A DNA stretch of 64,000 nucleotides from Tilletiopsis washingtonensis (taxonomy: Eukaryota > Basidiomycota > Exobasidiomycetes > Entylomatales): contig NW_020312014.1 of the NCBI RefSeq assembly GCF_003144115.1, positions 284,620-348,619 of the forward strand, given 5' to 3'. Numbering within the stretch: the first letter of the stretch is position 1; every line of letters begins with the position of its first letter. The position numbers and the translations under genes are program-made. The notes under the pieces are model-generated. The model saw only the letters and a program-made list of their open reading frames with translations, was not told the origin of the DNA and made no database searches. Shown here in pieces: positions 1 to 64,000 of the stretch.

Positions 1-522
1 TGGCCGGCGCAGAGTTGCCGTTGGCAATTGGAAAGACGACGGCGCCGGCGCGGATGATGCCCATCGCTGTGAGAGAGTCAGCGAACGGTCTGGACTCGCA
101 GCGCTGCAGCACTGACCCATCGTGTAGTAGCGCTGATGCTCCGCCGAGGTGAGCATGGCGATGATAGGCCGCTCGTGCAGCGGGAAGCGCTCGCCGGCGT
201 CGAGGTCGACGCCAAACTCGCGGCCGATGACACGCGCGGCATAGAAGATGGCGGGGAACCACTCCTTGCCCTTGAGCACGCAGTCGCGGCCGTCGGCGCC
301 GCTCCACACGACGAACGGCTGCTCGGGTGAGTGGCGCACGTGGCTGTCGACGATGGCACACACATCCATGCTGCCCTCGAGCTCGGGCGGCGCAAACGTG
401 GGCAGCTCGTCGCCCTGGATGCGCGCCATGCCCGAGAGCAGGCGCGGCGTCGGCGGCGCCTCGAGGCCCGGCGTCGGCGGCGGCTGCAGGCCGGGCGTGG
501 GAGGAACGGCGGTGGGTGACAT
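1..522 (-). CDS. Adenylate-forming (AMP-binding) enzyme, reductase/NRPS-like, 5' end only
   Basis: This is the first about 157 residues of a minus-strand gene that runs off the left edge. Exon 1 is 522-117, the intron 116-67 (GTCAGT...CAG) and exon 2 66-1; the frame stays open across the junction. A proline-rich leader of about 40 residues precedes a segment typical of the start of AMP-binding domains: VDSHVRHSPEQPFVVW, then LHERPIIAMLTSAEHQRYY and, after the intron, AMGIIRAGAVVFPI. That last block matches the place where fungal L-aminoadipate-reductase-like adenylate-forming reductases read xxGLLRAGxxxFPIS. These enzymes activate a carboxylic acid as its AMP ester; substrate and downstream domains lie outside the window. 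The start is the first ATG upstream of the conserved block. The family is fairly secure; the exact enzyme is not. Confidence 0.72.
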   Translation of the reverse strand, partial: MSPTAVPPTPGLQPPPTPGLEAPPTPRLLSGMARIQGDELPTFAPPELEGSMDVCAIVDSHVRHSPEQPFVVWSGADGRDCVLKGKEWFPAIFYAARVIGREFGVDLDAGERFPLHERPIIAMLTSAEHQRYYTMGQCCSAASPDRSLTLSQRWASSAPAPSSFQLPTATLRRP

Positions 523-2167
523 GCTGGCGGTTGGTGGTGAGATGGCCCAGCTGCACTTGGCGCTGCTCGTCCTCTTATACGCTGCTCGGGCGCAAGCCAA
601 TGTGCTCCTCTCTGCCTGCGCAGGCTGTGCCGGGCCGATGATCCGGGCCGCTGCTCGTCGTCGTCGTTGAGGGGTAAGTGCGAGAGGGCGCAAGGCGCGG
701 CCGGCGGGCGGGCGGTGCCCTGAATAAGTACGCCCGTCAGTGCGGACGGCGCCCTGAGATGTAGATTGCGACTTTAGTGGCCGAGCAGCACGCCGGTGGC
801 CGATGCCGCGCATGGCCTCGCTGGTGCTGTGGAGAGCATGCGCTCGTCAGCACGGACGACAAAAGCAAAATCTCCGCTTGCATGTGCTGCAGCTCGTCGT
901 GCCGCTATTCCATCGTTAGCGGCCGCACGACCCGCCGCCTCATCTGCTGCCGCCGGCGCCGGCCCGGCACGCCGCAGGGCGTCTCATGCTCGAGGAGAAA
1001 TCGCGGCGCGCCAACGTGATGCGGCAGCGCATCGACCTGCGGCTGCCGAGGAGACGGTGCGAGTATCCCGAGCTCGTCCTTGCCGCTTCGTCTGCTTCTC
1101 TCCGCTCGTCTCCGGTCCGGTCCGATGCGCGTCTTGATGCTCTGCAGCTGCGCAGGCGAGGCGGATGTGGTGCAGAGGCAGGCCATGTGCCGTACCGCAG
1201 CGTGTGCTTTCGGCCGCAGCGCATCGGGCGCGCAGACGCCCGATGCTGCATCCGCGCTCCGGCCGCAAGGAAGGGGCATTTCGCGTTTGCTCCACCTCAA
1301 AAGGATGGCCGCTGCGGCCGCAGCTCTCGGCAGCAGCGCTGAAGCAGACCGGAAAGGACAGGAGATGTGAGGTGCTACGCCGTGGCTGGCGCTGTCAACA
1401 GCCGGCCCGTCTGCGTGATGAGGCTCAGGAGGCAGCGAGTGGCGCTGTGAGTTGGTCTATGTGCCGTTCTATCACTAGGCTGACTCGACGCTGCTCCGGA
1501 TTGCAAGCGCCAGCACCAGCTCGCTGTGAGAATCAGAGCCGCCGTCAAGGAGGGGAGCCTCGGGACGATTGCGAGGTGTCCACAGGCCGCGGAACTGGGC
1601 GAGGGGTGCAAGCCGCACTCTCAAGGCTCAGTGGCCGAGCCTTCCTTTGACGTGCGGGCGCAGCGCGCGAAAAGTGCAGCGGACCGAGGCGTCGGATGTA
1701 CCCGCAACGGCCGCTCGCTGGCTGGTCCGGGGAGCTGATCCAGACGCACAGAGCCGAGCGAGATCCTCATGCTGCAAGCTGCAGCTGTAGCAGTTCCAGA
1801 GTTCTGTGGCTGAGCCGAGAGCTGAGACAAAGGCGTCCCGCTGCGGTGCGCGCACGGATGCGGTGAGCGGATGGCGCGCCGCGCGCGGCGGCGCGAGCGT
1901 CGCGTGGCGTGGCCGAGCAGCGCAAGGCGCAGGCGGCGATCCTGCTTCCTCTCCGCTGCTTCCTGTGTCCCATCCACCATCGCTCCTCTCGGCCGCTGCT
2001 CATCTCATCGCATCAGTCGCAGCGGCGCCAGCGGCTTGCGTCCACTCTCGCACCTCGCCTTGCGGTCATTCGTCGTAGTGCGGCACTGCAGCGCGTCCAG
2101 GCCGCATCTCGTCCCGCTCGGCCTCTAGGAGCCTCGCCTGCGCAGCGGGCCGGCCGGCGCTGCCCGC
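523..2167. other. Divergent intergenic region, about 1.6 kb
   Basis: This region separates the adenylate-forming enzyme (minus) from the serine-rich protein (plus), so it presumably holds both promoters. Short open frames occur on both strands, as expected at this GC content, but none resembles a known protein or has convincing splice structure. I see no repeat or RNA gene here. Confidence 0.5.
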
Positions 2168-4499
2168 ATGCGCGCCTTCTTCCGCCGCGGCTCCGTCTCC
2201 TCGTCGCCGTCGGGCTCCGAGGCGTATCCCAGCGGCAGCACGTCGTACGCGTCGCCCGAGGATGTCTCGTACTCGGACGGCGCGGCGCGGCGTAGGCGTG
2301 CCGGCGCTGGCGATGCGGTGGGCATCCAGGGCGCACCGCTGCCGTCGAGCACGGCCGGCATCAGCCCGACGGAGAGCAAGCGAGGGGCACTGCTGAGCTT
2401 CCGCGAGCGGAGCAAGCGGCGCGCAGAGCTGCCGGGCCGCGAGGAGCCGCAGCCGCGGCGGCCGGCGTCGAGCAGCAAGACGACCAGTGAGTGTGCGCAG
2501 TGCGAGTGGCAAGCTAGGGCATCTCGTCTGATGCGCCGTCATCAGTGCCGCCGCCTTCGTCCTTCATCCGGCCGCGCGAGCAGTCCGACCCGGCAGACGA
2601 GGCGCTGACCTGGCGGCCGAACCGCGTCGCCGTCGCACCGCTCGACGACGGCGCGCCCGTGCGCATCATGCCCGCGTCGCCGCGGCCGCGAGGCGAGCGT
2701 TCCAGCTCGCCGGCTCGGCCACCATCACGTCCAGCTTCGCGGCAAGGCGCGCTGTCGCCCACGGGCGGCTCGCTGCTGGCGTCGGCGTGGGAGGCCAGCT
2801 CGTCCGTGGTTCGCTCGCGCGACGGCCTGCCGTCCCTCTCCACAGCGCACAGTCACAGCGCGAGCGGCTCGTCGTACGCCTTCGAAGACTTGATGCCGCG
2901 GTCGCCTTCGCGCAACAACTCCGTCTCGTACTCCTTCTCTGGCGACTCGCACCTGCGCACGGGCATCAGCTCGGCCCTCTCCTCGCCGACATCGACGCCG
3001 CGGGCTCCGTCGAGCTCCTCTCGCGCTTTCATGACGCCCAGCACGTCGCATCGCAGCACAGAGAGCTACGGCAGCGGCACAGATGCGTCTATGTCGCAGC
3101 GCTTCCCCGCTGCTGGCGGCACTGTGCGAGCGTCGGGCAAGACACCACGCCCTGCCACGGCCTCGACGCCCGGGCGGTCGCCGAAGCCGCGCGTCAGCCA
3201 TGCGCAGAGCAGCAGCGGGGACGGCCTGTCGCTCGCGGCGCGCCTGAACGAGCTGGCTGTGGCGCATGGCGACGGGCTGCTCGCAGACGAAGACTATCGT
3301 CAGCTGCGGCAGGCCGTGTTCGAGGGAGCGCAGGGCGAAGGCGCACTGGAGATGCCGCGAGAGCATCGAGTGAGCGGCGTGACGGCCGCACGGAAATCGG
3401 AGCGTGAGTCTTGCGGGTCTGCTGCTGCGGTGTGTTGCTCACCCTTCACTCAGCTGCCGCGGAGCCGCCGCCACCGCTGCATCTTGAATCCTCGCACCGC
3501 TCCATGCGCTCGACGCGCTCATCGCTGAGCAACTTCGCCACCATCTTCCGCAAGTCGTCGGTCTTGTCGATGCGCGGCCGCACCACGTCGCACCCACATC
3601 CGCGCTCTGCGCCGCCCACGAGCGGGCCATCGAGCTGGGCCGGAGCACAGAGCACCGACGGCCACGGCAGCTCATCGATGCGCAGCGGCGACAGCCTCAT
3701 GTTGCCGTCATCTGCACGCTCCGACTCGCGCAGTCTTTGGCAGACGGCGACGACTCTCGGGCGCTCGAACAGCTCACGCACGCGCGCGAGCCAAAAGGAG
3801 CTCGAGGCGGAGGTGGCCTCTGCACGCTATGCACGCTCGATACATAACGCTGCATCGCCGCAGCCTGGCCCCAGGAGCGCTGTTGCGCGGCCAGGCTCTG
3901 CGATGCGCTCGCGCTCCGGCGACTCGGGTTTCTCGTCCAGCAACGGCGCAGCGATGATGCTGGGCGTCGAGAATGCCGACCGCTCCGCCGCCGAGCTCAA
4001 GGCTGAGGTGGCCATCGTCGAGGAGGAAGGCAAACGGTTGCTAGGCTCCTTTGCCGCGCTCGAACACAAGGCCATCAGCCAGTATACCCTCACGCATGCT
4101 CAGCTGCAGCGCGCGTACGCAGCAAGCCAGCGCTCAGTCGCAGGCGAGAGCAACGGCGCACGCTCGATGTTGCACGGCACAGCGAGCCAGCCGGCACTGC
4201 GCAAGCAAGCTGGCTTCGTCACCACGCCTCCAGCGGCTCCGCGCCGCAGCAGCATCGGCAACCTGCTCACTGCGCCGCCGATGGCGCATCGCAACTCCGT
4301 TCACAGCCTCGTCTCGGACGACGGCACGAGCGCGACGAGCGACGATGCAGAGGCGGACGCCGAGGTGAGCCAGCTCGCGGCTGAGCTGGCGAGCATTGCG
4401 CGACGACGAGAAGATGTGCGCCTGCGCTACGACGAGCGTGCCGCCTTTCTGCGCACCCAGCTGCGCTCCGCTACGATTCGCGAGGGGCTGCGCCGCTAG
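2168..4499 (+). CDS. Serine-rich conserved hypothetical protein with C-terminal helices
   Basis: Predicted 740 residues from three exons: 2168-2486, 2546-3403 and 3454-4499. Introns are GTGAGT...CAG and frame is kept at both junctions. Most of the protein is Ser/Arg/Pro-rich and probably disordered, as in many phosphorylated fungal regulators. Two ordered parts stand out. One is a short helical segment near residues 336-360 (LNELAVAHGDGLLADEDY), which looks like a small conserved module. The other is a pair of charged heptad-like stretches near residues 571-605 and 690-725, likely coiled coil. I do not recognise a catalytic domain and assign no function. It is convergent with SSF1, with 168 bp between the stop codons. 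Start choice rests on the first ATG in frame. Confidence 0.75.
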
Positions 4500-4667
4500 A
4501 GACCCATCACACCTCATGCTCCATACCGCTCTCCTGCTCGCTGCTCCCTCCCGCCATACCTGCCCCATATTTGTCGCGCGTCTGCGTCCCACCAATTTAC
4601 CCCTTGCCAGCTCAGTCTGGGCCCCTCCTCGCGAGTGTGACTGAGTGAACGGACCGTTACATTACAT

Positions 4668-6589
4668 CTATCGCCTGCCGCCCCGCGCTCCTGCGCCGCC
4701 CCGGCCGCTGCCAGGCCGATCTCCACGCCCGACGTGTGCCCTCGCGATGCCGCCCCGGCCACGGAAGCCGCCCCGGCCTCGCCCACGCGCTGCACTGCCG
4801 TCGCGCGGCATCTTGCGCGGCGCTTCTTGTGCGTCGTCCGAGTCGGACTCGTCGTAGTCCTGGCCCGTGACCTCGATTGGCGAGAGGTCCGAGTCGTCCT
4901 CATCCTCATCCTCGTCCTCTGAGCCGCCGATGGAGAGGTCCTCATCCTCATCCTCCGCAGCTCCCTCATCGTCGAACAGGTCGCCGTCGCCTGGCTCTCC
5001 TCCTCCGGCAATGCGGTCCTCGTACGCGAACTCATCCTCCTCATCACTCTCGATCGCGTCAAGCGCCTCATCGCCCTCCTCGCTGTCCGCCTCGTCGCCA
5101 GGCTGCGGCTCATCGCGCTTGCCACGCTTGCCGCCTGTCTTGCGGGCAGCAGCCTCGGCGGCCTTGCGCTCTACGTTGGCCTCCTGCTCGCTGCGCCGCT
5201 CGGCCTTGACCTTGTTGCGCGATGCGGCGGCGCGCGACATCTCGTTGACCTCGGCGCGCGTCTTCTTGACTGCACAGCGATGAGCGCGTCAGCAGCGTCG
5301 AGCAGGCGACACGCACAGCGCCACTCACCATAGTCGTGCCAGAGCACCTCGCCCGGCGCCTCGCCCTTCTTGCCCGCGCCCGGAATGCCCTCCTGAATCT
5401 TGATGCAGCGCAGCTCCATGCGCGGGCCCAGCTCACGCAGCCGCACGGCGCGCTTCTCGCCGCCCACGTTGCCGCGGCCGACGTAGCTGGCCGGCAGCTC
5501 CACCTGGTTGCTCGGCACGCCCTCCACGTCGCTCTCAGCCTCCGACGCACTGGACGCATCGGTCTCGAAGCCGTCGCCGCCGCTTGTCCGACCGAGCACG
5601 TACGCCGAGATGTCGGCGGCGTCTGCCAGATTTGGCACGCGTCCGCGTGCCCCGCTGTGCGCGCCCTCGATGACTCGCCGCACTCTCCGCGTGACGCCGA
5701 CGGGGCGCACAGTGATGAGGTAGTGGCGCCAGTCGATGGTGCCCGTCGCGCTGTCGTAGGAGAGCAGCACGATGCGGCGTGCTTGCGAGAGCGGCATCTA
5801 GTTGCGCATCTGCGTCAGGCGAGTTCTAGCTGCAGCGAAGCATCACACTCACAGACTGAACCTGAATCGGCGGAAAGAGGCCCTGGAAGACGGTGACCAG
5901 CAGCTTCACGTGCTTCTCTTGGCTGCCAAAGTTGTTCAGCACGAGCTGAGAAGCGCGGGTCAGCAGTGGGGCAGAGTCATAAGTACGGCTCGCGCCCAAG
6001 AGACTTCTCCATCCTGCAGCGCCTGGCTTCTCGCTCCCACCTCTACTCACCAGCGGCGGTGTGCCAAACTCTCCACCCGGCGCGCGCGGCCGCTTCTGCG
6101 CCGCCGCCACGTCGCGCGCCAGCGCAAACTTGTTGACGCGGAAGGTGCACGTCGGGCCGCGCGGCGCACGCGCAATGCGCAGATTCAGGTGTGCCTGGCT
6201 CGTTGCCTTGTCCGGCTGGCTGAGGAGCAGCAGGTGCGTGACGCCGAGCGGGCCGGCCATGGCGACGAAGTCGCGCAGCCGGTTGCTCAGCCGTTCCTGA
6301 GGGAGAGGCGGTGTCAGCTGAGCTGGTCAGGCCAGCAAGAGTGCGACCACACGCACCCGCAGACGCGACGCCGTGTTGGGCTCCATCGTCTTGCGCACGT
6401 CGGCGACGAGGGCGGCGGCGCTGCGGCCGACCTTGCCGGCGCGCACGACGAAGCTCTTGGGCGCATTCGTGGCGGTGTTGGCCGAGTTGTTCGGCTGTGT
6501 GGCAGGGTGAGTGGTGCAAGAAGCGCAGCGTACACGGCAGCACTCACGCCCTTGAGGTGCGTGCGCGTCTTCTTCCTGCGCTTGGCCAT
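4668..6589 (-). CDS. SSF1: Ribosome biogenesis protein SSF1 (Peter Pan/PPAN), Brix domain
   Basis: Predicted 529 residues from six exons: 6589-6548, 6494-6357, 6296-6051, 5945-5853, 5797-5329 and 5269-4668. SSF1/PPAN is a nucleolar factor for 60S pre-ribosome assembly and 27S rRNA processing. Recognition is by the ordered Brix-family blocks: an N-terminal KRRKKTRTHLKG, then SFVVRAGKVGRS, KTMEPNTASRL, LRDFVAMAGPLGVTHLLLLS and a downstream RHYLITVRPVGVTR. The C-terminal about 190 residues are very acidic, then Gly/Arg-rich, a usual nucleolar-protein tail; family members are about 450-475 residues, so this tail is a little longer. The intron before exon 5 uses a TAG acceptor right before an in-frame ATG; other acceptors there give stops. 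It is divergent from MES1 across 317 bp. Confidence 0.93.
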
Positions 6590-6906
6590 GCTGGGCGAGT
6601 GTGGAACGTGGTGATGGGTGGAGTGAGAGATGAACAGGAACAGGAAGCGGGGCGAGGCTTCTTCGAGCCGAGCCCCTCGCGGCAACTTTTTTGTGCAGCG
6701 CGACTACAACTTCTCATCGTTCAGTTGAAGTCGACAGCGTGCCGGCAATACAAGAATCCGCCAGCACTTGTAGTCCCGCACGTGCAAGTGCCGCGGCTCC
6801 TCTCTCTTGCGCCCTCGCCTGCTCTGCCTGACTCGTGCACGTCCGTGGTCGTGTGCCGGCCCCACACCTCGCCTCGCACCCACCACCACCCACCCGCTGC
6901 GCACCC
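6590..6906. promoter_or_regulatory. Divergent promoter region, SSF1 / methionyl-tRNA synthetase
   Basis: These 317 bp lie between the start codons of SSF1 (minus) and MES1 (plus). A T-run sits near 6687, with a less GC-rich stretch around 6685-6775. No named motif is assigned. The arrangement could let a translation-machinery gene and a ribosome-assembly gene share control; that is inference. Confidence 0.4.
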
Positions 6907-9365
6907 ATGGCCTCGCCGTTCCCCGCCGCCCCTGCGCCAGACGCCGCGGGCTCGCGCCGCATCGCCGAGGCGCCGGCGCTTCTCTTCAAGACGACACGCC
7001 CGGCGAATGGCGAGAAGGCGCCCGTCATCCTGCCGCGCGCCGGCGAGGGCAACGTGCTCATCACGAGCGCCCTGCCCTACGTCAACAACGTGCCGCACCT
7101 CGGCAACATCATCGGCAGCACCCTCTCCGCCGACGTGTATGCGCGCTACTCGCGCTCGCGCGCCCGCAACACGCTCTACATCTGCGGCACCGACGAGTAC
7201 GGCACGGCGACCGAGACCAAGGCGCTCGAGGACAAGGTGACGCCGCGCGAGCTGTGCGACAAGTACCACGCGCTGCACGCCAGCGTGTACGAGTGGTTCA
7301 ACATCGGCTTCGACCACTTCGGCCGCACCAGCACGCCCAAGCAGACGGAAGTCGCCCAGGCCATCTTCCTCAAGCTGTACGACAACGGCTACCTCGAGAA
7401 GCGCTCCATGACGCAGCTCTTCTGCGAGAAGGACCAGCGCTTCCTGGCAGACCGCTTCGTGGAGGGCACGTGTCCGAAGTGCAACTATGACGTGAGTGCG
7501 GGCGCAGCGACTGCCGTTGGTGACGCTGATGGCGAGTACCTGGACAGGACGCACGGGGCGACCAGTGCGACGGCTGCGGCCAGCTGCTCGACGCCATCGA
7601 GCTCATCAAGCCGCACTGCAAGCTTTGCAAGAGCTCGCCGGTGCCGCGCGACTCGTCGCACCTCTTCCTGCGCGCCGACAAGCTGCAGCCGCTGACGGAG
7701 GCGTGGTCGCGCGAGGCGGCCAACGCTGGCGCCTGGACGGCCAACTCGCGGCAGATCACCGAGAGCTGGTTCCGCGAGGGCCTGCGGCCGTTCAGCCTCA
7801 CGCGTGACCTCTCGTGGGGCGTGCCTGTGCCGGTTGAGGGCATGGAGGGAAAGGTGCTGTACGTCTGGTTCGACGCGCCGATTGGCTACCCGAGCATCAC
7901 GGCCAACTACACCGACGAGTGGCGGCAGTGGTGGCATGCGCCGGAGGATGTCAAGCTGTACCAGTTCATGGGCAAGGTGAGTGAAGTCGGCAATGCCGAG
8001 GTGGGCCCATGAGAGCTCATCAATCGCTCGCAGGACAACGTGCGCTTCCACACGGTCATCTTCCCGTCCTGCCTGCTCGGCACGAAGGACAAGTGGACGA
8101 TGCTGCACCACATCTCGACGACCGAGTACCTCAACTACGAGCAGGGCAAGTTCAGCAAGTCGCGCAACATCGGCGTCTTCGGCGACAAGGCGGGCCAGAT
8201 CGGCGTCAGCAACAGCGTGTGGCGCTACTACCTGCTCGCCAACCGGCCCGAGACGGGCGACACGCAGTTCAGCTGGCACGAGTTCATCCTGCGCAACAAC
8301 TCGGAGCTGCTGGCAAACCTCGGCAACTTTGTCAACCGTGTGCTGCGCTTTCTCGTGGCGCAGTACGACGGCGTACTGCCGGAGCTGCCGGAGGGCATGG
8401 GCCTGCGCGTCGGTCCGGAGGCACTGGAGGGCGCTGCGCCGCACTCGGGCGGCGAAGAGGCTGCGCCAGAGCGAGGTGCGCCGCTCTTTGCGCGCGTCGT
8501 GCGCGATGTGAACACGCTGCTCTCGCAGTACGCCGTCGCCATGGACGCCGTCAAGGTGCGCCTGGGCCTGCAGACGATGATGCAGATCTCGGCGCGCGGC
8601 AACGTCTTCCTCGTCGAGGCCGGCGTGGACAACAGCCTGTTTGCCAACTCGCGTGCAGAGTGCGACGCCACGATGCTCGTGGCTGTCAACCTCATCTGGG
8701 TGCTCAGCGCGCTCGTGCACCCCTTCATGCCCGACACAGCCGACGCGATCTGCGCGCAGCTCAACGCTCCGCCGCGCACGGTGCCCGTCGAGGACACGAC
8801 GAACGGCAAGGTGGTGCCCGGCGACCAGGTCTCGTCCGCCGCGGCCAACCCGCCAAAGGCGCGCTTCTCCCTCGACCTGCTGCCGGGCCACCGCATCGGC
8901 AAGCCGGCGCACCTCTTCAAGCCGATCGACGCCAAGAAGGAGGAGGAGTGGCGCAAGCAGTTCGGCGGCGAGCCGTCCAAGGCCGACGCAGCGCCGACGC
9001 TGAGCAAGAAGCAGGCGATGAAGCAGGCCAAGGCGGCGAAGAAGGCCGCGCCGCAGGCGCCGCAGCTCAAGCGCCCGACGGCAGAGTGGAAGGCGCTCGA
9101 CGAGGAGATGCGGAAACAGAGCGAGGTGGTGCGCAAGGCCAAGGAGACGGCCAAGAAGGGCGAGGAGGAGGCGGCGACTGCCAATGTCGACGGCGAGCTC
9201 GCGGCGCTGATGCGGCTGAAGTGAGTCTTGCCGCGGATCGCCGGCACGCGGTGCACATATTGACGCTCGTCCTCGCTCAGGACCGACCTGGCCGCGCTGA
9301 CGGAGAAGCTCGCGGCCGTGGAGCTGGCAGAAGACGGAGACGCGGCAAAGGCACCCACAGCATAG
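6907..9365 (+). CDS. MES1: Methionyl-tRNA synthetase, cytosolic
   Basis: Predicted 761 residues from four exons: 6907-7491, 7548-7976, 8034-9220 and 9281-9365. It charges tRNA-Met with methionine. Class I signatures are plain: [16 protein letters not shown] near residues 55-70 (HIGH-type motif), [17 protein letters not shown], a Cys-rich insert (CPKCNYD, CDGCG, CKLC, residues about 190-225) expected to bind zinc, and KFSKSRN near residue 378 (KMSKS-type). WFDAPIGY is also present. The catalytic domain starts at about residue 50, so the N-terminal GST-like domain of yeast Mes1 is missing. The C-terminal about 150 residues are Lys/Ala/Glu-rich helix, possibly for tRNA or complex binding. No mitochondrial presequence is obvious. 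Kozak context at the ATG is good. Confidence 0.95.
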
Positions 9366-9640
9366 AGAAATGTCACCCGCGTATGAGACTCAGTGTGTGC
9401 CATTCCGTGCAAGTGTGGAGAGGAGTGGGGCTGGGATGGAGGCGATCATTAGCTGGAGCGGGTGATGGAGGCGGTGGTGATCTGTAGCGATGCGGATATG
9501 TTAGGGAACAAGGAGACGCGAGCGCATCGGGGGTGGCAGAAGGTCAGAGGCACCGGGGGAATCGACGAGAGAGGCGGATACAGGAGGTGAGGCAGGAAAG
9601 AGACGAGAGCGAGATGAGAAGGGATCGGGAAGTGTGCGCC

Positions 9641-11915
9641 CTAGAAGGCGCGGAAGAGATGCGCGTACTGGTCGGCGGCCATCGCCGCAGCGTCCGCCTC
9701 GCGGCCGCGGAGGCCGGGCATCGAGTTGGCTTCAGGCGCTGCGTACTTGGAGAAGTTCTCCGTCGTGCCCGGCGCGCCTCGCCGCGGGATGATGGGAGCC
9801 TGCAGGTGGCCCGCCTCGAGCGCCCGCCAGTCGACGCCGTGGAACCAGAAGTGGTTCTTGACGTCCTCGGCGCCGCCACGCAGGTTGCCGAGGCGCTTCG
9901 AGACGTCCTTGTTGAGCAGGCTGCGGATGAGATCGCGCGAGACCGAGTCTGTCGTGGCGTGAGTGCGGATCCTGGCGGCATGGCTGGCAGCGCCACTCAC
10001 CGACGTGCGAGGGAAAGGCAAGGTTGCCCTTGAGGATCTTCTCGTACGTGCCGAATGGATGGTCGTCAAAGTACGGCGGGAAGCTGCGTCGCCGCGTGTC
10101 AGTCTAGCAAAAGAGAGCTGCACTCGGCACTGCTCACCCAGCCAGCATCTCGTACGCCAGAATGCCGAGCGCCCACCAGTCGACGGCCTGCCCGTGGCCT
10201 TTCGACTCGATGATCTCCGGCGCCAGGTACTCGGGCGTGCCGCAGAGCGTCCAGGTGCGGCCCTCGACGTGCTTAGCGAAGCCGAAGTCTGCGAGGCGCG
10301 TGTCAGCCGCAGCAGAGCATCTCTAGCCGCAACGACGCACCGGTGATCTTCGTGTATCCGCGCGAGTCGAGCAGCAGGTTCTCGGGCTTCAGGTCGCGGT
10401 AGATGACCTTCTGGCGGTGCATGTAGTCGATGGCGAGGACGAGCGTGGCGATGTAGAAGCGCGTCACGTCCGTCGGGAAGCGTCCGGCGCGGCGCAGGTG
10501 CGAGAAGATCTCGCCGCCGGGCACGTAGTCCATGATCATGTACACGTTGCGGCTGTCCTGCAGCGTGTGGCGCAGATTGACGATGAACGGGTGCTGCACC
10601 TCGCTCAGGATTGCGCGCTCCGAGTTGATGTGCTCGACTTGCTTCAGCCGCACCACTTCGGACTTGGCGAGGATCTTCATCGCGAAGTATGCGTCCGGCC
10701 GGCTGGCCGGCAGGTGCTTAAGGCGCACGAGCTGCACGCGGCCAAAGGTGCCCGTGCCTGAGGCGTAGTGAGCAGTGGGAAGCCGCAGAGCGGGCTGCGC
10801 GACTCACCAAGCGTATCGAGGATCTCGTAATCTTCCAGTGAGTACTGGGCATCCGGATCGAATGTGTGCGGAGCAGACACGGCACTCTGCGGCGCGGCTC
10901 GGTACGCCGGCGCGGCGCCTGTTGGCGGTGCGCTGGGAGGCGGGCGCGCTGGTGCGGCAGGCGGATCGGCGTGCGGATTCGGCAGAGGCTTGGAGAGTGG
11001 AGCCGGCGGTGCAGACTGCGGGATGGCGGATGACTCGGCAGCGATGCTGTCGACGGAGATGGCGCTCTCTCGCCGCGACGCCATCTGCGGCAGCTGCGGC
11101 GTGCGTGGCGTCGGCGCCTTGCTTGGCGGCTCGGGCGCCGCAGCGTCGCGCATCTCCATGCTGGCGCCGCGCGATGGCGGCGCCGGCGTGGCGTCCTTCA
11201 TCTCGGCGCTGTGGCGCGACGGCGTGGCGTCGCTGGCGACGAGCGACGGCAGCCGCTTGCCTGGGTACGACTGCAGCGGGTTCCAGCCGCTGTCGTCGCG
11301 CAGCGGGCCAGTGGCTGTCCACGCCTGCATGCACTTTTCGTCGCCGACCTGCCAGCCAGGCGACACACCAGGTGGAGCTGCGGGCGCTACCGCACGCCCT
11401 CTGCTGCCGCTGGCCGAGGCAGGCGCCGGCGACGAGGCGTTTGTGGAGGTCGTGGCGTCCCACGAGGGCGTGCCGGACGACGAGGGCGACGAGGGTGCAT
11501 CGGACAAGGGCACAGCGGCGGCAACAGAGCGCATCGATGTGCTCGCAGCCGGCGCCGTTGCCGGCTGCTGCGAGTGTGCGCCGCTGCTGCTGCCGCGCGG
11601 CTGCGACATGGTGAGGCCGCCGACGAAGGTCTGGAGGCCGTGGACGAAGTGGCGGGCGCGGCTGCCGGTGCGGCTCAGGCGGCTGCCCGACGGCGACGTG
11701 GGCTCGGCACCACTGGCGTGCTCGGCGGCGCTGGACGGCGCCGTGCTGGCGGCGGTGCTGGCGGCGGCGCTGCTGCTGCTGGCGGCGTCGCTGCGGAAGG
11801 AGAGGCCGCTGGCGAAGCTGCGCGCGCTGCTGCTCGTGCCCGGGCGGCGCGGCATGGCGGCGACGAACGAGGCGCGCGAGCCGGCGCTGTCCTGCGTGCG
11901 TGGACGCTTGGGCAT
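9641..11915 (-). CDS. cAMP-dependent protein kinase catalytic subunit
   Basis: Predicted 688 residues from five exons: 11915-10808, 10757-10341, 10288-10138, 10083-10001 and 9948-9641. The first about 360 residues are Ser/Ala/Pro-rich and lack a domain. The kinase domain follows: [18 protein letters not shown] (Gly loop, split by intron 1), AMKIL (ATP lysine), [11 protein letters not shown] (catalytic loop), DFGFAK, and [13 protein letters not shown] with the activation-loop Thr. It then runs through [14 protein letters not shown], and the AGC tail ends in HLFRAF. This is the PKA (TPK/Adr1/Uka1-type) pattern; in fungi it phosphorylates targets for growth, mating and morphogenesis under cAMP. 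The regulatory subunit is not in this window. The long N-terminal extension is common in basidiomycete PKAs. An upstream in-frame region exists, so the start could be earlier. Confidence 0.93.
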
Positions 11916-13703
11916 GGCGGGCTGCTGGTGGATGGTGGTGGTGAGTGCGCAAGGCGCAGCCCGGCGGCCTGGACTGGAGCGCGCCTTTGCCGTGGGACGC
12001 GGCGCGGCGGAGCGGAGAGAGAGCGCGCCGCACGCCGCAAGCCTCCGCTGCCGCCCTCTCTCCCTCCTCGCCTTCGTGCCATGCGGCGCCCTCGGCACCC
12101 GCAGCTGCCGTGCCGCGCCGGGGCGGAGCCTCTCAACTCAAAGAACTCGAGCGGCCTGCTCCGCCGCTCCTCTGCCCGAACACTCGACAGACGTCCACGC
12201 GGCACGCCGACGGTGCAGAGCCTAGGCAGCAAAGTGGCCATTGCCGCGGCAGGCACAGATGGCAGCGGGCGTCGAGAGTGCCGCAGCGCCGAGAGGCGGG
12301 GCCGAGGCAAGCCGAGGGCAGGCGAGCAGCAGGCAGCAAGGTCTCGCACGCACGTCGGCGGCGCAGCGACGACGATGGCTGCATCCGCCGCTCCACACCG
12401 CACCGCACCGCACCGCAGCGGGCCGAGCAGCCGCAGCGGCAGGATCGCTCGGCGCCTCTCGCGCCTATGCAGCATGCAGGGCAGCAAGCGCCACACAGGG
12501 CATCTCGCCGCGTCCCTCGCAGCGGGCAGCCGCAGCGCCACAGGCGTCACGCTCTCCGCCGCCGCCGCAGGTACGCCATCCGCCGCAGGACCCTTGCCTG
12601 CAGTGCAGCCTCCTTCTCATGGCCGGCTGCCGCTGCGAGCTGAGCACGCTTCGAAGCACGACGGCGCTGAGCATGACCTCGGACGGGAAGAAAATGCGGC
12701 GCGAGACCGATGTGGGGCGCTCGGGCCTCGGATCGGCGGCCCGGGGAGCGCTCTGCGCCCGAGATGAGTTCGCCGCAGCAGCGACTTCGCGTCGTGTGCT
12801 ATGGGTCCGACTTCAGTGCAGGACAGATCTGAGAGAGCAGATCTTTGGAGGAAGGGCCAGCCTGAGAATCGGGCGAGTGGCAGCAGCAGAGGAGCCTGCA
12901 GCTTGAAGCGGAAGCCTGAGGCTGGCTGGAGCGGCCCTCAGCCTGGCTGCGGCTCGCTCGTTGAGACTCATGCCGACGCTCGCCGCAGCTTCGACGGCAG
13001 CACCTGAGTGTCATAGGTCTACAGCAGAAGAAGGCAGTGTCCTCTTTATAGAGACGTGTGCGCTCGACAACTAGCGCAAGTCGTGTGCAGGCGCCAGTTT
13101 GGAGCCTCCAGCAGCCGGGCTATGTATGAGACGGAGACCACATCAGGCCTCGCTTTTGCCGCTCTCCCAGCCGACGAGCGGCCGATGCCAGTCGGAAAGC
13201 AGCTAGCTAGCATTGTGCTTGCCTGTCCATTATTTTGAGCCGTTCTCATCCGCCACATGCTCGCTCTACAGCGTTTGAGACGGCGGATGGCAGCGAAGGC
13301 CGTCGCAGCCGCTCAGCGTGCTCGCTCTCACGCTGGCGGCGCGGTCGTGTGCGCCGTGTCGTCCCCGCAAAGCCTTTTGCGGTCGCCGCTGGCAGCGCTG
13401 CAGCGTGATGCGCGGCGTGATGAGACGCCGGCGGGGCGCGCCGCCCGTACGACAGCGGCGCCGTGCCGTCGTCGCCCGCCGCCCGCCGCGCGCCGCTGGC
13501 CGAGAGTCGCGATCTCGCGCGCGCTTGCGCACTGGCCTTCTCATCTCTCCATCCACCGGCCCTCAGGCAGCTCCTCCCTTCTCCGCACTCGCGTGCTCTT
13601 CGCATCCGCATCCGCAGCAGCAGCGCCTCGCACACCCGCCGTCGCGCACCGCTCGTGCACGCACGGCCTCTCCGCAGCCAGGGCGTGCCCCACGCCCGAG
13701 CAG
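11916..13703. other. Divergent intergenic region, PKA / striatin, about 1.8 kb
   Basis: The two genes on either side are transcribed outward, so both promoters and leaders must sit here. The sequence is GC-rich with a few less GC-rich patches (for example around 13040-13060). Open frames on both strands show no domain and no credible splicing. No repeat or RNA gene was seen. Confidence 0.5.
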
Positions 13704-16700
13704 ATGTCTGCCGGCTTCGCGGGCGCCCTCGGCACGTACGGCAGCAACGGCGCTGGCTTCGGCGGCGCCGCGATGAACTCGGGCGCCACCGGCTCGCTCC
13801 TCTCCAACGGCATGCACGCACAGAATATGCAGCAGCAGCAACAGCAGGCGCAGGGCTCGGCCGCGGGCGGCGGCAGCCAGACGTCGGGCGCGCCGGCGGG
13901 CACGAGCGACAACGGCGCGCCGCCGCAGCCCGAGTACACGCTCGCCGGCATCCTGCACTTCCTGCAGAGCGAGTGGCGCCGCTACGAGCGCGACCGCAAC
14001 GAGTGGGAGATTGAGCGCGCCGAGATGAGGGTCAGTGCTGAGTGCTGTGTGCTGCTCGGCAGAATGTGCTCACAGCGGTACCTGCAGGCACGCATTGCGC
14101 TGCTCGAGGGCGAGCGGCGCGGCGTCGAGAACCTCAAGACGGACCTGATGCGACGCGTCAAGATGCTCGAGTATGCGCTGCGCCAGGAGAGGTGAGCCGC
14201 TTGCATAGCTGTTCAGTCTGCAGAGCTGATTCGTCGCCTCAGGAACAAGTACCTCTCTGGTGCGGGTCAGCAGACCGCAGGCGCACCGAGCGCTGGCGCC
14301 ATCACTGGCATTCCGGCGTCCAAGTTTGCGACGCTGCAGGGCCTGGAGCGGGCTACGTCGTCCAGCGGCCGCAGCTCGCCTGCGCGGGCAGAGTCCGAGG
14401 GTGCGTCACGCGGCTTCGCAAGAGCCGGCTGCCGAGGCTGACCTTCTTGTGCAGGTCCCGAGCCGCGAGGTGCATCCACCTTCAACGCTGGCTTTGCCTC
14501 ATCGACGGTCATGGGCCCCGGCGCCACGATGAACGGCTCCAGCTCCCTGTCGCGGCAGCCGACGACCAACTCCAAGGACCCGCGCGCGCGGGCCAAGAGC
14601 CGCGACTACCTGAAGCAGTGCGTCGTCTGGCGACTGGTGCTGCTGCTGAAGCTGACACCTTTGTCACAGGTGCCTGCAGGAGATCTCGTACCTCACCAGC
14701 GCGTCGACGCTGAACCCGCTGCCGGACCGGCCCGCCTCTGGCGCCGCTGGCATGCTGCAGCGTCCGCGCAAGATCTTGCCTGACAACGTGCCGGCGAGCC
14801 AGGCAGCTGCGCCAGAGACCATAAGCGCAGCTGCTCCGCAGGCGCCGGCGCTGCAGCCGACGGGCATTCTGCAGCGGCCGATTGCCAACATCGGTACTGC
14901 GCAGGCCAAGGGCATGCCGCGGGCCAGCGCCTTGACGGCGACTCGGCCGGCGCAGCAGGGCGCCGAGCTGGGCCGCAAGGCGGGCGAGAGCCCGCTGCAC
15001 GAGTCAGAGACCATTGAGGACGAGCAGGCGGCGCCGCAGAGCGCAGCTGGCAGCGACCCGCTGGGCGCCTCGCCCGCTCTCAGCGAAGATGCCGCCTCGC
15101 AGCCCGGCGATGAGGTCACGCCGTACCTGACGGACGACCAGCCCAGCGCGCCTCCGCCGGCGCCCTCTGTCGGCGTGGCGGCTCTGCCATCGGACGACGC
15201 GCCGCACGACGAGGAGCAGGACCAGGTTACTGCCGTCTACCGGGGCCCTGGCGCGCCCGGCAACACGTCCAGCGGCAGCGCGTCCGACTGGGCGAAGCTC
15301 AAGGAGGTCGGCCAGCGGGAACGCGAGAAGCGCGAAGCCCGGCGGGCACGCGAGGACGGCGACGATGCCAGCGCTCCGGACGCTGCCGCTCTGGCCCTGA
15401 CGTCGGAGCGCGTCACGCAGCTGATGAAGGCTAGCGGCAAGCCGCGCTCGGACGAAGATGAGCTCGCCAGCCTCAGCATGGAGCCGGAGGAGGACGCCGC
15501 GGCCTCGTCGCGCGCAGTTGAGGACAACTCGAGCCAAATGTGGAAGGCCAAGCGTGTCCTGCGCAACCACCTCGACGCCGTGCGCGCTATCGCCTTTGAT
15601 GGGCCCGACGCCATCTCCGCCTCGGACGACAACACGATCAAGTTCTGGCGGCTCGACCCCGCGACGCTGGAGCAGCCAGCCGGGCGCTCTGGCGCCGACA
15701 CGGAGCCGATCCTCACATATCGCGGGCACTCTGAGCCCGTGACGTGCGTGGCCGTCTCGTCGGCGAAGCGCCGCATGTACAGCGGCAGCATGGACGCCAG
15801 CGTGCGCGTGTGGCGCCTGCCTGAGCGCACCACGGGCCCGTACCCGCCGTTTGAGGACATGGAGATTGCCACGCTCGCCGGGCACACGCAGGCGGTGTGG
15901 GACATGGCGCTGCTGCCGCTCAGCGACGACACGCACGTGCTCGCCACCGTCTCGGCGGACGGCTCGGTCAAGATTTGGAACACGGACACGCCGGGCCTGC
16001 GCCTCAGCTGGGACTACTACGGCACCGAGGGCTCGGCCGACGCTGACGCCGCGCGCGCCGCTGGCCCGCTGCCTGTGCCGACGTCGGTCAGCATCTGTCA
16101 CTCGAACCTGCGCGCGTGCGCCGTGTCGTACTCGGACTCGGTGGTGAAGCTCTTCGAGATTGAGACGGGCCGCGAGCTGCTCGTGCTGAAGAGCACCGAG
16201 ACGTACGGTGAGGAGCGGTGACGATGTTGCGCGCACAGCACGTGGCTGACCCTACCACAGACGGCACACCGTCGACGCAGATCAACAAGTGCGTCAGCCA
16301 CCCGACGCTGCCGCTGCTTGTCACGGCGCACGAGGACAAGTACATCCGGATGTTCGACCTCGAGTCGGGTGAGTGCTCGAAGGTACACGTGTGCACTGCA
16401 GCAGACTGACACTCTCCAACAGGCGATTGTGTGCTGTCCATGCAGGCGCACCTCGACGCCGTCACGGCGCTCGACATCGATCCGGCCGGCCTGACGCTCG
16501 TGTCGGGCGGGCACGACTGCAGCGTGCGCTTCTGGGACATCATCGGCATCACGGGCGTCAGCAGCGGCGAGACGAAGGCCAGCGCTGGCGAGGGCGGCGA
16601 GGCGGGCGAGACACGGCAGAACGTGGGCGCCGTGTGCGTGCAGGAGATCAGCTCGCACCGCAAGAAGTCGGGCGAGGGCGTGCTGGCCGTGCTCTACCAT

Positions 16701-16760
16701 CCCTCGGCGCCGTACTTTGCCAGTGCGGGCGCCGACGGCATCGTGCGGCTCTACGGCTAG
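13704..16760 (+). CDS. Striatin-family STRIPAK scaffold (WD40)
   Basis: Predicted 911 residues from seven exons: 13704-14030, 14088-14191, 14243-14400, 14455-14617, 14670-16207, 16261-16368 and 16423-16760. Striatin is the B''' regulatory subunit of PP2A and the hub of STR(I)PAK complexes, which in fungi control cell fusion and development. Residues about 70-145 carry the striatin signature: YTLAGILHFLQSEWRRYE, then the coiled coil LLEGERRGVENLKTDLMRRV and MLEYALRQER. A Gln-rich run precedes it. A long variable linker leads to WD40 repeats from about residue 500 to the end (for example DGPDAISASDDNTIKFW, GSMDASVRVWRLP, VSADGSVKIWNTD, SGGHDCSVRFWD). Intron 1 (57 nt) is a multiple of three and stop-free, so its removal is inferred from splice signals and family alignment. 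Confidence 0.93.
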
Positions 16761-17581
16761 GCGTGATGCGACTGCGCCCTCCGCCTCTGCTTCATCAACC
16801 GCTTCGCACCGCCCTTTCGACGAGCACTCCGCCTATACCTCGCCACAGCACCGCCTACGACCTCTTTCATCTCGGCCCGCGTCCCCTCTAGTCCCGGCTT
16901 CGCTTCTTCCACGCCCCTTCCTCGCGCCATCCTGTCCATCTCCCGGACGACTCGGAGGTCCGCCGCGACGACCAGCAGGCCAGCCCGCACTGGCCGCTGT
17001 CGTCCGTGTCGCTGCCTCGCTCTTCCCTTGCCCCTACGTCCCTTGCCCCTCCCTCCCTCGAAAACGATGCACGCACGCCGTGGCTCATGCACGAAACCCC
17101 ACCCCTACCCTCCTCCCGACGCGGTCCTTCTCGGCCGCCAGCACGAAACGAAGCCAAATAGAACAACGAGACTTTGACTGGCGTGCCGGTGTGTCGCTGA
17201 GGCTGATGGCACTGCCGTGCTTGCCCTTGCGAGGCCGCGCGTGTGCGAGCGAGAAGGAGGACAGCGAAGACGGGGGCTGGCGCACGCGTGTCGCTGCGAG
17301 AGCGCGTTAAGTGGCGCGTCTGGCGCGCTGCTCTATCGGGCAGGCCGCGCGCGAGGGCGCCTTGCCCGAATCGGTGCCTCAGGAGGCGTGCCGACGCTGC
17401 GCTGGCGGCCGTGCGCTGCGCCGCCCGCCGCTGCGCCCGAGTGGGCGCTGACAGACAACCAGCGCTCCTGCTTCCCGTCCTCCACCATCCCCACCTGCCT
17501 GCCTGCCTGAGCTGTCCCTCTCTCTCGCTAGTCCTCGTCACGTCACGCGCCTGCCACCTCGCCTCTCTCGCGCCCACAGCG
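16761..17581. other. Intergenic region, striatin to F-box gene
   Basis: This 820-bp stretch follows the striatin stop and precedes the F-box protein on the same strand. It is pyrimidine-rich just before the F-box start (17500-17580), as promoters/leaders in this window often are. I found no gene, repeat or RNA in it. Confidence 0.5.
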
Positions 17582-18922
17582 ATGGCGCGCACCGCTAAGC
17601 GCAAGAAGACGGCGCCCAAGGAGTCCCGCTCCAAGGCCTTCGTCGAAGAGCCCGTCGTAGAGGCCCCGCCGTGCGCCTTTCTGGACCTGTGCGTATCGCT
17701 GCTGTAGCCTCGCGCTGCCACCACCCGCCGTCTCACACCTGCGCAACAGACCCGTCGAGCTCTACGACCGCATCTACGACTCGCTCAGCCTTCCCGCGGC
17801 GCTGCGCCTGGCGCATACCTGCCGCACTTTCAACAGTGCTATCGTGAGTTGGCGCCGCGTCCGTGTGCTGGTCTACGCCATCTCATCTAGCTCCTGTCGC
17901 GACAGGATGGCCGCGTGCTGGAGCGCTGCTGCCTGCGCGACGACCGTTTGAAGAAGACCTACACTCGCAGAACCAACGTCTCCGATCGTCTGGCTGTCTT
18001 GATCAAGCGCGGCCTCGCCTGCTACGAGTGTAGTGCACTCCTCCACGTGCCAGAGGTGGGTCTGTCGTTGGCTACTCAGTATTGGGGCGGGCGCCACCAT
18101 CACAACGCTTCGAAGCGCATGCTCTGCTACGTCTGCACGAACAAGCCGATATATGTGAGACAGCCACGCAGCTCAGCTCATCATGGTCTCCTGACGCTCT
18201 TTCTAGTCGTACCTCTCAGCTAGCCAGGCGCAGAAGAAGTTCGCACTCAACTGGCAAGAGATGCGTGCGCTGCGTCCTTCACACAACACGGTGATGTACA
18301 TGTTCGGATATGTGCGCAACGTGGCCGTGCGTTCCACTAGTACAGGCCAGAGAGCGTGCAAGGGCTGACGAGGGGTCAAAAGGTCTACTGGATCAAAGAT
18401 GTGCAGCGCCTCGCAGATGAGAAGCAAGCCGCGCGCACACGCATCAAGATGCAGAAGGAAGACGCGCTGGCCAAGGCCGCTCAGCAGCGCGCGGCGCTCG
18501 CCTCCGAGAAGCAAGCTGCAAAGGCGCAGAAGGAGGAAGGACAGGCCAAGGCCGTCCAGGAGCGCGCTGCTCGGGCCAGCAAAGCGCAGCAAGCTCGAGT
18601 TCTCACCGCGCAGGCGTCGGCACAGGCAGAGAACGCTTCAGCGCCGGCGTCGATCAGCTCCAGCGAGCGCGCCCAGCTCAACCAGGCGCGCCGCGAGGGC
18701 ATCAACGACATCATGATCACGGTGCGCCAAGAGCAGCTCGTCGAGGCAGTCAAGTCGCTCGGCGCCTCCACCAACGTCGACACCTGGCGCTCTGCCACCG
18801 TCAAGGCGTACCTGGCCGGTCGCTGGCTCGAGCTGGCGCCGCTCGGCATCGAGGACGCCAACGGCGTCGCCGCGCACCTCCTCGCCACGGCCATCACCTC
18901 GACGGCCAGCGGCAGCAGCTAG
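17582..18922 (+). CDS. F-box protein with paired CxxC motifs and coiled coil
   Basis: Predicted 376 residues from five exons: 17582-17688, 17750-17843, 17891-18154, 18207-18290 and 18341-18922. A basic N-terminus (KRKKTAPKESRSK) leads into an F-box at about residues 34-70 (LDLPVELYDRIYDSLSLP, then ALRLAHTCRTFNSAI), the segment that binds Skp1 in SCF ubiquitin ligases. After it come two CxxC pairs, CYEC near residue 111 and CYVC near residue 146, spaced like a zinc ribbon. A long Lys/Ala/Gln/Glu-rich helix covers about residues 200-300. The substrate is unknown. The last intron starts with GTGATG; skipping it brings a stop, and other donors would make introns under 40 nt. F-box call likely; zinc binding is inference. 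Confidence 0.72.
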
Positions 18923-19469
18923 ACTTCGTGTGAGCCTGATTCTCAATGTGCTGCCCTGATTCCGCGCTGACTAGCCTTCGCAGAAAGCACTGTCGCCCTC
19001 CGCGGTGCGGCAAGACTGCTCTTGACGTCTCCGCGTCATCGAGAGTCGCTCTACTGCCCTCGCACGCTTCCAGTCACGCCTCTAACCTCCGCCGTCACCA
19101 TCTTCCCGTTCTCGCATGTGCATACGTCTCTGATCCGACACCACTCATCTCGAGCCTCCGAAGGCGCCACCACACATGTTCCGCAGCTGTACCTCTACTT
19201 CCGTCGTCCGACCTCTCGCCGTCTGGACGATGCAGCCTCACTTTCCGTTCCGCGTGTCAAGTCTCGCGGCCCCAAATGCGATCAGATCGCCATCATGCGG
19301 AGTGTCGCTGCAGTGATTGGGCTTCCGCACCACAGCCGTGCGCCTTGACCTCATCCCTCACCCATCTAGTCTGAAGTCAGCCAGCTCACTTCACAGTGTG
19401 GACAGATGTATGAGTGTATTGATGTGCGGGATGTGTATGAATGTGTGAAGTGCTGCCGTCGCGCGAGCC
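18923..19469. other. Convergent 3' intergenic region
   Basis: The stretch lies between the stops of the F-box gene (plus) and the uniporter gene (minus). It should hold both 3' ends. I recognised no conserved coding frame, repeat or RNA gene in these 547 bp. Confidence 0.45.
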
Positions 19470-21378
19470 CTAGTCGTCCCTCTTCTTCTCCTTGAGCGCC
19501 GCACGCGCGTCCTTCTTCTGCCGCTGCGGGCGCTGCGTGGCGTCGGGCTGGCCGTCGGCGTCCTTGTCCTCGTGCGTGTCGTCGTCGTGGTCGTCGTGAT
19601 CCTCGTCCTCTTCGTCGTCGTCCTGGTGCAGCGAGTGAGCAGTGATAAGGCAGAGGGCGCCACGGCAGGCTGACCTTCTTCTTGCCGTTCTGATCTGCTG
19701 CCTCGCGCTTGCGCACGACGTCCAGCGCCCGCTTCGACTTCTCAGCCGAGGCTGTCTCGCCCTGGTCCCACTCGAGGTCGTACTGCCGAGCAGAGCGTCA
19801 GCGCAATGCAGGCACACGCCAGACGGCAGCGCTCACGTCGCCGGCCACACGCTTGATCTGCTTGCGCAGCTCCTTGGCGTCATCGACTGCAGAAGGGTCA
19901 GCAAAGCTCTAGCAGCGAGCTGCCGCTGTCCACTCACTCAGCTCTTCGTAGCGATTCAGGTTCAGGCCGCGGGTGATGTACAGCGACTGCTGCCGCTTCG
20001 ACGTCGTCTCGTTGAGCACGGCGCGGTACGAGACCTGCAGCAACAGTCAGTGCTGCGTATAGGACATGCTTCCTGCATGCGCACCTCGCGGTTGTGGGTG
20101 AGGAACCAGATGTAGCCGCCCATGAGTGTGCCCAGTCCACTACAGAGGGCGTGTCAGCAAGGGAGGACCGTGCTGGCTCATCGAGACGTACACGAGGTAG
20201 GCTGCGGCGCAGGGGCGAGTCAGCTCCGCAACTCTGCACTCACTCCAGTCCACTCACTGGTCGGCTCCATCGCATCCCAGCCCAGCTCGGTGAAGAACGT
20301 CGCATAGCACACGCCGACCCACCACGCGCCGAGCACGCCGACACCGGCGAGGGCGAAGCGGCGCGTGCCGACGTGCGCGAGCTTGTCGCACTCGGCCTTG
20401 ATGCGGCTCATGCGCTCGATTTCCTCCATCTTGGCATACAGGTTGCCGCGCAGGAAGCGCGTGCGGTCCTCGAAGCTCGGCACGTCGACGAGGATCTCGC
20501 GCTCGCCGACGCGGATCGTGAAGCTGCCCAGCCGGCTGGCGTCGCGCAGATAGTCGCCGAAGCCCGTCGCCGGCGACCAGCGCTTGGGGTCGCGCGGGCG
20601 GGTGTGGAATGTGATCGGCGGCAGGCCGCGGTCGAGCGTGTCGTTGGGCGGCGTGCCGGGCTCGTGCTCGCCGTGCTTGTCTGAGCGGATCGGCCGGGCA
20701 GACGGTCCCTCGGCGCGGATCACTGTGGTGGGTTAGCCAAGCCGGACACGCCTCGTGCGGGCGACTCACAGCTGGAGACGTAGCTCAGCGGCTGCCCGGC
20801 ATGCAGCAGGAACACGACGCTGTGCGCCGGCGCATCGGCATCAAACTCATCCTCGGCACGGTCCGAGCCGCGCTCCTCGACGGCCGAGTCCTGCGAGCGG
20901 CGGTCGTCGCGGCGCGGCTCGGCGCGCTTGGCGACCTGCGAGACGATGTGGCCCTCGTCGACGCGCTGCTCCCAGGGCGTGGTCGCCGAGGTGCTTTTGC
21001 CCTTGTCGGTGCTGCCCGCGTGCTCGGCCTGTGCCGACGCCGAGCTCGACTTGCTCGCCGGCGACTCGGGGTCGCCCGACGGCGGCGCGAGCGGCAGTGT
21101 GAGCTTGAAGAGCGACGCCTTGGTGAAGGCCAGGTAGCTGTGTGTGGGTCAGTGTGTGCACAGAAGTCACCACCATTCAGCACTCACCCGCGGTCGCCGT
21201 CGAGGTGCTTGTGCCGCGTGCCGTCGCCGGAGCGGGCGGGGCGCGAGCTCGAGGGGATGGTGCTGCGCACGCCGCCGGGGCCCGTCACCGTCGAGGCGCA
21301 GCGCCGCCACACCGGCGCCAGGAACGGCAGGCGGCTCGGCGCTGCGCACCGCAGCGAGCTGGACGATGTGACGAGCAT
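19470..21378 (-). CDS. Mitochondrial calcium uniporter pore subunit (MCU)
   Basis: Predicted 498 residues from nine exons: 21378-21188, 21137-20770, 20722-20258, 20201-20192, 20139-20085, 20034-19938, 19886-19837, 19782-19675 and 19622-19470. MCU forms the Ca2+ channel of the inner mitochondrial membrane. The N-terminus is Ser/Arg-rich like a mitochondrial presequence. A coiled coil leads to TM1 (FALAGVGVLGAWWVGVCYAT), the selectivity filter WDAMEP at about residues 335-340 (family rule WDxxEP), then TTYLVG and TM2 (LGTLMGGYIWFL). After that comes HNREVSYRAVLN, a typical family block, and a very acidic tail. Exon 4 is only 10 nt; without it the frame and the TY pair after the filter are lost. 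No EMRE gene is seen here, as expected for fungi. Confidence 0.9.
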
Positions 21379-21606
21379 GCGGGAGATGGCGGTGCTGAGC
21401 CAGGCTCGAGGGTCGCGCGGCGCGTAGGTGGAGGGCCGTGCGGCGCGCGCGCCTGGAGTGGATGAGGCATGCCTTCACCTTCTAAGCCGCCTCTCTCGCC
21501 TGCCCGCACCCCGGAGCGTCTGAAACTCAGCAGGCGCAGGGCCAAGGAGCTGCTGATGCTCCTCAGCTGAAAAAAAAGCACCCTCCCGGCCCCGGACCGG
21601 CAAAAA

Positions 21607-21699
21607 TGACCACAGGCGGGCTCGAACCGCCGGCTTTGGAGTAATACACAGGAACACCTTATATTAGCTCCACACTCTGGCCAACTGAGTTATGCGGCC
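21607..21699 (-). tRNA. tRNA-Ile (anticodon AAT) with a 19-nt intron
   Basis: Read on the minus strand from 21699. Acceptor strands GGCCGCA and TGTGGTC pair over seven positions with two G-T wobbles, and the discriminator is A. The D-arm is ACTC...GAGT. The anticodon stem TGGAG/CTCCA encloses loop CTAATA plus A, giving anticodon AAT (21665-21663). A 19-nt intron (21661-21643) sits one base 3' of the anticodon, the canonical place. The T-arm is GGCGG-TTCGAGC-CCGCC. The A at position 34 is expected to become inosine and read AUU/AUC. Confidence 0.9.
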
Positions 21700-22453
21700 C
21701 TCGGATGGTGTGGGAAGCAGCACATGCACACATAGGCGGTGTGCACGCATGGCAAGACTGCTGCAGCCATGCCTGGCACTGCTGTCAGTGCACGCACAGG
21801 CATGCACATCTGCCGCCTGCAGCAGAGCGTGTGCCTCTCACTGGCAGCATGCCACTGCGCCTGCACAGCTGGGTGCAGCAGCACAGCCCACTCCTATCAC
21901 ACATGCTTGAGGCGCTGCTGCCTGACATCTACATCACTGTGCTGTACATTGGCATTGCATCATGGCAAGAGCTCTCTGCACTTGCGCTGCACTGCAACAT
22001 GGCTGCCAGAGGCAACCAGCTCCCAGGCAGCTGTGAGAGCAGCGGCAGGTCAGTCAGCACCTGCCAGCCATCAAGCAGGCAGTGGCATGCGCTGCCACCA
22101 AGCAGGCGCTGGCATAGGCTGCCGCCAAGCCATCAGTGGTGCAGGCTGCCCTTGAGCAGGCACTAGCGTGCACTGCCACTGAGCAGGGCCTGGCACAGGC
22201 TGCGGCAGGCACAGGCCCAAAGAGTGAGCAGCGCCGCTGCACGCTGACTGTCCTGCAGATCCATCATGTTGTCAGAAGGCTCAGAATACGGTCCAGCAGG
22301 CAAGCGAGAGGGGTGCAGTGAGGGCATCACGCGCGCGCGCCGGCGGAGTTGCGTCACGTGACGCGTCCCGCGGCTGCAGCCTGCCGCCGCGCTCACGATG
22401 AGCCGTCTTCTCGCCGCTGCTCTCCTCTACTCCACATCATCCTCCCGCCCAGC
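21700..22453. other. Intergenic region upstream of the uL14m gene, containing a minisatellite
   Basis: This stretch lies between the tRNA and the mitoribosomal L14 gene. Its first 600 bp are CTGCAG/TGCATG-rich and less GC-biased than the genes. The 27-bp repeat at 22068-22202 lies inside. No convincing gene is seen; short open frames here have repeat-like composition. Confidence 0.5.
22068..22202. repeat. 27-bp minisatellite, five diverged copies
   Basis: Five consecutive units of exactly 27 bp start at 22068, 22095, 22122, 22149 and 22176. Each begins CC and ends CTG, with a shared core near AAGCAGGC / GAGCAGG followed by TGGCA. Copies differ at several positions, so it is old or weakly maintained. 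The unit is a multiple of three, but I see no gene through it. Confidence 0.8.
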
Positions 22454-23103
22454 ATGCTCGGACTCAAGGCGACGATGGCAGTGCGTATGCCGCAGGGCAG
22501 CGAGCGCTCTGCTCGGCGCCGGCCCTTCGCAGCGCAGCCGTGCTGGAGCTCACCTGCCCGCCTGCCCGCAGGTCATCGACAACACCGGCGCCCTGGTGGC
22601 CGAGTGTGTGAATGTGCTGAAGAACCCGACACGGCATGGCCTGGCGCGCGTCGGTGAGTGCAGTGGACAGGGCGGAGGCTAGTGCGATGGGGACGGCGAG
22701 GGTGCGGCTTCTCCAGGCAGAGTGCTGTCGCAGGAGACAGAGCGGAGCAGAGCAAACGCACACCGCCAGTGCTGGCGCGCACCACATGCTGAGGCGACAT
22801 CTTACAGGCGACGAGATCGTCGTCGTCGTGCAAAAGGCACGGCCCATCACCAACGTCGCCGGCCAGTCGTCGGCCGGCGGCAACAAGGTGCGGCGCGGCG
22901 ACGTGCGGCACGCCGTCGTGGTGCGCACCAAGAAGGAGATGACGCGCCCCGACGGGCGCACGGTGCGCTTCGACGACAATGCCTGTGTGCTGCTCAACAA
23001 CAAGCGCGAGCCGGCGGGCACGCGCATCAACGGCGTCGTCGCCGCCGAGCTGCGCCAGGCCGGCTGGAGCAAGATTCTCGCCCTCGCACCAAAGGTCGTC
23101 TAG
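22454..23103 (+). CDS. MRPL38: Mitochondrial large ribosomal subunit protein uL14m
   Basis: Predicted 134 residues from three exons: 22454-22480, 22572-22653 and 22808-23103. Introns are 91 and 154 nt. uL14 sits on the intersubunit face of the large subunit. The bacterial-type L14 pattern is clear: [16 protein letters not shown], then [48 protein letters not shown] and a C-terminal ILALAPKVV. Length matches yeast Mrpl38 (about 138). The exon-1 start gives only nine residues before the first intron (MLGLKATMA), much like yeast, where the protein begins right at the L14 fold. Import would rely on an internal or very short N-terminal signal. Confidence 0.9.
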
Positions 23104-23182
23104 AGCGTACGGGGGATGCGGCCGGTCATGTCACTGTAATCTAGTATCATTCAGAGCAGGCAGGTCTCTAAGATGGCGGCGG

Positions 23183-26100
23183 CTAGGCAGAGGCGAGGAG
23201 CTTCTCCAGAGCCCGGTCGACCTGGGCAGGGACATGTCAGCCACGCCGCACACGCTTCGCTCGCTGCTGCTCACCTTGTAGTTGCTCGCCTCGAGCGCGC
23301 GGATGACCTTCTCGCGGTCAAAGCCCATCGACGTGAGGCTCTTGACGGGCCCCGCGTCGTCCGGCTCGGCACCCGAGGGCGTCGCCTTGTGGCCCGACGT
23401 CTGCGAGCGTGCCGGAATCGGCGGTGCCGCACTGGCCGCAGCCGGCTGGCTGGGGTTGAACTCGTCGGCAAACGAGAAGCCCGAGCCGGCGCCGCTGCCG
23501 CCTGCTGCGGCCGTCGAGGCGCCCGCCGGCGGGTCGCCAAACGACGCGGCAAAGTCGTCGAAGCCAAAGCCGCCCGTCTGTGCGTCGGCCCCGCCTGCAG
23601 CCGGCGGAAAGGCGCTGTTGAAGGCGTCCGCCGGTGCAACCGGCGCGCTGGCCTTGGCGGCGTCGAAGCTCGGCACAAAGTCAAAATCGTCGGCGTCGCC
23701 AAACGCATCGTCGAAGCCGGGCATCGCTGCGGCCGGCGCACTGCTCGTCGGCGCGGCGCTGGACACCGGTCCGAGATCCTCGAAAGCCGCATCAAAGTCG
23801 TCGAACGAGGCCGTCTGCGGCGCGTGCGTCGGCGCAGCAGTCGTCGGCGGCAGCGTGGCTGGCGCGTCAAAGGGACTGCCGGCTGCGATGCTGTTCTGGC
23901 GCACTGGTGCCGGCGGCGGGGCGCGCCGCGTCTTGTTCGGGCTGACGGAGCGGTCGGCAGCGCTGGGTGCGCCAAGTGCTGCGGATCCGCTGGGCGCAGA
24001 CGACGCCGGAGCAGCGGCACCGAAGCCAGCCGTGGCATCGCCAGTCAGCGCATCCTCAAACGCATCGCCGCTGCCCGATGCGCCAGTGTGCTGCGAGCTG
24101 ACCGGCGCCGTCGCGGCCAGGAATGCGTCCGAGCCAGTCGAAGAGGCAGGCTGCGGCTGGCCCGCAGTCGAGCCGGCAATGACGGCAGCCGCGTCGGCGT
24201 CGTCTAGCTCCGGGAAGCGCTCCGCCGCGACGTTGACGTTCTGCGCAGCTGGCAGCGCAGCCGCAGCGCCGGCGCCGGTGGTGGTGCTGGTGTCGGTGCT
24301 CTTGCCAAAGCCGTCCTCGTCCGGGCTTGCGGTGCGCGGCGCCTCGAGGTCTTCAGGGCCCTCGTCTTCATCCGAGCTGTCGTCGTCGTCGTCGGCTGTA
24401 GCCGGTCCCTTGCCCTTGTCGGCCGTCGGAGCCTCGTCGATCACGTCAGCGTCGGTCGCGATCTCGTCGGCAGTCGGCGCAGGTACGCTTGCCTCGTCCT
24501 GCGGTGCCGTTGCCGCAGCCGGCGCTTGCACCACAGAGCTGTCAAGGGCTCCAGGCGGCGCAAAGCTGGCCTCAAAGTCGTCAAACGACTGCTGGCGCGT
24601 CGCATCGGGCCGGCTGACCGCTAGCGTGTCGTCGTTCGTCGCCGGCGCAGCAGCAGACTCGGCCGGCTTGTCGTCAAAGTCGGCAAAGGCATCGTCGAAC
24701 GCCGAGCCGGCCGGAGCTGCAGCCTGGCTACTTGCAGGCGGCGCAGCGGCCGGCGCGTCAAAGTCGTTGCCGAAGCTGTCGTCGAACATTGCGGCGGACG
24801 GCGCAGCGGGCGCCTGAGAGTCGGGCTGTGCATCCTGAGACGTCTGCGGCACACCGAAAGGATCGGCACCCTCGGGCGCACCGACTGCACGCGTAGAGGA
24901 AGCCTCCTCGTGCGAGTGCACAGCGGCAGCCGCGCCGAGGCCGAGCGCGCCGCCAGCGGCGGCACCGCCGAGCGCAAGCGCTGCGTTGTTGTGCGTGGCG
25001 GGCGACGAGGGCGACGAGACGGGGTTGAAGCGGTCGAACGGGTTCGTGCTGCGGACGCTTGCCGCCGGGCTCAGCACGGCCTCGGGCGACTTGATGCCGA
25101 TCGGCTCAATGGTCGGCGACTTGACCTCTTCGGCGGCCGTCTCGCCAGCCTCAACGGCAGCAATGTCGCTGCGGAGCTTCTCGCTCTCGCCCTCGGCCGT
25201 CGCAAGCTGCTTCTTCGAAATGGCGACGAGGCCCTTCTGCTGGCGCGCCTCCTTGCGCAGCTTCTCCAGCTGGCTCTTGAGGCCAATCGTCTCGTTCTGC
25301 ACCTCGCCCATGCGCTTCTTCATGTCGCGCACATCCTCGCGGTCGCGCATCACCGTCTGCTCCACCTCGTCCTTCTCGGCCCGCAGCGCGCTGAGCTCGC
25401 TCTCGTTGCGGATCACGTCCTCGCGCAGCGTCTTGAGCTCTGCCGCCTGCTTGGACGCACGCTCCTCGAGCGCACGCACGGCCGACGTCTCGGCCTCGTG
25501 CGTCGTGCGCAGGCTGGCGAGCCGCGACTCGAGCTCGGCGATACTGCTAGCGCTGGACGCCACACTGCCTTCGAGGTTGGTGCGCTTGGCCTGCAGATCC
25601 TTGACGCTCTTCTGCGTGCTGTCGATCGCCAGACGCTTGTTGCCCGCCTCGGCGCCAGCATCGTTGATCGGCGTGGCCGGCGCAGCACTGGCCGCCGCAC
25701 GGGCGGCAGCGGTGCCAGTCGGTGCCGGCGAGAGCACAGGCGAGGTGACGGATTGCGGCGCGGCGAAGTTCGAAGGCTGACCGAAGAAGTCGTCGTCGAA
25801 GGGACCCGAGGATTTGGGCGCAGCTGCACGAGCCGGCGCCGAGGCAGCGGGCGTGATGAATGCAGACGCCGTATTGACCGGCAGCGGCGCCGGGTCGTCG
25901 TCCATCAGGCTGAACAGATCGCGCTGTGTGTCGGACTCTGCGAGCGGCGTCAGCACAGAAACAGCATGCGTCGTAGCGCTTCTGCTCACCCTGCGGGTTG
26001 ACGGCAGCCGGCAGGTTCTGGCCCCGCAATGTCGGCGGGATAAGCGCCTCTGGCAGCTCCTGCGGCATCTGCTGGCCCGCGAGGGCGCCATTGATGAGGT

Positions 26101-27300
26101 GCATAGCGACGGCAAACTCCTCGCGGCTGAGCGAGCCGGACTGGGTGATGTCGGAGAGGTCCCAGACGTGCGCCAGCGTCGCCTCGGGCAGGCCGCTCTG
26201 CATGAAGAACGGCACGGCAGCCTGGCCCTCGAGCGTGCCCTTGCGCTCCGTGTCGAGGCCGTCGAAGAAGCGGTCCGCCTTGGCCTTGTCGGCAGCCGAG
26301 ACGCTCCAGTCGCCGCCGGCCGCCTGCTGCGCAGCAAAGCCGGTTCGCTGTGGCGACAGGAAGCTCGCCGTGCCTGGCGCACGGATGCCCGATGCCTGCG
26401 GCGACACGGGCGTGCCGTAGCCCTGCTGTCCAGTGAGCTGGCGCGGCAGGTAGCCACCCGAACCGGTGAGCTGCCGTGGCAGGGCTCCGCTGGCGCTGCC
26501 GCCCGTGTTCTGCGCCGTCAGCGGCAGCGAAGTCCCGCCCGAGGCCTGCTCGTACAGGCCCGGCGGCAGCTGCGCCGGCAGCGTGGCCAGCGAGCCGTTC
26601 ATCGTCGCCTGCAGGAAGTGCATGCCGATGATAAAGTCGGTCAGGTCGAGAGCGCCGCGAGCACGCGTGTCGGCCAGGTTCCAGATGGCGCCGAGCTGCT
26701 CAAAGGGCAGCTTGGAGCGCACAAAGATGCCCTTGGCCTTCTCGCCTGGGTGAGGACGTGAGCGACTGGGAGAGGCGCAGCTCGCTAGGCACGCTCACCA
26801 TCAATCATGCCATTCTGCGGACCGGCGCTGGCGAAGATGCGCGTGTAGCGAGCACGGTCGGCGGGCGTGATGGTGGCCAGGGCGCCGGGCGGCCCGCTGA
26901 TGGAGCCGTTGCGCACCGGCGTGCCGGGCGCCGAGGCGCCGCCGGGCAGCACGACACCCTCAAAGGCCGGCGGCGGGCCGGGCTGGCTGAGCATGGCCTC
27001 GAGACGCTCGAGCGGCGTGCCGCGCTGGGCGTGGCCGATGAGGCGCATGGCGGCAGCCCACTCGGCCTTGCCGAGGAAGCCGTTGTTGGCGCGGTCGGCG
27101 ATGCTCCAGATGGCGCCGAGCAGCGTGGGCGCGAGCGGCGGGCGCGAGCGGCCGAAGAACTCGACGGCCGCGGCGCCGGTGATGATGCCGCTGCCCGTCG
27201 GGTCGGCGGCGGCGAAGAGGGCGGCAAAGGCGGGACGCTCCAGCGGCGCGAGGGTGAGGGGTGCCAGAGGCGCGCCGGGCGCAGCAGCAGGCGCGGCCAT
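23183..27300 (-). CDS. EDE1: Eps15/Ede1-like endocytic scaffold with EH and UBA domains
   Basis: Predicted 1319 residues from four exons: 27300-26799, 26745-25990, 25937-23275 and 23221-23183. Ede1/Eps15 proteins seed clathrin-mediated endocytosis, bind NPF-containing adaptors through EH domains and ubiquitinated cargo through UBA. Three EH domains are visible at about residues 15-110, 145-240 and 314-405 (for example FFDGLDTERKGTLEG and VWDLSDITQSGSLSREEFAV, with EF-hand-like loops). A coiled coil follows at about 545-690 (ELESRLASLRTTHEAETSAV is part). A long Ala/Ser/Pro/Asp-rich disordered region with many FDDxF-type motifs comes next. The C-terminal UBA (SLTSMGFDREKVIRALEAS, then VDRALEKLLASA) is split by the last intron. 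It is tandem with VMA13, which lies upstream on the same strand. Confidence 0.92.
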
Positions 27301-27962
27301 GGCGGCAGCGGCGGCAGGCGAGGCCGGCGGGCGATGCGTTGTGGAGCGATAGACAAGAGCTGTGAGCCAGGACGCTGCGAAGGCGGTGGCTGGTCGCTGC
27401 GATGAAGGAGGTGTGGATGTGGAGACGAAGGAGGGCGGCGCGGGGTGCGGGCGGCGCATGGCCTGTGCTGCGCGGATGCCGAGCGCCGAGCCCGCCTGCG
27501 CGCGCACACTGCTCCAGTGCCTGTGGGTCCAGGCAGCGTCCAGCACGCACAGCACGCACAAGGTGCGCCGCGAAGATCGGGAGCCCTCGCTGCGAGGCTG
27601 TACCACGGCACACTCTCTCTCAGACCTGGCTGCTCCGAGTGCAGCGGGCGTGACGGCTGCTGCCTGCAAGCCGGCACCGAGCCGCAGACAAAGGACCATG
27701 CCACTGCCGGTCGGCGTTGGCATGTGCTTAGGCGGCGCTTTGCCTCTGAGCCGATCCGTGGGGTGCAAAGCCAAGCCGCGCAGTGCTCCCGAGGCACTCG
27801 ATAGCCAACAGTCCGCTTGCCTCCTCATGGCAGTGACCTCGCAGCCAGCATCAGCAGTGACAGCGTCGCATCCTCGCGATCGAAGTGATGCTGGTGAAAT
27901 TGAATCTGCTCTGTCATGTACGGGAAGGGTTGCCTCACGGGACTCGCTCTTCGACGGCTCGT
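27301..27962. other. Intergenic region, V-ATPase H to EDE1
   Basis: These 662 bp contain the EDE1 promoter and the 3' end of the V-ATPase H gene, both on the minus strand. Open frames through it have no domain and would need to read through the EDE1 leader. Nothing else is recognised. Confidence 0.45.
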
Positions 27963-29815
27963 CTATCGCCAGCTGGCAGAGACGAGACGCGAGACGGCGG
28001 CGAGGGCGTGCACACGCACGTCGGCGTCCGGGTGCGACGTGAGCTCCATGATGCGCTGCTTGGCGCCGGCCGCTGCGATCTGCCTGTCGTTCGAGCACAA
28101 GGGTCAGCTCATTCTCCAGTGACGGCCGTCTGCTTGGCACGCACTTCTTGGAGCTCTCGTGCGCGCGCACCAGCCGCGCAATGTCGTGGCACGCCACGGC
28201 GAGCGACAGCGCCTCGCTGTCGTCGTCCTGCAGGATCTTGACGAGCTGCTTGAGGCCGCTGCCCTCGTCCTCGTTGACGAGGCGCGCGGCATTCTCCGTC
28301 CAGAAGGCATCGAGCTCGTGCGCCGGATTCTCCCACGAGAGCTTGCCCGACGAGAGCTCAGACGTGTATTCGTCGTACGAGCTGCGCGAGGGGTGATGAG
28401 CGATACGGACAGGCACTGCACGTGCTAACGACGCACCTCATGCCCTTGAGCTTCTCGGCCAGCACCTCCTGCACGGCCGCAACGTCCTCCGAGATCTCCT
28501 CGTCTGTCCACTTGCGCGTCGAGAGCGCCTCGACGAGCGGCAGGCAGCGCGCGCCGAGCATGGCCGGCGCGTTGGCGTCTGGCGCCTTGGCGAGCAGGTT
28601 CTGGCAGGGCCGTCTCAGCGTGTGATGAATGAGGAGACGCGGCAGCGGCGACTCACGCGGAACGTCGCCAGCACAATGCGCACAACCTTCTCCTTGACGG
28701 CCGTGCGCGCCACATCGGCCAGGAGTGTGATGACGCCAAATTTGCTGCGAACTGTCAGTCAGCAAGCCTTGCGGCTCCTTACACGGCACTCACGCATTCA
28801 GGTCCTCTGCGATCTCCTTGTCGAAACTGAGCAGCCAGATCGAGAAGACGGCGTGGTACACCATCTGCGGGCCGACGGCGCCGCTGGGCGTGGCCGTGCC
28901 GTTGGAGTCCTGGCTCTGCGGCGCCTGGCTCTGGCGCAGGATGGAGGCGAGCGCCTTGATGGAGCCATCGGCGTGACCCTCCTGCGACTGCGAAGCAAGG
29001 CGCAGCTCCTCCTTCCACACAACAGCGCGCAACCGGTGGTTGCGCAGCAGTGCCTGCAGCAGCTGAATGGCAATGTCGGTGCCGTTGCCGTCGGCAAAGC
29101 CGCCCACGCCGCTGCTGGCATTCCGCGGCGCGCCGTTGTTGAGCAGCGCGGCGAGGAAGGAGAGCAGGCGCAGCGTCACCGACGACGGAGGGGTCGTCGC
29201 GGCAGAAGTAGCGGGCGAGACAAGCAGCGCAGTGAGGACCGTCGCCGCCTTGACTTGCGCAAAGTCGTCGGAGAGATCGAGCAGCCTGGGCAGCAAGGCA
29301 ACAGGATCAGTCGCTGTAGCTGGCCGGCGCTGACGGTCTCGTCATACGCAGCAGCACCCATCGCAGCACACTCACTTGACAAGCGGCGCCCACGGCCATG
29401 CATCGCTGCCCTGCGACGAGGGCGCATCGCCCGACTCGGGCACGTGGAGGAAGAGCGCGGCGCGGTCGTCGCGGCCGTCGAGCATGTCGGCGACGAGCAC
29501 CAGCACCTGCTGCAGCGTGTCGGTGCGGCTGAGCTTGCCGAGGAGCGTGAGGTAGAGGCGCGCGTAGGCGGGGCCCTCGGCGTCAATGACGCCGTCGACG
29601 GCGGCGCGCGGCTTGGCGTCGACGGCGCGGATCATGCGCAGCTCGGGCTGCGAGACGAGGTCGGCGCGCTGGTAGCCCTCCCACGGGATCGGGCGCGCAC
29701 GGATGCGCGCCGAGAGCTCGGAGAGCCAGGTGTTGTTGAGATGCACGAGCGGCGGCGTGGGCACCTTCTCGGGCGCCGACGACGAGGCCTGCGTGGAGCC
29801 GTTGGCCTCGACCAT
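27963..29815 (-). CDS. VMA13: V-type ATPase subunit H
   Basis: Predicted 513 residues from six exons: 29815-29376, 29285-28794, 28744-28657, 28600-28437, 28381-28145 and 28083-27963. Subunit H is the regulatory cap of V1 that couples V1 to Vo and stops ATP hydrolysis by free V1; it acts on the cytosolic side of vacuole/endosome membranes. The all-helical repeat fold shows in order: WEGYQRADLVSQPEL, LLGKLSRTDTLQQVLVLVAD, MVYHAVFSIWLLSFDKEIAE, KFGVITLLADVARTAVKEKV and a C-terminal half with ELSSGKLSWENPAHE and FWTENAARLVNED. The last is a strong H-subunit motif, followed by SHPDADVRVHALAAV. Length is normal (yeast 478). Frame is kept across all five introns. Confidence 0.93.
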
Positions 29816-30709
29816 GGTGGGCAGCGGGGCGCGGGCGCGAGGTGCGGGAGAAGGGGCCGGCGGTGGGCCGGACGGACGGCGGCGCGAAGCCAGAGGTGAA
29901 GGTGTGGCCTGCGACTGGTGCGAGCGAGTGAGGGCGGAAGAGCGGGCCACGAGACGGAGCGATGCGAGTGATGAGAGCGAGGTGGAGCTGAGGTGAGGGC
30001 GGCGGCCAGCGAGCCGCCAATCTCCTGCCAGATGCGCACGGGCGCAAGCTCGCGAGGCCTGAGCGGAGTCGCGGCAGTCGCTCTCACACCGGGCAGTGCC
30101 GCCTCAGCTCCTCCTGCCGGCCCCGCGGCCTGTGATCTGGCCCATGAACGGCTGGATGGAGAGCGAGAGCAGATCTACAGAGGCCTTACAGCTGAGCGCA
30201 CAGCACGGTCACAAAGCATGATCGGGTGACAGGCGGTAGAAGCAGGCGCTTGGCGAGGCTGGACGAGCGCCGCACCCCGCCCTCAACAACGAAACAGCGT
30301 CCGATCTTTGTTCTCGTCTTGCTGAGTTTTCAGCAGCTGCTCTCCTTCATGCAGACGCTGTGCCAAGCGGCGTGCCGAGGACAAGAAGGGCGAGTGGACG
30401 AGTGAGGAGGCCAGCCGGCGGCCAGCGAGCATGGCATGCGTGGGAGCCCCTCTCTCGGCGCGCCGAGCGCACAGACGCCTGCCGCGAAACGACGCTAAGC
30501 AAGGCGTGACAAGGACGCGCGCCTCGAGATGCATAGCTCGCCTCTTGCTCCATCACCACAAGCACACCCGCATCGCACCTGCCCGCACTGCACTGTCCCT
30601 GCGTCGCAGCTGCAGGCGCGCTCGCACCCGCCGCCTCACACCGCGCCCACACGCCGACAGCTCTGTGCCTTGCCTGTCCAGCGTCGCTGCAAGAGCCGCG
30701 CCTGGCGCC
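29816..30709. other. Divergent promoter region, VMA13 / TBC protein
   Basis: The two genes point outward, with 894 bp between start codons. The part near 30290-30330 is less GC-rich. No gene, repeat or RNA was recognised here, and a regulatory role is inferred from position only. Confidence 0.45.
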
Positions 30710-33700
30710 ATGCCGCCGCCCGCCGGCGCCGCCGCGGCCGAGCAGCGGCAGCGGCAGCGCGCCTTTGCGCAGCTCCTCGACGCCACCGACGTGCTGCCGG
30801 GACATGCCGTCGCCGACGTGTACCAGCTGCGCCAGCTGTGCCGCCAGCCCGGCGGCGTGCCCGCCGACGCCCCCTGGCTGCGCGCGCATGCCTGGCGCGT
30901 GCTGCTGGCGCAGCTGCCGCCCGAGAAGCGCGAGTGGCCCGCGGCGATGGCGCGCAGCCGCGCAGAGTACTACGTGAGTGTCAGAGAGGAAGGATTGATA
31001 GGGTGTGCTTAAAGCTGCAAGTCCGAAGAGGCAACGAGATGCCGGAGAGGCGGACACGTGGCAGCTCGTTGCCGAGACTGGCGTCTGTCACAACTGCGGC
31101 GTGCAGAGCACAATCTGACCCGCTCCCCACAGAGCTTCGTGGCTACGACGTCTGAATCGCAAGAAGGGCCTGGTGCCGCGGGCGGCACCACGCCCGCCGA
31201 GCGAGACGCACTGCTGGAGCAGATCTGGCGCGACCTCTCGCGCTCTCGTCGCAACGCCTTTGCTTTCTACCGCGCGCCCGTGCCGGCATCGTATGCCTGC
31301 CCACTTGCGCCCGAGCCAGAGGCCTCGTCGAGCACGGCGCAGCCAGTGCCGCGCACAAAGGGCCGTCATGCTCTGCTCGAGCGCCTGCGCGACATCAACA
31401 CGGACTACGCGCTCTCGCTTGTGGCGGAAGACGACCCGAGCGCCACGCGACCGATCATTCGGACAGAAGCGCCGAGCGCCGAGGCTTCCGCTGCGGCAGG
31501 ACCGACTGGTGCTCCCTCGGTTGCATTGCGACGCCAGCTGTCGGTGGACCCCGCGTATGAGAGCGCAACGTCGTCGCCGCCCATCTTCCTCGAGCCTCCC
31601 AGCCCGCAAGGGCGGCGCGGCTCCAACTCCGGCCTGTCGGACGCGAGCGAGGGCGAAGTCGACTTTGCCAGCGCAGACGAGGGCGACTCGGAGGGTCATC
31701 GCCGTGCCCTGGATCAGGCTGCTGCACTGCTGAGCGGCCAGCGCACAGCTTTACCCGCACCACTGCCGATCGTCGATCGCCAGTGGCATTCGCTGCTTCG
31801 CATCCTGTTCGTATATGCGACACTGCATCCTTCAACCGGCTACGTGCAGGGCATGGGCGAGACAGCTTTCGTCCTGCTGTACGTGCTCGGCACCGCCGGT
31901 CGCGCGCCGCAGGCGAGCAGTTCGTCTCGCGACGAGCCGGCAAGCGCATACCGAGATCATGAGCTGGACCCGCCTGCCTGTCATGCAGAGGCAGACGCGT
32001 TCTGGCTCTTCTCCAATCTTCTCGGCCAGGTGCGCGAACTGTACGAGTTCGAAGGCCTAGACTACGACGCTGCTGGACTACGCGTGCGCAACGGCCTGGA
32101 ACAGGCCATGCCTGTGCGTCCGCGCACGGATCTGGGAGGCATGGCTACAGCACTGCTGCGCACGAGCCTGCGGCTGCGATGGCTAGACGAGGAGCTGTGG
32201 CGCGCGTTGGTGAGTCCTGCGAGAGCGCATGCAAAGATTACCAGCTCGCTGACCTCGCGCATTCAGTCCGTGAGCGGCCTTGACCCTAGGCTGCCGTACT
32301 ACTCGTTCCGGTGGCTCGCATGCCTGCTCAGCACGGAGCTCGCGCTGCCGTCCATGGTGCAGATCTGGGACGCTCTGCTGGCCGAGTCGTCCGAGCCAAG
32401 CGAGGTCTCTGCAAGCCCCAAGATCGACTTCATGATCGACCTATGCTGCGCGCTGCTCGTCTCGCAGCGCGCGCGGCTCCTCGCAGCTCTGCTTGCGCCG
32501 CCGGAGAACTCTGACGCGTTCGCCGAGGGCATGAAGGTGCTGCAGAACTTCGAGGAGATCGAGGTTGCGCCGGTGCTGGAGCAGGCGAATCTCTTCCGCC
32601 AGCGCCGCATGGCAGCGCCTCTGACAGGCGATGGGCCGCCCGAGACGCACCAGGAGGCCGAGGCGCGCTCGAGCACCAACACGGTGCGGCAGCGCGCAGC
32701 CGACACGCTCCGAGGCTGGACGCAAGCCGCAAGTGGGCCTTCAGCGCCAAAGTGGCTGGCTTCTGCCAGAACAAGCATGCGCTCTGTCTCGGCACCTCTG
32801 GCATCGGCGCCTGCTGCGCTGTCGTCCTTGCCGCCTCCGCCATCCGCGATCGACGAGGAAGGCAGCGAGCCGGCGCTGTCGCCGCTGCGCAACACCCGCA
32901 GCGCGCTCACACGCTACGCTGAGGCGTTCCAGAGCAGCGATGCCGCGGCCACTCTGTCGAAGGCGAGCACCAACTGGACAGCCAAGGCAATGGCGACATG
33001 GAGCGCTTCGCCGCGGTCTCGCGATGCGTCGCCCGCGACTGAGACGCCACCGGCCAGCGCACGCTCGCTTGCCGGCCTTGGCTCGTCCTTCTTTCGCGCC
33101 AGAAGCGTCAGCAATAGCACGGCCGCATCGGCTTCATCGCCGGTCCTCGGACCGAGCTCTACGATCCATCCCGCACTGCGCTGGTCGCGCGAGATGCCGC
33201 ATCTGCCGGTGCCGAACGTGCTCGACAGCCCTGCCGGTCGCGAGGACTACACGTGGACCGGCAGCCTTGGCCGCAACTTTTCGCCCAGCAGTCCGAGCCT
33301 GCACGGCGTAGATAGCCCGGCAGACAGCCCGAGTCTGGCGCCGTCGAGCCGCTTTCAGAACCTGCCGTCGCTCGCGAGCTCGCCATCCGCTCAGGCTCGC
33401 GGCGCTTCGCGCAACGCAGGTCCGAAGCCCTTGCTGCTGACTCGCTCTGCGCGTCCGCCGCGCGAAGGCAGCTCTCCTGGCGAGCACTTGTCGGAGCCGA
33501 GCAGCCGCAAAGTCTCGAGCGGACCGATGGCCAGTGCCAGTCCTCGTGGCGCTGCCGATCGTGCGGCGCGCATGGCTCGACGAGACAGCGCATACAGCAG
33601 CTCGGTCGCCAGCGGCTACAGCTCGCGCCCAACATCGGACGCCGGCGACGACTATGCCTCTCGCCTCGCCGAGCCCGACGATCCGCTCGACTCGTTGCCG

Positions 33701-34936
33701 CCGCTGCCCAGTCTGCTAGCTGGGCGCAGCGTGCCCATGCCTGCGGGTATGCCCTCCAGCGCTCCGCCTCTGGGCTACCAGGGCAGCGGCAACGGAACGG
33801 CTCCCGCATCTGCGTTCGCTCGCCTGCGCGCCGTCAACGGGGCCGATCACGCACCGCAGGCGTTGCCGTCGCGCATGTCTGATACGGGCAGCGTCAGCAG
33901 CGACGGACGTCCGCGCAGCGAGCGCGCCGACTCTCGTGCTGAGGCAGTGATGCCAGCGCAGCTTGCATTTGGCGACGCGTCGAGCAGCGCCGATGCCCCT
34001 CTGGTCGCAGCGTCTACTCTGATGCGCCCTCGAGCCACCCGGCGCCGCGAGAGCAACAGCTCGCAGGCAGGCTCCGGCTCGGTGACGATCGCGAGCACCG
34101 CGACGTTCGCCGATGGCAGCACGGAAGACGAGGCAGAGAGCAGCATGCGGAGCACGCAGCGCCTGTCCAGCCGCAGCAGTGTCACGTCTGCGAGCTCGCG
34201 CCGACGCTCCAGCGGCCGAGGTGCCGATGCAGACGGCCCGCGACCGCTGTCTCTTCACTCGACTGGCGAGGAGGTGCCGTCGCTGCGGCGCAAGTATACC
34301 CTAGAAGACGCGCCGGTGCCGGCCAGCGTCAGCGAGGAGCCAGAGGTCCTCTCGCCCGAGTGGAGCGACAGCATGCCGCTGCCCTCTCCGACGTACGCAC
34401 CGGGCGACGCACCGCCGCCGTCGCGCTCGTCCATCGTGCGCTCGAAGCGTGCGTACTCGGGCGTCAAGTCGCGCCGACAGAGCAGCGAGACGACGAATGC
34501 GAACGGCGCGACGCGGACGACGAGCCGCTCTTCGCTGCGGTCGCGCCGGCGCTCGAGCGGCGGCCTGCTAGGTGCAAGCATGGCAGCTAATGGCGCTCTG
34601 GCGTCCGACTTCGACGCCTACCACCCTCCGCCGTCGCCGGGCGTGCATGCTGGCGAGACCGTCTCGGCTGCCGAGCTCTTCGACGCGCTGGCCGTGTCGC
34701 AGCCCACCACTCCGGGCGAAGACGCGGCCGCAAAGCCGGCGAGCAACGCTCGCTCGTCGAAGGACGCGCTGAGCCTTCGCAACATGCCCGCTCACCATAT
34801 GGCCACCGACGCGTCCGATGAAGAGACGTTTGGAGCGCCGCAGCTGCACGCATACCCGCAAGACGGCACACAGACACCTGGCGCGGCGATGGAGGCCATC
34901 GGCAGCGCGCTCTTCAGAGGCACGCTCGAGGACTGA
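30710..34936 (+). CDS. Large TBC-domain Rab GTPase-activating protein (TBC1D13-like)
   Basis: Predicted 1336 residues from three exons: 30710-30973, 31133-32209 and 32267-34936. TBC proteins speed GTP hydrolysis on Rab GTPases using Arg and Gln fingers. The TBC domain lies within about residues 50-510: LRAHAWRVLLAQLPPEKREW, IWRDLSRSRRNAFAFY (arginine-finger region), ILFVYATLHPSTGYVQGMGE (glutamine finger in YVQGM), ADAFWLFSNLL, YYSFRWLACLLSTELALP and IDFMIDLCCALL. Order and the FRWL block resemble TBC1D13. A variable insert splits the domain at about 150-235. The remaining about 800 residues are Ser-rich and disordered. The second intron (32210-32266) is 57 nt and stop-free; removing it restores the usual spacing before YYSFRW. 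Rab target unknown. Confidence 0.85.
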
Positions 34937-34995
34937 CGCGGATGTCCGGTTGATGGCGTGCAATTAGACTAGTGACTTTGCTTCAATTACGATGT

Positions 34996-37349
34996 TCACC
35001 GCCCGTTCGCGACGACAGTGCTGGCAGCACGAGGCACAGCAGGCTTCGCCGGTGTGCTCTCCTCCACCTCCTCGCCCTCGCCCGTCCAGAAGACGAGAGA
35101 GAGGCGTGCCCAGACCCACATGACGCCCAGAGCGCAGTACACGCTCGTGAGCATCAGCGGCAGGAACTCAAGGCTGGCCTCCTTGACTGGCGGCGAAGCT
35201 TGAGTAGAGACGGATATCGGCGCAGAGGCAGGCGCGGATGTTGGAAGCACTGCGTCGGCTGCGGCTTCTGTGGCTGAAGCCGCAGCCGCCGAGATCGTGG
35301 AGACAGGCGAGACCTCGCTCGTCTGTGAGAATACACCTGCAACGCTGCCTGTCAGATGCGACAGCGCCGCGACTGCACTCTCGCTGGCCTCCGACGCGAT
35401 GCTGCTGGCGCTTTGCAAGATGCCCGTGACCTCCTCGCTGGCGCCAGGGACGGCGCTGACACTTGCTTCTGACGCAGCTTCGCTGACGGCCTGTGGTGCC
35501 TCGACAGTGGCCTCTGCCTTGATTATGTCGGTCTCCGCAAAAGGCTCCTCGGCATCCTCGAGGGGGGTGCTAGTAGCTGCGGGCGTTGCTGGGGCGAGCA
35601 GACTGCTTGCGGACTCTGCCAGCGACGATGGAAGGACGTTCTCTGCCTGCACACCTGGAAGGATGGTCTGGCTGTTGATGGCAGTCACGACCGGCGTGAC
35701 CGCAGCGGCCACGAGCGTCGCAGCTGGAGCGACGAGCGATGAGGCCTTGCTGATGGCTTCGCTGAGCGCGCTCGGAGGAGTCACGTCCGCCAGCGGCTGG
35801 CTCGGCGACGGAAAGAGCAGCGGGTGGAGCAGACTGGTGTACGCTAGCAGGCCGGCGAAGCCGAGCAGATAGGCGTGCTCTGCGAAGTGTGCCAAAACGC
35901 CCAGGTTGGTCGGCACTGGCCGAAACACGTTGCGGTTGAGCGGCACGAAGACGCAGAGCGCCCAGACGATAGAGTAGGCGATCTTGACGATGCTTTCGCG
36001 AGCCGAGAAAAGCAACGGGAAGAGGCCGACGACGCCAGCGACGGAGAGGACGAGCGTGAGGCGCGCGTGTGCGTGCGAGAGAGGCGCGAGCAGCGTCAGT
36101 GGTAGCAGAGGCAGCAGGATGGCCTTCTCGTGCACGTGGTAGCCAAAGATGAAGGACGTGAGGCCGGAGAGCGTGATGGCCATGACGAAGGAGGCGTACG
36201 TCGGCCGAGTCCAGAGGCGCAGCGAGAAGGCCAGAAGTGGCAGTGCCGTGAGCAGGAAGCAGTGGCCGGCGGTGATCGTCGGCAGTACTCCGAAGCTGGT
36301 GTCGCCAATGAGGCCGCGCGAGGCAGACGAGAGGCCGTTGCGTGCCGCATGCCCGTCGATGAAGCTGGCGAACAGCTGAGGGCGCAGCGAGGCAACGCGC
36401 AGAAGTACGCGGTCAGCGAATGTGTAGAGCGCCCAGAAGTTCGCCGCCCAGTAGGCGTGATTGAGACCGCGGGCGAAGGGAAAGAGGCGCGAGCAGATCT
36501 GCTGCATAATGCCGATGGGCCCGGCGGGGGCAGAGGGCGCGAGGCCGGCAAGCAGGAGCGGTGCAAAGCCGAGCACTGGCGGCAGCAGCGTGATGGTGCC
36601 GAGCGTGAAGAGGCGCGCCAGCGGACCGGCATCGGCAGCGGAGGCGCTAGTCGGCAAGACGTAGGTGCGCAGCAGAAAGACGAAGTAAGCTGGCGCGAGG
36701 TAGATGTAGATGTGCTTGAGCATGAGCAGCGATGAGAAAAGGAAGGCACACAGCAGCGGCCGTTGCTGAGGCGGACGTGAGCACGCAGCAGAGGCGATGG
36801 CTTACGAACACTCACTTCTCGCGCTGCCCAGATGCTCCAGAACAGCACACCCGTCAGGAAGCCATTGTACTGGAAGTGCATGTGGTCGACGATGACGAGG
36901 CCCGGATGCAGCAGCACAGCCGCAGCGACGAGTCGCGCCGCCTGAGTTCGCTCGGCGCTGAGCACGCGGCCCGCTGGCGGCGCAGCGAGGGCCAGCAGTG
37001 CGGCAGCGAGCACGAGCTCGGTGAGCAGCACGCTGCTGCGCATCACGAGGCGCGCCGGGGCCGAGGCATACTCGAGGCCGGCCTGCAGTGCCGTGATGCG
37101 CGGGTCGGCGAGCGCGGCGGGCGCGGCGAGGAGGCGCGAGAAGTAGGCGAAGAAGGGCGGATAGTCGAGCGTCCACGGCGACGTCTCGTCGAAGTACCAC
37201 TGCGCCAGCGGCAGGCTGCGCGTGAGGGCCAGCCAGTGGCGGTGCACCTCAAAGTCGGTCGAGTGGTAGGCGGGCACGAGGAGCAGCTTGAGGGCGAAGG
37301 AGAGGAGCAGCACGTCGCGCGCCCACGTGGGCACGCTGCGGACAGACAT
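34996..37349 (-). CDS. ALG8: ALG8-type dolichyl-P-Glc alpha-1,3-glucosyltransferase
   Basis: Predicted 767 residues from two exons: 37349-36816 and 36765-34996. ALG8 adds the second glucose to the dolichol-linked N-glycan precursor in the ER membrane. Family motifs appear in order: YHSTDFEVHRHWLALTRSLP, TSPWTLDYPPFFAYFSRLL, HMHFQYNGFLTGVLFWSIW, LMLKHIYIYLAPAYFVFLL and FGYHVHEKAILLPLLP. The LDYPPFFAY form is ALG8-like rather than ALG6-like. About ten membrane spans are visible. Yeast Alg8 is 577 residues; the excess is an Ala/Ser/Glu-rich stretch of about 200 residues (about 525-720) placed between the last two membrane spans. It is divergent from the ChaN-like gene across 386 bp. Confidence 0.92.
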
Positions 37350-37735
37350 GGCGTGCGGCAGGCGGCGTCACCGGCAGCACTCGGGCATGCGGCGGGCGAG
37401 CGCGAGGGTGGGCAGGGAGAAGGACGTGCTTGTGGTGCGGAGGAAGAAGGCCGTGCGCGAGGCGGAGCGAGCCAAACACCCCGCCCGCGCGTGCAGGTGA
37501 GAGCGGAGCCGCGGGAATCGCGGCCGCAGCTTGGCCCTGATCCTGCATCAGCTCAGCAGCCGTGCAAGGCCGTGCCTCTTTCCCGCCACCACCTTCAAGC
37601 ACAGTCAAGAGCATCGAGCATCGAGCAGCAGTAGTCTGATCCTTGCCCGGGCACCTCACGCTTCTCCGTCAATCTGGAGCGCACGTAGCGGGCGGTGCAG
37701 CGACCAGTTCCGCAGCGCCCTCCACTTGCCCGTGC
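37350..37735. promoter_or_regulatory. Divergent promoter region, ALG8 / ChaN-like gene
   Basis: These 386 bp separate outward-facing start codons. The plus-strand frame of the ChaN-like protein extends upstream to about 37643 but has no ATG there. No known motif is assigned. Confidence 0.4.
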
Positions 37736-39184
37736 ATGGCCTCGCCAGGCAGCTCCTCGCCCGAGCGCGCCATGGCGCACCCTCTGCTCAGCAGGCTCGC
37801 ACGGCCTTCGCTCTTCCTCGGGCCGCATCCGTCGCTGCGAGCCTCGTGCGTGCCGCCTGCAGCTGCGCCACCGGCAAGCGGCAGTAGCGAGGCAGGCCCG
37901 TCCGCAGGCGAGCCTCCAGCGCCAGAGCGGCCACTGCGCACCTGGGCGAGCTACGCCGGCGCAGCCGGCATCTCTCGACAGGCCCATGACTTCGCGGCGC
38001 TGCTATCACCGCTGCCGCGCGTGACGTGGTTTGGCGAGCAGCACCACCAGCCGGCCGTGCTCTCGGCGCAGCTGCAGCTGCTCGCGGCTGTGCACGACGC
38101 CAGCGCAGGGCGACAGGTACACCTCGTGCTCGAGCCCTTTGCGCTGCCCGATCAAGCACTGCTAGATGCCTTTGCTCGCCGAGAGCTGCCACTCGGCAAG
38201 CTGGCGGGCCTGTACAACGAGCACTCGGAAGAGGGCTTCGGCTTGGCGCACTATGCGCCGCTGCTCGTGCTCGCGCGCGACCTCAAGGTCAAGGTGTGGG
38301 CTGGCTTCCCGCCAAGAAGCTGGGCTCGCGCCGTCTTCAAGCAGGAGCGAGCTGATGCCATGCGCGATCTGACCGCCTGGAACCGGGCACGCGCAGAGGG
38401 CACATTCGACGCTCCAGATGCAGAGGGAGGCGCACCAGATCCATGCCGCTCGGGTGCTGCGTACACACAGCTCGGCCTTCGCCCGTCTCTCCATACCCCT
38501 CCGCTGGGCGCAGCAGCGCATCGGCTCATCTATACCCTCACCACGCCGCACCGCACCTATCTCTCGTCGCTCTTCAAGCCCGACGCACCGCCAGCGTTCC
38601 CGTCGATGGTCTCGCGCGAGACTGCGCAGGCAGCCGTGGCGCATCTCAAGGACACGGCCGCCATGGCGCACTGGGAGGCCGCGGATCGACGATGGCGCGC
38701 CGCCACGCCGCCGTCCACTGAGTTCGCACCGCATCTCGTTGCGCCACAAGTGCAAGAGAAGGGCTTCGGCCCAGCGCAAGCAGTCAAGGACACGTACTTC
38801 GCGCACGTCATCCACTCTATCCTCGTCCGACATCCAGACGACATCGTCCTGGCCGTCGCTGGCGCCGGACACGTCGAGTACTACGCCGGCGCACCCGAGC
38901 GCCTGCGTGCCATGCAACGGGCGCAAGAGGGCGAGCGGAGCGAGACCGAGGAGATGCACCAGCTGCTCGTCGTCACCAAGCCCGAAGACTCCGCTGTCTG
39001 GGGCACGGAGAAGCCCGAGCCCAGCAAGCCGGCGGCAGCTGCCATGAGCGGCTGGGAGGAGCTCGACCTGTGGGAGCGACCGTGTGCCGATGCGGTCGTG
39101 CTGTACGAGTGGGACAACGGAGATGCTGCGTCGGATGGCGAGCCAGCGAGCAACGCACAGCCGGCCGAGAGCAGCAGCAAGTAG
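37736..39184 (+). CDS. ChaN-like / haem-binding-uptake (Tiki superfamily) domain protein
   Basis: Single exon, 482 residues from the first in-frame ATG (37736); a second ATG at 37772 begins MAHPLLSRLARPSLFL, an Arg-bearing amphipathic start that could be a mitochondrial presequence. The folded part matches the ChaN/Cofac_haem_bdg family: VTWFGEQHHQPAVLSAQLQL, VHLVLEPFALPDQALLDAF, FGLAHYAPLLVLARDLKVKV with WAGFPPRSWAR, and near the C-terminus VIHSILVRHPDDIVLAVAGA followed by GHVEYYAG. In bacterial ChaN this fold binds haem; in Tiki-like relatives it is a metalloprotease, and the EQHH and GHVEY residues fall where such ligands lie. Function in fungi is not established to my knowledge. It is the only sizeable intron-free gene here. 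Confidence 0.75.
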   Translation: MASPGSSSPERAMAHPLLSRLARPSLFLGPHPSLRASCVPPAAAPPASGSSEAGPSAGEPPAPERPLRTWASYAGAAGISRQAHDFAALLSPLPRVTWFGEQHHQPAVLSAQLQLLAAVHDASAGRQVHLVLEPFALPDQALLDAFARRELPLGKLAGLYNEHSEEGFGLAHYAPLLVLARDLKVKVWAGFPPRSWARAVFKQERADAMRDLTAWNRARAEGTFDAPDAEGGAPDPCRSGAAYTQLGLRPSLHTPPLGAAAHRLIYTLTTPHRTYLSSLFKPDAPPAFPSMVSRETAQAAVAHLKDTAAMAHWEAADRRWRAATPPSTEFAPHLVAPQVQEKGFGPAQAVKDTYFAHVIHSILVRHPDDIVLAVAGAGHVEYYAGAPERLRAMQRAQEGERSETEEMHQLLVVTKPEDSAVWGTEKPEPSKPAAAAMSGWEELDLWERPCADAVVLYEWDNGDAASDGEPASNAQPAESSSK

Positions 39185-39231
39185 CGGTCTGTCTGTAGCG
39201 CACGCCGTAGTGACTCGACATTAGACGTACT

Positions 39232-40466
39232 TCATTGCTTGTCCCTGTCCTCCGCTATCCGCGTGCCCGTGTCTGCTGCCCGCGAGCCATTCTCTGAGCT
39301 GCGCCGCTCCTTCGCCTGGTTCGCTTCGAGCCATTCTCGCACGCTCGTGCGATCGGCAAACTCGACCATGCCGCCGTGCTCGTCGCGCACGCGCCCGCCG
39401 CCGCTGGGATGGTAGAGCCATGCGATGTGGGCGCAGACGCAGCGCAGCTCTGCCTCGGTCACGTCTAGCAGCGCCCACCACGGCGGGTCCAGCGGCAGCG
39501 CTGGCCGCTTCTCCGCAGGGCCGGGCGCGTGCAGCAGGTTGTAGTAGATGCTCGCAGCTGCCAGGACGTGCGGGGCGAAGAGACAGTACACTGGCGTTTG
39601 CAGCCTGCGAGCGCAAGTCAGCTCTGCCAAACACACCGCAACCTGAGCGACACTCACGCATCGTTCAGCGTGCCCCAACACCTCTGCGCAAAGCCGTCCC
39701 AACGCTCGCCGCCCGTGGCGCCGAGCATCTGCAGATAGTTGACAAGCGTGGCGTACGGCAGCGAGAGGCTGGTGTTGAAGCCGAGCCGCTTGAGCACCTG
39801 CATCTCCGCCACAACCAGTGCGTCCTTTGCCTCGTAGAAGGAGGCATCAAAGTAGCCCACCGGCGCATGCGAGAAGCGCGATGACGCAGGCTTGCCAGGC
39901 GCACGCGGCAGCTCGAGACTGCGAGATGACGGCGACATGGAAGAGGCATGCGAGGCGCGTGCCAGCAGATAGCTCATGACGTTGAGCAGGTCGCGGATGC
40001 GCACCGGCGACTCCTCGAGCTTCGAGGCGAGGAAGAGCACGCCAGGGACGATCTCCTGCAACGCGGTGTGAGATGCGAGGATGCAAGGGCACACACGGCA
40101 GCTTCCAGTGCGGAGGCGAAGTCGAGCAGTCCGCGGACGTGCTGCCATCCAGTGATGCTGCTAGACCTTCCCGCCGCCTCGTGCACCGCTATCATGTCCC
40201 TCCACACGGCCTTTGCCCTTCGCACAGACAGCGCCACTCACCCTTGTGCTGAAGTCGCGGAAGCTCGAGACATACCAGAAACGCTGGAAGAGCAGCTGCG
40301 CACTGGCCATGACGGCCTGCGGCAGGCGCAGCAGCGTGCCGGCGTCCTGGATGAGGCGGCAGCCCCAGACGCGCAGCTCGTCCTCCAGCGCACGCGGGAT
40401 GCCGTCGGCGCGCGACGGAGAGTGGCTTGCCTGCGCTGCCGACGCCAGCGGATTGAGCAGCGACAT
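39232..40466 (-). CDS. Cyclin-L-like protein
   Basis: Predicted 331 residues from three exons: 40466-40242, 40055-39658 and 39604-39232. Introns are 186 and 53 nt. The first cyclin box is clear: ELRVWGCRLIQDAGTLLRLP, QAVMASAQLLFQRFWYVSSF, then across the intron VLFLASKLEESPVRIRDLLN. This RLPQ...QRF...LASKLEES.RRIRD pattern is that of cyclin L, partner of CDK11-type kinases in pre-mRNA splicing and transcription. The second box includes VLKRLGFNTSLSLPYATLVN and YCLFAPHVLAAASIYYNLLH. The RS-rich tail of animal cyclin L is absent; only a short charged tail remains. It shares a 245-bp divergent promoter with the charged nuclear protein. Cyclin L is the best match; cyclin K/T-like is the alternative. 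Confidence 0.85.
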
Positions 40467-40711
40467 GACCGAGCGAGGCGCAGCCGGCGCTGATGCGGTG
40501 ACACACGAGGGATGGTGGTGGTGGGAGCGAAGATCGTGTGGCTTGGAGCCGCGGCGTGAGGAAGCGCGCGAAGCACGAGGCGCAGCACAGCAGGCCGCCG
40601 CGCCGCGCGTGCCTCTTGCTTCCTACCACCACCTGCCGGCTCACCGGCACCAGCGCCTGGTCACCGCTTCATCATCGCCGCCACCTCTCTGCTACGACCG
40701 CAGCGCACGTC

Positions 40712-42218
40712 ATGCCGCCGCCGTCAGCCCTCTCGCGCACCGTCGCCTCGCTCACGCGCGCCGCCATGGGTGCCGACGCGCCGGCTGCAGACGTCGGCGA
40801 CGACGAGCTGGACAAGTACATCGCAGAGATGATCCTGCGCGAGGCGCGCGAGAAGAACGCTGCCGCCGTTCGGCCTGGAAGTGGCGGCGGCAGTGGCAGC
40901 AGCGGCCGCTCGCGAGCGTGAGTGACAGAGGCTGGCAGGTGCGAAGTGGAGGTCGCCCGAGCAGTTTAGGGAGGGGTGTGAACAGAGACGCAGGGAGCGG
41001 GAGCAACCGCGAGTAGCGCGATGCACCGACCTTCACATGCTAGGAACACCTCTGCAGCACTTCAAGTACGCAGCTGACTCGCTGCACAGGCCCTCACCCA
41101 CACGAGCGGCGCCGACAAACAAGCGCTTCCTCGCCTCGATGATCCGCAGCGTCGACACGCACAACCAGGCCGTCATCGCTGCGCAGGCCGCCGAGGCCGA
41201 GTCGGCACAGCGAGCGCGTGCCGCTGAGGAGGCAGAGCTGCGCGCTGAGGCTCGGCGCCAGTACCGCGAGGCCTGGCGTGCCGGCGAGGGCACTCGGGCG
41301 TGGAGCGCTGCCGAGCCGCGCAGCGTGAGCATTCGAGGCAGCGCGTCGAGCAGCCGAGAGCCGAGCCGGCCAAGCAGCCGCACGGACGATCGCGAAGACC
41401 GTAGAGAGCACGATGCGAGGCGGAGAGATGATGCTGCGGCAGACGAGCGCGCCCGCGAGGCCCGTCGTGCTCGCGAGAAGGAGGCAGACCTGCGCAAACG
41501 CTTGCTGGGCGGCCGGCATCTCGACGCCGAGCGCTCGAGCTCTGCTTCAAGCTCATCGCGGCGCCGAAGCCGCAGTCCCGAGCACGACGGGCGCAGCAGG
41601 GATCGGGACCGATCACGGCGCTCTCGGTACGAGGAAGAGGACGAGGAGGAAGCAGAGCGGCGGCGAAGGCGAAGGCGGCTCGAGCGCGAGCACGACGAAG
41701 CGCGCAGGCGAGAAGACGAGCGCCGCTCGCAGCACACTGCTTCTCCCCGCACACGCAGTCCTTCTCGGCGCTCTTCTCCGGCCTCTCATCGCACAGCGAG
41801 CTCTTCGCGTGCACATGCCGCCGAGCGCGTGCCACACGACTCTGGAGAGTCACCGGCGCCGCTGCCCGACCCGTCGCTGTACTCGTCGAAGATGGACAAG
41901 TACTTCGATCCGGCCTACGACCCGGCGCTCGACGTGAGTCTGGAGGCCACGACGGACGAGAACGGCCTGGTGGCCGACGGCGGCTGGGACCGCATGCTGG
42001 ATGTGGTGCGCGAGCGCGAGGATGCCAAGCGGCGCGCCAAGGACGAGCGGCGGCGGGAGAAGGACGACAAGCGGCGGCGGAAGGAGCTGCGCAAGGAGGG
42101 TCGCTTGGCTCGCTCTTCGGCACTGAGCAGCGACGAGGAGCCTGCAGAGGCGTCAGCTCCGCAGCCGGTGCGCGCCACGCGCGAGTGGGATCTGGGCAAG
42201 GTCAAGGATCTGGCGTAG
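40712..42218 (+). CDS. Highly charged, RS/RE-rich nuclear-type protein of unknown function
   Basis: Predicted 444 residues from two exons: 40712-40917 and 41090-42218. The intron is 172 nt; of several acceptors only the one at 41087-41089 keeps frame. Ordered short blocks suggest a conserved family: DDELDKYIAEMILREAREKN near residue 28, PTNKRFLASMIRSVDTHN after the junction, SKMDKYFDPAYDPALDV and GWDRMLDVVREREDAKRR near the C-terminus, and a terminal WDLGKVKDL. Between them lie long Arg/Glu/Asp/Ser-rich runs (RSRDRDRSRRSR type), typical of splicing or mRNA-processing factors. I cannot name the family. Sharing a promoter with the cyclin-L-like gene would fit an RNA-processing role, but that is inference. 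Confidence 0.75.
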
Positions 42219-42291
42219 CAGCCGCGTCGCTCGGTCAATCTTATTCGCGCCCCGTGGCCCACAGCTTAGTGACAGATCTGTGCAAGCTCGC

Positions 42292-44441
42292 TCAATCAAA
42301 GTGACCTGCGAGACAGAGAACGTCAGCGGCGGGCGAGTGTGAGCCGCGCGCATGGACGCACCCCAAACCCCGGCCTTCTGGAAGCTCTCGACCATCTCCT
42401 GTACGCCTTGCGGCGCAAAGGTGCGCCGCGGCGTCCAGCCAATCACGCGCTCGATCTTGGAGCTGTCGAGCGCAATGCAGCGCTGCGCCACAGCTTCTTG
42501 GTCGAGGAAGAGCGTGAAGGGCGTGTAGGTGATGGGCGGCACGGCATTGGCCTTGAGCTTCGTCGCCTCCTCCATGTGCTGTGCGAGGCGTGTCAGCGGT
42601 GAGGCACAGCTGAAGCATGGTACTGCTCACCTTCTCGTTCATCTCGTCAACGACCGAGGCCAGGTTCAGCCTTGCCCACGCGTTGATGGCCGCGTTGACG
42701 AAGCCGGTCTCGACGTTGTAGTCTGCAGTGCTGCGCTCAGTACTCAGCGCCGCTACGTAGCAGACTGCCACTCACGCCGGCCAATGACGTCGAGCAGCTT
42801 GCCCTGGTCCGTGTCGCGGCCGTCGGTGACGTTGAACACGGGCGCCTTGGGCGTCTTGGCGCGCGGGCAGCACAGCTCGATGTCCTTGTTCCAGTCGACG
42901 CCCAGACCCTTGCCCTTGTCCTTGGGCGCCACGGCCGGCAGCAGCTCGCCGGCGAGCTCGTTGGCCTCGGCGCGCGACCGCGTCACGAGCCACTGTGCCG
43001 TCGCCCAGGCTGCCGAGCACCAGTCGGTCGAGTGCAGGCTGTTCAGCCGCAGATCGGCAGACCACCTGTGCGGGACGTCAGCCTGACTAGCAGGATTCTC
43101 GTTCGCGGCACAGCTCACAAGATCTTTACTGGCTCCTTCAGCGAGCGATAGATCTCTCCGAAGGCGATGCGTGGCGGCACTGAAGGGGTGTATGAGTGAT
43201 GCGCCCTGCAGCACATGGCACTGCTACGCACGCTCTCCATGGTACTGTGTCGGGCCCCAGATGCCTGCCGAGCGCAGAATCGCAACCGGCAGGCTGCGGT
43301 AGTGACAGCATCAGCAACAGCGTCTGCTGCGACCTGCAGCTTGACTCACTCCTCGACGTTCGCCACTGCCCGCTCCGCCTCGTACCAGAAGTACGAACGC
43401 GGACCCTTCTGCATTGAGCGCTGTGCCGGGCTCGTGCTCTCGCGGATCAGGCCCTCGTCCATCTTGCTCTTCCAGAATGGCGGCGTGTCGCGCACGTATG
43501 CCTTGACGCCTCGCCGTGCCGCCTCGGCCGCGAGCATGCCCGCCAGCTTGGTAGTGCGCTCGAGCAGTAGTTGCGCGGGCACGTCTGCGAAGTACCTGTC
43601 AGCGACTAGGCGAAACAGAGAGTGCAGTCGAGACGTACCAGCTGAGAGCACTCCCTCGCCTGTCAGGTCAAACACGATGTCCCACGGCCCGTTCGGCCCC
43701 GGCTCGAAGACGCTTGCTGCCGTCGCTGCAGGCCAACTGTCAGCCATGCGTGTAGCACACGCTCTGCCACGCTCTTTCGGGACGCACCAGGGATAGTCAA
43801 ATTCGCTTGCCGGTACTCCACCCGAGGGTCCTTCAGCGCCGCGAGCACGGGCGGGTCGACGAAGCTGCGGGTCGGCAGGTCAGCACACGCCTGCTGACGA
43901 CTGCGCACGGGCCTCGGCCAAAAGACACGGCGTGCAGCGGTACACAACAGCAAGCGTCTTGGGCTATTCTCACGCTCAGGCCGCCTCGTCTGGCCTGCAG
44001 TGCGGCGGACTCGACGACGTGTCTCGATCTCCTCGCTGACGCTCGGGCCTTGCGAGAAGATCAGCGAGGCTGGCTCGCAGCGCCGACACATTGCCGAGCT
44101 GATGTTTTGTGACTGCCTTACAGGCGCTATCTCACACCGCCCGAATGGCTCAGCGATGGGACTCGAGGCCCACGCAGGAGCTGCGCACAAGCCGGGAGAG
44201 TGCCGCGAGCGGACGAGCTGCACACGGCCTCACGGGTCACTCACGTGCTGCTGCCCTCTGAGCTGACGAAGAACTTGTCGACGAGACGCACGCTGCCCAG
44301 CGCCTGCTGTGCGCCGGCGCCGGCGGCACTGCTGGCCTCGGGCGCCGAGCCGTTGCCGTGCAGCAGCGCGAGGAGCCAGACGAGCAGCGGGCGCGCCAGG
44401 TGCTGCATGCCGCCGAGGATGAGGACGTTGTGCGGCGCCAT
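42292..44441 (-). CDS. NAD(P)-binding epimerase/dehydratase-like protein, ten exons
   Basis: Predicted 443 residues from ten exons: 44441-44245, 43864-43788, 43725-43639, 43584-43350, 43293-43232, 43179-43119, 43065-42776, 42722-42631, 42578-42362 and 42305-42292. Every junction keeps frame, and the last exon adds only HFD and a stop. The N-terminus has a nucleotide-binding start (NVLILGGMQHLARPLL) and a following acidic turn (VRLVDKFF). Later blocks (PWDIVFDLTGEGV, LPVAILRSAGIWGP, LHSTDWCSAAWATAQWL, VIGWTPRRTFAPQG) fit an extended short-chain dehydrogenase / NAD-dependent epimerase fold. I do not see the classic YxxxK catalytic pair, so it may bind nucleotide without standard activity. Intron 1 is 380 nt, several times longer than usual here. 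Substrate unknown. Confidence 0.8.
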
Positions 44442-46416
44442 GGCGGGCAGGCGGAGCGGGATGGTGGAGTGAAAGAGAAGAAGCCGCTGGCCTGGACGGG
44501 GCACGAGAAGACGAGGTGGTGGAGAGGAGCAAAGGCGCGAGCAAGTAGCCGACGGGCACCAAGAGTCAGAGTGCCGCGCTTTAGCTCTCTTCAGCTGGCG
44601 GCCTCGTCGGGAGCTCCGCGGAAGTGCGCCCCTGATCGCTGGGTGCGGCGGGCCCGGACTCCTATCGCGAGTCAGCGCAGGCGGCCTGCCTGTGCTGGGA
44701 AGAGCACTGTGTCTGAGTCCAAAGCCCAGAAAAGCGGTTGATCGACTCGCTGGCCGGCGAGAAGCGCTGCGAGAGAGAAGGAGACCGGCACCGGCTCCTG
44801 AGCGCGCGCGCGTGCCGCCGAGAAGCACACGCACGCATCGGCGCAGGCCCATGCCGCCATGCCTCGCAAGGCGCTGCGCTGGCGGCAGACGTGCACGCTG
44901 CTGAGACACTTCCGCAAGCTGTACCGCAGCTTGCTCTGCTCGGCGCATCACATCGAGGTGAGGGCTGAGGTTCAAGAGGCAGCAGCCGCTCAGGCAGGCA
45001 CCCGAGCCGGCGCCGGTGCCTGCCGCTGTTGCTTTGTGCCTGCGGCTGCGCTCGGGCCGCCGGCCGTGCGCGCCGCGGCTTGCGGCCGAGCGGAGCTAGG
45101 CGCGGGAGCAGCACGGCGGAGCTTTGCTCGCCGGCCAAGGCGCCGCGAGCCTGCTGCTGACCATCCCGCCGCCTCGTTCAGCCTGATCCCATCTGATCGT
45201 TGCCGCACGGCGCAGCTCCGTATGCAGATGGCTACGAAGTTTGCTTCATGAAGCTCAGCTCCGGCTCCGACGCTTGTGCAGCGCTCTGCCTGCGGGCCTG
45301 CTGCGGGCCGCCCGTTTTGTGCTGGACCTTGCCGAAGCTGCCGGATGGCTTGAGGTTTGCGGCCACGGCTTGCTTTGCCCGACGCTTTGGGAGGGTCTGC
45401 CTAACCTCAGCACCTTCAGTTTGAGGCGTGCTCATTCCGCCATCGCTGCACATTGTGAAGTCCAGCCGGCAGTTGAGAGCACGGCTCTCGCAAGCCAGCG
45501 GGCGGGCCGCTTCCTCGCCCTAGTTGGTGGGCGATCGAAGGCGCAGCAGCAAGCGGGTGCCGGAGGTGCGTCCAGCACAGAGCTGCAAGACCGGGCTTGG
45601 CGCAGCTAGTCTGCTTCAGCCGTGCAGGATCAGGAGCATTTCTCGGATCCGGTCGGGTCGGAGGGTCGGCGTGCGCAAGCGTGCTGCGCCTTCCGAGCGG
45701 CTCGTGAGCAGAGCCGTAGAAGTGGCGGCGCAGCACTAGACTCTAGCTCGCACGAAGGCGGCCGCTTGCGTGCTCAGCGCCGGAAGATCAGGCCGTGCCC
45801 AAGGCTCGGGTCTCGCCGACGGCACTTGCAGGGAGCATGCCGCCGCCGCACCCCAGCAAAGCGGCCGTGCCTCACGGACTTTCGCCGCCCGCCTGATCAT
45901 CGGAGCGCTCGGGCCGAGGTGACGGCACCGGCTTCGGAAATCTCTGCTTGCTGTCTGTAGCTGGCGTGCCGCGCTGCGAGATGAGGTGAAGGGCTGGCAG
46001 AGGGCGCCGTTCTTCCGGGCGCCGGCGAGGCGGCAAAAGCAGCGGATTGTCCGCGACTTGGCAGATCGGGCGCGAGCAGTTTTGCCGCCGCACGACTGCT
46101 TCCTCCGGGCCTTGAGGCGTACTCAGACATGTCTGCTGCTGCGCATCAGCTGATCCTAGCTTGAGAGGCTGCAGCAGCGGCAGCTGAGCAGCTGCAGCCG
46201 ATGAGCGCGCACAACGCCCTTCGACTCGGCGGCTGCCGCAGAGCTACGACAGCGAGTCGACGCCGAGCTCGCTCGCCCACGCCCGTCGCATTGCTCCTCG
46301 TCGTCCGAGTGTCATGTCGCGTGAGCGTCTGAAATCAAGGGTGAGCATTCGGAAGGAGGTCAGCTACCAGGATCTGCAAAAAAATTGGAGGTTTCATCAT
46401 CAGGGGGCGCGAAAAA
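44442..46416. other. Gene-poor region, about 2 kb
   Basis: This is the first part of the largest gene-poor interval in the window. Open frames occur on both strands at random-looking density. One plus-strand frame at 44859-45251 starts with a short basic helix containing LYR but has no continuation I can support. No repeats, transposon ends or RNA genes were recognised. Confidence 0.45.
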
Positions 46417-46539
46417 TGCGCACGGTGGGATTCGAACCCACAACCGGCCAGAGCCAAAATCATTTCAGCATCCTGTGCATCTGATACATAGGAATGCGAT
46501 AATATAAGCTGACGAGCAAAGCCATTAGCGGTCGCGCGC
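46417..46539 (-). tRNA. tRNA-like gene, isotype unclear, possibly degenerate
   Basis: Read on the minus strand. The 3' half is convincing: T-arm GTGGG-TTCGAAT-CCCAC (B box), 3' acceptor strand CGTGCGC with discriminator A, and a long-variable-arm-like TTGGCTCTGGCC as in tRNA-Ser/Leu. A GCGCGCG that can pair with the acceptor strand lies about 115 nt upstream. The D-arm is not canonical. A segment similar to the tRNA-Ile intron region follows (AGCTTATATTATCGCATTCC), so an intron is likely. It could be an intron-bearing tRNA that I fold wrongly, or a pseudogene. Confidence 0.42.
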
Positions 46540-47787
46540 GCTGTTGTCCGAGCAGGCGTCGCGTGAGCGCTACTCCATTCCTCGGAGAAAGTCCCGCAAG
46601 ATGTCCTGCGCGCGACGCGCCCACGCCTGCCCTGCGCGCGTGATGCTCTGTGTGGAGGTCAGCGCCGCTTCACCTCTTTCGCTCTCTACTTCCACCACCA
46701 GTCCGCGCTCAGGCCCTTTGTCCAGCGATGACGACGGCAAGACGCATGGAGCCAGAGGCGCTGCGCTCACGATCGCGTGCGGGACAGCAGTGCGCAGGCC
46801 GCACGAGCCTCTCGACGCTCGAGGGCGGTGCTCGCATGAATACGCTTCGCAGGGAACGAGGCTCTGCCGTCCAGGCACGCTCCGTCCGGCCTTCGATGGA
46901 GGTGGCCGAGCCGAGCAGATCGGGCCCAGACTTCTGCTAGCGCTGTATTCATCGTACGCTGGTGCGAGCGCCCGGCAGAAGCTGGCTCGGGCCGGCGCAG
47001 CATGGCAGCGCGGAGTTGAGCTCGGACCGCCAACACGTGGCGGCGCTCGACCCCCCTCAGCGCCGATTCGCATGCGTGCGAACAGACAGCAGCCATACGC
47101 TCGATGCAAAGCCAGACCGGTGTATCCAACTGTCGTGCTCTGGCGCAGGCCACGCCAGCCCCGGAGAGCAAAGAGGCGCTGATGAAGCTGCAGGACACCG
47201 CCGCAAGCGCGCCTCGGCCCGCCGACGACGGCACCGGCCCAGGCCGTCTGGGCAACCCAGAGAGCACCAGAGCTGGCACGAGCGTGACATTGGCGTTGTT
47301 CCTCCGCGCAGAATGCGTTTCATGCCGCTCTTCCCGGCGCACCCTGCTGTCACGACGCATCGCCGCACCTGGAGGCCGCACTCACGCATTGCCGAGCCGG
47401 CGGAGCTGCAGGTGCCGTCTGAGCACGCCTAAGTGCTCGAGATGGACGCTCAGACCAGCTCTCCGCCTTTGCTGTCATGCGGCGCAGGCGCGGGACACGC
47501 ACACGCACCCCAAGGAGCGCTGCGAGCGCTGCGAGCGCAGGTACAGCAGCTAGGCTCTCGTCGTGCTGTCCGACCCTTCGAGGTGGTGTGTCTGTCGGCC
47601 AGCGGCTCGGCGAAAGGCGCAGCAAGGCGGGAGTGGCTCACATGGCGCCGTGTGGGCGCCGCTGCCTGGCACTTGACCGTCTGACCTTCATAAGCAAGGG
47701 CTGCCCCGTCGGGACGGCTCTCACCCCAACTCCCTCCGATCGCTACCGCCCCTCTCCTTCTCTCCGCGTCCGCTCTCACTCTCCGCG
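46540..47787. other. Gene-poor region upstream of the membrane-protein gene
   Basis: This about 1.25-kb stretch lies between the tRNA-like gene and the multi-spanning membrane protein. Long but unstructured open frames lie on both strands; none has a domain, a membrane segment pattern or credible introns. It presumably includes the promoter of the downstream gene. Confidence 0.45.
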
Positions 47788-49526
47788 ATGGGTCTCTCTT
47801 CTCTTAACATCGCGAGCATTCCGACCGATCCGGAGGAGCTGCGCAAGTTCACCATCGCCTTCAGTGAGTCTCGCAGCCGCATCTCTGCTTCGCTATCGTT
47901 GACACATGCTCGCACAGTCAATGGCGCGAACCCGCTGATCTGTGTGTCAGCTTCGTCGAGCTTTGCCATGCCGCTGTACTCGCGCTGACGACGCTCCTGC
48001 AACAGGGACGACATTCCTCTGCGTCGGCTTCTGCGTCGGCGACTCCTTCACCCAAGCCAATCGTGAAAAGAACCTGCTCAAGAACATGCGCCCGGCCACA
48101 TACTGCTACTGTGAGTCACTCGACGTCGGCGAGCCATGCATCGGCTGACACTTCGTCTGCGCAGTCACCATCCGGTGCGCACCGCGCAGCCTTCTATGGC
48201 CGCGTCGCTTGCTCATCTTCTGTCCACAGCATCGCCAAGTTCACCGCCCTCGTGCTCTTTAGCCTCACCATACCTCTGGGCGGCAGCAACGACACCTTTG
48301 CAAACGCCGGGACCAAGATCTACTTCTTCCTCGAGGCTGTTGTCTACGCCGCCGTCAAGGCAGTCCTTCTGTGCGTCTCTTCGCGACGTGATGCGAGCGC
48401 TGCGCTGACGCAGGCATCTTCCAGCCTCCGAACGCTCGCCCTCTACCAGAATCATACCGCGGTCCGATTGTCTTGTGTTCTTGCCTGGTTTGTGGCGTCA
48501 GGCTTTCATTTCATCAACTGCTGGACGTTTTCGGCGACGGCGAACCCCATTCCGGGCCTAACCAGTGAGCCAGTGCGGCCGATCGTCGACTAGTTCGGTG
48601 CTGACTTTGCTGCAGTCTTCCGGCCTGTGACACGCGGAGGCCTGCTCCGCGTCTGGCCCTATTTCGTCAGCCTTGCCTTCGAGACTGCCATGGTGAGATT
48701 GGATGACCAGGGAGCAGCATGGCTCGCGCTGAACCACTCGCCAGACCATCTTGACGTTCTACGGCTCCCGCCGCGGCACGCCTCTCCTCACGTAAGTGAT
48801 TCCACCACCTTACCAGCTCGTCCGCAAGCTCACTCTTCTCCACAGCACCCAAGAGATGCTCCGCATGCAGCCTAGCCGCGGCATGCGCGTGCAGCGCGGC
48901 GAGCTGGTGGCCTCGAAGATCTTCCGCGGCCAGCTGCTCTACTATGCCTGTCTTGTTGCCTGCACGAGCGTCACCGGCGTGATGCAGTGTGTCTCGGCTA
49001 TCAACGGCTACTACTCGCTCGTGCCCCTGCCCGTCGGCCTCACGCTCACTAGCGCCAGCGCGTGCAACATCATTCTGTCGCTGCGCCTGCCCGCCACCGG
49101 CATCGTCGAGATGGGTGAGTCCTGCTCGACACGCTCGCACAGGTGCACCCGCTGACGCCTCGTCCAGACCCTGCTGCTCCCCTCGCTGCCGCCGCGGCTG
49201 CTCGCACCGACCTCGAGATGCACCACAAGGAGCACTTCCCCATCAGCTCTGCGATGCCGCTCGATCTCGAGAGCAAAGACGGCTCGACGCGCCAGCTCGT
49301 CATGCCCGTCGTCGGCTACGAGTCTCCGACGGCGCCTCGCTCGACGCACCCCTTCGGCGCGTGGCCCAGCGGCCGCATTCCGGCGCTGTACGGCCCCGGC
49401 CACCCGCAGCAGCCCGAGTCGCCGCAGTCGATGGGCAGCCCGCCCATCGTCGAGGAGGTGGCGCTCGACGGCGGCATCCACATCATCCGCAGCCAGGTCA
49501 CGCACGTCGACGACCTGCGCCAGTGA
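47788..49526 (+). CDS. Multi-spanning membrane protein of unknown function
   Basis: Predicted 407 residues from nine exons: 47788-47863, 48006-48110, 48165-48174, 48230-48370, 48425-48564, 48616-48692, 48745-48791, 48846-49114 and 49168-49526. Frame holds at each junction. Six or seven hydrophobic segments are visible, among them TTFLCVGFCVGDSF, IAKFTALVLFSLTIPL, IYFFLEAVVYAAVKAVLL, LSCVLAWFVASGFHFINCW, VWPYFVSLAFETAM, LLYYACLVACTSVTGVM and VGLTLTSASACNIILSL. The C-terminal about 120 residues are soluble and acidic. Exon 3 is 10 nt and needed to keep frame. At the exon 4/5 junction the second of two AGs (48423-48424) is used; the first lies too near the branch site and gives a frame that fails at the next junction. 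I cannot name the family. Confidence 0.68.
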
Positions 49527-49671
49527 ACGCGAACCTTCCCACAGCGACGCCGCCCCGTTCCCACATCCGCGCTCCCACACACGATCCTTTGTAGCCTCGC
49601 CTTCCGAAGTCAATCATTCATCTCTGAGCATCCGTGACTGCGGCATTCCTTCTAATTAGGTTGGTGTACGT

Positions 49672-52600
49672 CTAGGCAAAGACCCAGTCTCCACGCTCCA
49701 GGCCCTCCACCAGCGCGCTCGTCTCCGCGTTCTTGAAGCGGCGCCGGTGCTGCTCGTGCGCCAGCATGGCACCCACGCCGGGGCCGCCGACCTTGGTCTG
49801 GTAGCACGCAAAGCCCTGCTTCTCGAGGTCGGCGACGAGACGCTGCAGCGTCTGCTCGTCCGTCTCGTCGGGGATCAGCGTCACAGCGCAGCCGCCTCCG
49901 CCGGCGCCCGTCAGCTTCGTGGCGAGTCCGGCGGCCTCCGTCGTGTGGCGCACTGCCTCGAGCGATGGGTGCGAGACGCCGAGGCCCACCAGCAGCGCGT
50001 GGTTGCGCACGATGAGCGCCTGCAGCGTCTGCAGCTGCTTGGCGCGGCTGATCGACGAGTCGCCCGCGAGGACGACGGCAGCCTCGTCCGCGATGTTCTG
50101 GATGTCCTGCAGCGCAGCGCCGACGCCCTGCGGGTCCGCCTGCAGCTTGGCGCCGACGCCGGCGACGAGGCTCTTCGTGTCGCGGCCGACGCGCGTGTCG
50201 GTGAGCAGGAAGCGCACTGCTGCGAAGCCGCGCATCGTGCGCATCTCGCTGCTGGCGCGGCCGGTCCGCTCGTGGGCGCGCGCGAAGGAGAGGGCGCCGC
50301 CGTGCACGGCGACGGCGTTGTCCACGCCGGATGGGTTGCCGTGGATGACCTTCTCGGCGAGGAAGGCGTAGGCGTTGATCTGCTCGGCGGCAGCGGCAGA
50401 GATGCGCTCGTCGAACTCGATGCGGCCCTTGGTGAAGAGCAGCGCAGCCGAGAGCGCCGAGGAGAGCGCAGCTGAAGAGCCGAGGCCAGCACCGATCGGC
50501 AGACCAGACCGCACGACGTAGGCCTGACCGGCGCTGGAGCGAGCGAAAGGGTCAGCAGGCGTCTCTCGCGCTTCTCGCAGAGGCACTCACCGGTCGTCGG
50601 CCTGAGCGATGCTCATGTACAGGTACAGGAACGCAACGCTGGCAGCATGGCTCCGCTCGCTCTCGTTGGCCACAGTGCCAACAGTCGCCTCGAGCGCCTT
50701 CAGCAGGCCTGCGTCGAGCGCGTCCGGCGCCTTGGCAGACCGTGCCGGCGCGGAGTCCCACGGCAGCCCCTCCAGCTCCCACTCGTGCTCGACCTTCAAG
50801 TCTGGCAGCGCGATGCTGATCTTCGCGTCTGCCCGCGGCTCGACGTGCGCGTAGCACCGCAGTGCCACGCTCGCGGCGATGGCGGTAACGCCGTGGACGA
50901 CCGCGTGCTCGCCGAAGAGGATGACCTTGCCCGGCGCAGAGACCACCATCTTGGTCGGCGCCGGCTCTCCGCCGCCCAGCTCGCCGTTCGTCGCCGCAGC
51001 CACTGCTGCTTCGGCAGGGTCGCCGCCACGCGTCTGCGATTTTGACGAGTCGACGCCGCCAATGTCCACAACGGCATCATCTGCAGCGGCCACAGCCGCA
51101 AGGCGCTCAAAGCGGCTTGCCGACTCGACTTGGTCCTCTGCCGTCTCGACGGCCTTCGGTGCTGGTGCCTCGATGGCGAGGCGCTGTCCGTGTGGCCGGA
51201 TGGCGCCAGCCTGCAGCAGAGCGCTCTCGAGGTCCTCGATCAGGTCCCGGCAGTCCTCGATGCCGACGCAGAGGCGGATCAGGTCCTCTGGCAGATTGCG
51301 CGCGGCGCGGACCTTGGGGTCGATGGAAGCGTGTCTGCCCGACGAGAGGCTGTCAGCTGGAGAAGCGGGATCTAGGATCTCTGCCTACGCACGACATGAG
51401 GCACGGCATGCTGATCAGCGAGTTGACGCAGCCAAAGCTGACACTGATGCCCCACAGGCGCGTGGCGCCAACGATGCGCTCGGAGAGGTTCTTGTCGCCC
51501 GTCTCAAAGCTGAGCACAGCGCCCGGGCCAGCAGCCTGCATGTCGTGGATCGCCTTGTTCGGGTGCGAGTCAAGGCCAGGGTAGTTGACCTTGAAGCCCA
51601 GCGAGTCGAGGTAGCGCGCCACGAGCCGTGCAGACGCCTGCTGCCGGTCCATGCGCACGGCGAGCGTCTTGATGCCGCGCAGCAGCAGGAACGAGTCCAT
51701 CGGCGTGAGCGCATTGCCGATCGAGTTGATCGTGAAGGCGATTTGCTGGATTTGGCTGTCAGCTGGGACACGCGAGAGGCATCGTCCCGCGTCAACTCAC
51801 CTTGCCCACGTCCTCTCGGTCGCACGCGATCACACCCGCCATCAGGTCGTGGTGGCCGGACAGGTACTTGGTGCCACTGTCGTACACCACATCTGCGCCC
51901 AGCTCCAGCGGGCGCATGAGGTACGGCGACATCATCGTGTTGTCGCTGGTGCCCCCTGTCAGCCGCCAGCTGGAGCGCCCTTACAAGCAACCACACTCAC
52001 ACGACCACCACGGCGTCAGGAGCGAAGTCCTTGGCTGCCCGCGCGCACCGCTGCAGGTCGCACACCTTCAGCAGCGGGTTTGTGGGCGTCTCGAGCAGCA
52101 GCATCTTTACGGGGCCGCACTTGCCCTCCTTGGCGTCCTGGGCACGCTGCTCCAGCAGTGCCTCGACCTTGGAGGCGTCAGTCGTGTCGACGTGGTCCGT
52201 CTCGATGCCGCCGTGCGAGGCGAGGTAGGTCAGCAGGCGGTTGGTGCCGCCGTAGAGGTCGTCACCGGCGATGATGCGCTCTCCGGGCTTGAGCATCCGC
52301 GTCACCACGTCGAGGCAGGCCATGCCCGACGAGACGGCAAAGGAGTAGCGGCACGACTGCAGCTGGCAGAGGTGGTGCTGCAGCATGGAGCGCGTCGGGT
52401 TGCCGGAGCGCGAGTAGTCAAACTCGGAGCCGGGCAGGCCCTTGAATGTGGCGCTATGATGGAGGTGTGAGCAGAGGCTCGATGTATTGCCAGAGCCGTG
52501 CTGTCGGCTGATCCCTCCCGCTCGGGCTCACCTCATGTACAGCGGCGTGCTGCTGGCGCCGTACTGGTCCTTGTGGTTGGGGTCGTCGACGGTGGCGCAC

Positions 52601-52839
52601 GTCGTGGCGAAGCGGTGGCCGTTCATGCTGCGGCGGTCCTGTGCGCTGATCATGCCGCTGGCGCGCGCCGCGAGGGCCCGCGAGCCGGCGACGTCGCCGC
52701 CCGTTGCGAGGAGCGCATCGCCGTCAATCGAGGCGGTCGAGTGGGAGAGGGAGAGGGAGGCGACAGACGAGGCGAGCGAGGAGCTGAGCGACGGCAGTGC
52801 GCCGCTGCCGGGCCCCGAGTCGGGAGCGCTCGATGCCAT
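49672..52839 (-). CDS. Cystathionine beta-lyase / mevalonate kinase fusion protein
   Basis: Predicted 954 residues from six exons: 52839-52532, 52453-52001, 51945-51801, 51745-51393, 51334-50591 and 50533-49672. Residues 1-461 form a PLP-dependent cystathionine beta-lyase (cystathionine to homocysteine): [84 protein letters not shown] (PLP Lys near 280) and [15 protein letters not shown]. Residues 549-954 are a full-length GHMP mevalonate kinase: [54 protein letters not shown] and [15 protein letters not shown]. Exon 5 encodes the end of the lyase, an 87-residue linker and the start of the kinase in one frame without a stop or a good splice donor. Two separate genes with overlapping transcripts, kinase starting at Met549, is the alternative. 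It is divergent from RRP17. Confidence 0.85.
50950..51210 (-). other. Linker between lyase and kinase in the fusion protein
   Basis: Residues 462-548 of the fusion, all within exon 5. The composition is Ala/Glu/Gly/Pro-rich (for example [20 protein letters not shown] and [12 protein letters not shown]), as in flexible inter-domain linkers. Triplet-by-triplet reading shows no TAA, TAG or TGA in frame, no in-frame ATG before Met549, and no GTGAGT/GTGCGT-type donor. Confidence 0.8.
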
Positions 52840-53129
52840 GGCGGTGTGAGGTGTGTGAGGGTGGAAGTGAGGAAGGCGAGGGGCTCCGCCGTGGAGTCAC
52901 GCAATACGCCGGGCGTGTGGCTTCCGGTGCGGTGCGGCGCTGCGGCGATACGCGCCCGGCCAACGCCGACCAACCTTTTTGGGCGTGGCGGTGCGCGAGC
53001 TGCACCTGCTGCGCCGGCCGCCATCCTTCTGGCCCTCACCGCCCTCACTCCACCTCGGCCGCATCCTCGCCTGACCTGGCCACTCGCCGCCTCACACCGC
53101 ACCGCACCTCACCACACTCGCATCACACC
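52840..53129. promoter_or_regulatory. Divergent promoter region, CBL-MVK / RRP17
   Basis: A stretch of 290 bp between outward start codons. It carries a short T-run at about 52974-52980 and C/A-rich sequence just before the RRP17 ATG. It is the only obvious promoter for the whole fused gene. No factor site is assigned. Confidence 0.4.
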
Positions 53130-54413
53130 ATGGAGGCGCCGCTGCAGGCCTACACGCAGTCCGGCCAGGCCTCGCGCGCCGCAAAGGACGCAAAGGGCGG
53201 CTCGTCGCGCGACGCCCGCCGCGCACTGCGCGCCAAGCCAAAGACCAAGTCCAAGTCGGCCGCCTCGCTGCACGCCCAGCGCTTCCGCCGCAGCAAGGAT
53301 GCGCCCGTCATCGCCTTCGACGACGACAACCGCAGAGACTTCCTCACCGGCTTCCGCAAGCGCAAGAACGAGCGCATTGCAAAGACAAAGGCAAAGTACG
53401 CCGAGCGCGCAAAGGAGGAGCTGAAGGCTGCGCGCAAGGAGGTGAGTGCGGCCGGAGAGTGTGACCCAGCAGGAGGCAGCAGGATTGGGTTGCGAGCAGA
53501 GGCGCTGAGGCGGAGGAGCATGACGGTGCGTTCGGCTCTACCGTGCTGACCCTCTTCTCCCCTCAGACACGAGAGGCGCGCAAGCAAAAGGCTGCCGAAA
53601 ATGTGCGCATGGAGGAGGAGGCGTACGGGCCGATGCCCGCATTAGGCGCCTTGGGTGTGGAGGGTGCAGGGCTTGAGTCTGACGGCGAAGAAGACGACAG
53701 TGAGTGGCGCAGGCAGTGGCTCGCGGCGCAGCGTCTCACGTCTCTGCTCCTCAGTCATTGCTGCGCCTGCCTCATACGACACGCCGGAGCACTTCACAAG
53801 CGTGACAGTCTCATCTTTCGACCCATCCGATGCGCTCACGTTCGATGCGAGTGCTCCGACCCCCGCACCGGCACCTGTCAAGACCGTCAAGGCGAGCAGA
53901 GCTGAAGGCGAAGCATCTTCGTCATCAGCACCGCGGCGCATCCGCTCGCTCGCCGCTCTCGGCGGCACCGAGCTGCCTCCGTCTTCTGCTCGTGCGGCTA
54001 AGCGTGCCAAGAACGCAACGTCGAGCGCAGCAGCGAACAACAGCGGCGGACGGTCACGCGCGCCTCGGGTACCCGCCGGCCTGGAGCCGGAGCGCATCGT
54101 CGAGCTTCTCGAGCCGGCGTCCAAGCGGAAAGCCGAGCCGTTGATGCAGCCGGAGATCCTCGGTGGCGGCGGTGCAGAGGCAGCAGCAGCCGGCGCAACG
54201 TTCCACTACGAGACCAAGGCGGAGCGCGCGCAGGAGCGCACTAAGATCCGCGAGAAGCGGCAGAAGATGAAGGAGAAGCGCGTGGCGACGGAGCGCAACC
54301 GGCGCATGTCCGGCGGCAAGGAGAAGAAGAAGAAGGAGGGCAAGCGTGGCCTGGGCGGCAAGGGCAAGCCGAAGGGCAAGGGCGCGCAGGGCGGCAAGGG
54401 CAAGAAGGTCTAG
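53130..54413 (+). CDS. RRP17: RRP17/Nol12-family nucleolar protein (5' end rRNA processing)
   Basis: Predicted 367 residues from three exons: 53130-53441, 53567-53699 and 53755-54413. Rrp17/Nol12 is an RNA-binding factor in 60S maturation, linked in yeast to 5'-to-3' exonucleolytic trimming of 5.8S and 25S. The family block spans about residues 60-125: APVIAFDDDNRRDFLTGFRK, RKNERIAKTKAKYAERAKEE and across the intron TREARKQKAAENV. The middle is low-complexity. The C-terminus is a basic, strongly Lys/Gly-rich tail (KMKEKRVATERNRRM, then KGK repeats) suited to nucleolar RNA. Other family members are about 210-240 residues, so this one is extended after the domain. Confidence 0.87.
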
Positions 54414-54640
54414 CTCAGGGCGCCAATGTCATCGTCGCACACTCTCCATCCGGAAATCGGAGCATGCATTGCGGGCGTAGCGTGGACGGACGCGTACAGA
54501 TGTGTGATGTGTGGGAGCAAGCGGGTCGGGGAACGTACGTCAGAATGAAGAAGGCGGTATGTTGCAGTAGCGACGAGACGGCGAAGTGACCAAGAGCTTG
54601 AGGACAGCCAGCCACCTTTCACCTAGCGGATGAGCACTCC

Positions 54641-57337
54641 TCACGCAACCACATGCGTGCCCATCCGGTGCTGCGCTGCCGCGGCAGCAGCAGCTTTTTC
54701 CTTCTTCGTCGGCGCAGGCGGCGCCGCGCCTGGCACGACGCGTTTTGGGCGCGGAGCAGCGCCTCCGGCCGCAGCGCCAGCAGCGGGTGACAGCGGCGTG
54801 TTGGCAGCGCTGGGGAGCGTTGCCGAAGCGGCTGCGACCGGCGTGGCAGGCTTCGCGTGGCCATTGACGCCGTTGGCCTTCGGTTTCTGAGGCGCAGGCG
54901 TCGCCAGTGCCGGAGCTGCAGCCGCGGGGGTGGCGCTTGCTGTCGCGCCCGTCGCAGCCTGCAGCGCATCGGTGCGCGCAAAGAAGAGCAGATACGCCAC
55001 GCCGTTGTGCGTGCGCGGCGGGATCGAGCTGTTCAGCTGGCCAATCGGCGCCGAGGCAGACGGCGTGCCCGGCGGCGGGCAGATCTGCCAATTCGTGTCG
55101 TCGATGTGGAGCCACTGCTGGCCGTCCTGCCGCAGGACGTCGACCGTGTAGTGACCGCCAGACGCAAAGCGGCCGTGGTGGTACACGACTGGAGACAGGA
55201 GTCAGCACACGCGGCAGAGCTCAACCATGCGGGACGCTCACCTCCGAACAGGCGGTAGTGCCTCTGTGCCTCGGCGCGCCGAGCAGGCGCAATGACGCTC
55301 TCGTCGATCTCGAGCTCCTGCGAGAAAGCGAGCTCCTTGGAGTCCTTGAGCACCTCGCCGCCGTCGTAGACGAAGCGCTTGAGGTGCAGCACGAGCACAG
55401 GCGGCAGGCTCTCGACGAGCACCGTCTTGGTCGCGTCCACAGCAGCGCCGCGCGACGGGCTCCACACGCCGGGGATCACCTCTGGCACGCAGAGGTTGCG
55501 CAGCGCGTCAGAGACGGAGCGCACGCTGGGCGGGCCGACATCGAGCTGCAGCGGCTGGTATGGCTCGAGCGTGACGCTGTCCTTCGCGCCGGGCGTGCGC
55601 AGGACGGAACGCAGCTTGCCGCCGAAGATGCGCGTGATGGGCGAGTCGGACGTGGCCGTCTGCGGATGCGGTCAGCACCGAAGCCGGGAGCCAGCGGCAG
55701 GGCAATGAGACTCACAGTACGCGTGTGTGCCACGCGGCCCTTCGTCCCGACCTCCATCCAGCCCTCTGCCTCTGGCGAGCTCGGGCGACGCACGATGCGC
55801 TGCTCCTCTGCCTCATCATCCTCTGCGACCACGCCCTCTGCTCCCTCCTCTGCCTCCTCTTCTGTGCCAGAGCGAGCCGCGAGACGACGAAGCGCAACGA
55901 GCAGCTCTTCGTGCAGCGTGTCGAGCAGGAAGCCCAGGAACTCTTCTGCGTCCTCCTGGTGGCCGCGCTGGAAGGGAGACGTGTGAGCTGAGCACAGCAG
56001 CGGTCGGCTAGCACACGATGGCACTCACGCGCATGGTGTCAAAGCGCTTCGTCAGCCGCATGGCGTCGTACACGAACTCCGGCGCGAAGGGCTCGTCCGG
56101 AGTCTCGTTACCCGAGCGCTCAGCGTCCGCGGGGTGGAACTCGCGCAGGAAGTGGATGCTGAAAGCTCTGGCGTCAGACACAGGCACAGCAGCGAGGCTC
56201 GGCGCACTCACACTGCCTCCATCAGCGGCGTCGAGTTGGACAGATCCGCGGGTATGGAGCTTCCGATCAAGGAGAACAGGTTCGTGAAGGGCGCGCAGTA
56301 CACAAGCACTTGCAGGATCTGCGCGCGGCGTCTGAGTATCTGCAGAGCAAGAGCAAAGAGGCACGACTCACAGCGTTGGCGAAGCAAAAGTTGCCAGTGT
56401 TGATCATGCCGCGAGGCCGCGTCAGCGGCGCAACGAAGGAGCGCTCTGCCGCGCGCAGTTGCTCCTTGAGCGAGAGCTTCGGTCGCTTCTGCGCCTGCTG
56501 ATCCGAGCGCGACGACTTCTTCCGTCGCGATGCCGGCGACAGCGGCGCCGAAGGAGAAGCGGACGCAGAGGCAGCAGCCGATGCGGAGCCCGACGCCGGC
56601 ACAGAGATCGAGATGCCGTTGGAGGTGGAGGCAAGGTTGGCCCAGGAGCGCGGCGCACCCCACGCTGGCACACTCGGCATGCGAGGGGAGCGCATGCCAG
56701 ACGTCGAGGCACCTGCTGTGGAGGCAGGCGGCGAGACGACCGCCGTGCCGTCAGACGGCGGCATGAAGCCGCGGCCTGTCGCCTCGCCATTGCGGCTCTC
56801 CGTAGGAGGTCCGCTGGCACTGGCTCCCTGGCTCTTCTCTGCTCGCTGCAAGTTCTCCGTCGTCAAAGCATGCGGCGCCGCGTCTGACGAAGCGCTCGGC
56901 GCCACTGCGACGTCCTTGGCGGCAGCGGCTGCCGGCTTCGTTGACCGCGGGAAGACACGCGGCGGCAATCTCAGTCGCGCAGCGAGCGTCAGTGCGCCGG
57001 CGCTGGCTGATGGTGGCGGCCGAGGCGAGCGAGGCAGCGGCCCGAGCTCGGAGTGCGTTGCGGATGGAGGTGCTGCGCGCTGAGGCTGTGCCTCGGAAGC
57101 GGGCAGTGGCGATTTTGAGGCGCGCGAGCGGGCAGGCGGCGCAGCGGAGGGAAAGGCAGACGAAGAAGAGGCGGCAGGTGCTGCGTCGCTCGGAGGAGCG
57201 AGCAGCAGGCCGCCCTCCGAGGCAGCCGAGGCGAGTGAGAAGCTGAGCTCCTGCGAGCGTGGAGGTGGGGCAAGCTGCGAGGCGCGCGACAGCGGCGGGC
57301 GCGAGGGCCCGGCCGCATCGCTGCCGAGGTCTGCCAT
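54641..57337 (-). CDS. UBP3: Ubiquitin carboxyl-terminal hydrolase, UBP3/USP10 type
   Basis: Predicted 809 residues from six exons: 57337-56372, 56318-56212, 56167-56029, 55967-55716, 55659-55242 and 55188-54641. USP-family cysteine protease; Ubp3/USP10 removes ubiquitin from coat, ribosome and stress-granule clients. About 300 disordered N-terminal residues precede the catalytic domain. The Cys box is RGMINTGNFCFANA then ILQVLVYC (Cys near residue 319, with the intron between). RGHQEDAEEFLGFLLDTLHE follows, then VLVLHLKRFVYDGGEVLKDS, and the His box GRFASGGHYTVDVL (His near 641). HIDDTNW and YLLFFAR complete the core. The C-terminal tail is Ala/Pro-rich and ends GTHVVA. The partner Bre5/G3BP is not in this window. 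UBP3 assignment rests on the QEDAEEFL...LDTLHEEL pattern and overall layout. Confidence 0.9.
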
Positions 57338-58123
57338 GATGGCCTGCGGAGGCGTGGTGCGGCGAGACTGAGTCTCGAGCCGCGGTCTCCCGAGCGTGTG
57401 CTACGCCGAGGAGGGAGCGTCGAGGCTAAGAGCCGACGAGGTGGAGCACGCAAGGGTGCGCGCTGGAGTGGCGATTGGCGGCGTGCGCAGAGGAGCAGTC
57501 GCTGCTGACTCGGGAAAGAGTGCTGCGGGTGCAGTGCGAGCACAGAACAAGAGTAGGCGGGGAGCAGGGAGCGCTGGAGGGGACGACGCGAGGATGTGGA
57601 CGAGACGAGGATTCGGCTGCGCGGCGAAGTTTAGCGCGGCGGCGCTGCCGTGACGCCTCAGCCGGCCTGCCTCCATCGCGGCCGCACAAGATCGAGCCGC
57701 GCGGCGGCCCACGTGACGCAGGCTGGGCCGTGCCCTCAGCCTTGCCTGCTTGCCAGCTCTGCCTAGAGGCGGAGTGTTGGGTGCAGGTTGCTGTCAGAAT
57801 CTTCTTCTTACAGCATCATCTGTCTTCACATGTCTTGCGCAGCTGAAGAATGGGCCAGTGCCAGCTGCGAGCGAACGAGGTCCAGTCTCTCGTGCTGGCG
57901 CTGTCGGGCGAGGCGCGGCGCAAGGCTTCCACGGCCCTCGTCTTGGCGCGCGGCGGGGGCTCGGGCGTGCGGTGCGGGGGACCAACACCTCCCGGCTCGC
58001 TCGGCCGTGCGCGTTGCTGCCTCTCTCTCCTCGACAGCACCACGCTCTCACGTATCCCCTGGAACCCCCTCGCAGCAGCTCCACACCCTCGCATCGACTG
58101 GCGGCACGCGCGCCCGCAGCAGC
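57338..58123. other. Divergent intergenic region, UBP3-like / TVP38-like
   Basis: A stretch of 786 bp between outward start codons, presumably holding both promoters. The plus frame of the TVP38-like gene runs upstream without homology. A less GC-rich patch lies near 57775-57845. No other feature was seen. Confidence 0.45.
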
Positions 58124-59297
58124 ATGCCGTCCAGCGTGGCCGCCAACACCGCCGGCGAGGTGACGCTCTCGCTGCCGCCGCTCGCCACACTGCTGCAGCA
58201 GCCGGCGCTGTGGCCGCACGCCATGGGCAACGTGCTGCGCTGGCTGCTCTACCGCTGGCGCACCGCCTCGCGTGCCGCGCGCTTCGGCGTCGTCGTGCTC
58301 GCGCTGCTCTACGGCGGCCTCACGCTCGCGTTTGTCATTCTCGGCCCGCAGCGCACCGCGCAGATGCTCGCCAGCGCCGGCACGTACATCTCCTCGTCGC
58401 CGCACGGCAAGCTCGGCCTGCTGCTCGGCCTCTTCCTCACTGCGCTGCCGCCGCTGCCCGGCTACGGCACCGCCATTACGCTCTGCGGCCTGGCGTACGG
58501 CTCGCCGGCGTCGCCGCCCGTGGGCACGCACGGGCTCTTCGAGGCGTGGAGCCTGGCCGCTGCCGGCTGCCTTGGCGGCGCGACGATGTCGTTCCTCATC
58601 ATGCGCGGCATGCTGCGGGGCCCGGGACGGCATTGGCTCTGGGTTAAGGGCATCCGCGATGACCGGCGTTGGGTCGCCATGGAGGCAGCAGTGCGGGGGC
58701 GTGGCACGGGCATGGTGGTCCTCATCCGGTGAGTGCAGCTTGCAGCAATGGAGAAGCGAGGCATGGCGTGCTGACGGATCCTGCTCAGCTTCTGTCCTTT
58801 CCCGTTCTGCTACTCGAATCTCTTCTTCGCGGTGAGTCTCGCCGCGCTGCAGCTGCGAGTGGCACCCTCTCACCCCTGTGCAGGCCATGAGCTCTGTGTC
58901 GCTGCTGCAGTTCATGCTCGCGACGGCGCTCATCACGCCGAAGCTCGCGATCCACGTCTACATCGGCGCCCGCATGTTCGAGCTGCTCGACTCGAATGCG
59001 CGAGACCACCTCGACTGGCGCGGGCGGCTGCTGAACGCTGCGTACATCGTCATCGGTGAGTCGCGCTCGCATCGTCCGACGCTTCACCGCTCTGAGACTG
59101 TGCTGCCCACAGGCAGCCTCGTCGGCTTCGGCACGGGCTGGTACGTGTGGCGCGAGACGCAGTCCATCCTGCGCGCCTACGAGACCGAAGAGGCACGGCG
59201 CGGCTCAGAGGAGGGCGAGGCCGACACTGACCGGCTGCTCATCACGACGCCCGACGATGAGGTACCGCCACTGCTGCCTTCCATACCCAGGGCATGA
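58124..59297 (+). CDS. TVP38: TVP38/TMEM64-family (VTT/DedA-like) membrane protein
   Basis: Predicted 334 residues from four exons: 58124-58728, 58789-58831, 58884-59055 and 59113-59297. Tvp38-type proteins sit in Golgi/ER membranes and carry the VTT domain shared with DedA/VMP1 proteins, which are linked to lipid scrambling and vesicle traffic. Membrane spans include FGVVVLALLYGGLTLAFVIL, LGLLLGLFLTALPPLPGYG and LAAAGCLGGATMSFLIM. The hallmark re-entrant part is LIRFCPFPFCYSNLFFAAMS, split by two introns, then FMLATALITPKLAIHVYIG (family form RL.P.PF...N...A). The C-terminal tail is acidic and cytosolic by inference. The 43-nt exon 2 is small but well supported by the family motif. Length is close to yeast Tvp38 (337). 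Confidence 0.9.
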
Positions 59298-59350
59298 TGC
59301 GGATGGGAGAGCGCACGAGACGCGCGATGTTATTCCATGGGTCACGCACA

Positions 59351-59846
59351 TCACGACGACGAGGGCTTGGTGTCGCCCGCGGACTTGGCGTCGCCGGTGA
59401 GCTCAGCGCGCGCGGCGTTGATCTGCGTCTGTGCCTTCTGGTACCTAGCGGCGGCGGGCGAGCATGAGCTGCAGTCGACAGGTATGAGGCGCTACACTCA
59501 CCACCAGCATCCGACTGAGTTCGCGCTGCGCCCTAGCTTCTCGCCGATGGCTTGCTGTCACGCTCGATCAGCCTGTGGCACCTAGCAAGCCGCCGGTGGA
59601 GACGCACCTGCTGCGGTTTGGTCAACTTCACGTCCTGATACGCCAGCACGCTGAACAGCGCAGTGATGATCTGAGCGATGAAACAGTCAGTGCAGCGCTC
59701 GCTGTTGTTGCCGTGTCTTCGCTCCGTACTTCGGGATCAGTCCATGCACCCTTCTCTGCGCCCGTTCCGCGCGGCTTCTTCGGCTGCTTCGGCGCAGACT
59801 CGCCATCGGTGGGCGTCTCGTCTTTCGGCTTGCGCTTGGGTGCCAT
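59351..59846 (-). CDS. Small Myb/SANT-like basic protein, cluster member A
   Basis: Predicted 108 residues from four exons: 59846-59730, 59670-59608, 59554-59502 and 59444-59351. The N-terminus is Lys/Pro-rich (KRKPKDETPTDGESAPKQPK). A single Myb/SANT-like unit follows: GAWTDPE with the first Trp, IITALFSVLAYQDVKLTKPQ, AIGEKLGRSANSV, then WW as the last core aromatics. The tail is short (YQKAQTQINAARAELTG) with a Ser end. The first intron has a weak GTACGG donor. The intron after TG of the second Trp codon is at the same place as in members B and C. Likely nuclear and perhaps DNA-binding, by fold only. It faces member B, with 188 bp between starts. Confidence 0.68.
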
Positions 59847-60034
59847 CGAGCTCTCGAGGATGGTGTGCGGGAGAGAGGGTGTGGAGGCAAGAGGTAACTG
59901 TCTCTTCCGGCGCAGAAGCCAATCAAACGGCAGAGGGAACGGCGGGCCGCTCGATCACGGAGTGCGCGACACGAACCGCCGCGAGTCCGGCCCCACTTCC
60001 CTCATCACACTGACATCTCTTTCGACGTTCCACG

Positions 60035-60541
60035 ATGCCGAAAGTCAAGACCGACAAGGCTGCGTCCGAGGCCAAGCCCGAGGCGAAGAAGAAGAGAGCG
60101 CGCAAGGCTGAGACGGGCAAGCGCGTGGTGCCGGACGTGAGCGTGCGAGGCCCTTGGTCGGAGGGCGAGCGTGAGTCAAGCTCGAGCTCCGGTTGCGGCG
60201 GGCGAAGATGCAGCTCCTGACTCCGGACGCGCAGAGCTCCGCGCTCTGTGCGCCATTCTGCATCTCAAGGGCATCATGACGCTCACCGAGGTGGAGCGCC
60301 AGACGCTCGAGCGCTACACGGGCCGCAGCAAAGGCAGCGTGAACGTGAGTAACGTGCAGGTCTGGCTCGACGCACAGCTGACCTTGCTATGCTCAGGCCT
60401 TTTGGTGCGTCCGAGAGCACGACGACCGCTTTGCTCGCAGGCTGATCGCACCCCAGGTACACGACAGTCAAGGAGACGGTCAAGGCCGTTGGTCTCGAGC
60501 TCGATGCGCTACCGGCGGGCCCGAAGAAGGACGAGGAGTAG
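60035..60541 (+). CDS. Small Myb/SANT-like basic protein, cluster member B
   Basis: Predicted 112 residues from four exons: 60035-60170, 60235-60344, 60397-60404 (8 nt) and 60457-60541. The N-terminal about 38 residues are basic (KTDKAASEAKPEAKKKRARK). The Myb/SANT-like unit begins RGPWSEGE, continues LRALCAILHLKGIMTLTEVE and ERYTGRSKGSV, and ends with NAFW rather than WW. The 8-nt exon GCCTTTTG supplies AF and most of W; leaving it out breaks the frame. The C-terminus is YTTVKETVKAVGLELDALP with a KKDEE end. This is the most diverged member: its helix 2 spacing is one or two residues longer than in the others. Confidence 0.65.
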
Positions 60542-61039
60542 GTCACCCGCTCTCGCCGTAATCGAGATCGCTGTGCTGCGCTCTGAGCCTGCATCTCAGT
60601 AGACTGATGAGACCAGAATGCTGCGTGGAAGAGGGAAGACGGGCCCACGGCGGTCTCGCGGCGGGCCGCGTGGAGGGCATGTCACGGATTCGCCCCTGAG
60701 GGCCGCGCTCGCGGGCGCGCGGCGGCGGGCATGGCGTGTGCGCGGCGGCGCCGTGTCGCGCACAATCCCGTTCGCTCGCCGCGAGACTGAAGCGGGCCGC
60801 ACGCGAGGACTCATTCAAGGCCCGGACCTGCTGAATCAAAGTGCCAGGCTCATCTACTGCGATATACCTGCTGTTCATTCACATGCAGGTGCTCCGCCAG
60901 CTCCGCACCATCTGCGGCGAGTACATGCCGGCGCTCATCAGCCGGACGCGCGGACTCGACTAGCGCGTGGAGCGCCGCAGCCGTTCTCGATCGGAAGCAG
61001 AGGCAGTCTGGTCAAAGATGCATTCTCGCATCGACAGCG
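60542..61039. other. Gap inside the Myb/SANT-like cluster
   Basis: About 500 bp between members B (plus) and C (minus), which end towards each other. An open plus-strand frame ends at 60963 with a plausible last exon (MQVLRQLRTICGEYMPALIS just before the stop), but I find no matching upstream exons and no SANT motif. It may be spacer or a relic. Confidence 0.4.
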
Positions 61040-61503
61040 TCACTGCTCGCCCTTTGTGCCCTTCGCGAGCATGGCCTCGGCGTCCTTCATGGACTTGCCC
61101 ACGCGCTTGTGCCTGCGTCCGAGGTCAGCAGAGCCAGCATCATCGAGCGGTTGCGTACTCGCCACCAGTTCTGCAGGGCTGTGTGAGCGAAGGTCAGGAA
61201 AATGCGCAGCGAAGAACTTACACTCATGGCAGTAGCGTCGCGACCGACGACTTGTCCGATGGCAGTGAGCTGCTCCTTGGACATCTTGGGCGGATTGAGC
61301 GAGAGGATGCAGGTGATTGCGAGCTCGTCTAGCAGGGCGCTTGCAGTAGAGCTCGCGGCGCGTGGATGAAGATACTCACGGTCCTCCGGACTCCACGGTC
61401 CTTTCTTCAGAGCGGCCGAGTCTCCGCTTGCCTCGCTCTTCGCCTTCTTGACTCTGGGCTTCGCTTCGCCGTTGCTCTCGTCTGCCTTGCGCTTCGGCGG
61501 CAT
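61040..61503 (-). CDS. Small Myb/SANT-like basic protein, cluster member C (GC-AG intron)
   Basis: Predicted 103 residues from four exons: 61503-61380, 61328-61222, 61170-61163 (8 nt, AACTGGTG) and 61112-61040. Basic N-terminus (PPKRKADESNGEAKPRVKKA), then KKGPWSPED, HELAITCILSLNPPKMSKEQ, AIGQVVGRDATAMSNWW and a KRVGKSMKDAEAMLAKG tail. The intron after TG of the second Trp codon begins GCGAGT, not GT; this is the position used by members A and B, and using a GT nearby would delete the second Trp. A longer N-terminus is possible because the frame is open to an ATG at 61569, but the MPPKRK start matches its paralogues. Confidence 0.65.
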
Positions 61504-61651
61504 GCTGATGCGGGGATGGCGGTGGAAGGAAGTGAGAGAGCATGGCTGAGCGTGGCGGTACGTCGCCATATAAGTGCGCCGACGGAGTCAGGCGGCGGGT
61601 GCCCCACACCCGTGCATCTCATTTCGCAACCACGACCTCCTCCGCATCAAG

Positions 61652-62021
61652 ATGCCTCAGAAAATCAAGTCCGACGCCTCCACGCCTCCTCCGGACGTCA
61701 AGCCCGCGAAGCGCAAGCTCGAGAACGCCCAGTCGCCGGCACCTAAGCGCACCGCCGTCTCTCGCTGGTCGGACGCGGAGCAGTACCGCGGCCTTCTCTA
61801 TGCCGTCTCGCGCAACAACGTCAAGCTGAGCGCGGAGGAGCAGGCGGAGCTGGCCAAGCTGCTGGGCCGCACGCCGTCTGCCGTGCAGTGAGTCGCATCA
61901 GCGGTGCCTAGCGTCGAATGCCGCTGACTGCTCCTGTGCCTCGCCTCCTGCCAGGACGTGGTGGAACAGGACGGTCAGCGCGCAGATACGCGACCTGTAC
62001 AAGGCGCCCAAGGAGCAGTAA
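61652..62021 (+). CDS. Small Myb/SANT-like basic protein, cluster member D
   Basis: Predicted 100 residues from two exons, 61652-61887 and 61955-62021, so it has lost the intron that interrupts helix 1 in other members. The N-terminal 45 residues are Lys/Pro-rich (KSDASTPPPDVKPAKRKLEN). The domain reads SRWSDAEQYRGLLYAVSRNN, VKLSAEEQAELAKLLGRTPS, then AVQTWW and NRTVSAQIRDLYKAPKEQ. This is the simplest and clearest copy and served as my guide for aligning the others. It lies 149 bp from the start of member C, divergently. Confidence 0.72.
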
Positions 62022-62113
62022 ATTGGCCACGCGCGCCGCCGCCGCAGCTCCGCCGCTCCCTCTGACATCTCCATCACCTCCTCCTACTGTTACACCCTCG
62101 CTTCAGCTCAACA

Positions 62114-62510
62114 ATGCCCAAAAAGCGTTCTTCCTCCTCCTCGCCTGACGCTGATGAGAAGAAAGTGAAGAAGAGAGCATCTGCTGCGCCTCCGAAGCCG
62201 TGGACTGAGGCAGAGCGTGGGTCTGACGGAGGCGACGGCACGGCACACACTGACACGGCCTCGCAGAGATGGAGGCCCTCATCCTCGTCCTGGCCCACTC
62301 GGACGTCAAGACCGGCGCCGGCCTCTATCGCACCATGGGCGAGAAGCTTGGCCGCACGCCCAAGTCCATCGAGGTGTGTACTGCACTGTCGTGTTCTAGG
62401 ATGCCTGGACTGACGCAGGCTCGGGTTTGCAGAACTGGTGGCTCGGCAAGATCAAGAAGCAGATCGAGCAGGCGCGCGGCGGCGATAGCCAGCCGGCTAA
62501 GGAGGAGTAG
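62114..62510 (+). CDS. Small Myb/SANT-like basic protein, cluster member E
   Basis: Predicted 95 residues from three exons: 62114-62216, 62267-62373 and 62433-62510. The start is basic (MPKKRSSSSSPDADEKKVKK), then KPWTEAE, QMEALILVLAHSDVKTGAGL, YRTMGEKLGRTPKSIENWW and LGKIKKQIEQARGG with a KEE end. It begins only 93 bp after the stop of member D and on the same strand, as in a tandem duplication. Intron 1 after the WTEAE block is shared with members A, B, C, F and G; intron 2 precedes the NWW codons. Confidence 0.7.
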
Positions 62511-62713
62511 AAGTGCCGGGCCAGGCTGCCGCCGCAGGCGGTGATTGTGGGGCCTCCGCCGACGCCGACGCGGCCCGCCGGCCTCATCACCTGGCACTCG
62601 CTCGTAATCTCTATTCTGCCTCTACCATCGCGTGCCTTCGTGTCCTGCCTCGAGCCTGACGTGTCCGAGTAGTGTCTACTTGCGTCTCTTCCACCACATC
62701 ATCCGCTGCAAAC

Positions 62714-63129
62714 ATGCCCAAGCGCTCTCACAGCGACGGCGAGGAGGACGACAAGAAGGTCGCGCAGGTCGACACGAAGGATGAGAAGAAGCCTAAGAAG
62801 CCGCGCACGTCAAGCACGGCTGAGCGCACAGGAGCTTGGAGCGAGGCTGAGAGTGAGTGCTGCAGAGTCTGACGACGCTGACTGAAAAACTGACATCTGC
62901 TCGGCCAGTCCACGAGCTGCTCATCTGCGTCCTCGCAAACGCGAGCTTCTCGACGGGCCAGACCATGTACGACCAGGTCGGAGCGCGCCTCGGCCGGTCG
63001 CCCAAGAGCGTCAAGGTGGGTAGTGGCCATGCACGCGTCGAACACGCAGACCGCTTACGCATCTCGCAGAACATGTGGCTCATGCGCCTCAAGAAGGAAG
63101 TCGAGGACGTAAAGGCCAGCCTGGGATAG
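62714..63129 (+). CDS. Small Myb/SANT-like basic protein, cluster member F
   Basis: Predicted 101 residues from three exons: 62714-62852, 62909-63015 and 63070-63129. Its exon layout is the same as member E, the middle exon being exactly 107 nt in both. The N-terminus is acidic then basic (SHSDGEEDDKKVAQVDTKDE, KKPKKPRTSS). The domain reads RTGAWSEAE, IHELLICVLANASFSTGQTM, YDQVGARLGRSPKSVKN, then MW in place of WW, and LMRLKKEVEDVKASLG. E and F look like the most recent duplicates by structure, though their sequences have diverged a lot. Confidence 0.7.
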
Positions 63130-63438
63130 CCTTGACGGGCCGCGCTGCATTGACGGGCTTCCAATGAAATCGCTTCCCTGATTACCGCACTGCTCCAGTG
63201 TGCTTGACGTGTTCAGCTTGTGTGCAGCACGCGTGCAGGAGAGCGGCGGTGCAAGTCAGGGGCTACCTCCGCACCGCCGATGAGCTGGCGAGGCGATCGA
63301 GGCTGCGAGGTGATGAAGCGCAGAGCCACGCGGCGCCGCCGCTCCGTGACCCTCTGTATCAGTGTTCCTGAGCGCACCTTCATCAGCTTCGTCCACCATC
63401 TCCGCACTCGCTTTACCCTCTCGCACCTCCACTTGCCG
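63130..63438. other. Spacer between cluster members F and G
   Basis: A 309-bp intergenic stretch with no recognisable exon. The plus frame of member G extends back through it without homology. It should contain the promoter of member G. Confidence 0.4.
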
Positions 63439-64000
63439 ATGATGGCTCCCATACGTGACGAGTCTGACTCCGGCTCCGAGTACTCGCCCGGAGGCAAGAG
63501 CTCCGCGAAGCAGACCAAGCGCGAGCGCGACGACTCGTCCGACTCGGAGTGTGCGCCTGCAAAGCGTTCCGTGAAGCAGGGCTCGCCCTCCAAATCGCCT
63601 TCGCCCAAGAAGCCGCGCAATGTTGGTGCCGCGCGCAAGGCTGGCTTCAACACCGGCCCTTGGTCGGCCGAAGAAGGTGCGTGTGACGACGAGATGCGGA
63701 GGAAGGGTACAATGCGACGTCAATGAGTGGCTTACACCTGCGCGGGGACAGATCGACTGGCAACGATTGTCCGTGCATTCTTGAACCGTGTCGCTGCCAT
63801 TGACGCGAGCATGCGCAGTACACGCTCGCTCTCAACGCTCCTGTCAAGCTGACGAGAGAGCAGCAGAAGCTCGTGGGAGAGAAGGTCGGACGCGATGTGA
63901 ACGCGGTCGGTCACTGGGTGAGTCAGACCTGCGTGCCCTGTCTCGCTGGAGAATGCGGCTCACACCTCGCGCTCGAAGTTCTACGGCAAGCTCACAAAGA
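63439..64000 (+). CDS. Small Myb/SANT-like protein, cluster member G, 3' end cut by window
   Basis: At least 125 residues from exons 63439-63676, 63752-63768 (17 nt), 63819-63917 and 63979-64000, then off the right edge. The N-terminus is the longest of the family and Ser/Lys-rich (KRERDDSSDSECAPAKRSVK). The domain reads NTGPWSAEE, DRLATI, YTLALNAPVKLTREQQKLVG, EKVGRDVNAVGHW and then FYGKLTK. The intron after ATI starts GTCCGT; other donors break the alignment or make introns under 30 nt. The last acceptor used is AAG, which is weak, so the exon after 63978 is the least certain part. Two adjacent ATGs (63439, 63442) could start it. Confidence 0.6.

Follow-up and report, generated by a model that had tools for sequence, protein, structure and literature searches.

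A cystathionine beta-lyase and mevalonate kinase fusion gene in Tilletiopsis washingtonensis, an orthologue of basidiomycete metC-MVK

A 64,000-nt stretch of contig NW_020312014.1 from Tilletiopsis washingtonensis (hereafter the window) contains a gene whose spliced reading frame runs from a cystathionine beta-lyase (CBL) into a mevalonate kinase (MVK). The locus raises the question of whether these two enzymes are truly encoded as one protein and, if so, whether such a protein is new. The analysis described below establishes that the CBL-MVK fusion is real, that it was correctly read and that it was already known, the gene in the window being an ordinary orthologue.

Gene structure and the two enzyme halves

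A sequence-only reading of the window had taken a single open frame to specify a complete CBL followed by a complete MVK. The spliced frame (Table 1) bears this out, as its translation passes the cut-offs of both NCBIfam equivalog models: 521.5 bits for TIGR01329 (cystathionine beta-lyase; cut-off 487.5) and 205.3 bits for TIGR00549 (mevalonate kinase; cut-off 163.05). In Pfam searches the Cys_Met_Meta_PP domain (PF01053, 400.3 bits) covers residues 85-459 and is preceded by a poorly conserved N-terminal extension (residues 1-84), while GHMP_kinases_N and GHMP_kinases_C lie at residues 670-747 and 832-899, respectively. The end of the CBL part, the linker and the start of the MVK part are all held within exon 5, so that the join falls inside one exon, as had been claimed. 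The linker as delimited in that reading (residues 462-548) indeed contains no in-frame stop, no match to the splice donor pattern GTRNG[TC] and no ATG; the very next codon, 549, is an in-frame ATG. Upstream of the gene, a divergent ORF on the + strand matches Nop25 (PF09805, 46.7 bits). Its ATG, at position 53130, is separated by approximately 290 bp from the fusion start codon, and the two genes may share a promoter region.

Table 1. Position of the fusion gene and of its parts in the window.
Feature	Position	Strand	Remarks
CBL-MVK fusion gene, coding part	49672..52839	-	6 exons, 954 aa plus stop; stop-free spliced translation
Six exons	52839-52532, 52453-52001, 51945-51801, 51745-51393, 51334-50591, 50533-49672	-	spliced frame
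Five introns	78, 55, 55, 58, 57 nt	-	all GT-AG
CBL part, residues 1-465	51199..52839	-	exons 1-4 and start of exon 5; PF01053 at 85-459
Linker, residues 466-548	50950..51198	-	83 codons, within exon 5; open frame, no GTRNG[TC] donor
Arg497 of linker motif (FERL here)	51103..51105	-	Arg in 117/121 rows
Linker motif TRGGD, residues 521-525	51019..51033	-	TRGG in 31/121 rows
MVK part, residues 549-954	49672..50949	-	rest of exon 5, exon 6, stop; TIGR00549 passed
Met549, in-frame ATG at exact MVK start	50947..50949	-	contexts ACCAAGATGG / GCCGACCAAGATGGTG

Active-site-type positions were probed in a 121-row alignment comprising the window protein and 120 relatives. Five positions of the CBL half (Lys280, Tyr170, Asp255, Arg118 and Tyr116) and six of the MVK half (Lys556, Glu562, Ser688, Glu728, Asp739 and Gly879) are identical in every one of the relatives. 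These positions have catalytic roles, Lys280 being the PLP lysine. The identity of the 11 residues throughout the alignment counts for a bifunctional metC-MVK. At two further MVK positions, Lys788 is matched by Lys in 119 of the 120 relatives and Thr787 by Thr in 107. By sequence, the solved structure nearest to the CBL part is that of Arabidopsis CBL (1ibj); those nearest to the MVK part are human 2r3v and human/rat-type 1kvk.

Linkers homologous to that of the window are present in all 120 aligned relatives. They measure 55-149 residues by the alignment boundaries used and are mostly unconserved. Arg497 is the sole strongly conserved residue; a loose pattern around it recurs in 111 of the 121 linkers, where shuffling gives 41.7 on average. 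The rows bearing the TRGG motif are the window protein and records P0001-P0030. In the predicted structure of the Ceraceosorus homologue (P0001), both domains are confident and yield Foldseek matches to mammalian MVK and Arabidopsis CBL; the relative placement of the domains is unreliable in this model (pTM 0.55) and was left out of use. A short strand appears at residues 495-497, the site of the conserved arginine, and residues 503-544 fall below pLDDT 50; the linker is probably disordered for the most part.

Distribution and origin of the fusion

A protein search returned 732 matches. In all 120 listed relatives a single protein holds CBL followed by MVK, and the best matches are full-length fusions. 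Hence the domain pair whose presence in related proteomes the earlier reading had wanted checked was found in each of them, and the separate genes that it had named as evidence to the contrary were found in none. The listed relatives span Ustilaginomycotina, Pucciniomycotina, Agaricomycotina and Bartheletia, and include the genera Ustilago, Tilletia, Exobasidium, Malassezia, Microbotryum, Mixia and Sporobolomyces as well as Ganoderma, Agaricus, Auricularia, Calocera, Tulasnella, Kwoniella and Bartheletia. Full-length orthologues were found in Ceraceosorus guamensis (P0001; 70% identity over 93% of the query) and Exobasidium rhododendri (P0005; 69% over 92%). Unlike the window protein, these two have no Met at the start of the MVK part, and they are annotated just as cystathionine beta-lyase or hypothetical protein; two JGI proteins among the listed matches bear the name "cystathionine beta-lyase/mevalonate kinase". 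The 120 listed fusions range in size from 841 to 1249 aa, with those of Malassezia psittaci (P0032, 1249 aa) and M. yamatoensis (P0033, 1210 aa) well over the median.

Sixteen short or partial records were checked as possible unfused cases (P0241, P0242, P0243, P0245, P0247, P0248, P0249, P0252, P0254, P0255, P0259, P0303, P0128, P0139, P0141 and P0153; P0244, P0250 and P0251 were left out). In fifteen of them CBL leads on to SAPGK, the motif with which MVK starts; the remaining one, P0303 from Austropuccinia, resumes later in MVK. Among 18 unnamed MVK rows, six start in the linker, one in CBL and eight within MVK; the other three (P0126, P0136 and P0180) have a lead unlike the linker. The metagenomic record P0136 (MVK) has the same value for the length of its longest contig, 27861, as the metagenomic record P0258, a CBL that ends just past a short tail of its own and is nearest to the Jaminaea fusion. 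This pair may represent a real secondary split in a Jaminaea-like fungus, or else a gene-model split or error. An environmental ENA protein of 280 aa (P0121) matches 68% of the MVK query at 99% identity, so that the same species as T. washingtonensis, or a very close one, occurs in ENA data.

Yeast Str3 is a peroxisomal protein. Peroxisomal targeting as a logic shared by the two enzymes was considered and rejected, since a PTS1-like C-terminus was found in none of the 120 fusions and in none of 97 rows of a CBL search (P0264-P0360).

In the genome of T. washingtonensis itself, represented by one 18.7 Mb assembly, the fusion gene, in two exons, is the sole match when the MVK part serves as query at E values up to 10, and nowhere else in the assembly is the TIGR00549 cut-off passed. 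The other PF00288 loci are a homoserine kinase (193.4 bits), a diphosphomevalonate decarboxylase (241.5 bits) and a third gene that we take, from its motif, to be galactokinase-like. No locus passes the TIGR01329 cut-off when the assembly is searched exon by exon, the fusion gene included. Among the other CBL-family loci, as judged from single exons, C17:414-416k fits O-acetylhomoserine sulfhydrylase best and C21 cystathionine gamma-synthase; the locus on C19 gives weak matches only.

An MVK tree was built from 36 rows, including 18 basidiomycete fusion domains with that of the window among them. All 18 fall on one side of a single branch (95/93; 96% of 200 bootstrap trees), and the window's domain pairs with that of Exobasidium (97/90). 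The group adjoins the ascomycete MVKs and one eukprot row, P0230, whose long branch disturbs the placement of basidiomycetes and ascomycetes as sisters. Judging from the sequences, the window gene is orthologous to the other basidiomycete fusions, and the tree agrees, within the sampled rows, with a single fusion in the basidiomycete ancestor followed by vertical descent. Stand-alone MVKs of Mucoromycota and Ascomycota and stand-alone CBLs of Ascomycota belong to the same enzyme families but are encoded by separate genes and have no linker.

The earlier reading knew of no described protein of this kind; on this point it was mistaken, as the fusion has been in print since 2012. According to Liu et al. 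2012 (PMC3342255), who named it metC-MVK, it occurs in 12 basidiomycetes, whose genomes have no other MVK homologue, and originated in the basidiomycete ancestor. The same source describes a 16-residue MVK insertion in 7 of the 12 species. Like the window protein, metC-MVK of Ganoderma lucidum and other basidiomycetes has an N-terminal CBL (K01760) and a C-terminal MVK (K00869), as given there; its average length is about 886 aa, compared with 954 aa here. The linker of the window protein is longer, as it is in most listed Ustilaginomycotina rows. A second paper from 2012 (PMC3468542) describes basidiomycete STR3 orthologues with approximately 450 extra C-terminal residues resembling MVK, and reports that no stand-alone MVK was found in basidiomycetes. 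It places the fusion MVK equally distant (30-40%) from ascomycete, animal and plant MVKs, whereas the closest named stand-alone MVKs among our listed matches are from Mucoromycota, at 43-47% identity. The fusion is reported again in PMC4129116 and in PMC3720577, the latter on a transcript-based mycelial unigene from Pleurocybella. A literature search of open-licence papers found no biochemical test of both activities.

Weighing the readings of the locus

Very probably, then, the window gene is a standard metC-MVK: two independent, tethered enzymes that derive from a single ancestral basidiomycete fusion and have since been inherited vertically. The N-terminal half would be a PLP-dependent CBL, converting cystathionine to homocysteine, pyruvate and ammonia, and the C-terminal half a GHMP-fold MVK, phosphorylating mevalonate to 5-phosphomevalonate. 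The largely disordered linker would tether two enzymes that work independently, with no substrate handed from one site to the other, and the fusion would set 1:1 production of CBL and MVK from one promoter. We infer that both halves are active, that the domains act independently, that T. washingtonensis makes them as one chain and that the fusion is ancestral, having arisen once in the ancestor of Basidiomycota.

A competing account would have two adjacent genes that only look joined, whether through an error in the sequence, an intron that was overlooked or a wrong gene model. Some properties of the linker lend themselves to it: coding bias is weaker there than in the domains (third-position GC, 0.69 versus 0.90), frame 1 is open as well, and 1493 of 5000 random first-order sequences of the same length and composition (about 30%) are likewise open. 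Because of this last figure, the open linker is weak evidence when taken alone, and the reality of the fusion rests on its conservation in relatives. There, every listed relative is fused, motifs shared with homologues (FERL and TRGGD) lie on either side of the linker middle, and the Pleurocybella unigene of PMC3720577 is transcript-based. Since the fusion is kept in independent genomes, a gene-model artefact is in practice ruled out, and we give the whole account virtually no chance. Less extreme, yet still very unlikely, is that one gene gives rise to two products, by cleavage of the linker, from a shorter transcript or by internal initiation at Met549 to yield a separate MVK. This codon sits exactly at the MVK start in a good context (A at -3, G at +4), and the linker, being below pLDDT 50 at 503-544 in the model of P0001, would be exposed. 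Translation of MVK from Met549 of a shorter transcript could in principle occur in T. washingtonensis. On the spliced mRNA, however, Met549 is preceded by 22 ATGs, 17 of them in frame, which places it out of reach of scanning ribosomes, and a non-systematic look for a protease site identified none. The aligned residue in the 120 relatives is W in 51, L in 45, V in 12, I in 9, F in 2 and M in just 1. A separate start at this position is accordingly rejected as a feature of the family, and is not what sustains MVK family-wide.

A further possibility, unlikely as well though less so than the two just discussed, is that the metC-MVK halves are functionally coupled, a metabolite or the state of one domain regulating the other, or sterol-responsive transcription raising, along with MVK, the homocysteine and SAM needed to methylate sterols. 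That the whole phylum has kept the fusion, and that the linker arginine is conserved, are consistent with such a link between sulphur and sterol metabolism. Apart from that residue, however, the linker is poorly conserved, and a second route to homocysteine would be open through an O-acetylhomoserine sulfhydrylase-like gene (function by family) elsewhere in the genome. Moreover, the CBL and MVK reactions are not known to have a metabolite in common. Transcriptional control finds some encouragement in Ganoderma lingzhi, where SREBP targets a mevalonate kinase gene, g3941, and overexpressing SREBP upregulates that gene (PMC9810662); from PMC3342255, g3941 is presumably the fusion gene. Against this, the words cystathionine, methionine and sulfur are absent from PMC9810662.

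Significance of the fusion

Two independently working, tethered enzymes thus remain the preferred reading of metC-MVK. On the practical side, most of the fusion proteins are named in databases by their CBL half alone. In a study of U. maydis (PMC7396576), MVK was the only enzyme of the pathway not predicted in KEGG, a gap that the fusion probably explains. The question behind the fusion is why an essential isoprenoid kinase stays joined to a methionine-pathway enzyme phylum-wide. One answer, to which we attach little weight, is that the fusion has served as a regulatory device since the origin of Basidiomycota, such that the output of CBL follows MVK as the latter responds to sterols or to feedback from isoprenoids, or the reverse. 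If this were true, the linker or forced co-expression would tie the supply of homocysteine and SAM to sterol synthesis.
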